Assembly (NCBI RefSeq): GCF_900104795.1
Contig: NZ_FNTG01000003.1
Coordinates: forward strand, 124,001 to 188,000
Length of the DNA stretch: 64,000 bases
Direction: 5' to 3'
From: Burkholderia sp. WP9
GTDB taxonomy: Bacteria; Pseudomonadota; Gammaproteobacteria; Burkholderiales; Burkholderiaceae
Shown: in pieces, positions 1-64,000 of the stretch
Position numbering within the stretch: the stretch's first letter is position 1
Layout of the letters: each line of letters starts with the position of its first letter
Translations under genes and position numbers: made by a program
The notes under the pieces: model-generated
The model's database searches: none
The model's input: the letters and a program-made list of their open reading frames with translations, nothing else
Told to the model about the DNA's origin: nothing

Positions 1-396
1 GAAGTTGCAAAGCGCTTGACTGAGCGCACTCAAGACTTGCTGGTTCTGAATCAGGCCAAGGCGAAACTGAGCGAGGAAAAGCTGGCGCTCGCTGGTCGGT
101 ATGCCGAAGCGACCAGGCAAGTGGTCGCACGTACTCACGAAATTCAGAACCTCACGCAGGCAAAGGCGCAAGTCGAAGACGAAAAGCTGACGCTCCAAGG
201 GTGGCATGACGAGTCCAGCAAGCGGGCGGCAGAGCATCTCCAGAAAGTCGATGCGTTGCAACAACAGATTCAGAGCCTTCAGGTCTGCGATGCTGAAATG
301 GAGCAGCGCCAGCAACTAGTGCAAGAGGAAATGGTTCGAGCCGAGGCTCAACTCGACATGATTAAGGGCATGATGCTTCGAGAACCAGAACTATGA
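1..396 (+). CDS. C-terminal part of a coiled-coil protein (5' end outside window)
   Basis: The frame is open from base 1 and ends with TGA at 394-396, so only the last 131 residues are visible and the gene starts upstream. A TTG at 16 is the first possible start codon inside the window but is probably internal. The sequence is rich in Lys, Glu, Gln and Ala with heptad-like spacing, which predicts a long continuous coiled coil. A sub-repeat of the form QAKAxLxEEKLxL occurs twice, near residues 18-30 and 54-66. The stop overlaps the next start (ATGA), so the two genes are probably translationally coupled. Coiled-coil tails like this occur on glycosyltransferases and chain-length or scaffold proteins of polysaccharide loci, but the visible part does not identify the family. 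Confidence 0.7.
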   Translation, partial: EVAKRLTERTQDLLVLNQAKAKLSEEKLALAGRYAEATRQVVARTHEIQNLTQAKAQVEDEKLTLQGWHDESSKRAAEHLQKVDALQQQIQSLQVCDAEMEQRQQLVQEEMVRAEAQLDMIKGMMLREPEL

Positions 397-2249
397 GAAA
401 GGTGCGGGCGAAGTTTCGTCACGAGGCATCGTCTAATAGACTCGTTCAGCCTGTGACTGTCGTCGAGATCGCATCCGAGCCTTCCGTTGTCCCCTACGAC
501 GAGAGCTTGCTCGATCAAGCGCGCACGCAATGGCAGTTCGGTGACTGGCGAAGCCTCGCACAACTCGAGCACGGCGTCTTGCAATATCACCCGGAACGCG
601 CCAACCTCGCTCTACTGGCTGCGGCCGGTCGACTACAAATCGGCCATATTGAGGAAGCCACGCAATTCATCCGATACGCCAGTAATTGGGGCGTTAGTAC
701 GAAGCTGGTTTGCCAGATCCTCGTCGCAGGCGTTTATAACAGCCTGGGTCGCGCCGCGTTGCTTGCTGGCAACGTACCGCGAGCGCTCGAACACTTCGAA
801 TCTGCCATAGATATCGGGATGCCGGATACCGACAGGAGGCTGTTAGCCCAGGCGCGCATCAATCAGCAGTGTAGCGAGCTCGGCATGCCGCCCGTTCCTT
901 TCGAAAGTGGGCTTGATCGCGCTCGTCCTGTGAAGGCATCTCGAGATTCGCACCGGGGCTTTGGTGTTGTGCAACTCGCAGAAGTCAAGCTTGGCGACGC
1001 ATGGGCTGGCAACACGATCAATACAGTCATCTTCCGTCACCACGGCATTGTCACTCATCAAGGGAAGCAGACCACTGCTTTCTATGTGGACGCAAATACC
1101 CTGCGCGTGGTGCAACGCAACCTGGAGACTAATGATGTCCGCGTTCATGACATCATCGGCGAGTACAACCTTTACGATGCCCACAACAGCATAAGTCTCG
1201 CGTTCGATCGCGCAAACCATCTGCACATCTGCTACGACCATCACGCAACCCAACTTCGATATCGCCGTAGTCTTCGGCCGAACGATATTACGGGCTGGGC
1301 CGATGAATCGCCTATGACGGGGAAGCTGGAAGAGAAGGTGACGTATCCGACGTTCATTCAGCCGCATCACAATTTTCCGCTTACGTTGCTTTATCGCGAT
1401 GGCGTACACAACAAGGGTAACGCACACTTCAAAACCTATGACGAAGCGTCCAGAAGTTGGACGGACCGTCCGTCGCCAATTCTTAGCGGCAGCGACTCGA
1501 ATCCTTGGACCAGTAACGCCTATTGGAACCATCCGGCCATCGGTCACGATGGCAGTCTGCATCTGAGTTTCGTCTGGCGCACCAGTCCGCTGGGTGATGA
1601 ACAACGCATCAACAACGTCAATGTCGGCTATGCCTTCTCCACGGATAATGGGATTAGTTGGTTAACCTCGAAAGGCCGCAGCTACCAGCTTCCTATCACG
1701 CAGGTGAATGTCGAGACAGTGCATCCGGTCTCGCCTGGCAGCAATCTCATTAACCAGTGCAGTATGGCGCTCGACAGCCAGAATCGACCGCATATCGTCT
1801 TTTACGCTGATGACCCGGACGGTATTCCACAATATCAGCACCTGCGCTTCGACGGAAAACAGTGGCATCATAAGACGGTGTTGCAACGTACTGATCCCTT
1901 CACGCTTAAAGGAGCGGGGACTCTACAGATTCCGATAAGTCGCCCGGAGATTGTCCTTGATGGACATGACAATGCCTACCTGATTACCCGCGGAGATCAC
2001 AGCCAGGGGCGAATGACTGTGACGATGCTGCCGGCGCCGGATTACATGTGGTCCACCGAAAACACGAAAATCATCTGGGATGAGGATCTCGCGTTCGCCG
2101 AGCCAGTCATCGACCGAGTACGCTGGGAACAAGAATATGTACTCAGTTTGTTGCTGCAGCACAATCAACAACCGGATCATGACATTGGTCATCAGTCGAT
2201 GCTTCGCCCGGTCACATTGCTTGACATCCAATTTCTTCCGAAACGCTGA
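393..2249 (+). CDS. BNR_4 beta-propeller protein with N-terminal helical region, no signal peptide
   Basis: This is a 618-residue protein starting at an ATG that overlaps the previous stop by 4 bp. Residues about 35-170 look like TPR-type helical hairpins (for example the LAQLEHGVLQYHPERANLAL and GNVPRALEHFESAIDIGMPD stretches). Residues about 200-610 match the BNR_4 family: repeated blocks such as LAFDRANHLHICYDHH and a later HPAIGHDGSLHLSFVWR are the hallmark Asp-rich blades with His-containing loops. BNR_4 proteins are beta-propellers found among polysaccharide-binding and polysaccharide-degrading enzymes. No signal peptide or membrane segment is seen, so the protein may act in the cytoplasm or leave by a non-Sec route. 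The next gene starts 7 bp downstream. The catalytic role and substrate are unknown. Confidence 0.75.
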   Translation: MRKVRAKFRHEASSNRLVQPVTVVEIASEPSVVPYDESLLDQARTQWQFGDWRSLAQLEHGVLQYHPERANLALLAAAGRLQIGHIEEATQFIRYASNWGVSTKLVCQILVAGVYNSLGRAALLAGNVPRALEHFESAIDIGMPDTDRRLLAQARINQQCSELGMPPVPFESGLDRARPVKASRDSHRGFGVVQLAEVKLGDAWAGNTINTVIFRHHGIVTHQGKQTTAFYVDANTLRVVQRNLETNDVRVHDIIGEYNLYDAHNSISLAFDRANHLHICYDHHATQLRYRRSLRPNDITGWADESPMTGKLEEKVTYPTFIQPHHNFPLTLLYRDGVHNKGNAHFKTYDEASRSWTDRPSPILSGSDSNPWTSNAYWNHPAIGHDGSLHLSFVWRTSPLGDEQRINNVNVGYAFSTDNGISWLTSKGRSYQLPITQVNVETVHPVSPGSNLINQCSMALDSQNRPHIVFYADDPDGIPQYQHLRFDGKQWHHKTVLQRTDPFTLKGAGTLQIPISRPEIVLDGHDNAYLITRGDHSQGRMTVTMLPAPDYMWSTENTKIIWDEDLAFAEPVIDRVRWEQEYVLSLLLQHNQQPDHDIGHQSMLRPVTLLDIQFLPKR

Positions 2250-2256
2250 GTACTAA

Positions 2257-5200
2257 ATGCAGAACAAAACCAACACGCCGCTTTCGCTTGGCAACGCTTT
2301 CATGCGCGCAGGGAATTACGAACACGCCATTCGCCACTACGCTGAAGTGTTGATCAGGACTCCGGAGCTGGCCAAGAGTATTTCAGCTAACCTTATTATG
2401 ACAAGGCAGAGATATGTCAAGAGTAGACGAGGTGCAAGCAAGCTGAAAGCTGGGGTGTGCGGCTGGGAGCTAGCTCACAATGCGGCCGGACGAGTATATA
2501 CGTTGGCCACGTTGTACGAGACTTTTGCCGATGTCGAAATCATTGGCAGTCTGTTCCCTCAATTTGGCCGGGAGGTCTGGGAACCGATCCGCAAGACGCA
2601 GATGGTCAAACACAGTTTTGTGGTCGAAGATGGAACGCAATTCTTGGAACAAGCTATTCGGCTGGTTTCCGAACATCCATACGACATCGTTCACCTTTCC
2701 AAGCCTCGCGCTCCCAACATCCTTTTTGGCGCATTGTACAAGTTGTTTTGGGGCGCCAAAGTCATCTTGGATATTGATGATGAAGAACTCGCCTTCGTTC
2801 AGGCAGATTCGCCCATTAGTCTGGATGAGTATCTGAGGCAATATGATCAATTGCCCGCACTTACGAATCTGGCTGGCCCGGATTGGACGCGAATTGCTGT
2901 TGGCGCGGTTGATGGCTTCGATGGCATTACGGTCTCAAACCCTGCCTTGCAAAGCCGCTACGGCGGTGAGATTGTTCGACATGCTCGTGATGAGCATGTT
3001 TTCAAGCCGTCGCCTGAACTCAAAAAACTCAGCAGATCGAAGTACGGTCTGCCACAGGACAAGAAGATAGTTCTGTTCTTCGGGACTCCGAGAGCTCACA
3101 AAGGATTGGTCGATATCGCTGAAATTATCGGCTCTCTAAATCGGGATGACGTGCTGTTTGTGGTCGCGGGTGATTTTTCTGATCAAGCGCTAAAGAGCAA
3201 GCTGCAGAAAATTAAAGGCTGCATGACAACGTTCCTGCCGAATCAGCCGTTCGCCGACATTCCGCAGATCGTCGCAATGGCTGACGCCTGCATTTTTCTG
3301 CACGACGGCGGACTGGCTGCGCGATTCCAGGTGCCGGCAAAGCTATCGGATGCGCTGGGAATGGGTGTCCCGGTATTGGCGAGCGCCTCGCCGGCGATCG
3401 AGGACCTGCTTCGGCTTGGTGCAATCGAAAAGGTATCGGCTCAAAATCTGAAAGACCGGCTCGAAAACGTGCTCAGATCATCGGCAGAACGAAGCGGGCA
3501 GGTAGCGGCAGGATTTTCCGTGTTTTCCGATCTCCTTTCGGTCACGGCGTGCGCCAAGAAGCTGAGGCGCTGGCTTGAGCAGTTACCTTGCTCGAATAAG
3601 GATCAGCCGGCTCGGATTCTCGAAGCGTTGCTCTCTTCGACCGGCAATGCGCGTGCGACCGTCTCTGGAGGATTGGCAGAGCGCGCTGCGCATACCGACA
3701 GCGCGACATTGAGCGAACAACATTCGAATCAAGGACGCAAGCCCGAGTTCAGGTCGGGTAACGATGCGTTCATGCTGCGCGTATTGCGACCCATGTCGCG
3801 GATCGCTGTCGTCGTAAATGCTATGAACGAGGAAAGCTGGAATCAAGCCTTGTGCGTTCTGCCTTGCCTGAGACAACGCCATGACTTGTTCATGCTCAGT
3901 TCTATCGACGTGGAGCACGCGTCCTTCAGCGATCTGACGGCCTCGGTTACGAAAGTGAGCGGAGCTGACGGCGAAGGCAATGCTCAAAGTTTCTTGAGAC
4001 TGGCGAGCTCTCATGTCTTCGACGAGTATCAGGCGGTCTTCTGGCTAGCGCCAGGAGAAGGGCGCGATGACAAACTTGCGGAAGGCGCCGGGATGGTTTC
4101 GGAATTCATCGCAGATCCTGATTGGGGTATTCGAGCAGAAAGCGTTCTGACGATCCCGAGTGACGTTGCTAATCGGCACCTCATGAACAGGGTCAAGACC
4201 GCACTGTCTCGCTTGGGATTGAGCGCTTCGTCGGAAGCGTTGTCGGTGCCCGAAGGTGCGGGGGTCTGGCTGAAGCCGTTCCTATTGCGAGGTCTTGCGG
4301 CCGCAGTGTGGCCGAGCGAGCTAGTTGGCCGGACGAACAGCGAAGGTCTTCCGGGACGGAACATGGTTCTGGGAGTCATGTCGTCTCTGGCCCGATCATC
4401 GCGCCTCGATGTTCGCAGCAAGCCAGTCGAGAAGATGTCCGAGGGAACTGATATTCGTCGGCGCGAGGTGAAAACAATCGCCTTCTACCTGCCTCAATAT
4501 CACCCGATTCCGGAAAATGACTTGTGGTGGGGAAAGGGGTTTACGGAATGGACCAACGTGACGCGAGCTCGCCAGTTGTTCAGAAATCACTATCAACCTC
4601 GCGTGCCAACCGACCTCGGATATTACGATCTTCGACTTGAGGATACTCAAGTCGCTCAGGCACGACTGGCGCGCGAATACGGAGTTCACGGGTTTTGCTA
4701 CTACTACTATTGGTTCGACGGCAAGAAGCTTCTCAACCAACCGATCGAGCAGATGGCGCGATCGAAGAACATTGATACCGGCTTCTGCGTTTGTTGGGCT
4801 AATGAGAATTGGTCGCGCAACTGGGATGGACAGAATCGTCACGTCCTGATGGAGCAATCGTATACGCTCGAGAGCAATATCGCGCTAATTCTGGAACTGA
4901 TCCCGATGATGAAGGATCCGCGCTGGATTCGCCACAATGGAAAACCGGTGATGATGGTGTATCGCATTTCAATTATACCGAACTGGCTCGAGACGGCCGC
5001 AGCCTGGCGTGACGAATGTAGAAAGGCGGGTCTTGGTGAGATTCATCTTTGCGCGGTGCGATTTGGTCTTGAAACCTTGCACGGATCTCCTGAAGATCAC
5101 GGGATTGACAGTTACGTGCTGTTTCCGCCGCATGAGGCAGAGCGCGTAGACTTGCGCGACAAGGCGCAGGATCTTCATAAGGACTTTGGCGGTCAATTGT

Positions 5201-7662
5201 TTGACTACACCGCAGTGGTCGATGGCGACCTCGCCAAGCACAACGATGATTATGCTTGGCCGGTTCATCGTGGCGCGATGCTGGGATGGGACAATACCGC
5301 CCGTCGACTGACGGATGCGAGAATTTTCCATGGCGCCACTCCTTATGGCTTCCGCCACTGGATGAAGGGGATTCTCGAGCAGGAGCAAAAGTTTAACAAG
5401 AACAATGAGTCTCTGATTTTCGTCAATGCCTGGAATGAGTGGGCCGAGGGCACCTATCTCGAACCGGACCAGCGTTGGGGACGTTCTTACCTCAGAGCGA
5501 TCGCTTCAGCTGCGGAATCCACTCCAGGAGTGACAATGCCTGTTCTGCCCGAGGGTGTCGCGTCTCAAGTTCGCGGTGGGGCAATGCGCGAGCAATTGGG
5601 CAATTCGTTGACTGATGGTGGCTCGTTTGCTCGACCCAGATGGAGTAAGGGGGAAAGGGAGCACAATCCGGATTGGCCGACCATATTGCTTTGCGCTCAC
5701 ATCTCCGGGCATCACCTCTTCGGTGGCGAACGGAGTCTGCTGGATGTTTTGTCTGCCTTGGCTGATCAACCTGTCAATGTGGTAATGACGCTTCCCTCGG
5801 GCGGGAATCCGCACTACGTCCGCGAAATATGTGTGCGCAGTCTGGGGGTTTATGCGTTTTTCTATCCGCAATGGAGAAAAGACCGCGATAGTTATGCCTG
5901 GCTAACAGTGACCTTCGCCGACATCATCGCCCGCCACGCGGTCGATGTCGTTCATGCCAATACGATCGTGCTGCTCGAACCGCTGGAAGCTGCTGCTCGT
6001 ATGCACCGAACGCGTGTGATTCATGCGCGTGAGTTGGTCTCGCTCGACGATCCGCTGCGCGAGCAGATTGGACTCAACGCTAGCGAGATCATCGCTCGGG
6101 TCTTCGATCGTTCGGACTGGGTAATCGGAAACAGCCGTGCCACTTGTCAGCTATTCTCGCGCCCGGGGAGAACCCTCTACATCCCGAACGCCGTCACGAT
6201 GGCTGACTTCGATCTCGGAAACAAATTCGGCAGCACGATCAAGTTCGGCATCGTTAGTTCCAATATCCCGAAGAAGGGGGTCGTGGACTTTGTGGAGGTT
6301 GCCCGTCGTGTCGCCAGCCGCGCTTCAAGAGCTCGTTTCGTGATCGTCGGCCCGGTGACTGATCAGGCAAAGCAGTGGCAGGAGGAAGTAGAGCAAGGAG
6401 TACGTCCGAATAACCTTATCGTTGCGGGGTATGCAGAGCATCCGCGAAAGGCGATGTCGGAACTGAATGTCTTGTTGAATCTGTCTCATTTTGCTGAAAG
6501 TTTTGGCCGAACGGTGGCCGAAGGAATGGCGGCACGTCGGCCCGTTATTGCGTATGACTGGGGTGCCCTCGGCGAGTTGGTGCAGCACGGAAAAACCGGC
6601 TATCTCGTGCCTTTTCGGGATATCGATGGTGTTGTTGAGGCCGTGGTCCGATTCTGCGAAGATGAAAGTCTGATTCCCCGTATGGGGGAGGCAGGACGCG
6701 ACTTCGTTGGTCGCCATTTCGCGCAAGCGTCTTTGCGGGCAGCCGTTTTGGACGCGTACGGACAGATTCTTGGCAGTAAGAATTCGGCGGAGTCGACCAC
6801 GATTTCCAAATCGCCTGCTGCCCGCACGGTCGGATGTGCACCGCGGACCACGATCATCGTGCCGGTGTACAACGCCGCTTCGGTAGTGCGCGATTGTCTG
6901 ACATCCGTCTTGAAGCATACCGATCTGGTCCGTGATCGACTCATTGTCATAGATGACGGCAGTCCAGACGCGAATATCTCACCCATGCTCACCGAGTTCG
7001 AAGGGATCGCGGGGGTTACGATCCTCAAGAACCGGACGAATATCGGCTACACGAAAACTGTGAATCGGGGCATTCGAGAAGCAGGAAGCGACGATGTAGT
7101 GCTATTGAACTCTGATACCGTCGTCACGCCTCGTTGGCTGGAAGGCCTGCGTGCCGCTGCCTATCGTCGTGCGAAGATTGCAACCGTGACGGCGATGAGT
7201 GACAACGCCGGAGCCTTTTCCTTTCCAAGGTTCAATGAGCACTGCCCGCGACCGGCGCACCTGAGTCATGAGGAATACGCCTTGCTCGTCACTCAGGCAA
7301 CCTATGCATGCGAGGCGCCAGAGGTACCTACAGGTTCAGGGTTCTGCCTGTATATTCGTCGGGCTTTCATGGAAGAGTGCGGGATATTTGACGAAGAAAG
7401 CTTTCCGCGTGGTTACGGGGAAGAGAATGATTTCTGTATGCGTGCCTACAGAACGGGCTGGCGTAATCTGATCTCCCCGTGGTCGTTCGTTTATCACGTT
7501 CGGACAGCTAGCTTTAAGGGCGAAAAACCCGCTTTGGTCAAGGCGGGCGTCGACGTTGTCACGAAGCGCTATCCGGATTATGCGCAGTTGGTAAAGACGA
7601 GTTTCGCCAGCACAGAGATGATGAAATTGCGGGACGCGGCGGCACAAGCAATCAAGCCCTGA
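2257..7662 (+). CDS. Multidomain glycosyltransferase: GT4 - WbsX - GT4 - GT2
   Basis: An 1801-residue protein with four recognisable catalytic modules. Residues about 60-440 form a GT4-like GT-B module (VLFFGTPRAHKGLVDIAEII). Residues about 515-720 are unassigned. Residues about 738-1085 form a WbsX/GH99-like module with the diagnostic motifs KTIAFYLPQYHPIPEND, WANENWSRNWDG and VNAWNEWAEGTYLEPD. Residues about 1140-1505 form a second GT4 with an E-x7-E-type motif (ESFGRTVAEGMAA). Residues about 1530-1780 form a GT2 (TTIIVPVYNAA, then a NSDT metal-site motif and ENDFCMRAYRTGWR). Fusions of this kind assemble the repeat unit of O-antigen, capsule or exopolysaccharide on the cytoplasmic face. 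It has no membrane segments. It follows the BNR_4 gene by 7 bp, so co-transcription is likely. The sugar specificities cannot be read from the sequence. Confidence 0.9.
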   Translation: MQNKTNTPLSLGNAFMRAGNYEHAIRHYAEVLIRTPELAKSISANLIMTRQRYVKSRRGASKLKAGVCGWELAHNAAGRVYTLATLYETFADVEIIGSLFPQFGREVWEPIRKTQMVKHSFVVEDGTQFLEQAIRLVSEHPYDIVHLSKPRAPNILFGALYKLFWGAKVILDIDDEELAFVQADSPISLDEYLRQYDQLPALTNLAGPDWTRIAVGAVDGFDGITVSNPALQSRYGGEIVRHARDEHVFKPSPELKKLSRSKYGLPQDKKIVLFFGTPRAHKGLVDIAEIIGSLNRDDVLFVVAGDFSDQALKSKLQKIKGCMTTFLPNQPFADIPQIVAMADACIFLHDGGLAARFQVPAKLSDALGMGVPVLASASPAIEDLLRLGAIEKVSAQNLKDRLENVLRSSAERSGQVAAGFSVFSDLLSVTACAKKLRRWLEQLPCSNKDQPARILEALLSSTGNARATVSGGLAERAAHTDSATLSEQHSNQGRKPEFRSGNDAFMLRVLRPMSRIAVVVNAMNEESWNQALCVLPCLRQRHDLFMLSSIDVEHASFSDLTASVTKVSGADGEGNAQSFLRLASSHVFDEYQAVFWLAPGEGRDDKLAEGAGMVSEFIADPDWGIRAESVLTIPSDVANRHLMNRVKTALSRLGLSASSEALSVPEGAGVWLKPFLLRGLAAAVWPSELVGRTNSEGLPGRNMVLGVMSSLARSSRLDVRSKPVEKMSEGTDIRRREVKTIAFYLPQYHPIPENDLWWGKGFTEWTNVTRARQLFRNHYQPRVPTDLGYYDLRLEDTQVAQARLAREYGVHGFCYYYYWFDGKKLLNQPIEQMARSKNIDTGFCVCWANENWSRNWDGQNRHVLMEQSYTLESNIALILELIPMMKDPRWIRHNGKPVMMVYRISIIPNWLETAAAWRDECRKAGLGEIHLCAVRFGLETLHGSPEDHGIDSYVLFPPHEAERVDLRDKAQDLHKDFGGQLFDYTAVVDGDLAKHNDDYAWPVHRGAMLGWDNTARRLTDARIFHGATPYGFRHWMKGILEQEQKFNKNNESLIFVNAWNEWAEGTYLEPDQRWGRSYLRAIASAAESTPGVTMPVLPEGVASQVRGGAMREQLGNSLTDGGSFARPRWSKGEREHNPDWPTILLCAHISGHHLFGGERSLLDVLSALADQPVNVVMTLPSGGNPHYVREICVRSLGVYAFFYPQWRKDRDSYAWLTVTFADIIARHAVDVVHANTIVLLEPLEAAARMHRTRVIHARELVSLDDPLREQIGLNASEIIARVFDRSDWVIGNSRATCQLFSRPGRTLYIPNAVTMADFDLGNKFGSTIKFGIVSSNIPKKGVVDFVEVARRVASRASRARFVIVGPVTDQAKQWQEEVEQGVRPNNLIVAGYAEHPRKAMSELNVLLNLSHFAESFGRTVAEGMAARRPVIAYDWGALGELVQHGKTGYLVPFRDIDGVVEAVVRFCEDESLIPRMGEAGRDFVGRHFAQASLRAAVLDAYGQILGSKNSAESTTISKSPAARTVGCAPRTTIIVPVYNAASVVRDCLTSVLKHTDLVRDRLIVIDDGSPDANISPMLTEFEGIAGVTILKNRTNIGYTKTVNRGIREAGSDDVVLLNSDTVVTPRWLEGLRAAAYRRAKIATVTAMSDNAGAFSFPRFNEHCPRPAHLSHEEYALLVTQATYACEAPEVPTGSGFCLYIRRAFMEECGIFDEESFPRGYGEENDFCMRAYRTGWRNLISPWSFVYHVRTASFKGEKPALVKAGVDVVTKRYPDYAQLVKTSFASTEMMKLRDAAAQAIKP

Positions 7663-7829
7663 AGGATAGTCGTTAGAGTGGCTTATGGATGCAGGGCAGC
7701 CGGTATTTTCTTCAAGGCAGATTTGGGAGAGATTCATCTCTCAGCCCAGCCTTTCTATGGGACCAGCAGTGTGAAATGTGAGACGAGGGCGCATGACGCG
7801 AGTGGAGAGCGCTCATCGATGAAAACGTT

Positions 7830-9239
7830 ATGAGATTCATGTTGAAAATACCGAACTATCTTGCCACATGCCTACTTCTCCTGAGCTCCGTGTTTTGTTC
7901 CGCCTCAAGGGCTACGGAATCCAACGATACCTCACGGTGCACAGCCATGGCACCTGAAGTGAAGATCGATCGCGTCTGGGGAGGTACGCGCCTTGGTTTC
8001 GACGCATTGGACGACAAGGGTTTCGTTTATATCGCTTATTACGATGCTGATCGTTGGCTGTCTGTCGTAAAGGTGAATAAATGTACTGGAGCGCAGGAGA
8101 AGAAGAGAGTTCCCACGCGCTTTGTCGGGTGGGATGCCCATAACGTGATTGTCCTGGCGCTCGATGATTCGAATCGTCTGCATGTTTCGGGCAATATGCA
8201 CGTGTCCCCGCTCGTATACGCACGCATGGATGCGCAGGATCAGTTGGAAGGGCTCGGTTCAACACGGTCAATGGTGGGAAAAGACGAATCGCAAACAACC
8301 TATCCTTATTTCTTTCGTTTTCCGGATGGCGCATTGGGGTTCTCGTACCGGTCGGGACATAGCGGAGACGGCATCGAACTGATCAATCGGCTGCAAGGGC
8401 AGAAGTGGGTCCGCTGGAGCGATCGACCCATATTCGCGCCGAATTCAGGTAAGAATACGGTAAACGCCTATCATTCGGACTTCGTTCGTGGGCCGGATGG
8501 CTTCTTTCACGTTGCCTGGGTTTGGCGTGAAAACTATTTCGTCGAGACTAACTTCAGTGTCAATTATGCGAAGAGCAAGGACTTGAAGAAATGGGAGAAC
8601 AGCGAGGGCGACCCGGTCTCGCTACCCATAACTCCGTCGTCTGCCGAGGTAGTCGATCCCGTTCCGGAACGTCATGGCCTGCTCAACAATGTTCGTTTGG
8701 GATTCGACAGGGCTGGTCGACCGGTCATCTCTTACCTGAAGTTCGACGCGACCGGAGCGACGCAATTGTTTCACGCTCGCCGTGAAAATGGCGGTTGGAA
8801 GTCGGTACCCGCAACCAATTGGACCTATCGATGGGATCCGAGGGGCGGCGGTACGATTCCGGGCGAAATCAGCTTCTCAGGGGTGAGGGTAAGCAACGGA
8901 CGTCTGATTGAGCAGGTTCATCAACGGGAAATCGGGACGAAGACCTTGGCTTACGATGATGATTCGCTCAAGGTGCGCGAGATATCTAGTCCTGATATAT
9001 GGGCTCCGACAATCTCAATCAAAGACCGCATACCACCCAACGGCGCTGCGATCAATGTTCGTGCCGTAAGAGATGGGAACGCGGTGGCGCATGATGTTAA
9101 TCGTCACTATGCAATCTCCTGGTTCAGTCTTCCCGCGGATAATCGGGACAAACCTAGGGAGTGCGAGTCTTCGGAAGTCTCCTGCAATTCCGTGTCTGAC
9201 TTGGTCCTGCATGTGTTGCCAAATGCGCCTGAACACTGA
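7830..9239 (+). CDS. Secreted BNR_4 beta-propeller protein
   Basis: A 469-residue protein with a Sec signal peptide: basic start MRFMLK, hydrophobic CLLLLSSVF, and a likely cut after SRA near residue 28. The rest matches BNR_4: GWDAHNVIVLALDDSNRLHV near residue 110, then SYRSGHSGDGIELINR and further Asp-rich blades. It is a second, exported relative of the 393-2249 product, which suggests it binds, trims or cleaves the locus polysaccharide outside the cytoplasm. BNR_4-type propellers include polysaccharide lyases, but the catalytic residues are not assigned here. A 167-bp gap separates it from the large glycosyltransferase and 135 bp separates it from the dehydrogenase gene, so it may have its own promoter. 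Confidence 0.8.
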   Translation: MRFMLKIPNYLATCLLLLSSVFCSASRATESNDTSRCTAMAPEVKIDRVWGGTRLGFDALDDKGFVYIAYYDADRWLSVVKVNKCTGAQEKKRVPTRFVGWDAHNVIVLALDDSNRLHVSGNMHVSPLVYARMDAQDQLEGLGSTRSMVGKDESQTTYPYFFRFPDGALGFSYRSGHSGDGIELINRLQGQKWVRWSDRPIFAPNSGKNTVNAYHSDFVRGPDGFFHVAWVWRENYFVETNFSVNYAKSKDLKKWENSEGDPVSLPITPSSAEVVDPVPERHGLLNNVRLGFDRAGRPVISYLKFDATGATQLFHARRENGGWKSVPATNWTYRWDPRGGGTIPGEISFSGVRVSNGRLIEQVHQREIGTKTLAYDDDSLKVREISSPDIWAPTISIKDRIPPNGAAINVRAVRDGNAVAHDVNRHYAISWFSLPADNRDKPRECESSEVSCNSVSDLVLHVLPNAPEH

Positions 9240-9374
9240 TTTCCGTAGATTCTCCAGGTCGCTAGTTCGATGTTACGAAATGAAGTGGGCTCTGGAACCT
9301 GAACGCGTACAAGGGCCGCTCGAACCGGCCACAAGGCTATCGATAATTTCCTCACGCATTTGTGAGACTCTCGC

Positions 9375-10544
9375 ATGAAAATCGCAATCGCAGGCACCGG
9401 CTACGTCGGCCTTTCCCTCGCAGCCCTACTCGCTCAACATCACGAGGTCGTCGCTCTTGACATCGTCCCTGAGAAAGTGGCGATGCTCAACCACAGGCAA
9501 TCCCCGATCGAAGACGTCGAGATCGAGGACTTCCTGCGCCATAAGCCATTGAACTTCCGCGCCACGCTGGACAAGGAAGACGCATACGCCAACGCCGACT
9601 ACGTCATCATCGCGACGCCGACCGACTACGATCCGGAGACAAATTACTTCAACACGCGCTCGATCGAGGCGGTGATCCGCGACGTAGTGCGCATCAACCG
9701 CAAGGCCGTGATGGTGATCAAGTCGACCATTCCGGTCGGCTACACGGAACGCACGCGCGCCGCATTCGACACCGATAAGCTGATCTTCTCGCCCGAGTTT
9801 CTCCGCGAAGGCAAAGCGCTGCACGACAATCTGCATCCGTCACGGATCGTCGTGGGAGAGAACTCCGAGCGCGCCAGAACCTTCGCGAACCTGCTCAAGC
9901 AAGGCGCGGAAAAAGAGGACATTCCGACGCTGTTCACGGGCAGCACGGAAGCCGAGGCGATCAAGCTGTTCGCCAATACCTACCTCGCCATGCGGGTGGC
10001 GTACTTCAACGAGCTCGATACCTACGCCGCCCAGCATGCTCTGGATACGCACCAGATCATCAACGGCGTTTGCCTCGATCCGCGCATCGGCGGCCATTAC
10101 AACAACCCGAGCTTCGGTTATGGTGGCTACTGTCTGCCGAAGGATACGAAGCAGCTTCTGGCCAATTATCGCGACGTTCCGCAGAACCTGATCCATGCAG
10201 TCGTCGAATCGAACAGCACGCGCAAGGATTTCATTGCTGAGAGCGTACTCAAGCGCAAGCCGAAAGTCGTCGGAATCTACCGCCTCGTGATGAAGGCGGG
10301 TTCGGACAATTTCCGCGCCTCGAGCATTCAGGGGGTGATGAAGCGGATCAAGGCGAAGGGTGTCGAAGTTATCGTCTACGAGCCGGCTATGCACGAAGTA
10401 GAGTTTTTCAATTCCAGCGTTGTGAACAATCTCGTCGAATTCAAGCGCAGCGCGGATGTCATCGTGGCAAACCGTATCACCAGCGATCTCACCGATGTGG
10501 CCGACAAGGTCTACACGCGCGATCTGTTCGGCGGGGACGCATGA
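9375..10544 (+). CDS. ugd: UDP-glucose 6-dehydrogenase (nucleotide-sugar dehydrogenase)
   Basis: A 389-residue protein of the UDP-glucose/GDP-mannose dehydrogenase family, which oxidises UDP-glucose to UDP-glucuronate with two NAD+. The N-terminal Rossmann motif is GTGYVG (residues 7-12). The middle-domain motif [13 protein letters not shown] and the catalytic-cysteine motif [12 protein letters not shown] (Cys253) are intact, as is the [19 protein letters not shown] substrate loop. The length is typical of the short bacterial (enterobacterial-type) enzymes. It begins the tightly overlapping gene run and should supply a uronic acid for the polysaccharide. A related hexose or HexNAc-uronate role cannot be excluded. 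Confidence 0.93.
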
Positions 10545-11653
10545 CCGGTCCGAAGTCGGGGCTCGAGGCGCAATCAGACGCCGCAACTCCGCGCATCCTG
10601 TTCTTTAACGTGAATGGCTCCGGAATGGGCCATTTGAACCGGTGCCTCGCGTATGCGCGGCGCCTGCGTGGACGCGCCCGACCGTTTTTCTTTTCTCTCG
10701 CGTCCGCTGTCGAGATCATCGAAGGAATGGGATTCGAAGCGGATTACTTCGTCTCCCACTACTGGTCCGAAAGTTCGAGCTTCGCATGGAACAGCGAGCT
10801 CGCGATCCGGTTCGGCATGATGCTCGAGCGGGTCCGGCCGCACATGATCGTGTTCGACGGAACCTGGCCGTTTCAGGGCTTCCTCGCGGCTTGCGAGGCC
10901 TATGGCTCTCCGGCGCGCGTCTGGTCCAATCGTGGCTTGCTCAAGGCAGACGGCAAATCAGTGCCGGTCGACGAATCGATGTTTGATCTCGTCATTCAGC
11001 CCGGCGAACTGGGCGCCACCAGGTGCGAGTCGAAACTGGCCGGCAGCGGCAAGCGCGTGGTCGTGCCGCCCGTGTGTCTGCTCGAAGACGATGAACTCAT
11101 GGATCGGGCGGCGGCACGAAAAGCGCTCGGTCTGCCTGCCAACGGTCGCTTCGTGCTCTTCTCGCTCGGACCGGGGAATCTGAAGGATGTCGCCGGAATC
11201 GGTCATGGTCTGATCGACGTATTCCGGGCTGCCGGATTCGAGATTGTCTGGGCGCGTGCGCCGATCTCCGTGCGGGACGTCAAACTGCCGTCGGGCGTAC
11301 GTCCCGTCTCGGTGTATCCGTTGGCCCGCTATTTGCGCGCATTCGACGCCTTTGTCGGCGCCGCCGGATACAACACCTGTTGCGAACTGGTTCAGTCGCG
11401 CATTCCCGCGCTGCTGGTGCCCAATGCGCAACTGGCCGATGACCAGCCGCGTCGCGCGCGGATGGTGGCAGAGGTGATTCCCGCGGTTGTCTCGGCGTGC
11501 GAGACGGATCACGACCGCAAGACTGCCGTCGACGAACTGCTCGCGATGCTGAGCGAGGAAAAGGCGCAAGGGCCGTGGATTCCGCTGAACGGAGCATCGC
11601 TGGCCGCGGAAGAGATTTTCGCCCTGGTAGCTGATGGGGAGCGGAACCGTTGA
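10541..11653 (+). CDS. GT-B fold glycosyltransferase, MurG/GT28-like
   Basis: A 370-residue protein whose ATG overlaps the stop of ugd by 4 bp. The N-terminus has a Gly-rich [17 protein letters not shown] motif (residues about 26-42), as in MurG-like and UDP-sugar-dependent GT28/GT1 enzymes. The C-terminal half has [19 protein letters not shown] and [19 protein letters not shown], which match the donor-site Gly-Asn-Thr-Glu pattern and the usual P-x-DQ region. No membrane segments are seen. It is probably a cytoplasmic, membrane-associated transferase adding one sugar, possibly the uronate made by the preceding enzyme. Acceptor and linkage are unknown. Confidence 0.8.
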
Positions 11654-12207
11654 GCATCGTCACTGAAACCAAGACGCTTCGGCGCGAATTGCAGGCGCTG
11701 GCTGCCAGGCCCGAATGGGATCTACTGACGCGCCACGACTTGCTGAGCAAGAAGCCGCCGTCGTCTGCCAGGGATCGCGCGTGGCGCCGCGTACGAGGCG
11801 TACTGGCGGCATTGGGTTTGATGTCGCCGCACGTCACGGATTATCCGTGGCGGCCGACCCTCAAGCATGCGCCCGTGAACACGGATGCAGAGACCGTGCT
11901 GATCTGGGCGCTCGGCGCCTCGCGCGATGACCTGCGTCGCGCATGCGAGGGCTTTTCAAATCGACTGAAGTGCAACGGCGGTCTCGCACCAGTCCTCGTG
12001 ACCGAGGTCGCCGACTTCGCGTACTTTTCGCGGCTGGGCTGGCTCGTCGAATACGTTCCGGACGTGAGCGGCGAAGGCCACTCTTACCCGGAAAGAAAGC
12101 GTGCCTATCTTGCCTGGCGCTATCGCGATGCACGCACGGTGCCACTGAGCGCCGGGCTGGCAAGCGATACGGAGTGGAACGCAGTGCTGGAGCTGAAGCG
12201 GAAATGA
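11650..12207 (+). CDS. Conserved hypothetical protein in polysaccharide operon
   Basis: A 185-residue protein starting at a TTG that overlaps the upstream stop (TTGA). It is followed by an ATGA overlap with the deacetylase-like gene, and this firm position in the overlap chain is the main reason to call it real. It has a basic N-terminal half (ARDRAWRRVRGVLAALGLMS) and a C-terminal half with VLIWALGASRDDLRRACEGF and LGWLVEYVPDVSGEGHSYPE. It has no signal peptide or membrane segment. The family was not recognised. The pattern of a short alpha/beta segment next to glycosyltransferases would fit an accessory or partial GT-A/GT-B domain, but no donor-binding motif is visible. Confidence 0.7.
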   Translation: MSIVTETKTLRRELQALAARPEWDLLTRHDLLSKKPPSSARDRAWRRVRGVLAALGLMSPHVTDYPWRPTLKHAPVNTDAETVLIWALGASRDDLRRACEGFSNRLKCNGGLAPVLVTEVADFAYFSRLGWLVEYVPDVSGEGHSYPERKRAYLAWRYRDARTVPLSAGLASDTEWNAVLELKRK

Positions 12208-13178
12208 TGCAAAAGAATCGCTATGCCATGTTGACCGTGGACACCGAGGCGTTGCCCAAGCGCGCAACGCAGGATCACGTCAAGCGGCTGATGTGGGGCG
12301 TGCACGAAAAAGGCCGTGCGGGCATCGCAGAGATGGCTTCGATCGGCGACGAATTCGGCGCCAGACACGTCTATTTCGTCGACCAGTGCGGAGCCTATTC
12401 GTACATGGATGAAACGTCGGAGGTCGTCCGCTGGCTGAACGCCGCCGGGCAGGATGTCCAGCTTCACACACATCCGGAATATCTGCCTGATTCCTTCTGG
12501 GCCGAACATGGTCTCGCACGGCGTCCGCAGTACATGAATCAATATACCGACGAGGCGCGCGCCGAATTCGTCATCCGGCATTTCGGTGAGCTGATCTCGA
12601 AGGAAACCGGCAAGCCCGTGCTCGCGCATCGGGCAGGTTCGTTTCGATGGAATGCCAATACGATTCGCGCGCTGAAATCCGCTGGTGTGCCGCTGTCGTT
12701 CAATAACTCCATGTGCGCGGTGCATGCCAGGCAGTGCATCTGGAGCGAGCCGACGAATCTACCCTTCGCATGGTCGAACGGCGTCATCGAAGTGCCGATG
12801 ACGGAAAAGAAAATCCTGCCGAAAGTCGGCAAGGACGAATGGTGGGCGCGCCTCACCTATCCGGAGTCACCTTATTTCAGGTTTCGTCCGTGGTGGGGCA
12901 AGTTGCTGTTCGACGTCTTCAGCGGCAGCCCGACGATGTCCATCTTCCTGCTGCATTCCTGGTCCTTGCTCTACTGGGACGAGAACGGGCACGCGACCTA
13001 TCGGGACGACCAACGCCTGGAAGGCTACCGGAAACTGCTGGCGCGCCTCACCAGAGACTACGACGTGATCACGACGGCCGAATTTCTCGATCTGCACGCA
13101 CAAGGCAAGATCAAGACGACGCATACGGCCGATATCGCCCGCACGGAACTGCAGCCGGCGGGGAGCGCCTCGTCATGA
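12204..13178 (+). CDS. Polysaccharide deacetylase-like protein
   Basis: A 324-residue protein. The start is the first of two ATGs (12204 and 12207); the 12204 codon makes an ATGA overlap with the previous stop. The N-terminus has the metal-site acid in AMLTVDTEALPKR. A His pair follows in VQLHTHPEYLPDSF, and then the motif-3-like HRAGSFRWNANTIRAL. Together these fit a carbohydrate esterase 4-like (polysaccharide deacetylase) fold. The C-terminal region contains FLLHSWSLLYWDENG. It may remove N-acetyl or O-acetyl groups from a lipid-linked intermediate in the cytoplasm, since no signal peptide is present. The operon context supports a role in the same glycan pathway. Confidence 0.75.
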   Translation: MMQKNRYAMLTVDTEALPKRATQDHVKRLMWGVHEKGRAGIAEMASIGDEFGARHVYFVDQCGAYSYMDETSEVVRWLNAAGQDVQLHTHPEYLPDSFWAEHGLARRPQYMNQYTDEARAEFVIRHFGELISKETGKPVLAHRAGSFRWNANTIRALKSAGVPLSFNNSMCAVHARQCIWSEPTNLPFAWSNGVIEVPMTEKKILPKVGKDEWWARLTYPESPYFRFRPWWGKLLFDVFSGSPTMSIFLLHSWSLLYWDENGHATYRDDQRLEGYRKLLARLTRDYDVITTAEFLDLHAQGKIKTTHTADIARTELQPAGSASS

Positions 13179-14494
13179 GCGGGTTGCTCGAATCCTTGTC
13201 GACGCTGGCGAGCGAACCTTATCTGGCATTGAGCCGCTGGCTGACCGTGCGCGCGCTGGACCACAAGGCGAAGCAGCGCGCAGGCGTGATGCCGTTCGCG
13301 GGCGACCCCAAAAGCATGCTCTACGTGGCCGCGAGTGCATTGCCGTATCACACGAGCGGCTATACCACCCGCACGCATGAGGTCATTCAGGCCATCGCGT
13401 CGGTGGGGGGGCGCGTGCATGCGTTGACGAGGCCGGGTTATCCCAACGACCGTCACGATCGCCTGAGCAATGCCGAGGCGCACGAAACGCAGGTCGGAAA
13501 CGTGCGCTATCTGCATGCGGCGGCGCCATTCAACAATCGTCCAGTGCTGTTCTATGCGATGCATGCGGCGCCTGTCGTGGCCCAATGGGCACGGCGGCAC
13601 AAGGTCTCCGTGATTCATGCCGCTTCCAATCACGTCAATGCCTTGCCGGCCCTTCTAGCGGCCAGGCGAGAGGGCATTCCGTTCCAGTACGAGATGCGTG
13701 GCTTATGGGAGCTGACCCGGATCTCGCGCACGCCTCAGTACGAGCGGCGGCAGGGGTTCAAACAAGGGCTGCAGCTGGAAGGACTGGTTGCGCGCCACGC
13801 GGACAAGGTCTTCGTGATTTCGAAGCAACTGGGCCGTTATGCGCGCGATCGCTGGGGCATTCCCGAGGAGCGGATCTTCCTGCTGCCCAATTGCGTGGAC
13901 CCGGGGCGCATCGTTCCGCTGAAATCTCAGGCCGTCGATCCGCACACGATCGGTTACGCCGGTTCGCTGCTCGCCTATGAGGGGCTGGATACGCTGATCG
14001 ACGCCGTCGACGTGCTGGTCCGGCAAGGTCATCCCGTGAAGGTGGATCTGGTGGGAGAGGGCGAAGCGCGTTCGGCGCTTGAGGCTCAGGTCCGGCGCCT
14101 GGGCTTGTCGGACCGGATCCGCTTTCACGGACGCGTGTCGCCGGAAAGGGCGCGGGAAACCGTCGGCGGCTGCGCGATCGTCTGTATTCCACGAAAACCA
14201 TTCAAGGTTTGCGAAATCGTGCCGCCAATAAAGATGGTCGAGGCGCTGGCGATGGGCAAGCCGGTCATCGTCCCGGATCTGCCGGTGTTTCGCGATGAAA
14301 TGGGACCGAACCCGGCGGGCTGGTTCTTCAAGGCCGGCGATCCGGTGCACCTGGCGCAGGTGATCGAAACGGCGCTGGCTGATCGTCAGACGCTGTCGGC
14401 GCTCGGCGTACGGGCCAGAGAATACGCTTCCACGCAGCGCTGCTGGCGTGATTTTGTGATCAATGCACTGCCTGAAGTGCGGCGTGAGGGTTGA
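13175..14494 (+). CDS. Glycosyltransferase family 4
   Basis: A 439-residue protein. The ATG at 13175 overlaps the deacetylase stop (ATGA); the open frame extends further upstream, but only as overlap with that gene. It shows the acceptor loop YHTSGYTTRTHEVIQAI and the middle segment EMRGLWELTR. The C-terminal Rossmann half carries IGYAGSLLAYEGLDTLIDAV, then a GT4 pattern IPPIKMVEALAMGKPVIVPD that contains the donor-binding acid. It is probably a cytoplasmic retaining transferase using a nucleotide sugar. The next gene starts immediately after the stop (TGA-ATG), so coupling is likely. Confidence 0.88.
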   Translation: MSGLLESLSTLASEPYLALSRWLTVRALDHKAKQRAGVMPFAGDPKSMLYVAASALPYHTSGYTTRTHEVIQAIASVGGRVHALTRPGYPNDRHDRLSNAEAHETQVGNVRYLHAAAPFNNRPVLFYAMHAAPVVAQWARRHKVSVIHAASNHVNALPALLAARREGIPFQYEMRGLWELTRISRTPQYERRQGFKQGLQLEGLVARHADKVFVISKQLGRYARDRWGIPEERIFLLPNCVDPGRIVPLKSQAVDPHTIGYAGSLLAYEGLDTLIDAVDVLVRQGHPVKVDLVGEGEARSALEAQVRRLGLSDRIRFHGRVSPERARETVGGCAIVCIPRKPFKVCEIVPPIKMVEALAMGKPVIVPDLPVFRDEMGPNPAGWFFKAGDPVHLAQVIETALADRQTLSALGVRAREYASTQRCWRDFVINALPEVRREG

Positions 14495-15580
14495 ATGGTT
14501 GGCAGGGTCATCAGAAAACTGGGTTCACTGGTCTACGACTATCCGAAGGTCGCGGAAGACGCGGAGCAAGCCGGACGCTTTGGCCGTCTGAAAATCGCGC
14601 TCGTCTCCGATTACTTCACTGCGGATTGCTTGTCGGCGGAGTGCCGCGTGCGCACCATGACGCCGACGAATTACAGGAGCGTCATCCGTGAATGGAAGCC
14701 GGATCTGGTCTTCGTCGAATCCGCCTTTCACGGTGTGGATGGCAGCTGGCGCTATGAACTCGCGAAGCAACCGAGACTGATGCGCCTGACCCGGCCCACG
14801 GCGATCTTCCGTCTGGTCGACTTCGCCAAAAGCAACGGCATTCCGACCGTTTTCTGGAACAAAGATGACGGCCCGTTCTTCGACGCTTTCATCGACGTAG
14901 CGAAGTCGTTCGACTATGTCTTTACGACCGACAAGGAGTGCGTCGATCGATACCGGCAGCAGGTGTCCGCGCATGTGCCGGTGAACACGCTGGTCATGCC
15001 GTATCAGCCTGCCTCGCACAACTTCTCCGGTTTCAACTTCACCCGCAACGAAGCCTGCTTCACCGGCAGCTATTACAGGCGCATTCTGAACGATCGCAGG
15101 CAGTTCCTCGACATGATGTTCGATACCTGCGAACACAGCCAGATGCGGCTGAATGTTTTCGACCGGAATCACGATCGCCTCTCTCGACACTTCGAGTTTC
15201 GCTTTCCGAAGAAGAACCATGTGCGCCTGCATGGCAAGGTGCCGCATCGCCAGACCGCGCAAGTCTACAAGTCGCATGTCGTCTCGATCAATGTGAATTC
15301 GGTCACCAGTTCCGAGACGATGTTCTCGCGCCGTCTGGTTGAAATCCTGGCGTGCGGGGGCATTGCGGTGACCAACCCCAGCCGTGCCGTCGACCGGTAT
15401 TTCCGCGACTTCTGCCACGTCGTCAGGACGCAGGAAGAAGCGCGGGAACTGTTCGCGCGCCTTCGACATGGTCCCTCGAACGAAGATCTGGAACGCGCTG
15501 AAGCAGGGGCGACCTACGTGCGGCAGAACCATACCTGGGCACATCGGTTGGACGAAATCTGCGCCGTCGCGAAGATTTGA
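14495..15580 (+). CDS. CgeB-like glycosyltransferase
   Basis: A 361-residue protein starting directly after the preceding stop. The middle has TVFWNKDDGPFFDAFIDVAK and DYVFTTDKECVDRY, followed by ACFTGSYYRRILNDRRQFLD and a C-terminal SSETMFSRRLVEILACGG. This set is typical of the CgeB/DUF3880-type GT-B glycosyltransferases named after the Bacillus spore maturation protein. It has no membrane segment. In this operon it most likely adds a side or backbone sugar to the repeat unit. Donor and acceptor are unknown. Confidence 0.82.
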   Translation: MVGRVIRKLGSLVYDYPKVAEDAEQAGRFGRLKIALVSDYFTADCLSAECRVRTMTPTNYRSVIREWKPDLVFVESAFHGVDGSWRYELAKQPRLMRLTRPTAIFRLVDFAKSNGIPTVFWNKDDGPFFDAFIDVAKSFDYVFTTDKECVDRYRQQVSAHVPVNTLVMPYQPASHNFSGFNFTRNEACFTGSYYRRILNDRRQFLDMMFDTCEHSQMRLNVFDRNHDRLSRHFEFRFPKKNHVRLHGKVPHRQTAQVYKSHVVSINVNSVTSSETMFSRRLVEILACGGIAVTNPSRAVDRYFRDFCHVVRTQEEARELFARLRHGPSNEDLERAEAGATYVRQNHTWAHRLDEICAVAKI

Positions 15581-15594
15581 GGAAATCGGTTACG

Positions 15595-17070
15595 ATGCTT
15601 GCGTTGCTTTCCTGTCTTGCCCAGCTCGTATTCTTGCTGGTGGTTCTCTATTTCGCGCTGTACGTGTTGCTCGAGCTGCGCGTGCTGCTGATTTCCCGGA
15701 AGGTGGAGCGGCGCAAGCTGACCGAGCTCGCCCGCTCTTCAGCCAGATTCGAAGACGCGATCCATCCGCCAGTCAGCGTTTTGCTCCCCATCTGTAACGA
15801 GTCTGAGGTGGTCGAGCGGCTGATCGACGCGGTCTGTCGTTTGCGCTATCCATCGGAAGCGCTGGAAATCCTGGTGCTCGATGATTCGTCGGATGCCACT
15901 TCGAAGCTCGCGCAAGCCAGGGTCGAGCATTATGCGGCGCAGGGCGTTAGCATCCGTCTCATCAGGCGCCCGGTGCGCAAGGGCTACAAGGCGGGCAATC
16001 TGGTCAACGGCATCCAACAGTCATCCGGTGAATTCTTCGCCATTTTCGACGCGGACTTTGTTCCTCCTGCTGACTTTCTCTTGAAAACCATTCCGTGTTT
16101 CAGAGATCCAAAGCTAGGTTTCCTGCAAACCGGGATCGGCTATGAGAATCGCGATGTGTCGTTCCTGACGCGATTCCAGGCGATGGAAATGGGCCATCAG
16201 CAATACGTCACGGTCGGCTTGAGTGAAGAAGGCGACATGGCGTCGCTCAGCGGCAGCTCCTGCGTGTGGCGCAAGGCGTGCGTCGATGCATTGGGCGGCT
16301 GGAATGCATCGACGGTCACGGAGGACGTGGACCTCGGTTATCGTGCGCAATTCGGCGACTGGAAATATGCCTATCTTCGCGATGTCGTCTCCATGTCAAT
16401 ATTGCCCGAGACTATCAGCGCGTTTCGAATTCAGCGCGAGCGATGGGGACGAGGATTGATTCACAGCGGATTCAAGCATGTGGGACAGATGCTCTCGCAG
16501 CGCATGCCGACAATGAAAAGGCTGCATGCGATTTCTGTCATGTTCTCGTCCGTGCTGCTGGCGTCGATTCATGTGCTGGTGGTTCTCAGTTTGCCGCTGA
16601 CCTACCTCGTTCATTTCGACGGCGCGGGCATACATTGGGCCGCACTGATTTTCTTCGTGCTAGTCGCGATTTGGGCGCTGGCCAATGCTTTCGGGGCGCG
16701 CAAGGGCGCGAGGCTTGACGACCGGCCAGGCATCCTGGGAACCTTATGGGATACCTATCGGTATATCGCCATGTTCCTGCCCATGGCCTGGTATTACTTC
16801 GCGGGTGGCGTGCGCGCGTTGTTCGGCGTGTATAGCGATTTTCACAGAACGCCAAAAGGCAAGGACGCATATCGTCAGATCATGCCTCGCATCAACGCCG
16901 TGTTGCTGGCCGGTGAAGTCATTACTTTTTTATATTCTCTTTTTGCGGCCTGTGTCGCCTTCCAGCGAGCGAATTATTTCCTGATTCCGCTTAACGTCAC
17001 GGTATGCGTGGGCTTCGGTATGGTTCTCTATTGGGCGTGGCAGGAAAGAAACGGGTTCAGACGCGCCTGA
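15595..17070 (+). CDS. Membrane GT2 polysaccharide synthase (BcsA/CslA type)
   Basis: I chose the ATG at 15595 because GAGGAAA lies 9 bp upstream; an in-frame TTG at 15577, overlapping the previous stop, is an alternative. The 491-residue protein has an N-terminal membrane helix, then the GT2 domain with VSVLLPICNESE, VLDDSSD, FDADFVP, the TED motif TVTEDVDLGYRAQFG, and the QxxRW-type motif QRERWGRG. Four or so C-terminal membrane segments follow (ISVMFSSVLLASIHVLVV and later ones). This is the layout of processive beta-glycan synthases such as cellulose and glucomannan synthases. It lacks a visible PilZ domain. It may extend the backbone and pass it through the inner membrane. Confidence 0.88.
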   Translation: MLALLSCLAQLVFLLVVLYFALYVLLELRVLLISRKVERRKLTELARSSARFEDAIHPPVSVLLPICNESEVVERLIDAVCRLRYPSEALEILVLDDSSDATSKLAQARVEHYAAQGVSIRLIRRPVRKGYKAGNLVNGIQQSSGEFFAIFDADFVPPADFLLKTIPCFRDPKLGFLQTGIGYENRDVSFLTRFQAMEMGHQQYVTVGLSEEGDMASLSGSSCVWRKACVDALGGWNASTVTEDVDLGYRAQFGDWKYAYLRDVVSMSILPETISAFRIQRERWGRGLIHSGFKHVGQMLSQRMPTMKRLHAISVMFSSVLLASIHVLVVLSLPLTYLVHFDGAGIHWAALIFFVLVAIWALANAFGARKGARLDDRPGILGTLWDTYRYIAMFLPMAWYYFAGGVRALFGVYSDFHRTPKGKDAYRQIMPRINAVLLAGEVITFLYSLFAACVAFQRANYFLIPLNVTVCVGFGMVLYWAWQERNGFRRA

Positions 17071-17508
17071 GTCCGCGAGGCCACCAGCCGTTTACACAAG
17101 TCAACTTCTGGTTGACAAAACCATCAACAAATCGGTCAAAATTACCCGAGTTACGTCGCGAGAATGGCACAAAGCTGGTGATCTAGCGCCAGATTAATAG
17201 TTTTTCTGTATAATCTTAATTAGGAAATTGTGTAAGTTGTCCGTTGCTCCGCGCATGGCGTGCAACGGTCTGGTCTGCACTTCCCATTGCGCCATAGAAC
17301 GTCGTTTCCCTTATCACATCTACGCCGGAATTCGACGTTCATCGTCTAATTACGCGCATTAACTGAGTCCAATCAGCTTGTTAAATCCGACCGCTGCGTG
17401 CTTTGCTATCGGACGGCGTACGACGTTGTGTTTTGGTAACCAGAAGAAAACACCGTTCCTTTTTTTAGAAGATGAGAGACCAATGTTGTTCGCAATCGGG
17501 GAAGGAAG
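17071..17508 (+). promoter_or_regulatory. Long intergenic leader before the capsule-lipid operon
   Basis: These 438 bp contain no supported gene and are more AT-rich than the neighbours. A TATAAT hexamer at 17209-17214 is a good sigma-70 -10 candidate, but no clear -35 box lies 17 bp upstream. If it is used, the transcript has a leader of about 290 nt before the GTG start at 17509. GGAAGG just upstream of that GTG is the ribosome-binding site. Confidence 0.4.
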
Positions 17509-18294
17509 GTGAGCGCACGCGAGCCGCGAGCGGTCGTTATTACGGGCGGTAGCGCCGGATTAGGGCGAGCCTTGGCGTTATCCTATGCCGCGCCCAATAT
17601 CACGCTGGGATTGATTGGCCGGGATCTCGGGCGGCTTCAGTCGGTTGCGTCGGCGTGCCGCGCGAGCGGCGCCGAAGTCGCGATCGGTTGTGTCGACGTG
17701 CGTGATTCGCCAGCGGTTCGACAATGGCTATTCAATTTCGACGACCGGTATCCGATCGATCTGCTGATCGCGAATGCCGGTATCGCCAGTACGCTCAGTT
17801 CCCTTGACGATTGGGAAGGCGCCGAGCGCACCGCCGCGGTCGTTGATACCAATCTGTATGGTGCGTTGAACGCGGTGCTGCCGGTCATCGAGCGTATGCG
17901 CGCGCGAAAGCGCGGCCAGCTCGCAGTCGTCAGTTCGCTCGCCGCATTGCGCGGAATGGCCATCTCTCCGGCGTATTGCATGAGCAAGGCCGCCCTGGTC
18001 GCCTACTGCGACTCCGTACGTCCTATCCTCGCCCGAGATGGTATTGGCGTGTCAGTCGTGATGCCGGGCTTTGTCCGGACCGCGATGAGCGATGTCTTCC
18101 CCGGCGACAAGCCCTTAATGTGGAGTGCGGAAAAAGCCGCGCTGTACATCAGGAAGCGGTTGGCACGGCGTCGCGTGGAAATTGCCTTCCCCTTCAGCCT
18201 GGCGTTCGGCATCAAACTGCTTCGCCTGCTTCCGGCCCCTCTGGCCGATGCCATCCTCGGACGCATGTCCTATCTTCCTCGACGGAACATATGA
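17509..18294 (+). CDS. Short-chain dehydrogenase/reductase of capsule-lipid module (WcbP/RkpH-like)
   Basis: A 261-residue classical SDR starting at GTG, preceded by GGAAGG. The NAD(P) motif is TGGSAGLG, the structural NAG motif is ANAGIAS, and the catalytic set is Ser in VVSSLAAL with YCMSK (Tyr156, Lys160). The C-terminal IAFPFSLAFGIKLLRLLPAP is hydrophobic and may touch the membrane. Its place directly before a membrane sulfatase-like gene and a large PKS mirrors the wcbP-wcbQ-wcbR order of Burkholderia capsule loci and the rkp genes of rhizobia. It probably reduces a keto-lipid intermediate made by the PKS and the AONS-like enzyme. That reaction is inferred. Confidence 0.87.
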   Translation: MSAREPRAVVITGGSAGLGRALALSYAAPNITLGLIGRDLGRLQSVASACRASGAEVAIGCVDVRDSPAVRQWLFNFDDRYPIDLLIANAGIASTLSSLDDWEGAERTAAVVDTNLYGALNAVLPVIERMRARKRGQLAVVSSLAALRGMAISPAYCMSKAALVAYCDSVRPILARDGIGVSVVMPGFVRTAMSDVFPGDKPLMWSAEKAALYIRKRLARRRVEIAFPFSLAFGIKLLRLLPAPLADAILGRMSYLPRRNI

Positions 18295-18295
18295 A

Positions 18296-19834
18296 GTGCT
18301 GCCCGGATTTGCTATAGCGGCCGCGGCGGTCGCATTCTCTTTTGGCATCGAAGCGATCGCGGTTCCGCGGTCATCGCTTGGTCGTCCACTTGCGGCGATC
18401 GTGCTGCATGTGGCTGCACTCGCGGTCGTGGCGGGCAGCACTCTCGCGCTTACCGCGCGGCCGCTTTTTTCGGTCTCCGTCGCTCTGGTATCGATCGCAG
18501 TGCTGGCCGTCGTCAGTAACGCGAAATACGAGTCGCTGCGTGAGCCTTTCGTCTTCACCGACCTGAGCCTGTTCAGCCAGGCGTTTTCCCACCCACGTCT
18601 TTATTTGCCGTTTCTCAGTTTCGGCAAGGTGCTCGGCCTCGTGGCCAGCCTGGCGGTCGCGGTAGTGGGGTTCCTGCTCGAAAGTCCTACAGGTGCGACG
18701 CAGCGGTGCCTCGCAGGTCTGCTCGCGATTGGCGGCCTGGCGATCTGTTTCTCGCAATCGCGTCGTCTGCCGCTGTCGCTTCAACCAATGCTGGATCAGC
18801 ACCGGTTCGGTTTCTTTGCTACTTTCGTGGCCTATCTGATCAACGGTACCCGGTCTGCGGAGCGCGACGCATTCGCTCGTGTCGTCCAGTCGACGCCGTT
18901 TTCGCACGGTCACCCGGAAGCAAGCGCGCATCCGGATGTCATCGTTGTCCAGAGTGAATCTTATTTCGATGCGCGCCGGCTGGGCGGCTTCGTCTCGTCG
19001 ACTCCGTACGCGAACTTGGATCGCATCAGGCAGGAAGCATTCGAACATGGTCGCCTGACGGTTCCGGCGTGGGGCGCCAATACGATGCGCAGCGAATTCG
19101 CGATGTTGACGGGTTTGCCATCGGACGCGATGGGCTACGCGCGCTTCTATCCTTACATGTATGTGCGTCGCGCCACCGCATCGCTCGCCGGATGGTTCAA
19201 GCGAGGCGGATATCGGACGTTCGCTGTTCATCCCTATTACAGCGATTTCTTCGGTCGACGCCGGGCATTCCGGTTCATGCATTTCGACCATTTCCTTGAC
19301 GTTCAGGATTTCGCAGACGCAATTCGCGTAGGCTCCTACGTCGGGGATGAATCGGTGGCGGATGCGCTGCTTGCGCTCCTTGAGACGGGCAGCGACCAGC
19401 CGGTGTTCGCGTTTGCGATCACGATGGAAAACCACGGCCCGTTGCACCTGGAAGCAGTCGCCCCTGGCGAATTCACGTCGCGCCACACGCTCGGTGATGA
19501 CGCTCGCTGGCGAGACCTGACCGCCTATCTCCGACATATCGAACACGCGGATGACATGATCGGCAAGATCACAGATTACCTTCGAGAACGAGGACGGCCC
19601 ACCGTACTGTGTTTCTACGGCGATCACGTTCCTGCTATGACTTCGGTATTCGATGCTCTCGAGACCGAGCCGAACCATAGTGACTACTTTATTTGGCGCA
19701 ACTTCGCGGAGGATTCAGGCGAGCGGCGAGACGCGCGCGTCGAGAACCTCGGTTCTGCGATACAGCGCGCGATGAAGCGGCAAAGCTGCGCCGTCGCCGA
19801 CTCGCGAGAAGAACTGCAGCAGTTGCCAGCATGA
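18296..19834 (+). CDS. Membrane sulfatase-like (LtaS-type) protein, WcbQ/RkpI-like
   Basis: I chose the GTG at 18296, 1 bp after the SDR stop; an in-frame ATG at 18248 inside the SDR gene is an alternative. The protein is about 512 residues. Several N-terminal membrane helices (AAAAVAFSFGIEAIA, ALAVVAGSTLAL, VLGLVASLAVAVVGFLL) are followed by a sulfatase/phosphotransferase domain. That domain has VIVVQSESYFD as the first metal acid, ANTMRSEFAMLTG with Thr263 in the nucleophile position used by LtaS-type enzymes, FAITMENHGP, and FYGDHVPAM as the late Asp-His metal pair. The catalytic domain is expected to face the periplasm. It may transfer a phospho-substituent onto the capsule lipid or glycan. 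The stop overlaps the PKS start (ATGA). Confidence 0.83.
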   Translation: MLPGFAIAAAAVAFSFGIEAIAVPRSSLGRPLAAIVLHVAALAVVAGSTLALTARPLFSVSVALVSIAVLAVVSNAKYESLREPFVFTDLSLFSQAFSHPRLYLPFLSFGKVLGLVASLAVAVVGFLLESPTGATQRCLAGLLAIGGLAICFSQSRRLPLSLQPMLDQHRFGFFATFVAYLINGTRSAERDAFARVVQSTPFSHGHPEASAHPDVIVVQSESYFDARRLGGFVSSTPYANLDRIRQEAFEHGRLTVPAWGANTMRSEFAMLTGLPSDAMGYARFYPYMYVRRATASLAGWFKRGGYRTFAVHPYYSDFFGRRRAFRFMHFDHFLDVQDFADAIRVGSYVGDESVADALLALLETGSDQPVFAFAITMENHGPLHLEAVAPGEFTSRHTLGDDARWRDLTAYLRHIEHADDMIGKITDYLRERGRPTVLCFYGDHVPAMTSVFDALETEPNHSDYFIWRNFAEDSGERRDARVENLGSAIQRAMKRQSCAVADSREELQQLPA

Positions 19835-22800
19835 CGATGGAAAAAAAAATAGCAATTATCGGGATGGCGTGCCGCTTTCCCGGTGGCGTTGAGGGGCCGG
19901 ACGACTTCTGGGAGCTGCTTCGCGACGAACGCGATGCAGTGACCGCCGTTCCGGCCGACCGGTTTGGCACGGCGTTTTACCAGCACCCGTCGAAACGTGA
20001 GCCGGGAAAGAGCTACACGTTTGCGGCGGGCGTTCTTGATGACGTCGCTGGCTTCGACGCCGCATTCTTCGGGATCTCGCCCCGCGAGGCGACCCAGATG
20101 GACCCGCAGCAGCGACTGCTTCTCGAACTTGCCTGGGAAGCGTTCGAGGATGCCGGCGTGCGTCCGGCGACGATGCGTGGCCGCGACTGCGGCGTGTTCG
20201 TCGGTGTCGCGACGATGGACTACGGCAACCGCACCATGGACGATCTGAATTCGATCGATCCTTATTCGGCGACCGGCAATGCACTCAGCATCGCGTCAAA
20301 TCGTGTTTCCTATCTGTTCGATCTGCGCGGCCCGAGCATGTCGGTCGACACCGCGTGCTCGTCGTCTCTCGTTGCGCTTCATCAGGCCGTACAGGCGCTC
20401 CAGTCGGGCGAGACGGAGATGGCGCTCGCCGGCGGCGTCAACCTGCTGCTGCATCCGTTCGGCTTCGTCAGTTTCTCGAAGGCATCGATGCTCGCGCCGC
20501 GCGGCCGTTGCCGCGCATTCGACGCGACCGGCGACGGTTATATCCGCGCCGAAGGCGGCGCGTTCGTGCTACTCAAGCCGCTCGATCGGGCGCTGGCGGA
20601 CGGCGATACCATTCACGCCGTCATCGCCGGGTCGGGCGTGAACTCGAACGGGCATTCGCATGGCGGTATCAACGTGCCTGCCGCGGCGACGCAGGCCGAC
20701 CTGTTGCGCACGGTCTATCGGCGCGCGGGTGTCGATCCGCGCTCGCTGGCCTATCTGGAGGCGCACGGCACGGGAACCGCGGTCGGTGATCCCATTGAGG
20801 CTCGCGCGCTGATCGACGCAGTATCCGGTGGCCGGCCCGCGACGGATCCGCTGTTGATCGGCTCGGTCAAGACCAACATCGGGCACCTCGAAACCGCATC
20901 CGGCATGGCCGGCTTGCTGAAGGCCGTTCTGTGTCTGAAGCATCGGGCGGTGCCACGCTCGCTGCATTTCGAAACGCCCAATCCGGCAATCGACTTCGAA
21001 GGCGGCCGCCTGCGCGTGGTCGATCGCTTCACGCCACTCGAACGGGGCGAACATGAACTGCTTGCGATCGGCGTCAACTCGTTCGGATTTGGCGGCACCA
21101 ACGCGCACGTCGTCCTGACCGAAGCGGCACGCCCGGGCGATCTGCATCCGCCTCGCGCGCACGCCCACAGCGAGTCCTTGCCGCCGCTCATGTTGACCGC
21201 GCGATCGCCTGGTGCGCTTGGCGCGCTTGCCGCGCGCTATCTCTCCCGCCTGCAGGCCGGAGCGGATTGGGCCGCGCTCGCGGCCACCGCGGCGCGTCGC
21301 CGGCAGTGGCTCGAACACCGCGCGGTCATCGCACCGGCCAATCTGGACGAGGGCCGTGAGGCACTGTCGGCCTTGGCCGAACCGTCCGATCGCGCGCTGC
21401 CGGCGTGCGTCGCGCAGGCGCAAGCGGCGCAGGCGGACTCAAAGGTCGCGTTCGTCTATGCGGGCAACGGCAGTCAGTGGGCCGGGATGGGCAAGCAACT
21501 CTATGCGCAGGACGCGGTGTTCCGCGCTGCGATGGATGAGGTCGATGTGCTTTGGCGCGCGGACGGGGCCGCATCGCTCGTCGCCGCGATGTGCGAAGGC
21601 GTCAGCGCAGAATGGCTCGCGGTGACGGAAAACGCGCAACCGCTTCTTTTCGCGATGCAGGTCGGCATAACGCGCGTCCTTACTGCGCGCGGCCTGCGCT
21701 TCGACGCGACGGTCGGCCATAGTGTCGGCGAGATCGCGGCGGCGTGGGCATCAGGTGCGCTGACGCTCGCGGAGAGCGTGCGCGTGATCCGCATTCGCAG
21801 CGCAGCGCAGGCGCTGACGCGCGGTACCGGCAGGATGGCCGCGGCCGGCGTCGGCGAAGCGGCCGCGCGCGAGCGGATCGCGCGGCTCGATCTGACGTCG
21901 GCCGTCGAGGTGGCCGGGGTCAACAGTCCGGAATCCGTGACGCTCGCCGGCTCGCAGGTCGGGCTCGAGGCCGTCGGCGCGGCGCTTGCCCGCGACGGTC
22001 ATTTCTTTCAGATGCTCGATCTGGACTATGCATTCCACAGCAGCCGCATGGACGGCATCGAGGCCGTCGTGCGCGACGGGCTCTCCGATCTCGCTCCGCG
22101 CGACGGCAGCACGCGCTTCGTCTCGACGGTTACCGGCGATGTCCTGCGCGGGACCGGGCTCGACGTTGGCTACTGGTGGCGCAACATTCGCGAGCCGGTC
22201 CGCTTCGGCGCAGCGATCGCACGTCTCGCCAATGATCGTGTGCGCGTGTTCATCGAAGTGGCGCCGCATTCGATCCTGCGCATGTATGTCAAACAAACGC
22301 TCGATGCACTGAAGCTTTCGGGCGCCATCGTGCCGACGCTCAAGCGTCAGCACGACCGCGCGGAGATGCTCGCGCATTCGGTTCTTTCGGCGGTCGCGCA
22401 CGGCGCGTGCGTCGATCTGGACCGCTTCGTTCCGGACGGGCCGCGCACCGCGTTGCCGACATATCCGTGGCAGCGCGAACGATACTGGCTCGAGTCGAGC
22501 GCCGAAGGCTACAACCTCGTGAATCGGCGTATCGATCATCCGCTGCTCGGCTACCGGCTGCATGAGCATGCGTTCGCGTGGGAGAACCAGCTCGATCCGC
22601 AACGCGTGCCGATGCTGGCCGATCACGTCGTCGATGGCGGTGTCGCGTTTCCGGGCGCGGGCTATGTCGAGATGGCGCTCGCCGCCGCGCGCGTATTCTT
22701 CGGCAAGCCGGATGCGGCCGTTGAGAATGTCGAAATCCGCATGCCGGTCGTGTTCCCGCCGCAGCAAGGGAAACTGTTCCGCCTGATCGTCGATGCGCGC

Positions 22801-25800
22801 ACCGCGTCTTTCACGATCGAGACGCGCGACCGCATGAGCGACGCCTCGTGGAACCTCAACGTGACGGGGCGGCTGCTCGAGAGCGGCAACACGCTCCATG
22901 CGGACAGTGCGGCCGATGCATCGGCGATCGCCCGTCTCGAGGCGTGCTTCGTGATGGCCGGCGACGCGCTCTACGCGAGTACGACCGCGATCGGGTTGAG
23001 TTATGGGCCGGCCTTCCGCTGGGTGAAGACCGTGCAGGTGTCGGGCGACGACGCGCTGGCCGATCTCGAAGCGCCCCCGATCCTCAACGATGCAAACGCG
23101 CTCGCCGGCTATCTGCTGCATCCCGCGCTGATGGACAGCGGTTTCCATCCTCTGTTTGCCGTGCTGGGCAAGACCGGCGCCGCGCCTGACGAGGCGCGGG
23201 CGGCGTTCGTTCCCGTGCAGATCGGCCGCATCGATTTCCTGCGCGGCGATTCGGTGCGGCGTGTGCTCGCGCGCATCCATCGCCGCAGCCCGCACTCGAT
23301 CGTCGCATCGTTCGCATTCCTCGATGCCAACGGCGCAATCGTCGCGCGCATGTCCGATTGCCGTTTCCGTCGCGTCGATCTGACTGCCCGGCGGCACGTC
23401 GCGCCGGCGCGCTTTGCCTATGCGCTGGAAGCACGACCGTTGCAGGACGGCTTCAGCGCCGATGGACTGCCATCGCCGGCCGCGCTCGTCGAGCGCGCGA
23501 ACGCGCAGGTGTTGTCGGGCGAAGAAGGCGCGAACCGTACGCGTCATCTGACCGAAATGCTGCCGATTCTCGACGTGCTCGCGGGCCTGCATGCGCTCGA
23601 AGCGCTCGAGGCGCTGGATGCGTTTGCGCAACCGGCGTTGCCCGTGCATTCAAATCAGCGGATCGTGGCGCGGCTCGCGGAAATCGTCGTCGAAGACGGT
23701 CTCGCCTATCTCGACGGCGAGCGCCTCGTGCGCGCCGATGTGACTTGCGCGGCGATGCCCGCGCGCGACGCGTTGTGGCGCGACGTGCTTGTGGCGTCAC
23801 CCGCGCATGTGGCCGAATTGACGTTGCTCGCGCATCTCGGCGCCGCGCTGCCGCGCGTGCTGCGCGGCGCGTCGCCGGTTGCCGCCGTGCTGCTTTCGCC
23901 GACGGGACGCAGTCTCGTCGAACAGTTTTTCGATTCGTCGCCGACCTGGACGCATGCGCGCGCGATGCTCGCCGCGTGCGTCGGACAGGCAGTGGCGGCG
24001 TGGCCGCAAACGCGGCGTCTGCGCGTGCTGGAAATCGGCGCGTCGAGCGGCGACGTGCTGCAGCCGCTCGATATCGACGTGCCGGCCGCGCGCTGCGAAT
24101 ACACGCTGGCCGGCACGCAGCAGCAGCTCGCCGGCTTCGAAGCGGAAGGGCGCTCGCACGTGCAGACGCTTTTGCTTGAAGCCGGTGAGCCACCGTTTTC
24201 GCGATGCCGCGACAAGGCGCCGTTCGATGTAATCGTCGTCAACCGGACGCTCGGCGAACAGGCAGACCCGCTCGCGATGCTGACGGCGATCGTCGAACGG
24301 CTCGTGCCGGGCGGGATCGTCATGATCGCCGACGCGCGCCGCAGCCGTTTCGCGGACATCGTGTTCGGCATGTCGGGTAGCGAAGTGTCCGCGGCGACCC
24401 ATGGCGCATTGTCTCCAGCCGTGATCGCGTCGCTCTGTGAGTGCGCTGGTTTGACCGATATCGTGCGCGACATTGAAGGCAACCTCGATATGGAGGGCGT
24501 ACCGACTTTCGTCGTCGCGCGCAAGCCGGTCGCCGCGAATCAGGTCGCCAGGCGGCATGGCGATGGCGCGCACTGGCTCCTCGTGCACGACGAGAACGAT
24601 GCCTTCGGCGCCGCGTTGTCCGGCGAGCTTGCCCGTCTCGGCTGCCATGTCGAAACGGCGTCCGTGCGCGATGCCACCGCGTGGTCGGCGCGACAGCCGG
24701 CGCAGCAACGGTCGCATATCGTATTCACTGCGCCGTATACGCACGTCGACGACGCCAGTGGCGCCGACGTGATGCGTGCGCAAGAGGGCGGGGCGATATC
24801 GCTTGCGGCGCTCGTGCGGGAAATCGATGCAACTGGCGCGGCAGAGCGCGTTCAACTGTGCGTCGTGACGCAGGGCGGGGCGCCGTTCGCCGAGGGTGCA
24901 ACGTCGCATCCGGAACAGGCAACGCTCTGGGGACTTGGGCGGGTGATCGCGAACGAGCATCCGGCGCTGTCGACGCGCCTGATCGACGTCGGTCCTGCCG
25001 GCGAACAGCACGCGGCGCGTCTGGCGCAGACGCTGCTCGACGACGATGGCGAGGAAGAAGTGCTGCTCGCGCCGCACGGCCGCTACGTTCCACGCATGCT
25101 GGCGGCGCCCGAGGCGCAAGGACGCAGGGGCGTCGAATCGAGGCCGCCGCACGCGGTGCTTGCGTTCGACATGCCCGGATCGCTGCGCAACCTCGAATGG
25201 TTCGCATTGCCGGCGCGCGAACCGGGACGCGACGAAGTGGAGATCGAGCCCGTCGCGACCGGCCTCAACTTCCGCGATGTGATGTACGCGATGGGACTGC
25301 TCTCCGACGAAGCCGTCGAAACTGGCTTCGCGGGCGCGACGATCGGCATGGAGCTGTCGGGCCGGGTCGTCCGGGTCGGCGCGGACGTCGAAGGCTGGGC
25401 ACCGGGCGACCCGGTCCTCGGCTTCGCTCCTGCGTCGTTCGCGACGCGCGTGTACACCCGCGCGTCGGCGATCGCGCGCAAGCCCGAGGGCATGTCGTTC
25501 GAAGAGGCCGCGACGATTCCGACGACCTTCTTCACCGCGTACTACGCACTGTGCGAGCTCGCGCGGCTGCGGCGCGGCGAGCGGGTCCTCGTGCACGGCG
25601 GCGCCGGCGGCGTCGGCATCGCGGCGATCCAGATCGCGCGAAATCTCGGCGCGGAAGTGTTCGTCACGGCGGGCAGCGACGAAAAGCGCGAGTTCGTCCG
25701 TCTGCTCGGCGCCGACCACGTGTTCGACTCGCGCAGCCTCGCGTTCGCGGATGAAATTCGCGCCTGCACACACGGCCAGGGCGTCGATATCGTGCTCAAT

Positions 25801-27423
25801 TCGCTCGCCGGCGAGGCGATGGTGCGCAGCATCGAGACGCTACGGCCGTTCGGACGTTTCCTCGAGTTGGGCAAGCGCGATTTCTATGAGAACAGTCAGA
25901 TCGGCTTGCGCCCGTTCCGCAACAACATCAGCTATTTCGGCATCGACGCGGACCAGTTGATGGGCGCGCTCCCCGATCTCACGACGCGTCTGTTCAAAGA
26001 AGTGATGGCGCTATTCGCGAGCGGCGTGCTGCATCCACTGCCGTATCGCGCGTTTCCCGCGGCTCGCGCGGAGCAGGCGTTCCGCTACATGCAGCAGGCG
26101 CGTCAGATCGGCAAGGTGCTCGTGACGTATCCGTCGGGCACGCCTGCGCCGACGCGCGGCGTCGCCCAGCCGAAGACATTCACGCTGAATCCGGATGCGG
26201 CCTATCTGATTGTCGGGGGAACGGGCGGACTCGGGTTCGCGACCGCGCGCTGGATGGTCGCGCGCGGCGCACGCCACCTGACGCTCGCGAGCCGCGCCGG
26301 CGCGCTCGATCCTCAGAAGCAGGCGCAGGTCGAACGCTGGCGCGACGAAGACGGCGTGACCGTGTCCGTGGCGGCATGCGACGTTACCCATGGCGAGGCG
26401 CTCGACCAGCTGATCGATGCGATTGAGCGCCGCGGCACGCCGCTCAAGGGCGTGCTGCATTCGGCGATGCGTATCGACGATGGCCTGCTGCGCAACTTCG
26501 ACGATGCACGGTTTGCGGCCGTGCTCGAACCGAAGGTCGCAGGCGCGTGGAACCTGCATCGCGCAACGCAACGGCGCTCGCTCGATTTCTTCGTGCTGTA
26601 TTCCTCTGCCACCACTTACCTCGGCAATCCGGGGCAGGGTGCGTACGTCGCTGCAAACAGTTTCCTCGAGGCGCTCGTCGCCCATCGTCGCGCGGCCGGG
26701 CTGCCCGCTACCTTCATGGCGTGGGGGCCGATCGAAGACGTCGGCTTCCTCGCGCATCACAGCGAGACGCGCGACGCGCTGCAGGCACGGATCGGCGGTG
26801 CGTCGATCACGTCCGATGAGGCAATGCCCGCGCTCGAGCGGACGCTGGCGAGCGGTCATGCCGGTGAAGCGGTGGTGCGTCTCGATTGGCACGCGATCGC
26901 GCGCGGCATGCCCGCCGCGCAGGCGCGCCGTTACCTGGCGCTGCAGACTGGCGGAGCGGCGGAGACGCCGGGAGAGGACGTCGTGTTGCTGGAGCAATTG
27001 CGCGCGCTCGCGCCCGCGGAAACAGTGGCGCTGGTCGAAACGGCGCTGCGCAGCCAGATCGCGCGCATCCTTCACATGTCCCCGGATCGAGTCGAAGCCG
27101 AACGGTCCGTTCTCGATCTCGGCATGGACTCGTTGATGGGAATGGAGCTCGGTATGGCCGTCGAGGAAACATTCGGCGTCAAGCTGTCGATCATGGCGAT
27201 CGCGGAAGGTGCAAGCGTCCATACGCTTGCCGTGCGCATCGTCGATTTGCTCGACGATCGCGGCACGGGCGAGGGCGCGGCCGGGTCGGAGGAACAACTC
27301 GCGGCGCTCGCCGCACGACACGCGCTCGACGACGACGACGCGCGTACGTTGCTCGAACGCAACCAGGATCAAGGGAATCGGGGAGCTGCACCATGCAAGT
27401 CGACGCCGGCGTTTGCCGAGTGA
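19831..27423 (+). CDS. Type I PKS / fatty-acid-synthase-like protein (WcbR/RkpA-like)
   Basis: A 2530-residue single-module synthase; ATG 19831 overlaps the previous stop (19837 is an alternative). Domains in order: KS (residues 5-430) with Cys176 in DTACSSS, His312 in EAHGTGT and His352 in KTNIGHLE; AT (about 530-850) with Ser631 in GHSVGE; DH (about 885-1160) with His932 in DHVVDGGVAFPGAG and Asp1102 in HPALMDSGF; a methyltransferase-like region (about 1390-1500, VLEIGASSGD); ER (about 1800-2110) with HGGAGGVGIAAIQIA; KR (about 2120-2400) with VGGTGGLGFATA and Tyr2272 in GQGAYVAANS; ACP with Ser2434 in LGMDSLMGME. No thioesterase is seen. It should make a reduced acyl chain handed from the ACP to the AONS-like enzyme encoded at 28375. 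Confidence 0.93.
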   Translation: MTMEKKIAIIGMACRFPGGVEGPDDFWELLRDERDAVTAVPADRFGTAFYQHPSKREPGKSYTFAAGVLDDVAGFDAAFFGISPREATQMDPQQRLLLELAWEAFEDAGVRPATMRGRDCGVFVGVATMDYGNRTMDDLNSIDPYSATGNALSIASNRVSYLFDLRGPSMSVDTACSSSLVALHQAVQALQSGETEMALAGGVNLLLHPFGFVSFSKASMLAPRGRCRAFDATGDGYIRAEGGAFVLLKPLDRALADGDTIHAVIAGSGVNSNGHSHGGINVPAAATQADLLRTVYRRAGVDPRSLAYLEAHGTGTAVGDPIEARALIDAVSGGRPATDPLLIGSVKTNIGHLETASGMAGLLKAVLCLKHRAVPRSLHFETPNPAIDFEGGRLRVVDRFTPLERGEHELLAIGVNSFGFGGTNAHVVLTEAARPGDLHPPRAHAHSESLPPLMLTARSPGALGALAARYLSRLQAGADWAALAATAARRRQWLEHRAVIAPANLDEGREALSALAEPSDRALPACVAQAQAAQADSKVAFVYAGNGSQWAGMGKQLYAQDAVFRAAMDEVDVLWRADGAASLVAAMCEGVSAEWLAVTENAQPLLFAMQVGITRVLTARGLRFDATVGHSVGEIAAAWASGALTLAESVRVIRIRSAAQALTRGTGRMAAAGVGEAAARERIARLDLTSAVEVAGVNSPESVTLAGSQVGLEAVGAALARDGHFFQMLDLDYAFHSSRMDGIEAVVRDGLSDLAPRDGSTRFVSTVTGDVLRGTGLDVGYWWRNIREPVRFGAAIARLANDRVRVFIEVAPHSILRMYVKQTLDALKLSGAIVPTLKRQHDRAEMLAHSVLSAVAHGACVDLDRFVPDGPRTALPTYPWQRERYWLESSAEGYNLVNRRIDHPLLGYRLHEHAFAWENQLDPQRVPMLADHVVDGGVAFPGAGYVEMALAAARVFFGKPDAAVENVEIRMPVVFPPQQGKLFRLIVDARTASFTIETRDRMSDASWNLNVTGRLLESGNTLHADSAADASAIARLEACFVMAGDALYASTTAIGLSYGPAFRWVKTVQVSGDDALADLEAPPILNDANALAGYLLHPALMDSGFHPLFAVLGKTGAAPDEARAAFVPVQIGRIDFLRGDSVRRVLARIHRRSPHSIVASFAFLDANGAIVARMSDCRFRRVDLTARRHVAPARFAYALEARPLQDGFSADGLPSPAALVERANAQVLSGEEGANRTRHLTEMLPILDVLAGLHALEALEALDAFAQPALPVHSNQRIVARLAEIVVEDGLAYLDGERLVRADVTCAAMPARDALWRDVLVASPAHVAELTLLAHLGAALPRVLRGASPVAAVLLSPTGRSLVEQFFDSSPTWTHARAMLAACVGQAVAAWPQTRRLRVLEIGASSGDVLQPLDIDVPAARCEYTLAGTQQQLAGFEAEGRSHVQTLLLEAGEPPFSRCRDKAPFDVIVVNRTLGEQADPLAMLTAIVERLVPGGIVMIADARRSRFADIVFGMSGSEVSAATHGALSPAVIASLCECAGLTDIVRDIEGNLDMEGVPTFVVARKPVAANQVARRHGDGAHWLLVHDENDAFGAALSGELARLGCHVETASVRDATAWSARQPAQQRSHIVFTAPYTHVDDASGADVMRAQEGGAISLAALVREIDATGAAERVQLCVVTQGGAPFAEGATSHPEQATLWGLGRVIANEHPALSTRLIDVGPAGEQHAARLAQTLLDDDGEEEVLLAPHGRYVPRMLAAPEAQGRRGVESRPPHAVLAFDMPGSLRNLEWFALPAREPGRDEVEIEPVATGLNFRDVMYAMGLLSDEAVETGFAGATIGMELSGRVVRVGADVEGWAPGDPVLGFAPASFATRVYTRASAIARKPEGMSFEEAATIPTTFFTAYYALCELARLRRGERVLVHGGAGGVGIAAIQIARNLGAEVFVTAGSDEKREFVRLLGADHVFDSRSLAFADEIRACTHGQGVDIVLNSLAGEAMVRSIETLRPFGRFLELGKRDFYENSQIGLRPFRNNISYFGIDADQLMGALPDLTTRLFKEVMALFASGVLHPLPYRAFPAARAEQAFRYMQQARQIGKVLVTYPSGTPAPTRGVAQPKTFTLNPDAAYLIVGGTGGLGFATARWMVARGARHLTLASRAGALDPQKQAQVERWRDEDGVTVSVAACDVTHGEALDQLIDAIERRGTPLKGVLHSAMRIDDGLLRNFDDARFAAVLEPKVAGAWNLHRATQRRSLDFFVLYSSATTYLGNPGQGAYVAANSFLEALVAHRRAAGLPATFMAWGPIEDVGFLAHHSETRDALQARIGGASITSDEAMPALERTLASGHAGEAVVRLDWHAIARGMPAAQARRYLALQTGGAAETPGEDVVLLEQLRALAPAETVALVETALRSQIARILHMSPDRVEAERSVLDLGMDSLMGMELGMAVEETFGVKLSIMAIAEGASVHTLAVRIVDLLDDRGTGEGAAGSEEQLAALAARHALDDDDARTLLERNQDQGNRGAAPCKSTPAFAE

Positions 27424-28337
27424 AATTGCCGCCGGGCTGGCAAGCCGATGAAGGCACGCTGGCGAAACCGCTCGCGCTGTCGGGGCGTGGTCTGCACACC
27501 GGGCGACGCGTGAACGTGCGGATCCTGCCGGTCGCGCCATCGGGCGAGCGCCACGGTGTCGTGTTCCGGCGGGTCCGCGACGGGCGCGAACTCGGCGTAC
27601 TCCCAGCCGATCCCGCGCTGCGCCACGGCCAGCCGCTCTGCACGATGCTGCGCACGACCGATGGCATTGGCGTGCGCACGGTCGAGCATCTACTCGCGTC
27701 GCTGGTCGCCTGTGAGATCGATCACGCGATCGTCGAGCTCGACGCGGAAGAGGTGCCCATTCTCGACGGCAGCGCGCAGCCGTGGATCGACGCGATCATG
27801 GCCTGCGGCCGCACCGCGTTGCCGCGGCCGAAGCGGTTTCTGCGCGTGCTGAAGCCGGTGAACGTCGTCGATGGCACAGGCGCCGCACGTCGCGAAATGC
27901 GCGCCGAACCTGCAGAGCACTACGAAATGAGCGTGCACAACGACGACCTCACGGGCTTTGGCGACATGCATTGGAGCGGTCGCATCACGCCACGCACCTT
28001 CGTTGACGAGATCGCGTCGTCGCGTTCTTACGGACAGGTCAAATGGGCCGTGCCGGCGATCGTCGCAGGCTATCTGACCAGGATGCCGATCCTGCGCGGC
28101 GCGCGGCTCTCCTGCACGGCGGCGATCGTCGGCAAGCGCGTGGTCGGCGGCCTGCGACAACCGGACGAGTTTGTGAGACACCGCGTGCTCGATCTCGTCG
28201 GCGATCTGTCGCTGGCGGGTGGGCCGTTGCTCGGGCGCGTATCGGCGACGCGGCCCAGCCACGAAATGAACTACAGGCTGCTCGCCGAGCTGCTCAACAC
28301 GCCCGGTGCGTGCGAGTGGGTCGACGCGACCGCGTGA
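27393..28337 (+). CDS. LpxC-family deacetylase embedded in the capsule-lipid operon
   Basis: The ATG at 27393 follows GGGAG by 7 bp and overlaps the PKS gene by 31 bp; the longer open frame upstream is only overlap. The 314-residue product matches LpxC (UDP-3-O-acyl-GlcNAc deacetylase): LSGRGLHTGRRVNVRILP at the start, the Glu98-His99 pair in TVEHLLA, zinc ligands His263 and Asp267 in RHRVLDLVGDL, and His290 in SHEMNY. The 4- and 27-residue spacings between the late residues equal those I recall in E. coli LpxC (His238, Asp242, His265). All key residues are kept, so it is probably active. Its position between the PKS and the AONS-like enzyme argues for a substrate in capsule-lipid synthesis rather than lipid A. 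This slot corresponds to wcbS as I recall it. Confidence 0.85.
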   Translation: MQVDAGVCRVKLPPGWQADEGTLAKPLALSGRGLHTGRRVNVRILPVAPSGERHGVVFRRVRDGRELGVLPADPALRHGQPLCTMLRTTDGIGVRTVEHLLASLVACEIDHAIVELDAEEVPILDGSAQPWIDAIMACGRTALPRPKRFLRVLKPVNVVDGTGAARREMRAEPAEHYEMSVHNDDLTGFGDMHWSGRITPRTFVDEIASSRSYGQVKWAVPAIVAGYLTRMPILRGARLSCTAAIVGKRVVGGLRQPDEFVRHRVLDLVGDLSLAGGPLLGRVSATRPSHEMNYRLLAELLNTPGACEWVDATA

Positions 28338-28374
28338 CACAACGCACCGGACAAACCGGTCGTAAGGGGATTAC

Positions 28375-29697
28375 ATGAGCATCGGGGAACACCTTCGCCA
28401 GCAACTCGCGGCGAAAGCACTGAAGCGGCAACTGGAGCGCGCGACCGAAGAGGCTGCGGCGCCCGGTGTGCCTGACGCGCCTGGCGCGCAGACCCTGTCG
28501 GCGCGCAGCCGGTTCGAATCGATGCCGCAATATCAGCAGGTGAAGATCATGCGCGAGATGGGCGAGAAGTTGCGCGTCGACTCGCCGTTTTTTCGCGTGC
28601 ACGAAGGCGTCGCGGGCGCAACGACCTGCATCGGCGGACGCGAATACGTGAACTTCGCGAACTACAACTATCTCGGACTGGCGGGCGATCCTGTCGTGTC
28701 GGCGCGCGCAAAAGCCGCGATCGACCGCTACGGCACGTCGGCTTCGGCGAGCCGGATCGTCGCGGGCGAGCGGCCCGTGCAGCGTGCGCTCGAAGAGGCG
28801 CTGGCATCGTTCTACGAAACGGACGACTGCGTCGCGTTCGTGAGCGGCCATGCGACGAACGTGACGGTGATCGGCGCGCTGTTCGGACCGGGCGACCTGA
28901 TTGTTCACGATGCGCGCGCGCACAACAGCATCGTGCAGGGCGCGCAACTGAGCGGCGCGAAACGTCTCGGCTTTGCGCACAACGACTGGCAGGCGCTCGA
29001 CGAACTGTTGACGCGCGTGAGACGTGAGTACCGGCACGTGCTCATCGCGATCGAAGGCCTGTACAGCATGGACGGTGATTATCCCGACCTGCGGCGTTTC
29101 GTCGAAGTGAAGGAGCGTCATGGCGCGTTCCTGATGGTCGATGAAGCGCATTCGCTTGGCGTGCTCGGCGCGACGGGCAAGGGGATTCGCGAACACTGCG
29201 GCGTCGCGTCCGAATCCGTCGATCTCTGGATGGGCACGATGAGCAAGACGCTGGCCGGGTGTGGCGGCTTCATCGCCGGCTGCCAACCGCTCGCCGACAT
29301 GCTGCGCTACCTCGCGCCTGGCTTCCTGTATAGCGTTGGGCTCGCGCCGACCCTTGCCGAGGCGTCGCTGGCCGCGCTGGAACGGCTTCTGTCGGAGCCC
29401 GAACGCGTCGCGCAACTCCAGGCGCGCGGGCAGCAGTTCCTGACCGAAGCGCGCGCGGCTGGCTTCGACACTGGCGAGGGTGCGGGTTTTGCCGTCGTGC
29501 CCATCATCACGGGCAGTTCGGTGAAGGCGGCGCAGTGGGCAAATGCGATGTTCGACGAAGGCATCAACGTGCAGCCGATCTTCTATCCGGCTGTCGAAGA
29601 AAGGGCTGCGCGCCTGCGCTTCTTCATCTGCTCGACGCATCAGCCTGAGCAGATCAGTCGCACCATCGCGACGCTGGCGCGGATCGCGAGACGATGA
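28375..29697 (+). CDS. AONS-like alpha-oxoamine synthase (WcbT/RkpG-like)
   Basis: A 440-residue PLP enzyme of the 8-amino-7-oxononanoate synthase / serine palmitoyltransferase family. An N-terminal acidic-basic extension (about 60 residues) precedes the core. The core has NFANYNYLGLAGDP, SASRIVAGERPVQRALEEAL, MVDEAHSLGVLG with the PLP Asp and His, and GTMSKTLAG with the Schiff-base Lys291. It should condense an acyl thioester, probably from the upstream ACP, with an amino acid to give an amino-ketone. The large distance from biotin genes and the PKS neighbour argue against a biotin role. The gene follows the LpxC-like gene by 37 bp and overlaps the next start (ATGA). Confidence 0.88.
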   Translation: MSIGEHLRQQLAAKALKRQLERATEEAAAPGVPDAPGAQTLSARSRFESMPQYQQVKIMREMGEKLRVDSPFFRVHEGVAGATTCIGGREYVNFANYNYLGLAGDPVVSARAKAAIDRYGTSASASRIVAGERPVQRALEEALASFYETDDCVAFVSGHATNVTVIGALFGPGDLIVHDARAHNSIVQGAQLSGAKRLGFAHNDWQALDELLTRVRREYRHVLIAIEGLYSMDGDYPDLRRFVEVKERHGAFLMVDEAHSLGVLGATGKGIREHCGVASESVDLWMGTMSKTLAGCGGFIAGCQPLADMLRYLAPGFLYSVGLAPTLAEASLAALERLLSEPERVAQLQARGQQFLTEARAAGFDTGEGAGFAVVPIITGSSVKAAQWANAMFDEGINVQPIFYPAVEERAARLRFFICSTHQPEQISRTIATLARIARR

Positions 29698-30416
29698 GCA
29701 CTGTGCTGAATGCGGCGTACAAAGCCGTCGAGATCGTCGAGTCGTCAAAGCCGGCTTCCGGCATCAGCGGACTAAGGTGCCGTCGCGCTCGCATTGAGGA
29801 TGCCGTTCAATGCGCGCCGCTGATCTACGCATCGGGCGAGCACGAGTTCGATTACTTTCTCGGCGTGCCGCCCGGCGCGTGTATCGCGTTTCTGGAATCG
29901 GCGTTCCGGTCATCGGCGGGACGCTTCTCGTATCGACGGCATTACGTCGCCGCCGATTCGAGCGGCGCCGTTCTCGGGATACTGGCGGCGCATGACGGCT
30001 GCGCAATCCTCTGGGACGATCCGCACATTGTGTGGGCGCTTGTGCGCTTCTTCGGCGTGCGACGTGCCGTTGGCATGTTGCTGCGAGGCGTCGTCCTCGA
30101 AAGCGAGTTACCGAAGCCCCGGCGCAACCAGCTGCTGATGGCGCATTGCGCGACAGTGGCAAGGGCAAGGAGCAGAGGTGTGTTCAGCGCACTGTTTCAG
30201 CATGCCATCGAGACTGGCATGGTCAATCTCGACAACGGCAAGCAGCTCGTGCTCGATGTGCTCATCAGCAATCAGCCAGCCAGAGCGCTCTATGAACGCC
30301 TTGGCTTTGCCCCGGCGGCGGCCGGACGCATGCGATCCCGCCGGCTTCCAGCTGCGCTGCAGTCGACCCGCATGCAGCTCGATGCAACACCAGGCAACCG
30401 GGAAGGACAATCGTGA
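29694..30416 (+). CDS. GNAT-family N-acetyltransferase
   Basis: A 240-residue protein with an ATGA overlap upstream and a GTGA overlap downstream. The C-terminal half has the GNAT acetyl-CoA site region (HCATVARARSRGVFSALFQ) and the closing motif SNQPARALYERLGF. The N-terminal half (RRARIEDAVQCAPLIYASGE) fits the first helices of the fold. It may acylate an amino group produced by the AONS-like enzyme or the LpxC-like deacetylase, but this is inferred from position only. No membrane segment is seen apart from moderately hydrophobic stretches. Confidence 0.82.
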   Translation: MSTVLNAAYKAVEIVESSKPASGISGLRCRRARIEDAVQCAPLIYASGEHEFDYFLGVPPGACIAFLESAFRSSAGRFSYRRHYVAADSSGAVLGILAAHDGCAILWDDPHIVWALVRFFGVRRAVGMLLRGVVLESELPKPRRNQLLMAHCATVARARSRGVFSALFQHAIETGMVNLDNGKQLVLDVLISNQPARALYERLGFAPAAAGRMRSRRLPAALQSTRMQLDATPGNREGQS

Positions 30417-31558
30417 AGAAACAGGATGTCGCTGTCGTGTTCGGAACGCGGCCTGAAGCCGTGAAAATGGCCCCACTCGTCCATGCGCTCCGTGCATCGC
30501 GCCATCTGAACCCGGTGGTCATCGTGACTGCGCAGCATCGGGAGATGCTGGATCGGACGCTCGGGATTTTCAACATCGTTCCCGACTACGACCTGGATCT
30601 GATGCGTCCGAATCAAGGGCTCAGCGAACTGACTGCGCGGCTGACGCTTTCTCTCGACGACGTCCTGAAGGATGTGAAACCAGATGCGATGCTCGTGCAA
30701 GGCGATACAACAAGTGTCTTCGCAGCATCGTTGGTGGCGTTCTATCATCGTATTCCGGTGGGCCACGTAGAAGCCGGCTTGCGGACCCGCGACATGCGCA
30801 ATCCGTTTCCCGAAGAGATGAATCGCGTTTTGACGGGGCGTCTTGCGGACTGGCATTTTGCCCCTACGAGATCGGCTGTGGATAATCTGCTCGAGGAAGG
30901 TGTGAGGCCGGACTCCGTGTTCATGACGGGGAACACGGTTATCGATGCGCTGCTCGAAGCGCGTAAAAAGCCGGAGGCGGCGCCGCGCACGGTGGCGCAG
31001 GGCCGCAGAATGATTCTGGTAACGGCGCATCGCCGTGAAAATTTCGGGGAGCCGCTCGCGAATATCTGCCTTGCTGTTCTTCGACTTCTGGAAACCAATC
31101 CCGACCTGGATGTGCTGTTTCCTGTTCACCCGAATCCCAATGTCTCGGCGGTGGTGCGCGCCGTGCTCGCGGACCATCCTCGTGTCACCTTGTGTGAACC
31201 GCTTGACTACCTGTCATTCATTTCGGCCATGGACGCGGCTTACTTCGTGATGAGCGACTCCGGGGGCATTCAGGAGGAAGCGCCCGCGCTCGGAAAGCCA
31301 GTGCTGGTCTTGCGAGAAGAAACCGAGCGTGCTGAAGCTATTTCTTTTGGCGTCGCAGAGTTGGTTGGCACGGGTACGAACCGGATCTTCCAGCGAGCGC
31401 AGAACCTGCTTTCGAACAAGGATGCGTATCGTCGCATGGCGACTGGCGCGTCGCCCTATGGAGACGGTCACGCTTCGGCGCGCATCGTTTCGATATTGGA
31501 GAAGTCGCTTGCGGGCAACACGTCCTCTGAGCAGAGGTTGCTGCAGACGGAAGTGTAA
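30413..31558 (+). CDS. wecB: UDP-N-acetylglucosamine 2-epimerase (non-hydrolysing)
   Basis: A 381-residue protein starting at GTG, preceded by GGAAGGAC. It carries the family motifs VVFGTRPEAVKMAPLV, VQGDTTSVFAAS, GHVEAGLRTRDMRNPFPEE, VTAHRRENFGEP, HPNPNVSA and SDSGGIQEEAPALGKPVLVL, which include the catalytic acids and His. It interconverts UDP-GlcNAc and UDP-ManNAc, supplying ManNAc or ManNAcA for the surface glycan. It is the last gene of the capsule-lipid operon. About 790 bp without a supported gene follow the stop. Confidence 0.92.
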   Translation: MKKQDVAVVFGTRPEAVKMAPLVHALRASRHLNPVVIVTAQHREMLDRTLGIFNIVPDYDLDLMRPNQGLSELTARLTLSLDDVLKDVKPDAMLVQGDTTSVFAASLVAFYHRIPVGHVEAGLRTRDMRNPFPEEMNRVLTGRLADWHFAPTRSAVDNLLEEGVRPDSVFMTGNTVIDALLEARKKPEAAPRTVAQGRRMILVTAHRRENFGEPLANICLAVLRLLETNPDLDVLFPVHPNPNVSAVVRAVLADHPRVTLCEPLDYLSFISAMDAAYFVMSDSGGIQEEAPALGKPVLVLREETERAEAISFGVAELVGTGTNRIFQRAQNLLSNKDAYRRMATGASPYGDGHASARIVSILEKSLAGNTSSEQRLLQTEV

Positions 31559-32344
31559 GTTCGAAAACCAGGCATGCTGCGATAGCTGACGCGTACACCA
31601 TCGCCTCAACTTGCTCCACGACCTTCAGAAGAACCGACAAAGAATGGCGTTTGTGGTTCGCATTGTTCGACGGCTTAGCTAACGTCCCGCACTATCCCAA
31701 TCGCCGAAAGTTGCCGCACACATTGGTGCCTGTACGTAGCGCCCGAGAGACGACGTCGTTGTATTTACGTCAACGCCTCGAGTGCGATCGGTGAGAATCT
31801 CCGACAACAACAATTATCGAACAATGGCAGATTCCAAAATCGAAAAACCACGAGAGAGCGACCCACTACGAGTTCGAGGACGCAGGCCAGGAGAACCTCT
31901 CATCGGTCTTCCACGACGGCTTGCCGAGTGGGGCGACTGCTTACATGGGAAGGACAACTGACCCGGACATGCCTGGTTAATCTAGTTTCACTCGGCCCTG
32001 TCCGCGCCAGCGAATGGGCAGCCGATTTGCGTGAGCACCGCCCGGACTGGACTTACGGGTGCCAGCGATATAGAACTTCCCTTGACTCGGTAATATGGGC
32101 GTTGTGTTGACCGGTTTGTACAATGCTATCGACTTCATTCGACGCTCGACTACGTCAGCCCCACGACTTTCGAGAAGGCCTGGTTCACAGCACAGCAAGG
32201 CGACGCTGCATAACATCCTCGGTTACGAAATTCGCCAGACGGGGGCAAGGTCAGATAAACCGCCGTTCACCTGCCGTGCCGCCCCGTTTTGAGAGTTGCA
32301 AATATGCTGCGCCTAAAGAACCATTTACGCCAAACGAAGCAAAC
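31559..32344 (+). other. Gene-poor spacer after the polysaccharide region
   Basis: These 786 bp hold no reading frame with convincing codon use, and short open frames on both strands look random. No rho-independent terminator with a T-run was found after wecB. The stretch may be decayed DNA marking the edge of the accessory region. Confidence 0.4.
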
Positions 32345-32575
32345 ATGAACACTCCTTCGCTATTACCGGTACACGACTGGCACATTGACACGACAGATCT
32401 GCGCGTCGCGTTGCGTTTCTGTGCAGAAGGGTCCCCGGACGGTTCGGTCACGGCAGGCGAACACGGCTTTGTTTTGACAGCGGAGCACGCGCGCCAGGTA
32501 ATCCGTGACCTGAGCGCAGCGGTGCTCGCAAGCGACCTCGAAAAACTCCTTGAAGGGCCAGCCGGTGCAAGCTGA
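32345..32575 (+). CDS. Small hypothetical protein
   Basis: A 76-residue protein; the ATG at 32345 is preferred to the longer open frame because the upstream part lacks coding character. The sequence has VHDWHIDTTDLRVALRFC and ends with an amphipathic helix (AEHARQVIRDLSAAVLASDL). It is acidic with no membrane segment. The family was not recognised. A gene for a winged-helix protein lies 90 bp downstream on the same strand. Confidence 0.55.
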   Translation: MNTPSLLPVHDWHIDTTDLRVALRFCAEGSPDGSVTAGEHGFVLTAEHARQVIRDLSAAVLASDLEKLLEGPAGAS

Positions 32576-32665
32576 TCACGCCGACATGGGCTCGCTCCGT
32601 CAGCGGCGTGTTCAACGGCTCTCCGGGCGCAGCGTCGAAGCGTACGCGCGCCGCGCTGGCCAGCA

Positions 32666-33016
32666 ATGACGCGTCCGGCCGACGTCTATATGCGCTTTCT
32701 GCAACTGGCGGCAGAGCCATTGCGCGCGTCGCCGGGCTTATCGGCGCTTGATCCGCTGGAGGCACGCATCCTGCAAGCGGTTGCCCTCTCCCGACAGACT
32801 GGGGAACGTCTGTCGGTCAGGGACATGATGGCGAAAAGCGAACTCGGCTCGCCGGCCACGCTGCATGCACGTCTGAAATCGATGCGCGAAAAGGGCTGGA
32901 TTCGGCTGGGCGACACCGAGGACAGCAGGCGCAAGCAGCTCAAACTCACGCCCGCTGCGCTTCTGCATCTGGACTGGCTGGCACAGTGCATCGTGACGGC
33001 GATGAAGAAAACCTGA
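32666..33016 (+). CDS. Winged-helix (MarR-like) DNA-binding protein
   Basis: A 116-residue protein. Residues about 30-110 form a winged helix: LDPLEARILQAVALS, RLSVRDMMAKSELGSPATL as the helix-turn-helix, HARLKSMREKGWIRLGDT leading into the wing, and EDSRRKQLKLTPAA as the wing itself, a pattern typical of MarR-family regulators. It lacks the long dimerisation helices of full-length MarR. Its target is unknown. It may regulate nearby accessory genes together with the small upstream protein. Confidence 0.65.
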   Translation: MTRPADVYMRFLQLAAEPLRASPGLSALDPLEARILQAVALSRQTGERLSVRDMMAKSELGSPATLHARLKSMREKGWIRLGDTEDSRRKQLKLTPAALLHLDWLAQCIVTAMKKT

Positions 33017-33880
33017 CGACGGCTGCGCCGAAACGGATAGCGGTCAATCCAGCGACGACATGGACTACGTGGTGGATTCGGTGCGCATCATCTCGGCAGC
33101 GTGCTTTGGCCAGCGCGAGTGCGAACAGCAGCGTGCGCTTCGGCGCAAGTATCCATTCCGTCAGGCGCGTGCGCACCTGCGCGATGACCGTTTTTACCGA
33201 ACGCCACGCACATTTAACCCTGATTTCCGCGGTCCGCTTGCGTACCCGCGAGCCAACCGTGACCTGCTTTCGCACGCGCTCAACCAAAGTTACACCCTGG
33301 TCCGTTCGATAGCTTCGCCATAACCATTCACAGCAGCGTCGGTCAGCCGTCCCACGCTACGGCGTACCGCGTCTCTGGGCGGCTTGCCACACGCGGCCTA
33401 GTCCGCCGAGTGCCCCCACCAGCGCAAAGTCACGAATAGGGGCCATATTTGGATCCTGTTTTTCCAATCATGTCTTCGTGCCACGATGCAACATCGGTAA
33501 AGTGACTGGCTGGTGCGTCGGGTTGCGAAAGCGCAGTAATTCTGACGCAAGACCGCACCGCACGCACACTTTTCAAGCGATCAGGTGTCACGCTGGCACA
33601 GAAACAACTGGTGCCTACGACCTGCCCATGTCAACGAGAATCCAGGTGGCATTTCAGGTGGTTTGAGGTCTTGGTGAATTACTGGGAGTGCCTGTGGGAT
33701 TCTGTGGCGGAGATAACGTATTGATTGGTGATATTAACCATTAACTCCCAGTTCGCGACGGTGCTGGATGTTGCTCCGGACAGAAAGTACTGTTCACGCC
33801 TTCATTGCGCACATTTTCAACCGGTTTTTTCAAAGCGCGATTTTGCTAAAGTCCGCGCGCGTTTTGCCGAAAACGTCATC
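33017..33880 (+). other. Gene-poor spacer
   Basis: No supported gene was found in these 864 bp. An 87-codon frame at 33060-33323 has an arginine-rich, low-complexity product and no ribosome-binding site, and I do not accept it. The last 160 bp are AT-rich and may hold the promoter of the small gene at 33881. Confidence 0.35.
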
Positions 33881-34078
33881 ATGAACACGCCGAAACCATC
33901 CGAAGCCGCGATCATCGATGCTGCGGTACAAACCCTGAAACTCCTCTGCAGGATTCGAGGGGTAGAGCCAGAAGATCTCGACGACACGGAGGTCGATAAG
34001 CTTCTCTGGAGTTCGTTCGAAGAGTATCTCGGCAGCGGCTCGATCATCGCCGATACGGCTTTTGCCAGGCGGCCTTAG
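33881..34078 (+). CDS. Small acidic hypothetical protein
   Basis: A 65-residue protein starting at ATG 33881; the open frame upstream lacks coding character. The product is acidic and helical (AAIIDAAVQTLKLLCRIRG, then EDLDDTEVDKLLWSSFEEYL). The family was not recognised. It has no signal peptide or membrane segment. Confidence 0.45.
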   Translation: MNTPKPSEAAIIDAAVQTLKLLCRIRGVEPEDLDDTEVDKLLWSSFEEYLGSGSIIADTAFARRP

Positions 34079-34132
34079 GGGATACCTGCCGCGCGGCGGT
34101 TAGTCTGGGTGCCGTTCTGCGATTGTGGTTGT

Positions 34133-34354
34133 TCAATCTGTGACCATTACTTCAATTGCCTCGGGCTTGTCCAGCCGGAATTCGCGAATCCGGCCCGCGC
34201 GGACATCGAGCAGCAAGCGGTTTAGCGTATCCACTTCCTGTAGCCTTACGTCAGCCTCGCCAACCCGCAGATGGTCAATCCCCTCTGGCATCGCGCGCCG
34301 CACCCCAAGCAGATACGCTACGGCGCTCGCTCGTGTCATGAAAAAATGTTGCAT
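34133..34354 (-). CDS. Small hypothetical protein
   Basis: A 73-residue protein; a second ATG six codons in could be the true start. It has regular alternation of charged and hydrophobic residues (RVGEADVRLQEVDTLNRLLL, then IREFRLDKPEAIEVMV), which suggests a small alpha/beta fold. No family was recognised. It is convergent with the gene at 33881. Confidence 0.45.
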   Translation of the reverse strand: MQHFFMTRASAVAYLLGVRRAMPEGIDHLRVGEADVRLQEVDTLNRLLLDVRAGRIREFRLDKPEAIEVMVTD

Positions 34355-34679
34355 CCTGCCCGAACCCTTACCTCTGTATCAAACACCCAGTTGACTGGCG
34401 AATGCCCTGACGCGCGTCGCGCTGTAACAAGCGTATAAAGCTATTAGCGTGTGACTGATTCCGGCCCCAGTGCGGCGAGGATAGCATTGGGTGAGTTCAA
34501 GCAGTGCCGAGTGATATACGGCGGGCAACGCCACATCGTCCATGCACGCCAGGGTAACGCCAATACCGTGTCGAAATGACCGGTGACCTGGTGACCTTCG
34601 CGTGCTGTAACGTCTTGAGGTACTGCAGGACTGCATCAACCTATCCGTTAGCGGCACCCGTGTTGACAGTGTCGCGCGG

Positions 34680-35171
34680 TTAGATGTCAACAATCTTTCG
34701 CAGCAAAGCGTAAGAGACCCGCCAATGGCCTTCCGAATCATTAACGGCGATAGACGCAGTTTTCGCGTTGAGCCGGACGATGATGCCGACCCGCTCGCTC
34801 AGATGTTTGTCGGTGAAGCCGACGGTGTCGCCGATGAAAAATTCCTCCCGTCGTGCTCGCGGTGGCGGCGACGCAGGAGCGGGAGTTGGGCCGCGCGCAG
34901 TGTCGGGGATAACCGCTGCGTATAGCACCGACCAACGCTGACGGCTCTGGTTGTCCTGGATCACCGCCTGGGTTTGCCTCAGCTCCACCACCGTGCCGTG
35001 CGAAGGTGGTGCGAGCGGATCGCCCCCGATATAACTGACCTCCGTTCCCAGGTGCAAGTGTTGACGTACTTCGAGAATGCGTCGCGGGTCGTCCAGCATT
35101 TTGCCGATGGTGAGATAGAGGCGATACAACTCGGCGCTGGGCGCCTGCCGAAGCGAGTCGAGAATGTCCAT
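34680..35171 (-). CDS. Conserved hypothetical protein with two SH3-like segments
   Basis: About 163 residues from the ATG at 35171; the frame is open up to 35330, but MDILDSLRQAPSAEL is the natural-looking start. A helical N-terminus (LYRLYLTIGKMLDDPRRILE) is followed by two short beta-rich units, GTEVSYIGGDPL..HGTVVELRQTQAVIQ and GDTVGFTDKHL..VGIIVRLNAKTASIA, separated by a Pro/Ala linker (residues about 105-120). The paired beta units look like tandem SH3 or KOW-type folds and may bind nucleic acid. I recall similar proteins in Burkholderia accessory DNA. The function is unknown. Confidence 0.65.
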   Translation of the reverse strand: MDILDSLRQAPSAELYRLYLTIGKMLDDPRRILEVRQHLHLGTEVSYIGGDPLAPPSHGTVVELRQTQAVIQDNQSRQRWSVLYAAVIPDTARGPTPAPASPPPRARREEFFIGDTVGFTDKHLSERVGIIVRLNAKTASIAVNDSEGHWRVSYALLRKIVDI

Positions 35172-35398
35172 GAATGGGTAGGCGTTTAACGGGCGGGCGG
35201 CAACAGTTCCTGCACGTGATCGACACGACGGCAACTTCTCAAGTGTGTCCTTGAGCCGTGCATCGGCTCGAAGTCGTTCAGCCGAGCCGTGCCGAGCAGC
35301 GAATACATCGTAGCGGCGGCAGGGCGCCACGCGGCGAGCCCGCGAATGTCCAATTGGCTCTCCCTAGGGCGATAGGGCGAATCTGACGCTCGAGGGCG

Positions 35399-35481
35399 TT
35401 ATGCCGACTCCGGCATTATGCCGCGTCGTGAACCCGGACGGCCGTCTGCCCTGACTCTCATGAGTGGCGAAGCGGCATAAT
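35399..35481. repeat. Clustered TTATGCCG / CGGCATAA motifs
   Basis: Three copies of the motif lie in 83 bp: TTATGCCG at 35399-35406, the palindrome CGGCATTATGCCG at 35411-35423, and GCGGCATAAT at 35472-35481. They sit upstream of the minus-strand gene ending at 34680, inside a 380-bp stretch (35172-35552) with no other gene. The same motif recurs three times near 54244-54314. They look like regulatory or recombination sites, which is inference. Confidence 0.5.
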
Positions 35482-35552
35482 TCCTATCATTTCTAGACTG
35501 GCAATCACGCTGGCCGGCGATGAGACACACAGTTCACATGTCGTCTCCGGTT

Positions 35553-35586
35553 AAAAAAACCAACGCCCCACAAGGCTGGGCGTTGG
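35553..35586 (-). terminator. Rho-independent terminator downstream of integrase gene
   Basis: CCAACGCCC (35560-35568) and GGGCGTTGG (35578-35586) form a perfect 9-bp stem with a 9-base loop. Seven A residues at 35553-35559 give a T-run on the minus strand directly after the stem. It lies about 250 bp beyond the integrase stop and would end that transcript. Confidence 0.85.
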
Positions 35587-35837
35587 CGCAACTTACTACG
35601 GCGTCAAACATACGAGGTAGGACCAGCTACCTCGTAGTAGCAATTACGGCATAGCATGCTGCGACTTTATGCTTCCGGTTGAAATATATCGAGGTTGATG
35701 ATCCCGACCGACCAGCTGCCAGCTGGCAATTTGATACGGGCGCGAAATTAGTCTGGCAGGCTCGCACACGAAACGAAGTTTGGCATCGTTCTGTATGGAA
35801 TAATTTCGGCCGTGGATGCAGAGAGCTGCAGTGCGTT

Positions 35838-36800
35838 TCAGACGAGAATGCGCTCGATTTCATCGAGACTGACGTCGTCCCGACGGCGATCGTACAGCTG
35901 CGTGGTGCGCGTCGACGCGTGGTTCGCCATCGCCGCAGCATTCTCAAGGGTCCCACCGTTTTTCAGATAGGCGGTGATGCCGGTGGCCCGGAACGTGTGG
36001 TTGCCGATCACCGTGCCGATGCCCGCGGCGAGCGCGCGGCGCCGCACCATCTCATACGCGTTTGCCTGCGGCAGCGGCCGCGTGCTCAGCCGCCCGGTAC
36101 CGCGTGCGATCGTGCGGAACAGTGGACTCTTCGGCTCATCGCGCAGGCCGGTCTGTTCCAGATACGCGTGCAGGTACGCCTCGAGCGTGTGATGACACGG
36201 CATCTCATGCCGCTTGCCGCCCTTTTCGCGCAGACGGACCCACAGCCGCCGCTGCTGCACATAGACGTCGTCGACGCGCATCGCGAGCGCCGCACCCACC
36301 CGTGCGAACGAAAACACCATCAGCGCGATCAGCGCGCGATCGCGCAGGCCGATCGGCGTCGTTACATCAATGCTGTCCAGCAGCTGCCGCGCCTCGGTCG
36401 CATCGAGCACGGGCGTTTTGCCCTTTTTCGTGGTGTGACTCGGACCGCGCACCGACGCGGCCGGGTTGTGCGGGACGATCTGGCCAGTGACGAGCCAGTC
36501 GAACAGGTGGCGGATCGCCGCGAGGCGCTGCTTGACGGTCGGCGCGGATAACGTCTGCGTCTGCCGCTCGATCCACGCGGCGACATGCAGCGGCTGCACG
36601 GCAGTAATCGACGGCACGCCGGCGCTGGCGCACCATGCGAGGAAGTCGGCGGCGGCCCGTCCATACGCGCGGCGCGTGTGCGGATTGCGGATCGCCGCCG
36701 CGAAGAACTCGACAAAGCGGACGCTGGCGCGCTCGCCGGCGCAGGTCACCAGTGCGGGCAACGGGTCCGGCGACCGGCGGGGCAGCAGGGTCTCAGTCAT
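35838..36800 (-). CDS. Tyrosine site-specific recombinase (integrase)
   Basis: A 320-residue tyrosine recombinase. The N-terminal SAM-like core-binding region (residues about 30-120) includes NPHTRRAYGRAAADFLAWCA. The catalytic part shows the first Arg in FARVGAALAMRVDDV, the HxxR motif in HTFRATGITAYLKNGG, and the nucleophile Tyr in TRTTQLYDRR. The length and layout are like XerC/D and island integrases. Its start overlaps the small gene upstream by 8 bp, so both are expressed together. No tRNA or clear attachment repeat was found beside it. Confidence 0.9.
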   Translation of the reverse strand: MTETLLPRRSPDPLPALVTCAGERASVRFVEFFAAAIRNPHTRRAYGRAAADFLAWCASAGVPSITAVQPLHVAAWIERQTQTLSAPTVKQRLAAIRHLFDWLVTGQIVPHNPAASVRGPSHTTKKGKTPVLDATEARQLLDSIDVTTPIGLRDRALIALMVFSFARVGAALAMRVDDVYVQQRRLWVRLREKGGKRHEMPCHHTLEAYLHAYLEQTGLRDEPKSPLFRTIARGTGRLSTRPLPQANAYEMVRRRALAAGIGTVIGNHTFRATGITAYLKNGGTLENAAAMANHASTRTTQLYDRRRDDVSLDEIERILV

Positions 36801-37182
36801 GCGCCGGCGCCGAACCCGTGGGCCGCGTCTGGATGGTCTGGAAGGTCCGGGTCTGCTGCAGGAGCTGCGTGACGGCCTCCGGCGTGCGGGCTGCGGCCTC
36901 GACGCCCCCGATCCTGATCCGCAGCGTGCGGCCGGCGCCCCCGTCTAGCCAGCTGATGGCGACCTCCGGTAGCGCGGGGCCTGGCGCCTGCGCGAGCGGG
37001 ATCACGAATTCGCCGGTCAGCCCGGTGCCGTCCGCCGTGCGGAACGTGACCGCCTCGACCACCGTACCGTCCACCCGCAGCCGGGCATGGAACCGGTGCA
37101 GTTCCGCCTGGCAGGGTGGGCTGAACACCGTCAGCTCGGGCGGGCCGGGCAACAGAGTGAGCGCGAGGGCATCGGCAAACAT
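36793..37182 (-). CDS. Small hypothetical protein co-transcribed with integrase
   Basis: A 129-residue protein from the ATG at 37182, preceded by AGGAG on the minus strand. It overlaps the integrase start by 8 bp. The composition is beta-rich and proline-containing (LTLLPGPPELTVFSPP, then PEVAISWLDGGAGRTLRIRI). No family was recognised. The overlap and its position first in the operon suggest a role in controlling or assisting the integrase. A near-perfect inverted repeat lies just upstream. Confidence 0.6.
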   Translation of the reverse strand: MFADALALTLLPGPPELTVFSPPCQAELHRFHARLRVDGTVVEAVTFRTADGTGLTGEFVIPLAQAPGPALPEVAISWLDGGAGRTLRIRIGGVEAAARTPEAVTQLLQQTRTFQTIQTRPTGSAPAHD

Positions 37183-37192
37183 GGTCTCTCCT

Positions 37193-37220
37193 ATATGTGA
37201 TAAAGGACATTATCATATAT
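37193..37220. promoter_or_regulatory. Inverted-repeat operator candidate between divergent genes
   Basis: ATATGTGATAA (37193-37203) and TTATCATATAT (37210-37220) form an inverted repeat with 10 of 11 matching positions and a 6-bp spacer. It is AT-rich in GC-rich surroundings. It sits between the minus-strand start at 37182 and the plus-strand gene at 37344, where a divergent operator is expected. Confidence 0.55.
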
Positions 37221-37343
37221 AAGACTATTTCTTGCAGTTAGGACTCTTACCGCCCAGGATTGTCTTACAGCGTAGACAGCCTACAAATCCCGCAGCCTGA
37301 TTCGTATACAGATGCAACCTTGGGCAATCCCAACGGCGGTGAC

Positions 37344-38147
37344 ATGAACGCGATAGAAACCAAGCAAGAAAAGGCCATTGCTGCAGCGGCACTCGCCATC
37401 ACAACCCAGCGAGACAAGGCAACGACAGCGATGGACCGCGCCATTAAACAGCTGGATAAGCTGCCGACCACGTTGCACCGTCGTGACAGTGCGATCAATA
37501 AACTGCGGGAGACTCATATCGCCATATCGAAAATCGATGCCAAAGTTCATTTAGATTTGAAAGTGATCGGGGTAAATAATCCGGACGTCTTTGATCGGCC
37601 TGTCGGGAAAGCGATCCAAGCCCTTTCAGGGAACAACTATGCGGACGTACCGAATGACATCCAGCAGATGCGAGAAACCCTAAAAACCGGCGGTAGCAAT
37701 CCGGACATGGCGGTTGCCAAAGCGATCCCTGTAATAGAAGCTGACCTCCGAACTGCCGTTGAGGCCTTACGCCAGATGCAGAAAACAGAAGCGGGTCTGA
37801 AGGCGCCTGCATCCGTTATACCGCCACCTCCACCACGGAGACCGTGGCTCCTGAGCGCATGGCCAGTCGTTATCATTTTCGCGATTGCCCTGCTCTACGC
37901 AGCCGCATATTTTGTATTCAAGGGTTCAGACGTTCCCGATCCATTGAGTGCACACGGCGCCAACAAGGTGCTGGACGCCGGAAAATCGAATCTGGTCATC
38001 ATGAAGACAATGGTCACGCAAGGTGACAATCTGCTCGAGGCTCTCCGCAAGCTGATCGAGCATCTCATCAAGCTGATTTCAAAAGTCCCGGCACTCATCG
38101 CCGCGTTCGGCATTGCGTATGCCGCTGTTCTAAAACGCTTCAGATAG
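37344..38147 (+). CDS. Membrane protein with helical soluble domain, unknown function
   Basis: About 267 residues from ATG 37344; an in-frame TTG at 37260 would add 28 residues. Residues 1-170 are strongly helical and charged (KATTAMDRAIKQLDKLPTTL, ETKQEKAIAAAALA), then a PPPPPRRPW hinge. A first membrane segment follows (WPVVIIFAIALLYAAAYFVF), then about 50 residues, and a second hydrophobic segment near the C-terminus (VPALIAAFGIAYAAVL). No family was recognised. It belongs to a cluster of small membrane proteins beside the integrase. Confidence 0.6.
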   Translation: MNAIETKQEKAIAAAALAITTQRDKATTAMDRAIKQLDKLPTTLHRRDSAINKLRETHIAISKIDAKVHLDLKVIGVNNPDVFDRPVGKAIQALSGNNYADVPNDIQQMRETLKTGGSNPDMAVAKAIPVIEADLRTAVEALRQMQKTEAGLKAPASVIPPPPPRRPWLLSAWPVVIIFAIALLYAAAYFVFKGSDVPDPLSAHGANKVLDAGKSNLVIMKTMVTQGDNLLEALRKLIEHLIKLISKVPALIAAFGIAYAAVLKRFR

Positions 38148-38389
38148 TCGCTCGCTTTTGCCGGCGCTTTCCCCTAGCTGCGCTGAATGATCTCCATGAG
38201 GAGAGGTAATCGTGAACGCTCATATTAAAGTACGCGCGTGGGCGCCAACATTTTTACACTTTTATTTCTTGTCTCTTTCGCTTCGATTGCCGCGGACGTT
38301 GCGTCGGCACCTGCGACAACGACAATTAGGGTCGTTCGGCTGCTAAACAGTAGGACCTGAAACCCCCGGCGTCCATAAGTTTTCGACGC

Positions 38390-38797
38390 TTATCCCTTGG
38401 ACTTTGATTTCCACACATTCCGTATATATTGCCAGGCTGGAATACCCGCGACCACAATAGCTGCCGCCGTAAGCGCGGCAGTACCGAGTAGCTGCGCTCC
38501 GCCCAAGAAAAAGTCCATCGCGCCCGACAGCCCCTTTTTTCCAGCGCCACTTTCAAGGTAAGTCGTTGCGATGCCCATAAAGTGCCACATCAAAGCGATG
38601 ACCAGCCCGAGGGGGTAACAGCCAAGCGCAGTGGTCCTGAAACGCTTTACAAAGCCCAGCGCAACTCCTGAGAACACGGCCGGCAACACGGTAGCAAGGG
38701 TCATGCGCCAGTCACTTGCGTTCTGGATGAACGTCAGGCTTACCGTCGCGATTGAACCGACAAAAACGCCTATACAGAATAGTCCAAGCTCTTCCAT
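38390..38797 (-). CDS. Small membrane protein (four membrane helices)
   Basis: The ATG at 38797 is preferred because GAGGTAAGG lies just upstream on the minus strand; the frame extends eight codons further. The 135-residue product has about four membrane segments: LGLFCIGVFVGSIATVSLTF, TLATVLPAVFSGVALGF, CYPLGLVIALMWHFMG and LLGTAALTAAAIVVAGIPA. It ends in a basic KSKSKG tail. No family was recognised. Small helical proteins of this kind next to a lysozyme-like gene could be a holin-like partner, but no holin motif is evident. Confidence 0.6.
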   Translation of the reverse strand: MEELGLFCIGVFVGSIATVSLTFIQNASDWRMTLATVLPAVFSGVALGFVKRFRTTALGCYPLGLVIALMWHFMGIATTYLESGAGKKGLSGAMDFFLGGAQLLGTAALTAAAIVVAGIPAWQYIRNVWKSKSKG

Positions 38798-38893
38798 CGC
38801 CTTACCTCTTCCGTGAGACACAAGTGTCCAAGCAAAACAAATAGTGCGCCGCGGCGTATCTCACTAGGCAGAGGCAAGCGTGTACAGAGGCCG

Positions 38894-39490
38894 CTAATTC
38901 AGTGCGGCCCTTAATGCCTGCTCGATCGACTTGGCATATCCAGCGATGAGGTCAGCCTGGTCCTGACCGTTAATAATCCTGCGAGCGCCAACGTAATCGA
39001 CGCCGCTGGCATTAATGTATGTTTTAAGTGCCTTTCCGGTGAACAAGCCCTCGCGCATCCCGATCGAAATTACGCGATAGGCAGTGAGCGGATCGAGGGC
39101 TCGTTCGGGATCAGCAATCAAAGCTCCGCCGAGGCCAAGGCAATCACCCAGTTGAGCATAGTTGCCTCGACCGGTAAGCTGTACATAACCCCGCCCTTTG
39201 AATTTTGCGCCGTCGCCTGGCTGGGTGTTGCCCAATTCCACACTGAGGCTGCCCGGCGGATCATATTTTCCAAAATATGATTCACCACCAAACTCCGTAA
39301 TAGGCTGCCAGGAATCAGCGCACTCGTGTTTCACGGTGGCAAACATGTACGCTACCCATTGAACATCGTTTATATCTGGATCCAGTTGCACGAATCCCAG
39401 CAGGCGATCAAGCCCCGATAGCTTGGGCGACGATAGAGGCGAGAACTGCTTGCCGTAAGCCAGGAAGAAGGTCTGGTGATTGAACCACAT
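38894..39490 (-). CDS. GH19-type lysozyme/chitinase (endolysin-like)
   Basis: I chose the ATG at 39490 (198 residues), with AGGG 6 bp upstream; in-frame ATGs at 39496, 39529 and 39604 exist. The start MWFNHQTFFLAYGKQF fits GH19-like endolysins. The catalytic region has FATVKHECADSWQPI with the expected general-acid Glu, ESYFGKYDPPG, LGNTQPGDGAKFKGRGYVQL and TGRGNYAQLGDCLGL. Such enzymes cut the glycan strands of peptidoglycan or chitin. No signal peptide is seen, so release would need a holin-like pore, lysis or a secretion system. Membrane-protein genes flank it on both sides on the same strand. Confidence 0.8.
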   Translation of the reverse strand: MWFNHQTFFLAYGKQFSPLSSPKLSGLDRLLGFVQLDPDINDVQWVAYMFATVKHECADSWQPITEFGGESYFGKYDPPGSLSVELGNTQPGDGAKFKGRGYVQLTGRGNYAQLGDCLGLGGALIADPERALDPLTAYRVISIGMREGLFTGKALKTYINASGVDYVGARRIINGQDQADLIAGYAKSIEQALRAALN

Positions 39491-39518
39491 GAGCATCCCT
39501 CGTTGAGACTGCACTAAA

Positions 39519-40064
39519 TCATTTTCCATTGCTAAAACCCAATACCGAAAAACATTTCTGTATCTGATTAAATGCGTACGGGACAAACAATGCAATGCCA
39601 CCAAATAAATACTTCATCATACCTGTCATCGCCGCTTCTGACGCATCGCCGTCAACACCGTACCGCCACATGGCTATCGCCCCAAAGCCCAGAAACATTG
39701 CCAAGATGACGATCATGCCAAATACGGCAATTATTCTGCTTGTGCTTCCTGCCAATACGGAATAATCAGCAGGCTCGTGTGAAACGACCTGCTCTCTTGT
39801 GCCGTCCGGTTGCACCGTGGTCGTTGTTATTGGTTCGGGCGGTGGTTTGCTGACAATGGCCTCCTCCGACAACGCGGCTGCCAGCGACCAGCTCGGATCT
39901 CTAGTCAGACTTCTGGCGACAATTAGAATCGCAAAAAAGGAAATGACATACGTCATGAATATGACAAACCCTACCGCAAACGACGACGCCTGAGAAATAT
40001 CACTATTGCCAGCAGATGCTACCCCTGGAACCAGAATGATAGACATTGCAAATAGTCGCTTCAT
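39519..40064 (-). CDS. Exported membrane protein, unknown function
   Basis: A 181-residue protein with a cleavable-looking signal peptide (MKRLFAMSIILVPGVASAGN) followed by membrane segments VGFVIFMTYVISFFAILIVA, IIAVFGMIVILAMFLGFGAI and YLFGGIALFVPYAF. Between the first two lies a Pro/Thr-rich loop (EPITTTTVQPDGTREQ). No family was recognised. It is upstream of the lysozyme-like gene on the same strand (its stop lies 29 bp before the chosen ATG at 39490), so the two are probably expressed together. Confidence 0.6.
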   Translation of the reverse strand: MKRLFAMSIILVPGVASAGNSDISQASSFAVGFVIFMTYVISFFAILIVARSLTRDPSWSLAAALSEEAIVSKPPPEPITTTTVQPDGTREQVVSHEPADYSVLAGSTSRIIAVFGMIVILAMFLGFGAIAMWRYGVDGDASEAAMTGMMKYLFGGIALFVPYAFNQIQKCFSVLGFSNGK

Positions 40065-40564
40065 TGGTAATCATTTTAAGTTCGTTATTTGCGCGTCGCT
40101 GGCATGTTTTATAAACTGAGGCCAGTATTACTCCGGATGCCGTGCGGTCACGGGTAGCGGCAACTTTGGGATTCGTATTTAAATTAAATTTCAGGACCGT
40201 GTTTTTTCCGCTCGTCAGATTTTCGCCGAATGATCACGACTCGCCCAATTTCCGCTCGATACATTTTTCCAGTTCCGGTTCAGGTATGTATGTACACCAT
40301 TATCTTAACTCTCGAGGTCAAACTGACGTTTTGACTATTTGGTATAGGGAAAGATTGAGGTATTTCAAAGTACAGACTGACTGTATCGTGCGCTTCCTAA
40401 CATACGACCTGTGTTAAGTAAGTCATGTGTCAGAAATGCAGACCGTTCGAGCCTATCAATTCGCAGCGCAGCATAAATTTGGTCTGCGTATGCTGAGACG
40501 AAACGGCTTTCTTCCTTCCTCAGTCTGCGCCTCTACCTACACTGGAGTAATTTGGAGGGGCATC
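40065..40564 (+). other. Intergenic region in the membrane-protein cluster
   Basis: These 500 bp are AT-rich with short frames only. The frame at 40142-40417 has no ribosome-binding site and an atypical product. The region probably holds divergent promoters for the genes at 40064 (minus) and 40565 (plus). Confidence 0.35.
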
Positions 40565-40894
40565 ATGGCAGTGACATCGGAGCAACTGAGAAAATACCGG
40601 CGGTTCTTCCGTATCGCGCTTTTTGTATCAGTTGTGGCATCGATTGCCTCCTTCCTTTGGTTCATCGGCACTGCTGGCCCTAGTTCTGACGGTACGATCG
40701 TGGTCTCAGGCGCAGCGGTCCTAGTCAGTTTGATCGGTCTGGTCATAACGACAGTGACGAACTGGCGGAGAGACAAACGTGACGCCTTACGCGACAAGCT
40801 TGAGATGGAACGAATTCGACTCGAGAACGAGCGACTTCGCCGTGACCTTGCCAATAGCGCGGCGCAGACTACGGAGCGCGACGGTACTAGTTAA
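40565..40894 (+). CDS. Small membrane protein with C-terminal coiled coil
   Basis: A 109-residue protein; the ATG at 40565 has GGAGGGG upstream. Two membrane segments (FRIALFVSVVASIASFLWFI and IVVSGAAVLVSLIGLVITTV) are followed by a highly charged coiled coil (RDKLEMERIRLENERLRRDL). The topology suggests both ends in the cytoplasm. No family was recognised. Confidence 0.65.
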   Translation: MAVTSEQLRKYRRFFRIALFVSVVASIASFLWFIGTAGPSSDGTIVVSGAAVLVSLIGLVITTVTNWRRDKRDALRDKLEMERIRLENERLRRDLANSAAQTTERDGTS

Positions 40895-41315
40895 GTTAGC
40901 CCTGCCGGCGCGCCGAGGGCGGCTGGTTCGTGCCAGTTTGTACTGTTGCTTAACCGGTGAAGGCCCTTTATGCCAAGGGCTGGGTACAACAGCGGAGAAG
41001 GATGCGCGCGGTACATGGCAAAGCGTACCGTTGCAGCAAGACGTCGATGCGGACTGAACGAGCCAATACTTTGTCTACCCGACGATGCTATTGAAGATCT
41101 GTCAACTCTCTGCGATCCCTGCCCAGGACGACACTGACGTCCAACACCTGTGTTGTACGCGCAGAATGAAATCGCGAAAAAGTCGGGCGTCCAATCCCCA
41201 CTTTTTCGCACCGGGCATTTTCATGCTAATAGTGACGGTCGTTGCCTACCATTGGCGCCCTTATTGCGAACAGCTGCTTGCGCGTGCCGACGATGGGCCC
41301 GTCACGGGCGTAGCC
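40895..41315 (+). other. Gene-poor spacer
   Basis: No supported gene or clear signal was found in these 421 bp. Open frames on both strands are short and partly antisense to each other. Confidence 0.35.
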
Positions 41316-41846
41316 TCACTGAGATGCACCTCCCGCGTCCGCTGGAAGAGGGCCTTGGCCTTGGAAGAATTTCTGGGTTGCCTCGCTGTGATTTTGGGCT
41401 TTGGCCACCGCGGCTGCATAACCGGCGCTTGCGAGATCTGCCTCAATGGCTGCACTGCCCGCGTTATCTGTGTCGACCGCGCCTGCTGAGGTGGAGACGC
41501 TGGCAGAAGAGTCGAACAATGTTGCAAGATTGATCTTGTTTGGCCCGAAAAACACGCTCCAGAACTCTACGGCTCCCCCTGCGATCACAAAGAACAAGAC
41601 AGCCCAAACCATTACCATGGAGGGTAGGCGAAGCGCGCTTTTGTCTAACGACGTGAGCGTCGAAAACACAAACAACAGTACCATGCCGATCAGTACAACC
41701 ACACCGCCGACAATTGTCTGCGCAGTACCGATGTTGAACTTCAGGACAATCGCGACAACGGCAACAAGCGCGACAACAGCCAGCGCAAACCTCATCGCCG
41801 GTACCTGCTTGATTGCCTCGCGAAGAATCGCCAGCAAACCATCCAT
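41316..41846 (-). CDS. Membrane protein with three helices, unknown function
   Basis: A 176-residue protein with AAGGG upstream of the ATG. An amphipathic N-terminus (MDGLLAILREAIKQVP) precedes three membrane segments: FALAVVALVAVVAIVL, TIVGGVVVLIGMVLLFVF and MVMVWAVLFFVIAGGAVEFW. The soluble tail of about 75 residues is Ala/Ser-rich and ends with a Gly/Pro stretch. No family was recognised. It is the last gene of the membrane-protein cluster before the mobile-element stack. Confidence 0.65.
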   Translation of the reverse strand: MDGLLAILREAIKQVPAMRFALAVVALVAVVAIVLKFNIGTAQTIVGGVVVLIGMVLLFVFSTLTSLDKSALRLPSMVMVWAVLFFVIAGGAVEFWSVFFGPNKINLATLFDSSASVSTSAGAVDTDNAGSAAIEADLASAGYAAAVAKAQNHSEATQKFFQGQGPLPADAGGASQ

Positions 41847-42161
41847 GGCCGTACCCTTGTTTGAGTTTAAAACGCTCTGAGCCTCTGCACGTCAGCGCTT
41901 GGCAGATTTTAGACTTGCTTGGCGCCGCGGTGAACGCAATGTATGGTTCAGTTTCAGACAATCTTACATATGCCCAACACTGCTGAGGTTCGGGTTGGCT
42001 CGAAGGGCACTGCCGTCTTGAGAAATTGACATAAAACCTGGTGAGCACCCATCGACAGTGTAGAGGCTAAGTTGTAATGTCCGCTTTTAGCCAAGTTCAA
42101 ATGTCCGCTTTTCCGCAGCGTAAGCTGACCGTCCGCCGGGGTTCCGGCGCGGGAGGCTTTG

Positions 42162-42791
42162 ATGGCTGCGAGCGAACGGATAACGATGACGATGCGCGAA
42201 CTGGACAGGTTCAAGGTCATTCAGGACGTCGCCGACGGCAGGCTCAAGCCGTGGCGCGCGGCAGAACGGCTCAGGCTGACGACGCGGCAGATTCGCCGCC
42301 TCGTTGGCCGGTTGCGCGAGCATGGACCGGAAGGTCTCGTGTCGCGTCGGCGCGCGAAGCCCAGCAACAACCGCCTGGATTCAGTGAAGGCCGATCAGGC
42401 GCTCTCGATCATCCGTGACCGCTATGCCGATTTTGGGCCGACACTGGCCTGCGAGAAGCTGGTCGAATCTCACGGCATCCGGCTTGCCAAGGAGACCGTC
42501 AGGCGCCTGATGACGGATGCAGGTCTCTGGGTGCCCCGGCGGCAGCGGCCGCCAAAGATCTACCAGCCACGCGCGCGGCGCGCGTGCCTGGGCGAACTGA
42601 TCCAGATCGACGGCAGCGATCACCGGTGGTTTGAGGACCGGGCACCGGCCTGCTCGCTGCTGGTGTACGTCGACGACGCGACCAGCCGGCTGATGATGCT
42701 GCATTTCACAGCCACTGAGTCGACCTTCAGCTACTTCGAGGCGACGCGCGCGTACATTGAACGTCATGGCAAGCCCGTCGCGTTCTACAGC
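42162..42791 (+). pseudogene. ISNCY transposase, N-terminal part
   Basis: The ATG at 42162 follows GGGAGG by 5 bp. The 210 residues before the break contain an N-terminal helix-turn-helix (AAERLRLTTRQIRRLVGRLR), a linker and the start of the DDE integrase core (GELIQIDGSDHRWFEDR, then YVDDATSRLM with the next acid). The frame breaks in HGKPVAFYS, where the IS21-family element begins. The chimeric frame runs on to a stop at 42882-42884 inside the IS21 end. The rest of the transposase is at 56297. The family call is from motif memory. Confidence 0.82.
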
Positions 42792-42918
42792 TGTGAATTT
42801 CCGGCATATAGGCGCCATTTCGTTTTCGGCGTAATGGCGCCACCGGATTTCCGGCGTAATGGAGCCACGGCGTTTTCGGCGTAAAGGCGCCAGTAGTTTT
42901 GCGGCGTAATGGCGCCAC
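42792..42918. repeat. IS21 multiple terminal repeats, left end
   Basis: Five copies of a unit like TTTTCGGCGTAATGGCGCC are spaced through 127 bp. Two inverse copies lie at the right end (about 56239-56283). IS21 elements carry such repeats as IstA binding sites. Confidence 0.8.
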
Positions 42919-42963
42919 CCAGATGACGAGCAGCGAGGGTTCGAACTTCATTGATCGGCTAGA

Positions 42964-42984
42964 CTCCCGGCCTTTTGCCGGGAG
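42964..42984. other. Stem-loop in the istA leader
   Basis: CTCCCGGC and GCCGGGAG form a perfect 8-bp stem around a CTTTT loop, between the IS21 left end and the original istA ribosome-binding site. It may limit readthrough from outside promoters into istA. Confidence 0.45.
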
Positions 42985-43150
42985 AGGCCGTGGCCAATCG
43001 GAGGTTCGTTAGGTAAGTCAGAAAATTAGGTTCGGTTGAATATGAGGCAGCGGATTGGGGAGGCCCTTCCCGGGGTTGTGAGGCTATCGTCTGGCCCGGG
43101 AAGGGAACTTGGGAGCGAGGTCACTCGCTCGAATGCTTCACCTAATAAAC

Positions 43151-44161
43151 TCAAAGGCTTTCCAGAAATTTGAGCAGTGAATCGGGTGGGCGATAAAAAG
43201 GCACCTTGACTCTGGGCGCTTTCACCGCCGCAAGTGCTCGGCGCTTCATTGCCTGATCTGCCTCGACATAGCCGTGCGTCGTCAGGGGGCTTTCATGTCC
43301 GAGCCAGAGCGCAACCTCGGTGATACCTACACCGGCCTGCAAGAGATGCGTGGCAACCGTGTGCCTCATGGAATGCGGGGTAATATGGCGCTTCAGAAGC
43401 GATGGACAGGTCTTCGCTGCTGCCGTCAGTGCCAGCGAAAATCGTTCAGCCACGTTTGCGCGCGTCATTGGTCCGCCATGGCGACTTGGCAGCAGCGGCT
43501 GTTCCGGTTGTAAACGCTGGTTACGTATCCAGGTGCGTATCGCTGCCGCAGTTTCACGCCATAGGGGTACGGCACGCTGCTTCCGCCCCTTGCCATGCAG
43601 GCGTACCCACGGCGTCGCAGCGAGCGTTACATCGGCTACCCGCATTCCTGTCAGCTCCGACACTCGGGCTCCAGTGTTGTACAGCAGTGCGAGCAATAGA
43701 CGGTCGCGCTGCCCGAACCACGTATCCGGATCGGGCGCACCCAACAAGGCGTGAACTTCCTCACGTGAGAGAAATCCGAGAAGCGGTCTCTCGAAACGTT
43801 TCGTTGGGATCGAGAGAATTTGTTGAGCCAGGTGCAGTGCTTGCGGACATCGCATCGTGACATAGTGGTAGAAGGTCCGTATTGCGGAAAGCCGGGCATT
43901 GCGACTGCGAATGCTATTGGATCGTGCAGTTTCGAGGTGGTCCAGAAAGGCAGTGATCAATGTGACGTCGAGCTCGTCGAGAGTTAACTTCTCGGGCGGC
44001 TTATGCAACACTTGCTGAGCGTAGGTCAATAGCATACGGAAGGTGTCACGGTATGATTCGACCGTTCTTGCACTCGCATTCTGCTGCTGCATTAGCCGCT
44101 CGACGAAGAACCGCTGGAGGAGCGAGGCAAACTCCTGTGGCTGGCTGGTGACAAGGCTCAT
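43151..44161 (-). CDS. ritC: RIT tyrosine recombinase, third gene
   Basis: A 336-residue tyrosine recombinase. The N-terminal core-binding domain has NASARTVESYRDTFRMLLTY. The catalytic domain has the first Arg in TGARVSELTGM, HSMRHTVATHLL as the HxxR box, and the nucleophile Tyr in LGHESPLTTHGYVEAD. Its start overlaps the second gene's stop (ATGA). The three RIT recombinases are thought to act together. A hairpin with 11-bp arms CCCTTCCCGGG lies downstream at 43064-43105 but has no T-run. Confidence 0.88.
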   Translation of the reverse strand: MSLVTSQPQEFASLLQRFFVERLMQQQNASARTVESYRDTFRMLLTYAQQVLHKPPEKLTLDELDVTLITAFLDHLETARSNSIRSRNARLSAIRTFYHYVTMRCPQALHLAQQILSIPTKRFERPLLGFLSREEVHALLGAPDPDTWFGQRDRLLLALLYNTGARVSELTGMRVADVTLAATPWVRLHGKGRKQRAVPLWRETAAAIRTWIRNQRLQPEQPLLPSRHGGPMTRANVAERFSLALTAAAKTCPSLLKRHITPHSMRHTVATHLLQAGVGITEVALWLGHESPLTTHGYVEADQAMKRRALAAVKAPRVKVPFYRPPDSLLKFLESL

Positions 44162-45108
44162 GTCGATTCTCCTTTGGCATACTGATGAAAGCGCTCTCCA
44201 ACGATTGCCATCAGTTCCGGCACCGCCGTACAGTACCAGTAAGTGTGGGCAACTGAAGCGTGGCCGAGATAAGTCGAGAGCGCGAGGATTGCGTGGTCAG
44301 CATCGATCCCGTGGCGGTCGGCGCGCAACAGACTGTTGGCGACAAAACTATGTCTGAAGTCATAACAGCGATGATGCGCATAATCGCCTCGTGGCAACCA
44401 CCCGAGTCGACGGCATAGGGTTTCCAACGCGCACTGGAGCGTTGGTACGCCGGCTGCCTTACCTTTGTCGAGCAGAAAAAAACGGTCGCTGCCTGGCTGG
44501 CGCACGAGGCGATCACGCTGTTGAGCATACGTGCGTAGTGCCTCTGTGGTGCTCGGATGCAATGGAATCAAGCGGCTTCGATGCCCTTTTGCTTCCTGGA
44601 CCAACAGCAGTCCCTGATCAAGATCGACGTCATTACGTGTCAGGCGTGTGGCCTCTATCGGGCGTAGTCCACTTGCTGCGAGCAGCCCGATCATGGTCTT
44701 GCAGGTCGCAGGACGCAGGCCATCCCGAGGCTGCAGGCCGGCGGTAGCTGCCATCAGCATCGATACTTCCTGTTGAGTGAAAATATGTGGCGTCAATCGG
44801 CGATAGGCTCTGCCGAGCAACCTTCCTGGCGGCACCTCGGTCACTGGATCGAAACGCTGCCAGTACCGCGCAAAACCCCGCAGCAGCTCAAGACGCCGAG
44901 CCCAAGTAAAGTATTGACTTCGTTTCGTCGATTGAGCCCATGCCACGGCGAGTTCGACGACAAGGTGTGACTGCGGGGGCGTCTGCCGATCAGCGAACCG
45001 CCCGAATTGCCGCAGTCTGGGCGCGTCGCCCACGACATTAAATCCAGCGTTGCGCCGATACGCAAGGTAGTCTTCGATGCGCTCGGTCCAAAGTCGGGGC
45101 GCATTCAT
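44158..45108 (-). CDS. ritB: RIT tyrosine recombinase, second gene
   Basis: A 316-residue tyrosine recombinase. The ATG at 45108 overlaps the first gene's stop (ATGA); a longer start at 45126 is possible. Catalytic landmarks are LLAASGLRPIEATRLTRNDV, RCYDFRHSFVANSLL and LGHASVAHTYWYCTAVPEL. The N-terminal region (IEDYLAYRRNAGFNVVGD) is the usual SAM-like domain. Middle position and overlaps on both sides are typical of RIT operons. Confidence 0.88.
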   Translation of the reverse strand: MNAPRLWTERIEDYLAYRRNAGFNVVGDAPRLRQFGRFADRQTPPQSHLVVELAVAWAQSTKRSQYFTWARRLELLRGFARYWQRFDPVTEVPPGRLLGRAYRRLTPHIFTQQEVSMLMAATAGLQPRDGLRPATCKTMIGLLAASGLRPIEATRLTRNDVDLDQGLLLVQEAKGHRSRLIPLHPSTTEALRTYAQQRDRLVRQPGSDRFFLLDKGKAAGVPTLQCALETLCRRLGWLPRGDYAHHRCYDFRHSFVANSLLRADRHGIDADHAILALSTYLGHASVAHTYWYCTAVPELMAIVGERFHQYAKGEST

Positions 45109-46376
45109 GATCGATGCTCCGGCCATGGTTGCGCTACCTTGCGCAGACGATCAAGATCAACCCTGGTGTAAAGCGTCGTCGTGTTGAGATGTCTGTGCCC
45201 CAGTACATCGGCAACTTCTTTTAGCGATGCCCCACCTTGAATGAGGCGGGTTGCTGCCGTGCGTCGCAACACGTGGACGCCATGAAATCGCTCGTCGAGG
45301 CCTGCACGTACAAAGGCGCCTCTGATGAGGTGATTGATGGCAACGGCGTCAATCGGCATGTCGTACGGCGCGATTTGCCGGACAAAGACGGCACGATTAC
45401 TCGTATCGGGCCGTCCGTATTGTAAATAGCGGACAAGTGCGTGGGCCGTTTGTACCGGCAGCGGTAGCTTGCGTTCTCGTCCGCCCTTGTTATGAGTCAG
45501 CGTCACCGTTCCATTCTGCCAATCGAATGATTCCAACTGCAGTCGCACGACTTCCATGCGACGTAGCGCCAAATCGGTCAAAAACCGTGCAATTGCGAAA
45601 TCGCGCATGCCAATCGGTTTGGTCAAATCGAACGCTGCGAAAAAGAGATCCAGTTCCCTCTCGGTCATCGCAATCGGCAGAGGCGCCGGCATTGGTGGCG
45701 CCATCTTCGGGATCGCAGCGAAGAGAGCACGAGTGTCATCTCCGTTCAAGCCACGAAAGCGCAGATAACTTGCGAGATCAACGCAGTAGCTACGACGTGT
45801 CCCGTGACTCCGGCCTTTGAAACAGCGTGCGGTGAAGTCCTCAATATCCATTGAAGTCAGGTGACCGGCAGACACGGACCCCTGACCCTGACCGAAGACA
45901 GAGTCGAGGAAGCGGCGAATCCGCCAAAGGCGGTTACGGCAAGTGGTCTGCGCGTAACCGCAACTATCCACCAGATAATGCCTGTACAGTTCTAGTTCGA
46001 TGTCGACCGGCGTATGCAACTGAGGTCGTACGGTGCTGCACAACCCTTCCTCCTTGAGAACGGCCAGAAGATGGCGGAGAGCCGCGCGTACCGTGTTGAC
46101 ATGGCGCATACACGGTCGCGGACATCTGCAATGCGGCAAATGAACATCGACAAACTCCGTCACGAGAGCATCATCGATATCGGCAAGGGTCAACCGCTTG
46201 TTCTTGTTCAGCCGATGCGTAAAGTGACGCAAGGAGGCCAGATAGTGTTGAATCGTATCGTCCGCATATCGCAGGGCAAGCAAGTGATCAACGTATTTGG
46301 AGACGATGGCGTCTACGGGGCTCCCGATAGCTATGCCACAGCGCGATGAGTCCGCCGCCAATTTGCTGACAGTCAT
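45105..46376 (-). CDS. ritA: RIT tyrosine recombinase, first gene
   Basis: About 423 residues from the ATG at 46376, chosen because GGAGG lies 5 bp upstream on the minus strand; the frame is open to 46487. It has a two-part N-terminal region including a Cys/His-rich patch (VHLPHCRCPRPCMRH, residues about 90-105) that might bind metal. The catalytic domain shows ALRRMEVVRLQLESF, HVLRRTAATRLIQGG and LGHRHLNTTTLYTRVDLD. It is the longest of the trio and the first transcribed. Confidence 0.88.
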   Translation of the reverse strand: MTVSKLAADSSRCGIAIGSPVDAIVSKYVDHLLALRYADDTIQHYLASLRHFTHRLNKNKRLTLADIDDALVTEFVDVHLPHCRCPRPCMRHVNTVRAALRHLLAVLKEEGLCSTVRPQLHTPVDIELELYRHYLVDSCGYAQTTCRNRLWRIRRFLDSVFGQGQGSVSAGHLTSMDIEDFTARCFKGRSHGTRRSYCVDLASYLRFRGLNGDDTRALFAAIPKMAPPMPAPLPIAMTERELDLFFAAFDLTKPIGMRDFAIARFLTDLALRRMEVVRLQLESFDWQNGTVTLTHNKGGRERKLPLPVQTAHALVRYLQYGRPDTSNRAVFVRQIAPYDMPIDAVAINHLIRGAFVRAGLDERFHGVHVLRRTAATRLIQGGASLKEVADVLGHRHLNTTTLYTRVDLDRLRKVAQPWPEHRS

Positions 46377-46528
46377 GATGTCCTCCATGAACCAACGTAT
46401 GCATCGGTAGGAGTACACCGAAATTAGGTGCGCTTCAACAAAGGTCGCATCGCGGCTCTCTACGATACAGTCCGCGTACAAGGGCACTCACCGTGTCGCC
46501 TCTGAACCTAATTTCCGCCCGTGCCTAA

Positions 46529-46560
46529 CGAACCTTAGGTGAAGCTTCACCTAAGGTTCG
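46529..46560. repeat. Perfect 32-bp palindrome at the RIT right boundary
   Basis: The half-site CGAACCTTAGGTGAAG is followed directly by its exact reverse complement, with no spacer; the centre is an AAGCTT site. The outer bases overlap the RIT inverted repeat on one side and the duplicated AGGTTCG on the other. It lies 2 bp before the istA start codon. Confidence 0.9.
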
Positions 46561-46562
46561 AG

Positions 46563-47310
46563 ATGTACCAATACCGACAGATCCTGGTGCGCATGCGCCG
46601 AGGCGACTCTGACCGGGATATCGCACGATCGAAGACCATGGGGCGCAAGAAGATTGCGCAGGTGCGGGAGATTGCCGCCAGGAACGGATGGTTGGCGCGT
46701 GAAGCGGTTTTGCCCGACGAACACGTAATGGCCGCTTTCCTGGATCGCAAAGAGGCGCCGCTACCATCGAGCTGCGTCTCAACGTTGGAACCGTGGCGGG
46801 AGCAGATCACCAAGTGGCGGGCAACCGGAGTTCAATGCACGACGATCCACTCCACGCTCGTTCGCAACCACGGATACGGCGGCAGCTATTCGTCGGTCTA
46901 TCGTTTCCTTCTGCATATAGATGCATCGCACACGCCCGACGTGCCGCTGCGCCTGGAATTCAAGCCGGCCGAAGCGGCCCAGGTTGATTTCGGCGCTGGT
47001 CCGATGATGACCGACGCGCTCACCGGCGAGATCCACAAGACATGGTTCTTCGTCATGACCCTGGCCTGGTCGCGCCACCAATATGTTGAGTTTGTCCGAG
47101 ACCAGACGGTAGCAACCTGGCTGGGATGTCACCGGCGCGCGTTCGAGGCATTTGGTGGTGTGCCGGCTCGGGTCATCATCGACAATTGCAAGTGTGCGAT
47201 CACGCGCGCGTGCTATTACGAGCCCGAGGTGCAACGCGCGTACGGCGAGTGCGCAGAAGGATACGGTTTCAAGATTGATGCTTGTCCGCCAAGGGATCCG
47301 CAAAAAAAGG
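46563..47310 (+). pseudogene. istA: IS21 transposase IstA, N-terminal part
   Basis: The ATG at 46563 gives MYQYRQILVRMRRGDSDRDI, the classic IstA start with its helix-turn-helix. The DDE core begins with AAQVDFGAGPMM (first Asp) and continues to RVIIDNCKCAI (second Asp). The frame ends in DPQKK at the junction with the serine-recombinase element and meets a stop at 47315. The RIT insertion separated the gene from its original GGAGG, but the palindrome supplies an AAGG 6 bp before the ATG. Joined to 54635-55410 it gives 507 residues in frame. Confidence 0.9.
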
Positions 47311-47318
47311 CATAGGCT

Positions 47319-48564
47319 TCATATTGCACCTTGTGTGGTTGATTGAACAGCGTTAAGCGTCGGAGCAGTCGAACTGTAGCGCCCACCTTGCCCTTTGACG
47401 AGGACGACATTGCCCACGGGCTCGAACAGACAGCGATGCAGGTTGCCGTAACGATGCTGGCGCAAGAATCCGCTTTGCCCCCACTGGTAGATGGTGGTCG
47501 CGCACACGCCGAGTTGGGCGGCGAGCTCGTCGGCGGTGAGCATGCCGCGCTCTCGTAGGCGCGTAAAGCGGCTCTTAAGTTTATAGGCGTTGCGGATGAC
47601 GATGACCTTCTTGTGGGTGAAGGCCTCACCTTTCCAGTTCTTGTAGCCGAGCTCGTTGAGGTGCTTGGCGACTTGCCGGTCCGAACAGGTTTCGAGCAAT
47701 TCGTCGACCTTCGCAACAACCTCTGGCAGCGTCTTGCGAATCAAAGCGATGGGCTTGCGTTTGTCGACCATCAGTGAGGTTGTTTGACCGCCACGGAAGC
47801 GAACATGGATCGCGATCTGCTCATTTTTTAAAAGTGTGACGTCCTCAATGAGCAGACCGAGCATCCGTTTGCGTTCGACGGGTTCAACACGCGTGTCGTT
47901 CCAGACCACGGCGAAGTCAGCAGCCAGTGCTCGAATGCGCGCACGCGCTTCGTCGGCAAGCAAACGCTGGTCGGCCATGCGTTGGCGGTCGTGCTCCTGT
48001 TGCAGATCGTCCAGTTGCCGAAGGCGGGCATTCCAGTCGGCTTCCAAAGCGTCAGCGACCATGCGGTTGGCAGGATCAACATTCATATAACGTCGGCGGG
48101 CGAGTTCGGCGTCGTAACGCGCCCGCTCCAGCTGCCGGTTGCGCATCGCGTTCGCCTGTTCAATGCGCCCAGCAATCTCGTCCTCGACGGCGAGAGCGAC
48201 TTCGATGGCCGCGGGCGCAACAGTCTGTAGCAGCAGTGAACTGATCGCCAAGTCCACATCGCACCCGCGTATTGACTGACACGGCTTGCCTGCACGATGC
48301 GCAACAGCGGCGTGACACACATAGTACGGCTCGAGTGTGCTGGTCACCCTCTGATACCGGACGCGCATGCGTTGACCGCATACGCCGCACATCACGCGTC
48401 CCTGCAACAGCCCGACACCTTCGCGCGGCATAGCGCCCCGGCTGCCATCAGAGAAACTGCTAGAGCTTTGCTTGAGCGTCACCTGATTGCGCTCAAACTC
48501 GTCCCAGTCGATATAACCCGCGTGCGCGTCGCGGATCAATACCTCCCAATCACGCTGGGCGACC
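47319..48564 (-). pseudogene. Large serine recombinase, C-terminal part
   Basis: This piece continues the recombinase after the IS5 insertion (LKVAQRDWEVLIRDAHAG across the rejoined junction). It contains the zinc ribbon (GVLLQGRVMCGVCGQRM-type Cys pair, then YYVCHA and GKPCQ), a long coiled coil (residues rich in Arg/Glu, RQLERARYDAELARRRY) and C-terminal DNA-binding segments including DELAAQLGVCATTIYQWGQS. All of these are typical of large serine recombinases. On its own the piece has only a TTG start and no catalytic domain. Confidence 0.88.
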
Positions 48565-48568
48565 TTAA

Positions 48569-49733
48569 GGCTACGCTGAAAAAGGTCAACGGCATTGGGC
48601 GTTCAATCGTTAGATGTGCATGAAACAACAGACCCTTGCGATGGCGGCCGATCAAGGCGCCGGATTTGAACAGTACCGTCGGCCAACCAAACGCGATGTG
48701 TTCCTTGAGACGATGGAGCAGATCGTGCCGTGGGCGCAATTGTGCGAGGTTGTCGAGCCGTACTATCCGAAGGGTCAAGGCGGTCGCCCGCCAGTGGGTC
48801 TGGAGCGCATGCTGCGCATGCACTTTGTGCAGCACTGGTTCAACCTGGCGGATGAGGCGTGCGAGGAGGCGCTGCTGGACAGCACCGCATTGCGGCGATT
48901 CGTCGGGATTGACCTGGGGCGCGAGCGGGTTCCCGATGGCACGACGCTGTTGAAGTTTCGCCGGCTGCTGGAGCGCAACAAGCTCGGCGAGCAGTTGTTC
49001 TCCAAGGTCGGCGAAGTACTGCAAGGGCATGGGCTGAAGGTTGGCACCGGCACGATCGTGGATGCCACCATCATCGGTGCGCCCAGTTCCACGAAGAATG
49101 CGGACAAGGCACGAGACCCCGAAATGCATCAGACGAGGAAGGGCCAGCAGTGGTACTTCGGCATGAAGCTGCACATCGGTGTGGATAGCCAGACGGGACT
49201 GGCACACAGCGCGGTAGTGACGGCGGCAAACGTGCATGACAAGCATCCGCTGCCGGCGCTACTGCACGGCGACGAGCGGCGTGTGTACGGCGACAGCGCC
49301 TATGCGAGCCAGAAGGAACTCATCGCCAGCAAGGCGCCGAAAGCGAAGGACTTCACCAACCAGCGTGTGCGCAATCGCAGTGGTGAAGTCGATGAAACCA
49401 GGCGCTCGAAAAACCGCAACAAGTCGAAGATTCGTGCCCGGGTCGAACACGTCTTTGCGGTGGTCAAGCGGCTGTGGGGCTTCGGCAAGGTGCGCTATCG
49501 CGGCCTCGCGAAGAACGCCACGCGTGCCTTTACTGCACTCGCGCTGGCCAACATCTACATGAGCCGCGCGCGGCTGATGGCACAGGTGCGTCCATAAGCA
49601 GCCGAAATGGGTCGAGAGCCCCGCTTGCCAGGCCCTTCAGGGCCGGGAAATCGAACCGGTCGCATCGCTGATCTCACATTCCGGAATTCAGCATCAAGCT
49701 GTCGGCGAAAACGGTGGCTTCTTCAGCGTAGCC
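48569..49733 (+). mobile_element. IS5-family element inserted in the serine recombinase gene
   Basis: The ends GGCTACGCTGAA (48569) and its inverse TTCAGCGTAGCC (ending 49733) form terminal inverted repeats. The 4-bp duplication TTAA flanks the element (48565-48568, 49734-49737), matching the YTAR target of the IS5 group. Total length is 1165 bp, normal for the group. Confidence 0.92.
48614..49597 (+). CDS. IS5-family transposase
   Basis: A 327-residue DDE transposase, apparently intact. An ATG at 48620 is an alternative start. The N-terminal domain has RDVFLETMEQIVPWAQLCEV and PVGLERMLRMHFVQHWFNL. The catalytic residues are in TGTIVDATIIGAPSS (Asp), VYGDSAYASQ (Asp) and KIRARVEHVFAVVKRLWGF (Glu). 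A complete gene with matching ends suggests the element may still be active. Confidence 0.92.
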   Translation: MCMKQQTLAMAADQGAGFEQYRRPTKRDVFLETMEQIVPWAQLCEVVEPYYPKGQGGRPPVGLERMLRMHFVQHWFNLADEACEEALLDSTALRRFVGIDLGRERVPDGTTLLKFRRLLERNKLGEQLFSKVGEVLQGHGLKVGTGTIVDATIIGAPSSTKNADKARDPEMHQTRKGQQWYFGMKLHIGVDSQTGLAHSAVVTAANVHDKHPLPALLHGDERRVYGDSAYASQKELIASKAPKAKDFTNQRVRNRSGEVDETRRSKNRNKSKIRARVEHVFAVVKRLWGFGKVRYRGLAKNATRAFTALALANIYMSRARLMAQVRP

Positions 49734-50003
49734 TTAAGTTGTGTACTTGTCAAATCGGCCTTGCGCGCGATTCGTGTTCGGCCGTACACGAATGCGCCGG
49801 CGTATCTGGGGTTGTGCAGGATCTGCAGGACACGCGACGTGTTCAGCTCACCCCAATGCACTTCACCCTTACCGATGCCGCGGAGGATTCTGCGGGGGAA
49901 GACCCAACCCTCGCGGCGAAACCGGCGCACCACCATGCTGGCCGAATGCGTCTGCCTATAGGTATCGAACAGCAACTGCAGACTCGCATGAATTTGCTTA
50001 TCG
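49734..50003 (-). pseudogene. Large serine recombinase, middle part
   Basis: This piece lies between the IS66 and IS5 insertions. It encodes part of the recombinase domain, from the IS66 duplication (reading DKQIHASLQLLFDTYRQ) through VVRRFRREGWVFPRRIL and LNTSRVLQILHNPRYAGAF to the IS5 junction. When both elements and one copy of each duplication are removed, the three pieces form one open frame of 694 residues. Confidence 0.88.
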
Positions 50004-50089
50004 GTAAGCGGTAATTTCGGCTCATCTGGAACATGCGGGTGAGAGGGAACAAGATTGCGTCCGCAGCTTACACATTGCGGACGCAACTT

Positions 50090-50581
50090 ATGACTGACCT
50101 ACAAACTGACTTTGACTTCCTGCCCCTGCGGGTGATCGGCAAATCGGCCGACGGCAAGAACCGGTACGACCGTGAGGGCAAGCGCAAGCTGATCGAGGCG
50201 TGCCAAAAGCCTGGGGCCTCCGTGGCCGGGCTGGCGCTGAAGGCTGGAGTGAACGCCAACCAGCTTCGCAAATGGATTAGCCTGGCGCGCCAAAAGACAC
50301 GTCCCCGACGTGCACGGCAGTCGGCGCCAGCCATGGCACCGGCATTCGTTCCTGTTCTGGAAGTGGTTGGTGCTGAGGCGATGCACTTGCCATCCAGGCC
50401 GGCGCTGCCCGACGCTGAGCCAGTTGCGGCACGGCGCGAGCCGATGCGGGCCTCACAACGCCCGCCGTTGCCTTCACGGCTGGTGGCGCAATTGCCCAAC
50501 GGGGTAAGTCTTGAACTTGAATGTGCGCAACAGGACACGGCACTGCTCAGGGCGATGATCGACGCATTGAGGAGTCGCTGA
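50090..50581 (+). CDS. tnpA: IS66 accessory protein TnpA
   Basis: A 163-residue protein from ATG 50090; the longer frame upstream runs into the terminal repeat. Residues about 20-65 form the helix-turn-helix (REGKRKLIEACQKPGASVAG, then GVNANQLRKWISLARQ). The rest is a Pro/Arg-rich linker and a C-terminal beta segment (LPNGVSLELECAQQD). TnpA is needed with TnpB for IS66 transposition. The stop overlaps the tnpB start (TGATG-type overlap). Confidence 0.9.
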   Translation: MTDLQTDFDFLPLRVIGKSADGKNRYDREGKRKLIEACQKPGASVAGLALKAGVNANQLRKWISLARQKTRPRRARQSAPAMAPAFVPVLEVVGAEAMHLPSRPALPDAEPVAARREPMRASQRPPLPSRLVAQLPNGVSLELECAQQDTALLRAMIDALRSR

Positions 50582-50949
50582 TGCTGCGCTTCGCCGATGA
50601 CCTGCACGTCTACCTGTACCGCGAGCCGATCGATTTCCGTTGCGGCATCAACACCCTTGCCGCCCTGGTTGAGGAATCGATGCAGTTGGACCCGCTCGCC
50701 CGTGCCGTCTATGCATTCCACAACCGCAAATGCGATCGCATCAAGCTTCTGCTGTACGAGCGCACCGGTTTCTGGCTGCTGCTGCGTCGGCTCGAGGAAG
50801 ACCGTTTCGTGTGGCCCCGGCGGAATCAGGAGGTGATCGAACTGACAACGCAGCAGCTTCACTGGTTGCTCGACGGCATCGACATCGACGGCATCGACAT
50901 CGACGCGCTTCGTCGTCATCCCGTGCGCCATTACCAGCACGTCAGCTAG
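50581..50949 (+). CDS. tnpB: IS66 Orf2 protein TnpB with 15-bp internal duplication
   Basis: A 122-residue protein whose ATG uses the last base of the tnpA stop. It has the family landmarks VYLYREPIDFRCGINTLAAL, ALVEESMQLDP, RDRIKLLLYE-like KCDRIKLLLYERTGFWLLLR, and FVWPRRN. Near the C-terminus a 15-bp tandem repeat (50872-50886 and 50887-50901) duplicates five residues to give DGIDIDGIDID, where most relatives have one copy. The duplication keeps the frame. Confidence 0.92.
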   Translation: MLRFADDLHVYLYREPIDFRCGINTLAALVEESMQLDPLARAVYAFHNRKCDRIKLLLYERTGFWLLLRRLEEDRFVWPRRNQEVIELTTQQLHWLLDGIDIDGIDIDALRRHPVRHYQHVS

Positions 50950-51039
50950 CCCGATGCGTTGCACGTAAACAACGGCAGGCGCGCCATTTACGAATTGACG
51001 TAAACCCACGGCGCACTGCGTTTCGCTATCCTGGAGTGC

Positions 51040-52680
51040 ATGAAGAATGCACCCGACCTCAAACGCGTACCCAGGGCGGTCCAGGGCTATATCCACGCTC
51101 TCCAGGCACGTGTAGCCGGCGACGCGAAACATATCGGCGAACTGAACCAGCGCGTCGAGCAACTCGAGGAGCAGCTCCGCCTGCTGCAGGCCGAGCGTTT
51201 CGCACCGAAAAGCGAAAAACGCAAAGATCGCGTGTTCGACGAAGCCGAGCAGATTGCACGGACCGAACCGGGCGACGAAGACGATGACGGTGTCCAGCCT
51301 GAGCTGCCCGACACCGGATTGCCACCGGCCAGCCAGCCTGAACGACGCAAGGCCGGACGCAAGCCATTGCCGGCGTACCTGACGCGTGAACCAGTCGAAT
51401 ACGACCTGCCGGAGGACCAGCGCGGCTGCCCCTGTTGCGGCAATCAGCTGCATCGCATCGGCGAGGACGTCAGCGAACAGTTGCACGTCGAGGTCAAGTG
51501 GACAGTCCGCAAGAACGTGCGTTCCAAGTGGGCGTGCCGGCACTGCGAGCGGCACGCCGAACATACCCCGGTCGTGCTTGCGCCGATGCCGGTTCAGCCG
51601 ATCCCGGGCAGCCATGCGGACGCATCGGTGATCGCGACGGTCGCGAGCGCGAAGTACGTCGACGGCATGCCGCTGTACCGGATGCAGGAGGCACTCGCGC
51701 GCTGGCAGATCCCGGTGAGTCGCGGCACGCTCGCCCACTGGATCATTCGCCCCAGCGAACTGCACTACAGCCGCCTGTATGATGCGCTGCATAAAACGTT
51801 GCTGTTGCAGCCGCTGATCCACGGCGATGAAACGACGGTTCAGGTACTCAAGGAACCCGGCAGATCCGCGCAGAGCAAGAGTTACATGTGGTGCTACCGC
51901 AGCGCCCAGGACTGCGCCGAGCCCGTGGTGCTGTTCGAGTACCAGCCGGGGCGTGGCCAGGAGCATCCGAAGAAGTTCCTCGGCGACTACAGCGGCATGC
52001 TGATGAGCGACGGCTACAGCGCCTGGCGCACCTTGAAAAAGGCAAAGCACTTCGGCTGCATGGCTCACGCCCGCAGGCTGTTCGTCAAGGCGGACAAGGC
52101 CGCCGCGAAAAAGACGGACTCCGGCAAGCAGAAGATGCCGAACGCTCGCGTGGCGAAGGCGCTTGAGTACTTCCAGGCCCTGTACCGTGTCGAGGCGCTG
52201 GCCAAAGGCGATCTGCCTACTGGCCTGACGCGAGCCGACTACACGTACGACCTGCGGCAAAAGCACAGTGTGCCGCTGCTTGAGTCCTTCAAGGCATGGC
52301 TCGATGAACTGGCGCCGAAGGTGGCGCCCCAGAGCCTGCTCGGCAAGGCGATTGCCTACACGCGCAACCAATGGGAATATCTCAGCCGCTACGTCACTGA
52401 CGGTTGCGCCGCAATCGATAACAACGTGATCGAGCGCGATATCAGGCCGTTTGCTACTTCAAGAAAATCGTGGCTGTTCAGCGACACAGTTGATGGCGCA
52501 AAGGCCAGCGCCACGATCTACAGCCTGGTCCTCACATGCCGGGCCTGCGGCGTCGAGCCGTACGACTATCTGCTGCATGTACTCACGGAGCTGCCGCAGC
52601 GTGCGCCGGATGCCGACGTGACCGACCTGCTGCCGTTCAATTATGCGCGGCAACAACAGGCCAAGGCACAGACCGGCTGA
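51040..52680 (+). CDS. tnpC: IS66 transposase TnpC
   Basis: A 546-residue transposase. An N-terminal coiled coil (IGELNQRVEQLEEQLRLLQA) is followed by the zinc-finger region (RGCPCCGNQL, later KWACRHCERH), the IS66 catalytic core beginning near PIPGSHADASVIATV with HGDETTVQV, the Asp region in SDGYSAWRTL, and the C-terminal IDNNVIERDIRPFATSRKSW box. No frameshift or stop is seen, so the element may be mobile. Confidence 0.95.
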   Translation: MKNAPDLKRVPRAVQGYIHALQARVAGDAKHIGELNQRVEQLEEQLRLLQAERFAPKSEKRKDRVFDEAEQIARTEPGDEDDDGVQPELPDTGLPPASQPERRKAGRKPLPAYLTREPVEYDLPEDQRGCPCCGNQLHRIGEDVSEQLHVEVKWTVRKNVRSKWACRHCERHAEHTPVVLAPMPVQPIPGSHADASVIATVASAKYVDGMPLYRMQEALARWQIPVSRGTLAHWIIRPSELHYSRLYDALHKTLLLQPLIHGDETTVQVLKEPGRSAQSKSYMWCYRSAQDCAEPVVLFEYQPGRGQEHPKKFLGDYSGMLMSDGYSAWRTLKKAKHFGCMAHARRLFVKADKAAAKKTDSGKQKMPNARVAKALEYFQALYRVEALAKGDLPTGLTRADYTYDLRQKHSVPLLESFKAWLDELAPKVAPQSLLGKAIAYTRNQWEYLSRYVTDGCAAIDNNVIERDIRPFATSRKSWLFSDTVDGAKASATIYSLVLTCRACGVEPYDYLLHVLTELPQRAPDADVTDLLPFNYARQQQAKAQTG

Positions 52681-52831
52681 CGCACCGAACGCGCGCCGGT
52701 CATCATGACTGCGCGCGCTCCCATCACCCCGATGCAGACATCGCCGGTTGATTTTAACCGCCGAGGTGCGGCTACGCTCGGCCGTCACTTGCAAATGATT
52801 CTCGATTCGGCGTGCTAAATTCACCGCTTAC

Positions 52832-53408
52832 GCTTATCGGGGTCCAGCACAGCCGATCCATTGGGGTGGTAGACCAAGCCGATGGGCAGCGGCATTTCGA
52901 GCTCACCGCGCCTCGCCTTGTTGCGGATGCCACCCTGCAGTCTCGCCTTAAGTACATGCAGCTCCGCTTCGCTCATGGTGCCCTTCAGGCCAAGGAGAAG
53001 ACGGTCATTGAAGTAAGCCGGATCATAGACACCGTCTTCGTCGAGAATGAGTGTGCGGGTCAGCGCTGCGAGCTCGATCAGACGGTGCCAGTCTGCGTTG
53101 TTGCGTGCGAGACGGGATACTTCCAGCCCGAGTACGATTCCAGCGTGGCCGATAGCAACCTCCGACACCAATTTCTGGAAGCCGTCGCGCTGCTGCGCGC
53201 TGGCTCCTGACAAACCAAGGTCGCAATCGATGACATGAACGCGCTCGATCGGCCAGCCTAGCGCGACAGCACGGTCGCGCAGCGCGTACTGGCGCTTGGT
53301 GCTTTCAGTGTTCTCGAATACCTGTCGTAGCGAAGATTGCCGCACGTATAGAAAGGCGTCGCGCTGCAGATGGTCAGCCGTGACTTTCTGGTATCGATCA
53401 GTAGACAT
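52832..53408 (-). pseudogene. Large serine recombinase, N-terminal catalytic part
   Basis: The ATG at 53408 overlaps the stop of the upstream small frame. Residues 1-192 carry the resolvase domain: the nucleophile Ser lies in FLYVRQSSLRQVFENTEST, followed by YALRDRAVALGW, CDLGLSGASAQQRDGFQKLV, and the Arg-bearing LGLEVSRLARNNADWHRLIE. The start of the recombinase domain (LPIGLVYHPNGSAVLDPDK) is interrupted by IS66 at 52832. Continued at 50003 it stays in frame. Confidence 0.9.
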
Positions 53409-53698
53409 GGACGAGCTCCGAATGAGTGTGCAGCACGAGACTGGCTAACAGGCGAACAAACTCGCCATCCGCCTGTAGTGGATACGCGATGGGTTCGTGT
53501 CCAGGAGCGGGAGTGCTTTGGGTCGCCGCCGTTTCAGCGAGCATGGGAAGGCCGTGCAGCATGCCGTGGTAACGCAATGCTGCAACGCCCTCTGGACGAG
53601 GCGCACCGTCGATCACAGCGGTGCGTAACGCCTCGTACGCGGCGATTGTCGCTCGCGCCGGGGATGCGCCAGCGAGTGCGGGATTTACGGTTTTTTTT
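53398..53698 (-). CDS. Small frame overlapping HTH gene and recombinase start; possible frameshift extension
   Basis: Reading from the A9 run, this frame encodes about 99 residues (TVNPALAGASPARATIAAYE, ending ELVHVY). It overlaps the recombinase start by 11 bp. No ATG or GTG start with a ribosome-binding site is evident. It would be reached by a -1 slip on the nine A residues (minus strand, 53691-53699) at the end of the HTH gene. The sequence looks like a conserved helical protein (ALRTAVIDGAPRPEGVAALR). It could instead be a separate gene with a rare start, or a gene broken by an indel. Confidence 0.5.
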
Positions 53699-54149
53699 TG
53701 CGCGCTATTGCGCGTTCGATGCTGCGGGGATGAACAGAGATGCCGAGTTCGGTTTCGAGTTGCCCGGCCAATGCACGAGCGTGAACTGGTCCAACGCCTT
53801 CGATGCGCTTCTCGATGAAGACCATCACATTGGTGCTGAGCTTGTGCGCGCCTTTCGGTCCGCGCTGCTTCGGCATGAGCCCGGGTAATCCATCGCGCGC
53901 GAACGCCTCCTCCGCCTGATAGAAGGTCGGGCGAGACACCCCAAACAGCGCTGCGGCTTCGGCCTTGGATGCGCCATCGACGTGGACGTGGCGGAGCATC
54001 TCGTATTTGACCTGAATGAGATCGTTCGCATCGAAGAAGTCGCCGGAGTGAAACCACGGCGCGCGAACGCGTTCTGGATGAGGATTGCGCACGCCAAGAC
54101 GATTCAGGCGTTCGAGCTTCGGATCGGGTTTCTTCAAAGCGTTGTTCAC
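53685..54149 (-). CDS. Helix-turn-helix protein of the serine-recombinase element
   Basis: About 154 residues from the GTG at 54149; the upstream open frame (to 54305) is AT-rich and unlikely to be coding. The protein has SKAEAAALFGVSRPTFYQ as helix-turn-helix (residues about 55-75), then EEAFARDGLPGLMPKQRGPK and a C-terminal LETELGISVHPRSIERAIAR. This resembles the N-terminal DNA-binding half of some transposases, used here as a stand-alone regulator or targeting protein. It ends in a Lys run encoded by nine A residues. TTATGCCG-type motifs lie upstream. Confidence 0.7.
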   Translation of the reverse strand: MNNALKKPDPKLERLNRLGVRNPHPERVRAPWFHSGDFFDANDLIQVKYEMLRHVHVDGASKAEAAALFGVSRPTFYQAEEAFARDGLPGLMPKQRGPKGAHKLSTNVMVFIEKRIEGVGPVHARALAGQLETELGISVHPRSIERAIARKKKP

Positions 54150-54243
54150 ACTGGATGTTATGTAAATTAAAATACGCCGTATATATAGAAACGTCAAGAC
54201 AAACGATGTGCTGGGGATGACGTATATCACCGTTTTCCGGCGA

Positions 54244-54314
54244 ATTATGCCGCACGTCATGGCACCGATTGAAACGTGTCGCGGCATAGTTAAATTTACA
54301 CTCACGGCATAATT
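54244..54314. repeat. TTATGCCG / CGGCATAA motifs upstream of HTH gene
   Basis: ATTATGCCGC (54244-54253), GCGGCATAG (54281-54289) and CGGCATAATT (54305-54314) lie in the AT-rich gap between the HTH gene and the DUF5372-like gene. The same motif is clustered near 35.4 kb. They may be operators for the HTH protein. Confidence 0.5.
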
Positions 54315-54585
54315 TATTTGACATGGTTCGCAGCTCCCGGCATCAGATCGTCGATCAACGCGCGCAATCGGCGCAGATCGTCAGTACGAAACCAGGAGCG
54401 GCCCGCGGCCGCCTGGGCGAAAGCGTCCGGCTCGTCGACATTGGTCCAGGACGCCAGCATCGACGCCAGCCGGCCGTTGGCGTCGTAAAACATCACACGG
54501 TCCTCACCCCAGTTCTGTCGGCGCGTAACCACGTCGACGTGCGCCCCGCGCTGAGGATGGAACGGATGAGTGATCTTGAGCGTTA
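54314..54585 (-). CDS. DUF5372-like protein
   Basis: The frame from 54532 (GTG) gives 72 residues, VTRRQNWGEDRVMFYDANGR through RTDDLRRLRALIDDLMPGAA. Upstream in the same frame the sequence continues as VTLKITHPFHPQRGAHVDV (to about 54585). This matches the DUF5372 pattern I recall, so the true start probably lies upstream at a non-ATG codon, or the start was lost. It is first in the gene order of the serine-recombinase element. The function is unknown. The small beta-rich fold and its constant association with recombinases are recalled, not computed. Confidence 0.6.
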
Positions 54586-54634
54586 CAACTGCGCGATTGT
54601 CGTCATGACAAGCAGTTGCTGACTTACGATAAGG

Positions 54635-55410
54635 GAATCGTGGAATCGGGCGTCAAATTTGTGAAGCGAGGCTTCTTGCCCTTACGCGAGTTTCGTGGCG
54701 TGGCTGACGCCAATCGCCAGGTACACGCGTGGGTGATGAACGAAGCCGGCAACCGCATTCACGGTACGACTCGCGACATGCCGCTCAAGCGCTTCGCGGA
54801 AGTTGAACGAAGCCTGCTGATCAGCTTGCCGGACGTGCTGCCGGAGCTTGCCGTGTGGGCGAAGGCCAAGGTGCACCGCGATGCTCATGTCCAGTTCGAG
54901 CAGAGTTTTTACTCGGTCCCGTATAGGCTGGTCGGCCAGGAACTGTGGCTCAAGGCGACCGACACCATGGTGACGCTGTATCGCGGGCAGGAATCGGTCG
55001 CAGCCCACGCCCGCCTTACTCGCGCAGGCGGCCGTCGCACGGTAGACGATCATCTGCCATCCGCTGCCCAGGCGTGGCAACTGCAGGACACCCAGTGGTG
55101 TTTGGCAGCTGCTGAGCAGATCGGGCCTGCCTGCTATGCCCTGGTTCAGGCGCTCTTCGGCGACAAAGTCTTAATCAAGATGCGCTCGGTGCAAGGCGTT
55201 TTGCGGCTCAAACAGAAATACGGAGCAGTCCGCCTTGAAGCTGCCTGCTCGCGCGCCAACCACTACGGCACGCCGCACTACACGGCCGTTAAAACCATTC
55301 TGCAAAAGGGATTGGATCAGCTGACGCTGTTAAACGCCTTTGATGCGCTGGCGAGCACCTACACCGAAGGCGGCCGTTTCTGCCGCAACACACAAACCAT
55401 TCTCCAATAA
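54635..55410 (+). pseudogene. istA: IS21 transposase IstA, C-terminal part
   Basis: This piece resumes IstA with GIVESGVKFVKRGFLPLREF, which carries the third catalytic acid (Glu in IVESG), after the serine-recombinase element. It continues with the C-terminal DNA-binding region (VQFEQSFYSVPYRLVGQELW). Together with 46563-47310 it makes a 507-residue protein with no lost codons. As it stands it has no proper start of its own. Confidence 0.9.
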
Positions 55411-55418
55411 GGCCGGCC

Positions 55419-56207
55419 ATGCATCCCATTCCTGAATTGACTCCACTGCTTAAGCAGTTGCGCTTGTCCGGCATCCTCGATTCGCTGGAAGCGCGAAACC
55501 GCGAGGCCATCGATCGCAAGCTCGCCTTCACCGAATTCCTTTCGCTGCTCATTCACGACGAAGTAGCCCGGCGCGATAACAAGAAGCTCAGCCTGCGCAT
55601 GCGACGCGCCAACTTCCGTAGCCAGAAGACGCTCGAAGGATTCGACTTCGACCGGCTACCAGGGCTGAATCGATCCGCTATCCATGATCTCGCCACGTGC
55701 CGATTTATTGACGAGAAGGTGGCGGTCCTGATTGCCGGGCCTTGCGGAACGGGGAAAAGCCATCTTGCGCAAGCCCTGGGACACGCTGCAGCTCGGCAAG
55801 GACACGATGTGCTGTTCTCAACACAAAGCCAATTATTAGCAAGCCTGCGCAGCGCGGCAGCCGTGGGCACTTACGACCGTCGTTTCCAGTATCTCGCCAA
55901 GCTTCCACTTCTGATCATTGACGACTTTGGTCTTAAGCCACTGCGTTCGCCAGACGATGAAGACTTCCACGACCTGATCGCCGAGCGTTATGAGCGCGCA
56001 GCAACGATTTTAACGTCGAATTTGGACTTCCCAGAATGGGGGGAAGCATTCCCAGGTAACAAGATGATCGGCGCTGCAACCCTCGACCGCTTGCGTCATG
56101 GCGCTCACAAAATCGTCCTCGACGGCGAGAGCTATCGCGGACTCAAACCGGGCGTCGAAACACTCAGAACCGAGCTTGCAAAAGGAGGCAAAATCAAGCA
56201 ACCTTGA
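55419..56207 (+). CDS. istB: IS21 ATP-binding helper protein IstB
   Basis: A 262-residue AAA+ protein starting 8 bp after istA. The N-terminal domain has LLKQLRLSGILDSLEARNRE. Walker A is AGPCGTGKSHLAQAL, Walker B is PLLIIDDFGLKPL, and the sensor region includes RYERAATILTSNLDF. IstB assists IstA in target capture. The gene looks intact, but without a functional IstA the element should be immobile unless IstA is supplied elsewhere. Confidence 0.93.
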   Translation: MHPIPELTPLLKQLRLSGILDSLEARNREAIDRKLAFTEFLSLLIHDEVARRDNKKLSLRMRRANFRSQKTLEGFDFDRLPGLNRSAIHDLATCRFIDEKVAVLIAGPCGTGKSHLAQALGHAAARQGHDVLFSTQSQLLASLRSAAAVGTYDRRFQYLAKLPLLIIDDFGLKPLRSPDDEDFHDLIAERYERAATILTSNLDFPEWGEAFPGNKMIGAATLDRLRHGAHKIVLDGESYRGLKPGVETLRTELAKGGKIKQP

Positions 56208-56296
56208 TCCCCGTTCGAGCCCTCGAATTGCCCGTTTCCAGTGGCGTCATTACGGCGAAAATGCCCGGCGCCATTACGCCGAAAGGTGACAACAGC

Positions 56297-56653
56297 GACA
56301 AGTACAGCGTGTTTCGCAGGACCGGTGCGAACAGGGATGGCAACAGCGTGACCCATTTCGGCCGGGCGATGTACGAGCTGAACATCGACACGTTCTGCGC
56401 GAACAGTAGCCCCGCCAAGGGGCGCGTCGAACGGGCACACCTGACGTTGCAGGACCGGCTTGTAAAAGAATTGCGGTTGCGTGGCATCAGCACGGCTGCC
56501 GGGGCCAATGCGTATGCGTCTGCCTTCATGGCAAATTACAACGCACGCTTCGCGAAGCCGCCAAAGAGCGGGTTTGATGCTCACCGGCCGCTCAGGGCTG
56601 ACGAGAATCTTGATCTCGTTCTGACGTGGCGCGAGCCGCGCAAGGTGAGCAAG
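56297..56653 (+). pseudogene. ISNCY transposase, C-terminal part, also truncated
   Basis: After the second ACAGC copy the frame continues the ISNCY transposase: DKYSVFRRTGANRDGNSVTH, IDTFCANSSPAKGRVERAHL with the catalytic Glu, and KELRLRGISTAAGANAYA. Homology fades after TWREPRKVSK near 56653, where relatives I recall continue with a further 50 or more residues. The frame then runs into unrelated sequence, including the element's right end, to a stop at 56836. The ISNCY element therefore carried an internal deletion as well as the IS21 insertion. Confidence 0.75.
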
Positions 56654-56928
56654 TGGTGTGAGACTAAAGGCACTAGAGACAGATACCTTAAACCCGGACA
56701 TTTGAACTTAGCCGGAAAGCGGACATTTCAGAATGGCTTTGACAGACAGACAGACATGCCAACAGGCGAGAAGACCGGCCGCATTGCCGACTGTGAGTCG
56801 CCGAAAAGACGTCGAGCAGACCGTCTACGGGCGTGACATCTGCCCCGATCACATCGAGGTTTCGGCGCCGGCCGCCTGAGTTGTCACCCGGCAACTGTCA
56901 AATCGACAACGAGAGCGCCACCTGCCGA

Positions 56929-57156
56929 TTACCTTCCATGCCCACCGCCGCCGTGCCCACCACCATGGCCACCATGGCCACCGTCGTCTCCCCAGCCACC
57001 GCCAAAGCCAATGCCTACGTCGACGGACGGTGCTGCATAGTAGCCAGGCCCGTAGCCGTATGCAGGGGCGGGCTCGTAACCGTAACCGGGCGCCGGGGCA
57101 ACGACACAGCCAGCAAGGCCGGCCGCCAAAGCCGATGCGATAAATAGCCTGATCAT
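56929..57156 (-). CDS. Small Gly/His/Tyr-rich lipoprotein
   Basis: A 75-residue protein; GGGAGAG lies just upstream of the ATG on the minus strand. The signal MIRLFIASALAAGLAGC ends in a lipobox (Cys17). The mature part has a Pro/Tyr/Gly region (GYGYEPAPAYGYGPGYYAAP) and a Gly/His-rich tail (GGHGGHGGGHGGGGHGR) that could bind metal ions. The outer-membrane or periplasmic side is expected. No enzyme family applies. Confidence 0.75.
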   Translation of the reverse strand: MIRLFIASALAAGLAGCVVAPAPGYGYEPAPAYGYGPGYYAAPSVDVGIGFGGGWGDDGGHGGHGGGHGGGGHGR

Positions 57157-57233
57157 GATGTTCTCTCCCTTAATGACTTGGGGACAGCAACATCCAGTCC
57201 CAGCACTTGTACCGATGGCCGCCTTCGGTGCGG

Positions 57234-57282
57234 CCTCTGCTGAAAAAAGGGCACCGAAGCGCCCTTTTCTTTTCAGCAGAGG
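57234..57282. terminator. Large hairpin terminator after higA
   Basis: CCTCTGCTGAAAA (57234-57246) and TTTTCAGCAGAGG (57270-57282) form a perfect 13-bp outer stem. An inner stem AAAAGGGC / GCCCTTTT (57245-57268) gives A- and T-runs on both strands. It directly follows the higA stop (minus strand) and can work in both directions. Confidence 0.8.
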
Positions 57283-57283
57283 A

Positions 57284-57586
57284 TCAAGTGCAGGCGCGCG
57301 CGCGCTGGACCTTGGGCGCCCCTCGGGAGCGCGCTTGCCATAGGTCATACGCTGTTTGTTGGGCCAGCCACAAGTCAGCGCGGCCGCCATTCTCCACCCC
57401 GATCCACCCTTCGAGACGAAGAGCCATTTCGGGGGATATGCCGGCGTGCTCGTTCAACACGCGCGATAACGCCACACGTGAAACGCCAAGTTGGGATGCT
57501 GCCTCAGTCACCGTCAAACCAAGCTCCGGAAGGACATCCTCCCGGAGCGTTTCACCCGGGTGAGGCGGGTTAAACATTTGGGTCAT
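57284..57586 (-). CDS. higA: HigA-family antitoxin
   Basis: A 100-residue XRE-type protein with the addiction-module HigA signature: [40 protein letters not shown] as helix-turn-helix, and [19 protein letters not shown]. It lies 10 bp after the toxin gene, so the order is toxin first, as in higBA loci. HigA binds HigB and represses the operon promoter. The C-terminal tail is basic. Confidence 0.92.
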
Positions 57587-57596
57587 TCACTGAACC

Positions 57597-57875
57597 TCAG
57601 TGGTAGTCCTGGTAGTCCACCAAGACGGCGTCAGTACCTTCGAACCTGAAGGTTATTCGCCAGTTTCCATTTACCGTGACCGCATAATGGTCCGCTAGGC
57701 GCCCCTCAAGGGGGTGGCATTTCCAACCCGGCACATTCATATCCTGCGGTGACTGAGCCACATCGAGCCGGGCCAACTGACGTTTTAATCTGGATGCATG
57801 GTCTGGCCTGATCCCAGCCTTACTTCCGCTTGCGAAGAACTCCTCGAGCCCCTTGTGCCGCCATGATTTGATCAT
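57597..57875 (-). CDS. higB: HigB-family toxin (RelE/ParE superfamily mRNA interferase)
   Basis: A 92-residue protein with the HigB pattern: MIKSWRHKGLEEFFASGSKA, ASRLKRQLARLDVAQSPQDM, GWKCHPLEGRLADHYAVTVN and NWRITFRFEGTDAVLVDYQD. HigB toxins cut mRNA on the ribosome; the basic and aromatic residues of the C-terminal strands are present. GGGAGG lies 3 bp before the ATG. The operon is on the minus strand and ends at the hairpin beyond higA. Confidence 0.92.
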   Translation of the reverse strand: MIKSWRHKGLEEFFASGSKAGIRPDHASRLKRQLARLDVAQSPQDMNVPGWKCHPLEGRLADHYAVTVNGNWRITFRFEGTDAVLVDYQDYH

Positions 57876-57928
57876 GGGCCTCCCGATAACTGTTGATGTC
57901 CATATCTTTCACTCCTTCATGTTTGCGT

Positions 57929-58033
57929 TCAGTTTTCGAGGTCAGTTTTTAGCGTCAGTCGTTCAGTTTTTTTAGCGATCAGTTTTCAGTTTTGGCGCTT
58001 CAAGCCATGTATAGCGTATAGCTACACTATACA
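57929..58033. promoter_or_regulatory. Iterated CAGTTTT repeats and TATAG inverted repeat upstream of higB
   Basis: Five CAGTTTT units lie in 65 bp (starting near 57930, 57943, 57964, 57980 and 57987). Further upstream, TGTATAG (58008-58014) and CTATACA (58027-58033) form an inverted repeat with an extra TATAG between them. This is the expected place for the HigA operator and the higBA promoter on the minus strand. Confidence 0.5.
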
Positions 58034-58142
58034 GTCATGTCGGTAGATGGTCAAACGTCTATCTGAGGCAAAGCCTAACCTGACCTGTCACGCCCCATCT
58101 CCTGCCTGACGGATAAGTCCTGTACAAGGCAGCTTGTACTCA

Positions 58143-58195
58143 TTTTACGTTATAGTAACGAAATATGAAATTTTTACGTTACTAATAACGTAAAA
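58143..58195. promoter_or_regulatory. Two palindromic operators upstream of an RHH-like gene
   Basis: TTTTACGTTA (58172-58181) and TAACGTAAAA (58186-58195) form a perfect 10-bp inverted repeat with a 4-bp spacer. A second, imperfect copy lies at 58143-58163 (TTTTACGTTA and TAACGAAA). The pair is 29 bp apart centre to centre, close to three DNA turns, and ends 28 bp before the GTG at 58223. Confidence 0.7.
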
Positions 58196-58222
58196 TAGAG
58201 GTGGTCAACCCCATCAGGCTGC

Positions 58223-58540
58223 GTGACGAACTGGCGCGGGCACGGCGCGGGCTTGAGGCGGTGTCACGGGCAACGCCATCGACCCGTCCTTCTTCGGACG
58301 TGGCGGCCGGTCCTCGGACGGATTCCGCGCCCGGAGGACGCCGCTTCTGGCGAGCGGCGCCTGCACCTGACAATGAATGGCACCCGGATTTTCGCGCTGG
58401 AGCGGCTGGTCGCGCACTTTGGCCTGTCCAGGCGTGCGGTGATCGAGCGCCTGACTGACTGGGCCGACGACACGCTGTCCAAGTCTTTTTACGACGACGA
58501 GGTTGCATTTAACCGTTACATCGACCGCGCCCGTAACTAA
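58223..58540 (+). CDS. Ribbon-helix-helix-like regulator, start uncertain
   Basis: The frame from GTG 58223 gives 105 residues. The convincing part is the last 60: ERRLHLTMNGTRIFALERLV, then AHFGLSRRAVIERLTDWADD and a tail ending YIDRARN. A beta strand followed by two helices with this spacing fits a ribbon-helix-helix DNA-binding domain. The first 45 residues are Arg/Pro-rich and may be an out-of-frame remnant; a parallel frame from GTG 58201 overlaps them. The strong palindromes upstream support autoregulation. Confidence 0.55.
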   Translation: MTNWRGHGAGLRRCHGQRHRPVLLRTWRPVLGRIPRPEDAASGERRLHLTMNGTRIFALERLVAHFGLSRRAVIERLTDWADDTLSKSFYDDEVAFNRYIDRARN

Positions 58541-58677
58541 AAATAATCCGCCCTACAATGGGGTCGAAGAGGAAGCGCCGCCGCGATGACATCATGGCAG
58601 TTGGAAGCAGCAACAAACCCGGTGCATCCCAACACTGACGGTTTCGCGTTCCTCCGTCACTCTCAGGTCGACCGGCT

Positions 58678-58880
58678 TCAGCCGGCCCAGATCTCCCAGT
58701 TATCGGCGTAATAGTCGCGATTGCACGCGGCACACAACCGCTTTCCTCCCCGATCAGATTCACCTTCACGGCGGGCATTGCCCCGCACTGCTCGCACGGC
58801 ATCACGACATCCTCAGGCTTCCGGCCCGCGTCGAACAGCCCGTTCACGTGATCATCAGTCAGTCTCGGTGGTAACGTCAT
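58678..58880 (-). pseudogene. Small zinc-ribbon protein with a one-base frameshift
   Basis: From the ATG at 58880 the frame reads MTLPPRLTDDHVNGLFDAGR and VMPCEQCGAMPAVKVNLIGE with a CxxC pair. In the other frame, just after LIGE, the sequence continues KRLCAACNRDYYADNWEIWA to a stop at 58678, supplying the second CxxC pair. The two halves lie in different frames: the span is 203 bp, one short of 68 codons. A single-base deletion near 58750 would explain this, either as a real mutation or a sequencing error. The intact protein would be a 67-residue zinc ribbon. Confidence 0.65.
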
Positions 58881-58938
58881 GTCGTACTCCTTATTTTTAT
58901 AACGAAGAGAAAGACGCCCCTCCCTGTCCTTTGACGAA

Positions 58939-59244
58939 CTAGAAGAGCGCCGGCTGCCGCTCGGACGCGATTGGCATTACATCCAGCTGTGCCAGCCGCT
59001 TACGCGCCTGCGCAAGGTCGTGAAGCAGCTGCCGCTGCAACCAGGTTTCCGCCCCGCCACCGAATGCCAGATCGAGCCGTAACGCCATTTCGGGCGAAAT
59101 GCCGGCCTTACCGGTGAGCAGGTTCGTCAGCGCCTGCCGGCTCACGCCGAGCACGCGCGCACCCTCGGTAACACTTAGCTCGAAGCGCTCCAGACACTGC
59201 TGGCGCACCAGCTCGCCCGGATGAGAAAAGTCAGGATGGGTCAT
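58939..59244 (-). CDS. HigA-like antitoxin/regulator without adjacent toxin
   Basis: About 101 residues from the ATG at 59244; an upstream ATG at 59307 would add 21 residues of poor quality. It has THPDFSHPGELVRQQCLERF, VTEGARVLGVSRQALTNLLT as helix-turn-helix, and [20 protein letters not shown], clearly of the HigA/VapI type. No HigB-like gene precedes it. It may be a solitary regulator, or its toxin was lost. Confidence 0.85.
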   Translation of the reverse strand: MTHPDFSHPGELVRQQCLERFELSVTEGARVLGVSRQALTNLLTGKAGISPEMALRLDLAFGGGAETWLQRQLLHDLAQARKRLAQLDVMPIASERQPALF

Positions 59245-59453
59245 CAGCACACAATATCGGTTCTCGTCTTCAGTGACAAGTGACAATTGACACTTATTTT
59301 TGACCATACTGCCGACCTTAAAGTCGCCGTGGTGACGCAGCGGTCAAGTGTGGCATTGCCGCGATGCGTCCCCGTCGAGCGACGAAACCGAAGGACTGCG
59401 GCCGGAATACGCCATGCGCAATACGCGTTGCTTCATTCGGAAGGAGACGAGAA

Positions 59454-59732
59454 ATGAAGGATGCAAACAAATGCTGGCCGATGCTTCCGGCAGTGGTCCT
59501 TCTGCTCACTGGCTGCGCCACAAGCGGCGTTCAGGCTGGCACGCAGATGCACCTTGCCGCTACGCTGAAGGAGCTGCCGCGAGCACACGGCATCGACGCT
59601 GATAACTGGACAAACGCGCGATTGCGCACCGTGATTCGTCAGCGGGTCGGCGTCGACTACACTCGCGGATACATCCTGAAAATTGCCATTCGTGCTGGGG
59701 TGGCAGACCTGCTTACAAGACGCCGTAGCTGA
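59454..59732 (+). CDS. Small lipoprotein with a helix-turn-helix-like C-terminus
   Basis: A 92-residue protein; GGAGACGAG lies just before the ATG. The signal MLPAVVLLLTGCATSG has a lipobox Cys. The C-terminal half (ADNWTNARLRTVIRQRVGVD, then YTRGYILKIAIRAGVADLLT) resembles the winged helix-turn-helix found in IS630-type transposases. A DNA-binding fold behind a lipoprotein signal is unexpected, so this may be a chance fusion of a lipoprotein start with a transposase remnant, or a small adaptor domain. Confidence 0.5.
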   Translation: MKDANKCWPMLPAVVLLLTGCATSGVQAGTQMHLAATLKELPRAHGIDADNWTNARLRTVIRQRVGVDYTRGYILKIAIRAGVADLLTRRRS

Positions 59733-60051
59733 TCCATTCATCCTGGTCCTAGCCGCCCCGTCATGTGTGGCGGTGGCGGCAGCGTGAAGCCGCAGCAATG
59801 CACCGCGAACAGCGTTCAGCTCGTTTCGAACACCGATGGCAGATACCGCGTCAATCGCGTCGAAGCATGCGGCCATGGCACGGGAACAATTGCTAACGGT
59901 CTGCTTTACGGCAAGCTCCGGCCGGTCAAACTGGTCGTCAGGCGGTAGAAGTGGGTCGCGTGCCGCCGATCACCGACAGGCAGGGACTGGAACGGAAATC
60001 CGGCTCGAGTCTGCTGATGGCCGCTTTCAATAGAAAATCGGACGGGATAAG
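59733..60051 (+). other. Spacer
   Basis: No convincing gene was found in these 319 bp. A 61-codon frame at 59763-59948 has no ribosome-binding site and no recognisable product. It may be decayed DNA. Confidence 0.35.
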
Positions 60052-61218
60052 CTACCCCGCCGCCATCGACTGACGGCGATGCTTGTATGCACGCACGAAG
60101 CGTATCGGCGTCCAGACGACGATTGCAGAGGTTCCAAAGAAGACGGTCGCACCTACGACGGTACTGGAGAGTGACATCGCCACCTCGATCAGGCCGAACA
60201 CAAAAATGCCGATGAAACTCAAAAATGGCGCGAGCAGCGATCGCCACGGGCCAACACGGCGTTTGCCGGGAGCATCGTCGCCGCCTGGACGTACCTCCTG
60301 GAAATCATCGTCCATTGGCTCTGACGACGATTCATTCGCCGTGGCGCCGTCTGCCTTCTTTCTGGAAAAAAGCCGCTTGAGACTCGCGTATAGCTCGGAA
60401 GGGGTTCGCCAGGGCTTCTGACCGGTCATCCGCCCAGGATACGCTCCGTCCACGACGCATGAGTAGGTCTTGCCATTGCGCGTATATTCGACGAGTACAA
60501 ACGGTAGGAGGAGCTGTCTTTCAACGGCGAATCGGCAGTTATCCTCATCAATTGTCTCCCATCTCAGGTTCTGCCAGTAGGAGATACCGGACAGATGTTT
60601 CTTCTTGATTTCCTTCTCTAACTTTTCGTCAATGTGTTTCGCCACCGACGCGAAGATGGGGTTAAGTGGTGGATGCTCAAAGGTCGAGACCGTCACGCCC
60701 GCATCGGCCAGTTTGGCTTCGATCGATTGCGGCGAGGAGGTGGCAGTCCGAGTGTCGGGCCGCTTCTTGATGAGTTTCTGGATCCAGCCCAGATTGTTCT
60801 CCCCCAGAGTGGCCGCCGCCTGTGTGTAGACCAACTGGAGTGCGGTCACATGGTCGCCCTGATGGTGATCATTAGATTGGTCATAGGTGACGTAGTGTTT
60901 TTCTTGAGGTGCCTTTGGCTCCGACGTACGTCTCTTGTCGGTGTCCGAAAGTCGCTGATAGTGCGACAAGGCGATGGCGTGATTGTTCTTGTCCGCGATG
61001 AAGCGTCCCTGATCGACCGTACCAACATCGACCCAGAATCGGATGTTGTAGGCCGCACTGATCTGAACGACAGGCACCAACACGAATCGTGTCCCGGCAA
61101 TCTGTATCTTCTTGCGGTCCTCATCGGTTGCTGCGATGCCCTTCAGCCAGTTGAAGAGCACGGACTGGATGTCAGAATGCTTACAGGCAAAATCGACCGC
61201 TCCTTCAAATGCACCCAT
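60052..61218 (-). CDS. Unknown membrane protein next to J-domain gene
   Basis: A 388-residue protein. The first 300 residues are soluble and mixed alpha/beta (IQIAGTRFVLVPVVQISAAY, FWVDVGTVDQGRFIADKNNH). A charged linker (residues about 290-325) follows, then two C-terminal membrane segments (LAPFLSFIGIFVFGLIEVAM and VVGATVFFGTSAIVVWTPI). No family was recognised. It lies 222 bp downstream of the J-domain gene on the same strand. The pairing of an unknown membrane protein with a membrane J-protein suggests a joint function. Confidence 0.65.
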   Translation of the reverse strand: MGAFEGAVDFACKHSDIQSVLFNWLKGIAATDEDRKKIQIAGTRFVLVPVVQISAAYNIRFWVDVGTVDQGRFIADKNNHAIALSHYQRLSDTDKRRTSEPKAPQEKHYVTYDQSNDHHQGDHVTALQLVYTQAAATLGENNLGWIQKLIKKRPDTRTATSSPQSIEAKLADAGVTVSTFEHPPLNPIFASVAKHIDEKLEKEIKKKHLSGISYWQNLRWETIDEDNCRFAVERQLLLPFVLVEYTRNGKTYSCVVDGAYPGRMTGQKPWRTPSELYASLKRLFSRKKADGATANESSSEPMDDDFQEVRPGGDDAPGKRRVGPWRSLLAPFLSFIGIFVFGLIEVAMSLSSTVVGATVFFGTSAIVVWTPIRFVRAYKHRRQSMAAG

Positions 61219-61440
61219 TTGTTACTACCCGTTGACGTTGATTTTGGAGCAATCCTCCGGCACTTCCCGGAGGCGTTATTGTTATGTAATTCAGAATGAT
61301 CCTGACGTACCGATTCTGGGATTTTCTGAGCATGCAGCCTGATATCGGCACTTACGCCAGCTTTCTTAACCGTTGCGCGCGCAAATAAACGACGGGAGCG
61401 AGCGGGCTGCCCGTCGAACAGAGGGATTTTGGCGACGGGG

Positions 61441-62547
61441 TCATGTTTGACCATTTCGGGTGCAAACTGTCTTTGTGCCCATCGGAAGGGAGCAATAGCC
61501 CGCCCAACCGTCAATTTCCGATCGTTCGAACGACGCTTGTTGCTCGTCGGTATCTGGCCAGTAGCTGATTGCATATCCGCACCGCTGGCTCAAAAGAACG
61601 ATGACTGGTTTGAACGGACCAGCCGTACGAGGCGTCTGCCTAAGCACAACCGAGTCCGGACAGGTCGCGCTGACCGCAGGCAGAGATCGCACCGCGGATG
61701 CGTACGCCATGTCGATATCCGCCTGCGCCTGGACGGAGGCTTGAGCCCAGCGAGCAGCCAACTCCGCGGCACCAGCGTCTTTCGGGGACGTTCCGTCATC
61801 GGTTGCCAACGCAGCACTTGCAGGGCCAGGAGACTGCGCGGAAGGCGCCACGTGTTCAGTTTCGCCCAGGGGCGCACCCTGCGCATTCAATTGCTCGTGG
61901 GCTTGCGTCGTCGACGTGAGACCGGACGGAGTCGGAGGCGATTCGGAAGCGCCTGCCGAAGTCGTGGACGAATTGATGGTCCCGCTCCTGACGAGCGGGG
62001 ACACCGCATTGCCTAGGTGGTCGCCCGAAGTTGGCACTCCGGCTTGACTCACTGTGTCAGAACTCGCGCCGGTAGCGTCGGGCGTCGCCGCGGGGGCGGA
62101 GTTGTCTGCGTGCCCGTTACCGCCCGTTAGCAGTCGAACCACAACGACCAGGAGGATGCCACCTGCCCACATCCAGCCATGCCGCAGCTTTGGCGCCGCA
62201 CCCGCGCGCCCAGGTTCGAAGCCTTTGCGGGTGTAGACCCACTCGGAATCTCTTGTATTGAATTTTTGGAAATCGCTGGTCTCGGCCCTCGGGGTCTCGT
62301 TCGCTGTTTCCCGAGCAGGTTCGGCAGCTTCCGCAGAGAGAGTTTCATCATAGCGGCGGCGACTCTCCGCGTCCCCCAGCACAGCATACGCTTCGTTGAG
62401 GATCTTCATGATCCTCGTCGCATCCGCGCTGCTGTTCTTGTCTGGATGGTAGCGCTGACTCAGCGCCTTATACGCGGCCCTGATGACTTCTGGCGGCGCA
62501 CTACGAGCTACTCGCAGATTATCGTAGTGGGTATGCTGTCGGACCAT
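61441..62547 (-). CDS. J-domain (type III DnaJ-like) membrane protein
   Basis: A 368-residue protein. Residues 1-68 form a J-domain: THYDNLRVARSAPPEVIRAA, the HPD motif in YHPDKNSSADATR, and LNEAYAVLGDAESRRRYDE. A membrane segment follows near residue 125 (HGWMWAGGILLVVVVRLL), then a low-complexity Ser/Thr/Pro/Ala region (residues about 140-265). A C-terminal domain of about 100 residues contains three Cys (SATCPDS, LSQRCGYAI, AGYCSLPMGTKTVC). It lacks the Gly/Phe and zinc regions of DnaJ. It should recruit an Hsp70 to the membrane. The C-terminal domain family is unknown. Confidence 0.82.
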   Translation of the reverse strand: MVRQHTHYDNLRVARSAPPEVIRAAYKALSQRYHPDKNSSADATRIMKILNEAYAVLGDAESRRRYDETLSAEAAEPARETANETPRAETSDFQKFNTRDSEWVYTRKGFEPGRAGAAPKLRHGWMWAGGILLVVVVRLLTGGNGHADNSAPAATPDATGASSDTVSQAGVPTSGDHLGNAVSPLVRSGTINSSTTSAGASESPPTPSGLTSTTQAHEQLNAQGAPLGETEHVAPSAQSPGPASAALATDDGTSPKDAGAAELAARWAQASVQAQADIDMAYASAVRSLPAVSATCPDSVVLRQTPRTAGPFKPVIVLLSQRCGYAISYWPDTDEQQASFERSEIDGWAGYCSLPMGTKTVCTRNGQT

Positions 62548-62608
62548 TTTTGCACAGGTTCTGAGTGTCGACCTCTGGCTAACGGCACCGATAATAAAAA
62601 CCTGAGGC

Positions 62609-62830
62609 CTACGGCCTTCGCGAGGTGCTTAACCGGTTGCGCTCGCGCGTCCCCTTTGCCCCGCTGGGCTGCTCCCGCAGCAGCCGGATGGCGTGCCTGC
62701 GGTGATATCCGGTCAGAGCTACGAACTCGTCGAGAATCCTGATCCGATCACCGAACGTTGCGCTTCTATACCGCAATTGCAATGCTGCGACCAACTCCTT
62801 GCGTGTCGTCATGCTGATGTGCCTCGTCAC
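62609..62830 (-). pseudogene. Transposase fragment (N-terminal)
   Basis: The product MTTRKELVAALQLRYRSATF, RIRILDEFVALTGYHRRHAI and RLLREQP is the N-terminal DNA-binding part of a known large integrase-type transposase. Homology stops near ERNRL (about 62645), and the frame ends in unrelated residues. The catalytic domain is absent in the window, so this is a remnant. Confidence 0.75.
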
Positions 62831-63191
62831 CTCGTGTCGCTCCCGCCGGACAATCCGGCGGGTAGCAAACTACGTGAGGCAACGGGTCAGCGCGCGTTGC
62901 ATTTCTGATGAGTCAATGCGCCCTGCGGCTACGGACTCGTGTCCACCATCGAGCATGGCAGCTCCGATGCGGATTTCGGACACTCAACGCGGTTGCGGGC
63001 ATACGGGAGGGCTTTCCAGGCGATGTAACAGAGGAGAGACTTTGTGCGCTATCGGCGCGTGAACAAACCCCTCACGAACAACACCCTATGAAGAGCCTGG
63101 ACGGCGCAAAAACGCGCCGGGTGGGTCATCCAAGGACTGCAATAAATTAATCGCTATACGGTTCATCACAACAGCCCCAAAGGCCCCTGTC
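62831..63191 (+). other. Spacer after transposase fragment
   Basis: No supported gene was found in these 361 bp. The sequence looks like remnant DNA between a transposase fragment and a small lipoprotein gene. Confidence 0.35.
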
Positions 63192-63347
63192 ATGACCCGT
63201 ATCATCATTCTCGCCACATCGACCTCGCTGCTCGTTGGCTGCGCAACCCTGCCGCTGCAGCCGGTCGGCGCACACACCCAATCAGCCATCACCGCCCACA
63301 CTCTGGGCAACGTTCTCGGCCACCTCGATGCAGCAAGCCCGGCCTAA
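63192..63347 (+). CDS. Very small lipoprotein
   Basis: A 51-residue frame from ATG 63192 that is short but well formed. A signal with lipobox (MTRIIILATSTSLLVGC) is followed by ATLPLQPVGAHTQSAITAHT and a short tail. A weak AAAGG precedes the start. An 8-bp GC-rich inverted repeat (GCCCGGCC at 63337-63344, GGCCGGGC at 63349-63356) spans the stop codon and may form a terminator stem, though no T-run follows. Confidence 0.6.
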   Translation: MTRIIILATSTSLLVGCATLPLQPVGAHTQSAITAHTLGNVLGHLDAASPA

Positions 63348-63580
63348 CGGCCGGGCACGACTCAAAAGCGGTGGAATATTCACCGCTTCCATGCGTGGGC
63401 GCGCATACAGCATCGGTCATCCAGCGTTTTAAAAAGCAGCTTGCAGAAACCGGGGCGGTTTCCTTCCTTCGCCAAAGCCTGCGTCGCCGGTTATCTGGGC
63501 CGTGGCGGCCCTGTTGGACCCTCGCCCACACTAGGCGAGGCCATCGAGAGGTCAGCCGCTCTAAAGGTCCTTTTCTGGTT

Positions 63581-63705
63581 TTCCGAGTTCGGCACGTTGA
63601 GCACCAGTTTTTGCCCGGTTTGCTGTGGGCTCTTTTCCGGCCAGACCGGGCGTTTGCGGCTCTTGCAAGCGCTCACCTTCATCCTGGAACGTGCTGAACT
63701 CGGAA
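63581..63705. repeat. Long imperfect hairpin with nested inner stem
   Basis: TTCCGAGTTCGGCACGTT (63581-63598) pairs with AACGTGCTGAACTCGGAA (63688-63705) with one mismatch. Inside, GCCCGGT (63613-63619) pairs with ACCGGGC (63645-63651). No gene was recognised here. It could be a small non-autonomous element or a structured DNA site. Confidence 0.55.
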
Positions 63706-63729
63706 TGGCGGCCGGCGCCGGTCCTGTCA

Positions 63730-63894
63730 GCGGACATCGCAGCAGGCAGCACGGCTGAAACCGCCGGCGTTCAATGCGTTGTTGTTGACGCCATCGACGA
63801 TGACGCCGCCTGCTTCTACAAGAAGTATGGCTTCGAGCCGCTTACCGATGAACCGCTCACGCTGTTCCTGCCGGTAGCGTCCATCCCAGGCTGA
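63730..63894 (+). pseudogene. GNAT acetyltransferase C-terminal fragment
   Basis: The last 55 codons read AETAGVQCVVVDAIDDDAAC, FYKKYGFEPLTDEPLTLFLP, which is the acetyl-CoA-binding end of a GNAT such as the TacA-type toxins. The N-terminal two thirds are missing; the upstream sequence is the hairpin region. It is a remnant, perhaps of a lost toxin-antitoxin pair. Confidence 0.7.
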
Positions 63895-63904
63895 ACCCCA
63901 AGCG

Positions 63905-64000
63905 GGACTAATCCCCTGAACACGGGCTGACGCATCGACAGCGTCCCCGAGCACGGCGTATTCGTTGAGTCGATCGCGCAAGTGGGGTGATGGAATTTTC
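63905..64000 (-). pseudogene. Possible J-domain fragment at window edge
   Basis: On the minus strand the frame reads HLRDRLNEYAVLGDAVDASA, close to the LNEAYAVLGDAESRRRY segment of the J-domain gene at 61441. The matching DNA (63939-63968) is also similar at base level. It runs off the window and has no YD end, so it looks like a degraded second copy. Confidence 0.35.

Follow-up and report, generated by a model that had tools for sequence, protein, structure and literature searches.

A large serine recombinase element at the catalytic-Glu codons of istA, within a nest of six mobile elements in Burkholderia sp. WP9

The nested locus

The window, that is, the whole stretch of 64,000 nucleotides analysed here (positions 124001-188000 of contig C3, 188,748 bp in length), contains six mobile elements lying one within another (Table 1). 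An ISNCY element is interrupted by an IS21 element, which carries a RIT element and a serine recombinase element, and the latter carries an IS5 and an IS66 element. This nest was proposed in a preliminary description made from the letters alone, and it is real: all the junctions given there could be read, and both the members and the insertion order (ISNCY, IS21, RIT and serine element, then IS5 and IS66) hold, with the order of the RIT and serine elements now sharpened.

Table 1. Features of the nest in window coordinates (TSD, target repeat)
Feature	Position	Strand	Evidence or remark
ISNCY left part, transposase interrupted	42073..42791	+	BLAST to uninterrupted C1 relative; HTH domains
IS21 target repeat ACAGC	42787..42791 (left); 56292-56296 (right)
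IS21, inside ISNCY	42792-56291
IS21 left end	42792..43008	+	99.5-100% to own-genome copies, P. fungorum, P. aspalathi
AGGTTCG flanking RIT	43002..43008 (left); 46548-46554 (right)
RIT, three tyrosine recombinases, inverted ends	43009..46547	-	Phage_integrase in 3/3; inverted repeat
RIT palindrome	46535-46554
istA before serine element, reaching catalytic-Glu motif	46563..47308	+	transpos_IS21 profile
AA crossover dinucleotide	47307..47308 (left); 54631..54632 (right)
Serine recombinase element body, 3.32 kb plus IS5 and IS66	47309..54630	-
Recombinase gene, split by IS5 and IS66	47319..53408	-	Intact 694-aa relatives
IS5 TSD TTAA	48565-48568; 49734-49737
IS5 family element	48569..49733	+	DDE_Tnp_1; inverted repeat; TSD TTAA
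IS66 TSD GCTTATCG	49996-50003; 52832-52839
IS66 element	50004..52831	+	DDE_Tnp_IS66; TSD GCTTATCG
HTH protein	53685..54305	-	ORF; HTH_28/HTH_23; DNA homology 53686-54098
Candidate DUF5372 region	54282..54625	-	DNA homology to L009, L012 gene
istA after serine element, KGIVESGV...	54631..55410	+	Sequence comparison
istB, intact	55419..56207	+	100% to P. aspalathi relative
ISNCY right part	56292..56730	+	Homology to C1 relative; subterminal repeats pair with 42065-42116

The ISNCY label is taken from homologous DNA so annotated in public records, the ISNCY profile having been scored on the relative L125 only. The uninterrupted relative on contig C1 shows 81% and 72% identity on the two sides and contains ACAGC once, while both copies are present around IS21, in agreement with its earlier reading as the IS21 target repeat. 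The IS21 element has istA and istB, TGT...ACA ends and a 5-bp TSD, and the two istA parts flanking the serine element align at 97% with the intact istA of P. fungorum (507 codons).

In the RIT element, three tyrosine recombinases lie next to one another between inverted ends, and AGGTTCG borders the element on both sides as had been described, with the empty site in P. fungorum (L011). In the passages available from two papers (PMC3414803, PMC2864759), RIT elements are a tyrosine recombinase trio of about 3.5 kb with an inverted repeat and a palindrome, all in common with the element here, and are already known within transposase genes, whereas the RIT element here is located 8 bp before istA, which is left open, and occurs in both orientations. 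The IS5 element has a DDE_Tnp_1 transposase, inverted repeats and a short TSD, and the IS66 element has TnpC domains and an 8-bp TSD, its tnpA and tnpB being read as ORFs alone. The target repeats assigned to these two elements were likewise read on both sides. The related serine elements of L009, L012 and L121 contain neither IS5 nor IS66.

Relatives carrying each pre-insertion state had been called for as a check, and those found are IS21 with neither insert, IS21 with RIT and without the serine element, and the ISNCY relative without interruption. The genome itself contains two copies of IS21 with RIT, 6,176 bp each, which lack the serine element and are flanked by the TSDs TTTTT and GATGA; therefore, the entry of RIT preceded that of the serine element. 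The nest itself seems ordinary, and its notable feature is the targeting by the serine element.

The serine recombinase element and its site in istA

The element encodes a large serine recombinase, an HTH protein and DUF5372, together with a small ORF that appears in the annotation of some relatives. The recombinase of 694 residues is intact in Caballeronia SBC2, and the large serine recombinase domains PF00239, PF07508 and PF13408 were found by scanning the intact relative L009. The element sits on the istA codons for the catalytic-Glu motif, DPQKK|G-IVE, where the transpos_IS21 profile matches positions 46563-47300 up to position 224 of 294, and the empty site is present in L002 and L011. 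The preliminary description regarded it as a plain transposon with the 4-bp target repeat AAGG. This repeat does flank both sides, yet AA is the only sequence certainly common to both ends and the target, and AAGG has been rejected. A 2-bp crossover without target duplication is what characterizes large serine recombinases. Judged from its sequence, the element is instead a site-specific, large serine recombinase integrative element, and its location in istA is no accident.

Either the HTH protein or DUF5372 could be the directionality factor for excision. The predicted model of DUF5372 (mean pLDDT 71) has four strands and helices and no match in PDB at E <= 0.001, and its fold may be SH3-like from our reading of the PDB hits. 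No relaxase is among the annotated genes of L009, L012 and L180.

In the window, L009 and L012, the serine element occupies one istA position. This could also be expected if the element had not invaded a specific site but had been passed on within istA as IS21 cargo. However, the host IS21 elements are 94% and 90% alike while their serine elements are only about 72% alike, so the diverged elements reached the istA site separately; the IS21 copies elsewhere in the genome lack the serine element, and close recombinases lie in an IS3 gene (L129) and an ISNCY gene (L180). In addition, the element copies of L009 and L161, from sister Caballeronia strains, show 100.000% identity over 3,327 bp, ending exactly at AA on both sides, but the host is a Paraburkholderia-type IS21 in the former and an ISAzo4-type IS21 in the latter. 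Inheritance within IS21 is refuted by this identical element in two IS21 types and is considered extremely improbable. The comparison also demonstrates, at the sequence level, recent movement of the element in Caballeronia. Besides, since the IS21 carrying a serine element is found on two plasmids with different TSDs, it may still move.

Targets across the wider recombinase family

Among 56 non-redundant insertions of the wider family, hand-picked from the places listed with complete C-termini favoured, 48 hit genes of mobile elements, and do so at conserved motifs that recur. The target genes are those for IstA, IstB (Walker A), IS3, ISNCY, IS66 TnpB and TnpC, IS91, IS110, tyrosine recombinase and group II intron RT. 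These calls are based on profiles or BLAST for 44 loci and on reading for four, namely L127, where only HTH and a weak rve were matched, and L142, L164 and L167, which had no Pfam match. Two insertions are outside transposase-like genes: L136 is in an error-prone DNA polymerase gene, with a TACAAG core common to its IS3-targeting sisters, and L165 is in a peptidase M15 gene. The other six have no gene assignment (L117, L140, L147, L152, L175 and L178). Both halves of the split gene were located, 2.5-4.4 kb apart, in 28 of the 56 loci, including the polymerase gene of L136; the partner for L134 came via antisense reading. The second half was not found in 27 loci, some of which are near contig ends or retain too little of the gene for BLAST, and is doubtful for L175. 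L175 is almost a copy of L151 and its doubtful second half is at 7.8 kb; L178 is a fragment.

Within a clade the sites are narrow, with the note that profile end points are partly set by where the flanks were cut. The flanks of IstA insertions end at positions 221-227 of 294 of transpos_IS21 (12/12 scored), and those of TnpC at positions 337-342 of 387 of transpos_IS66 (10/10 scored). For IS3, the Glu site is at transpos_IS3 positions 307-310 (3/3) and the C-terminal site at 351-352 of 369 in five of the six scored; the exception, L157, has no transpos_IS3 match, and its rve match is in another frame. The IstB flanks fall at profile positions 99-100 of 232 (3/3), or, on the Pfam model of 238 positions, at 102 for L162 and 101 for L224. 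The group II RT sites are at 70-71 of 353 in three loci and at 133-135 of 353 in two. The IS66 TnpB sites vary, being at 42, 63 and 80 of 90 in different clades, and these and the IS3 C-terminal site differ from the catalytic Glu.

On the recombinase tree, the target label changes 22 times, compared with a mean of 42.5 after shuffling, and none of 200 shuffles was as low. Nine later loci were then considered: all six that could be judged by gene are in mobile genes, and the target family of the nearest relative was correct in four of the six and wrong for L224 and L226. In Aulosira (L216) and in Rhodococcus (L215), where the gene is incomplete, no target was assigned. In the control, the downstream flanks of 27 other serine recombinases, none of 54 ORFs matches a transposase family, the control recombinases being the best-scoring ones, not matched by replicon, with downstream DNA that may be element interior.

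Could a loosely specific transposon produce the same picture, with transposase matches frequent by chance on plasmids rich in mobile elements? The loci are indeed rich in such elements, two insertions are in other genes and TnpB is struck at three places. However, there is nearly one profile position per clade, the clades are target-specific, and the pattern is absent from the other serine recombinases of the control. Random insertion is rejected on the narrow positions and the target-specific clades, and the loosely specific transposon is very improbable. From the loci compared, the serine elements are taken to be small, to form a widespread family and to insert precisely at conserved, often active-site, codons of other mobile elements.

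Proposed explanation and significance

The anatomy of the element, its exact ends, the one site used by diverged elements in different IS21s and the motifs of the other clades were all read from sequence comparison. Based on these, the recombinase of the element very probably joins its attP to an attB in istA site-specifically, while other clades would use other conserved motifs of mobile genes. The exchange would occur through the 2-bp AA crossover, and attB would be the istA codons for the catalytic-Glu motif K-G/A-x-x-E. Selection should retain this motif in every active IS21, and consequently the address should always be available, while insertion there should be of little cost to the cell. 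The recombinase alone probably recognizes the site, excision would proceed via a circle, and an IS carrying the serine element may remain mobile through transposase supplied in trans.

Furthermore, we lean towards the broader view that a widespread lineage, with at least 7,997 homologue clusters scored, not all of which need share the targeting habit, lives by hunting mobile elements. Each clade would have its attachment site in a conserved motif, often the active site, of a transposase, helper ATPase, recombinase or reverse transcriptase, could switch between unrelated IS families sharing a motif, and would travel a second time whenever the broken IS is mobilized in trans. If so, the persistence of many "recombinase family protein" elements could be explained, and the most constrained codons of other parasites would serve as a permanent, probably host-neutral address.

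The targeting may also act as a natural check on IS elements. It could even be that the host replicon gains from the serine element, which would then have been selected as a brake on IS activity and would not be a plain hyperparasite, as conserved and often catalytic codons are broken in many transposase families; but the IS21 with the element may still move, as its two plasmids with different TSDs indicate, and the IS21 copies with RIT and an open istA persist in the same genome, so that a selected brake appears improbable. The elements would also be a source of serine recombinases whose targets can largely be predicted at the motif level, and the family would be a clean system for testing how integrases change targets.

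Comparison with known systems

No description of such a transposase-gene-targeting serine recombinase lineage was found in the literature searched. The serine integrase of the phiRv1 prophage uses REP13E12 repeats as attB, which is likewise a repeated mobile sequence, but the case is limited to a single phage and a single repeat family. Homing introns and inteins are placed at active-site codons and share the address of conserved catalytic codons; their product is restored by splicing, whereas the serine element leaves the transposase broken. The cluster of L180 on pNGR234a of Sinorhizobium fredii NGR234, known as y4bABCD, has the same gene set as the serine element (DUF5372, HTH, small ORF and recombinase), but its site is the AKx motif of an ISNCY transposase and not istA.

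Large serine recombinases that target conserved genes, as the serine element does, and a TndX-like multi-targeting clade have been reported by Durrant et al. 2022 (PMC10083194); in the passages available, the targets named are magnesium chelatase, prolyl isomerase and competence genes, with no transposase among them. For the integrative mobilizable elements of Streptococcus suis, the available part of the source describes serine integrases and sites inside the ICE genes SNF2, PPI and traG (PMC7168690). In both cases, the site used by a serine integrase lies at a conserved gene that belongs to a different mobile element. However, the S. suis elements are mobilizable and target the genes of conjugative elements, while the annotated relatives here list no relaxase, and the serine elements target motifs of the transposases, helpers and RTs of many IS families.

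The nest and its order of assembly

The window, G000:C3:124001-188000, lies on a contig of 188,748 bp within a 9.02-Mb genome, and the six nested elements with readable junctions proposed in the preliminary description were all found in it. The target repeat ACAGC flanks IS21 on both sides and occurs once in an uninterrupted ISNCY relative (L006) on contig C1; AGGTTCG is present on both sides of RIT, and the empty site was found in P. fungorum (L011), while TTAA and GCTTATCG were read at the IS5 and IS66 junctions, respectively. The search for pre-insertion states thereby yielded ISNCY without IS21 and IS21 without RIT. An intact istA (507 codons) and an intact 694-aa recombinase are present in relatives and align with the window across both sides of the gap in the former and on either side of the gaps in the latter.

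The proposed order (ISNCY, IS21, then RIT and the serine element) holds and could be refined. Since two IS21::RIT copies without the serine element (on C1 and C2, each 6,176 bp, mutually 100% identical, istA and istB open) are present in the same genome, RIT entered earlier than the serine element. As these identical copies have different target duplications, TTTTT and GATGA, IS21::RIT moved as a unit. Both hold RIT in the opposite orientation to the window copy, with a 20-bp palindrome found at the istA-proximal end in each case, which suggests inversion at the RIT ends. RIT thus occurs in IS21 in both orientations within one genome (L230 on C2, L231 on C1). In Caballeronia sordidicola, an IS21 of this kind carries, where RIT would sit, a different insert of about 1.4 kb with inverted ends. 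The nest as a whole is ordinary plasmid accretion. Just outside it lies a candidate toxin-antitoxin pair read from ORFs, possibly of HigBA type.

Coordinates of the nest and of related features (G000 denotes the window genome)
Feature	Sequence	Position
Nest of six elements	window	42073..56730
Candidate toxin-antitoxin pair	window	57284-57875
Related serine element, in IS66 TnpC (L122)	G000:C3	64814-66697
Related serine element, in IS66 TnpC (L123)	G000:C5	149628-151511
Insert at RIT site, C. sordidicola	L037	1202-2628

The serine element in istA

AAGG, formerly taken as the target repeat of the serine element, has to be given up: some targets read AAAG and the element supplies GG, so only AA is common to element and targets. 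Between Caballeronia SBC2 (L009) and SBC1 (L161), whose host IS21s are of different type, 3,327 bp are common at 100.000%, and the identity ends precisely at AA on both sides.

In SBC2 (L009, L010) an element occupies the same istA nucleotide as in the window. The host IS21s are 94% and 90% identical on the two sides, whereas the elements share only about 72% (67-75% by piece); therefore, the two elements arrived separately. The entire 5,950-bp IS21::element is common to L009 and L010, with target duplications ATGGC and CCAGG; either an IS21 with broken istA was mobilised in trans, or one element invaded two identical IS21s. In Aromatoleum EbN1 (L012) a distinct IS21, ISAzo4, is interrupted by an element at the corresponding codon, between KPQDKA and KVE, and a second copy on the window contig (L121) is in another IS21 of the ISAzo4 kind. 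The position occupied falls in the catalytic-Glu motif K-G/A-x-x-E. By reading, all four named examples could be placed: this istA motif is again the site in P. phymatum, S. meliloti 1021 pSymA and B. savannae (left half recognisable only as a short piece), and an ISNCY transposase is the target in NGR234a.

Targets across the family

With the SBC2 recombinase as query (E <= 1e-60, window genome counted), matches were found in 34 of 299 family genomes, 20 of 247 genomes of another family, 12 of 398 phylum genomes and 2 of 229 class genomes; at 1e-30, 465 plasmid records matched. Sixty stretches (including L117) were picked from the listed places, complete C-termini being favoured, and L009 and L012 were added. 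They gave 67 recombinase ORFs (none from L173 or L176), reduced to 59 by dropping eight fragments and to 56 insertions by removing three near-identical flanks.

Mobile-element genes are interrupted in 48/56, a denominator including six insertions without target assignment. These calls rest on Pfam, NCBIfam or BLAST to an intact relative in 44, and on reading of the sequence in L127, L142, L164 and L167. Pfam on 49 flank ORFs gave rve 17, IS66 transposase 8, TnpB 4 and IstB 2. Among six further plasmid loci, targets were assignable in four, Rhodococcus and Aulosira being the other two.

Targets of the 56 insertions and of four further plasmid loci
Target	Insertions	Remark
IstA Glu motif	10/56
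IS66 TnpC	10/56
IS66 TnpB	7/56
IS3 C-terminal motif (YN..RPH)	5/56
IstB	4/56	three at Walker A
IS3 Glu motif	3/56
Group II intron RT	3/56
ISNCY Glu motif	2/56
Tyrosine recombinase LLGH motif	2/56
IS91 near HUH motif	1/56
IS110	1/56
Error-prone DNA polymerase	1/56	outside the 48
Peptidase M15	1/56	outside the 48
IS701 at RWAIE		Streptomyces
istA		Bradyrhizobium
IstB		Nitrobacter
IS3		Novosphingobium

The scored flanks stop at nearly a single profile position per target site: IS21, 221-227 of 294 (12/12); TnpC, 337-342 of 387 (10/10); IS3 Glu site, 307-310 of 369 (3/3); IS3 C-terminal site, 351-352 of 369 (5/6, L157 without match); IstB, 99-100 of 232 (3/3); and group II RT, 70-71 (n=3) or 133-135 (n=2) of 353. 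TnpB is the exception, with ends at 42, 63 and 80 of 90, differing by clade; the short L148 flank has no NCBIfam match but matches TnpB in another frame. Flanks were trimmed 22-24 bases ahead of the recombinase stop, except that those of the window and some later loci were cut by hand, so part of the spread is an artefact of the cut.

As a control, thirty other PF07508 recombinases of the phylum were taken (best-scoring loci, not a matched sample); 0/54 downstream ORFs from 27 usable flanks matched a transposase, while 12 matched RepB and 9 ParB_N. Six of nine later loci were judged by profile (not L221, L228 and L229), all in mobile genes: IS66 (two), group II RT (two), IstB, and IS1634 (57.6 bits, below that model's cut-off). 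The nearest relative foretold the target in 4/6. At L228 the flank comprises just some 80 bases, and a YYN motif stands at its end.

In a tree of 60 recombinases, targets group by clade, with 22 label changes against a shuffled mean of 42.5 (0/200 shuffles as low as 22; loci without target assignment counted as their own label). TnpC users form one clade of 10 and TnpB users fall in three places. IS3 and ISNCY users are nested among IstA users, which indicates target switches between unrelated IS families with a common motif. L136, the polymerase-gene insertion, branches within the IS3 users, whose TACAAG core it shares; it is an off-target hit that agrees with sequence recognition. Related recombinases (L144, L145 vs L154, L155) enter TnpC in opposite orientations; this would be compatible with the clade having a palindromic crossover dinucleotide. 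L122 and L123 lie within a 5,260-bp stretch that is 99.98% identical between the two.

Discussion

No transposase-targeting serine-recombinase lineage was found described in the main text of PMC7168690, PMC10083194, PMC9203015, PMC3414803 or PMC2864759, and a literature search covering mainly open-access main texts found none. Judged by sequence comparison, the serine element is a site-specific hyperparasite of IS21 and the entry to a wide family sharing its habit. Its junction with istA is a 2-bp AA crossover rather than a 4-bp target repeat, and a 2-bp crossover is usual for serine recombinases.
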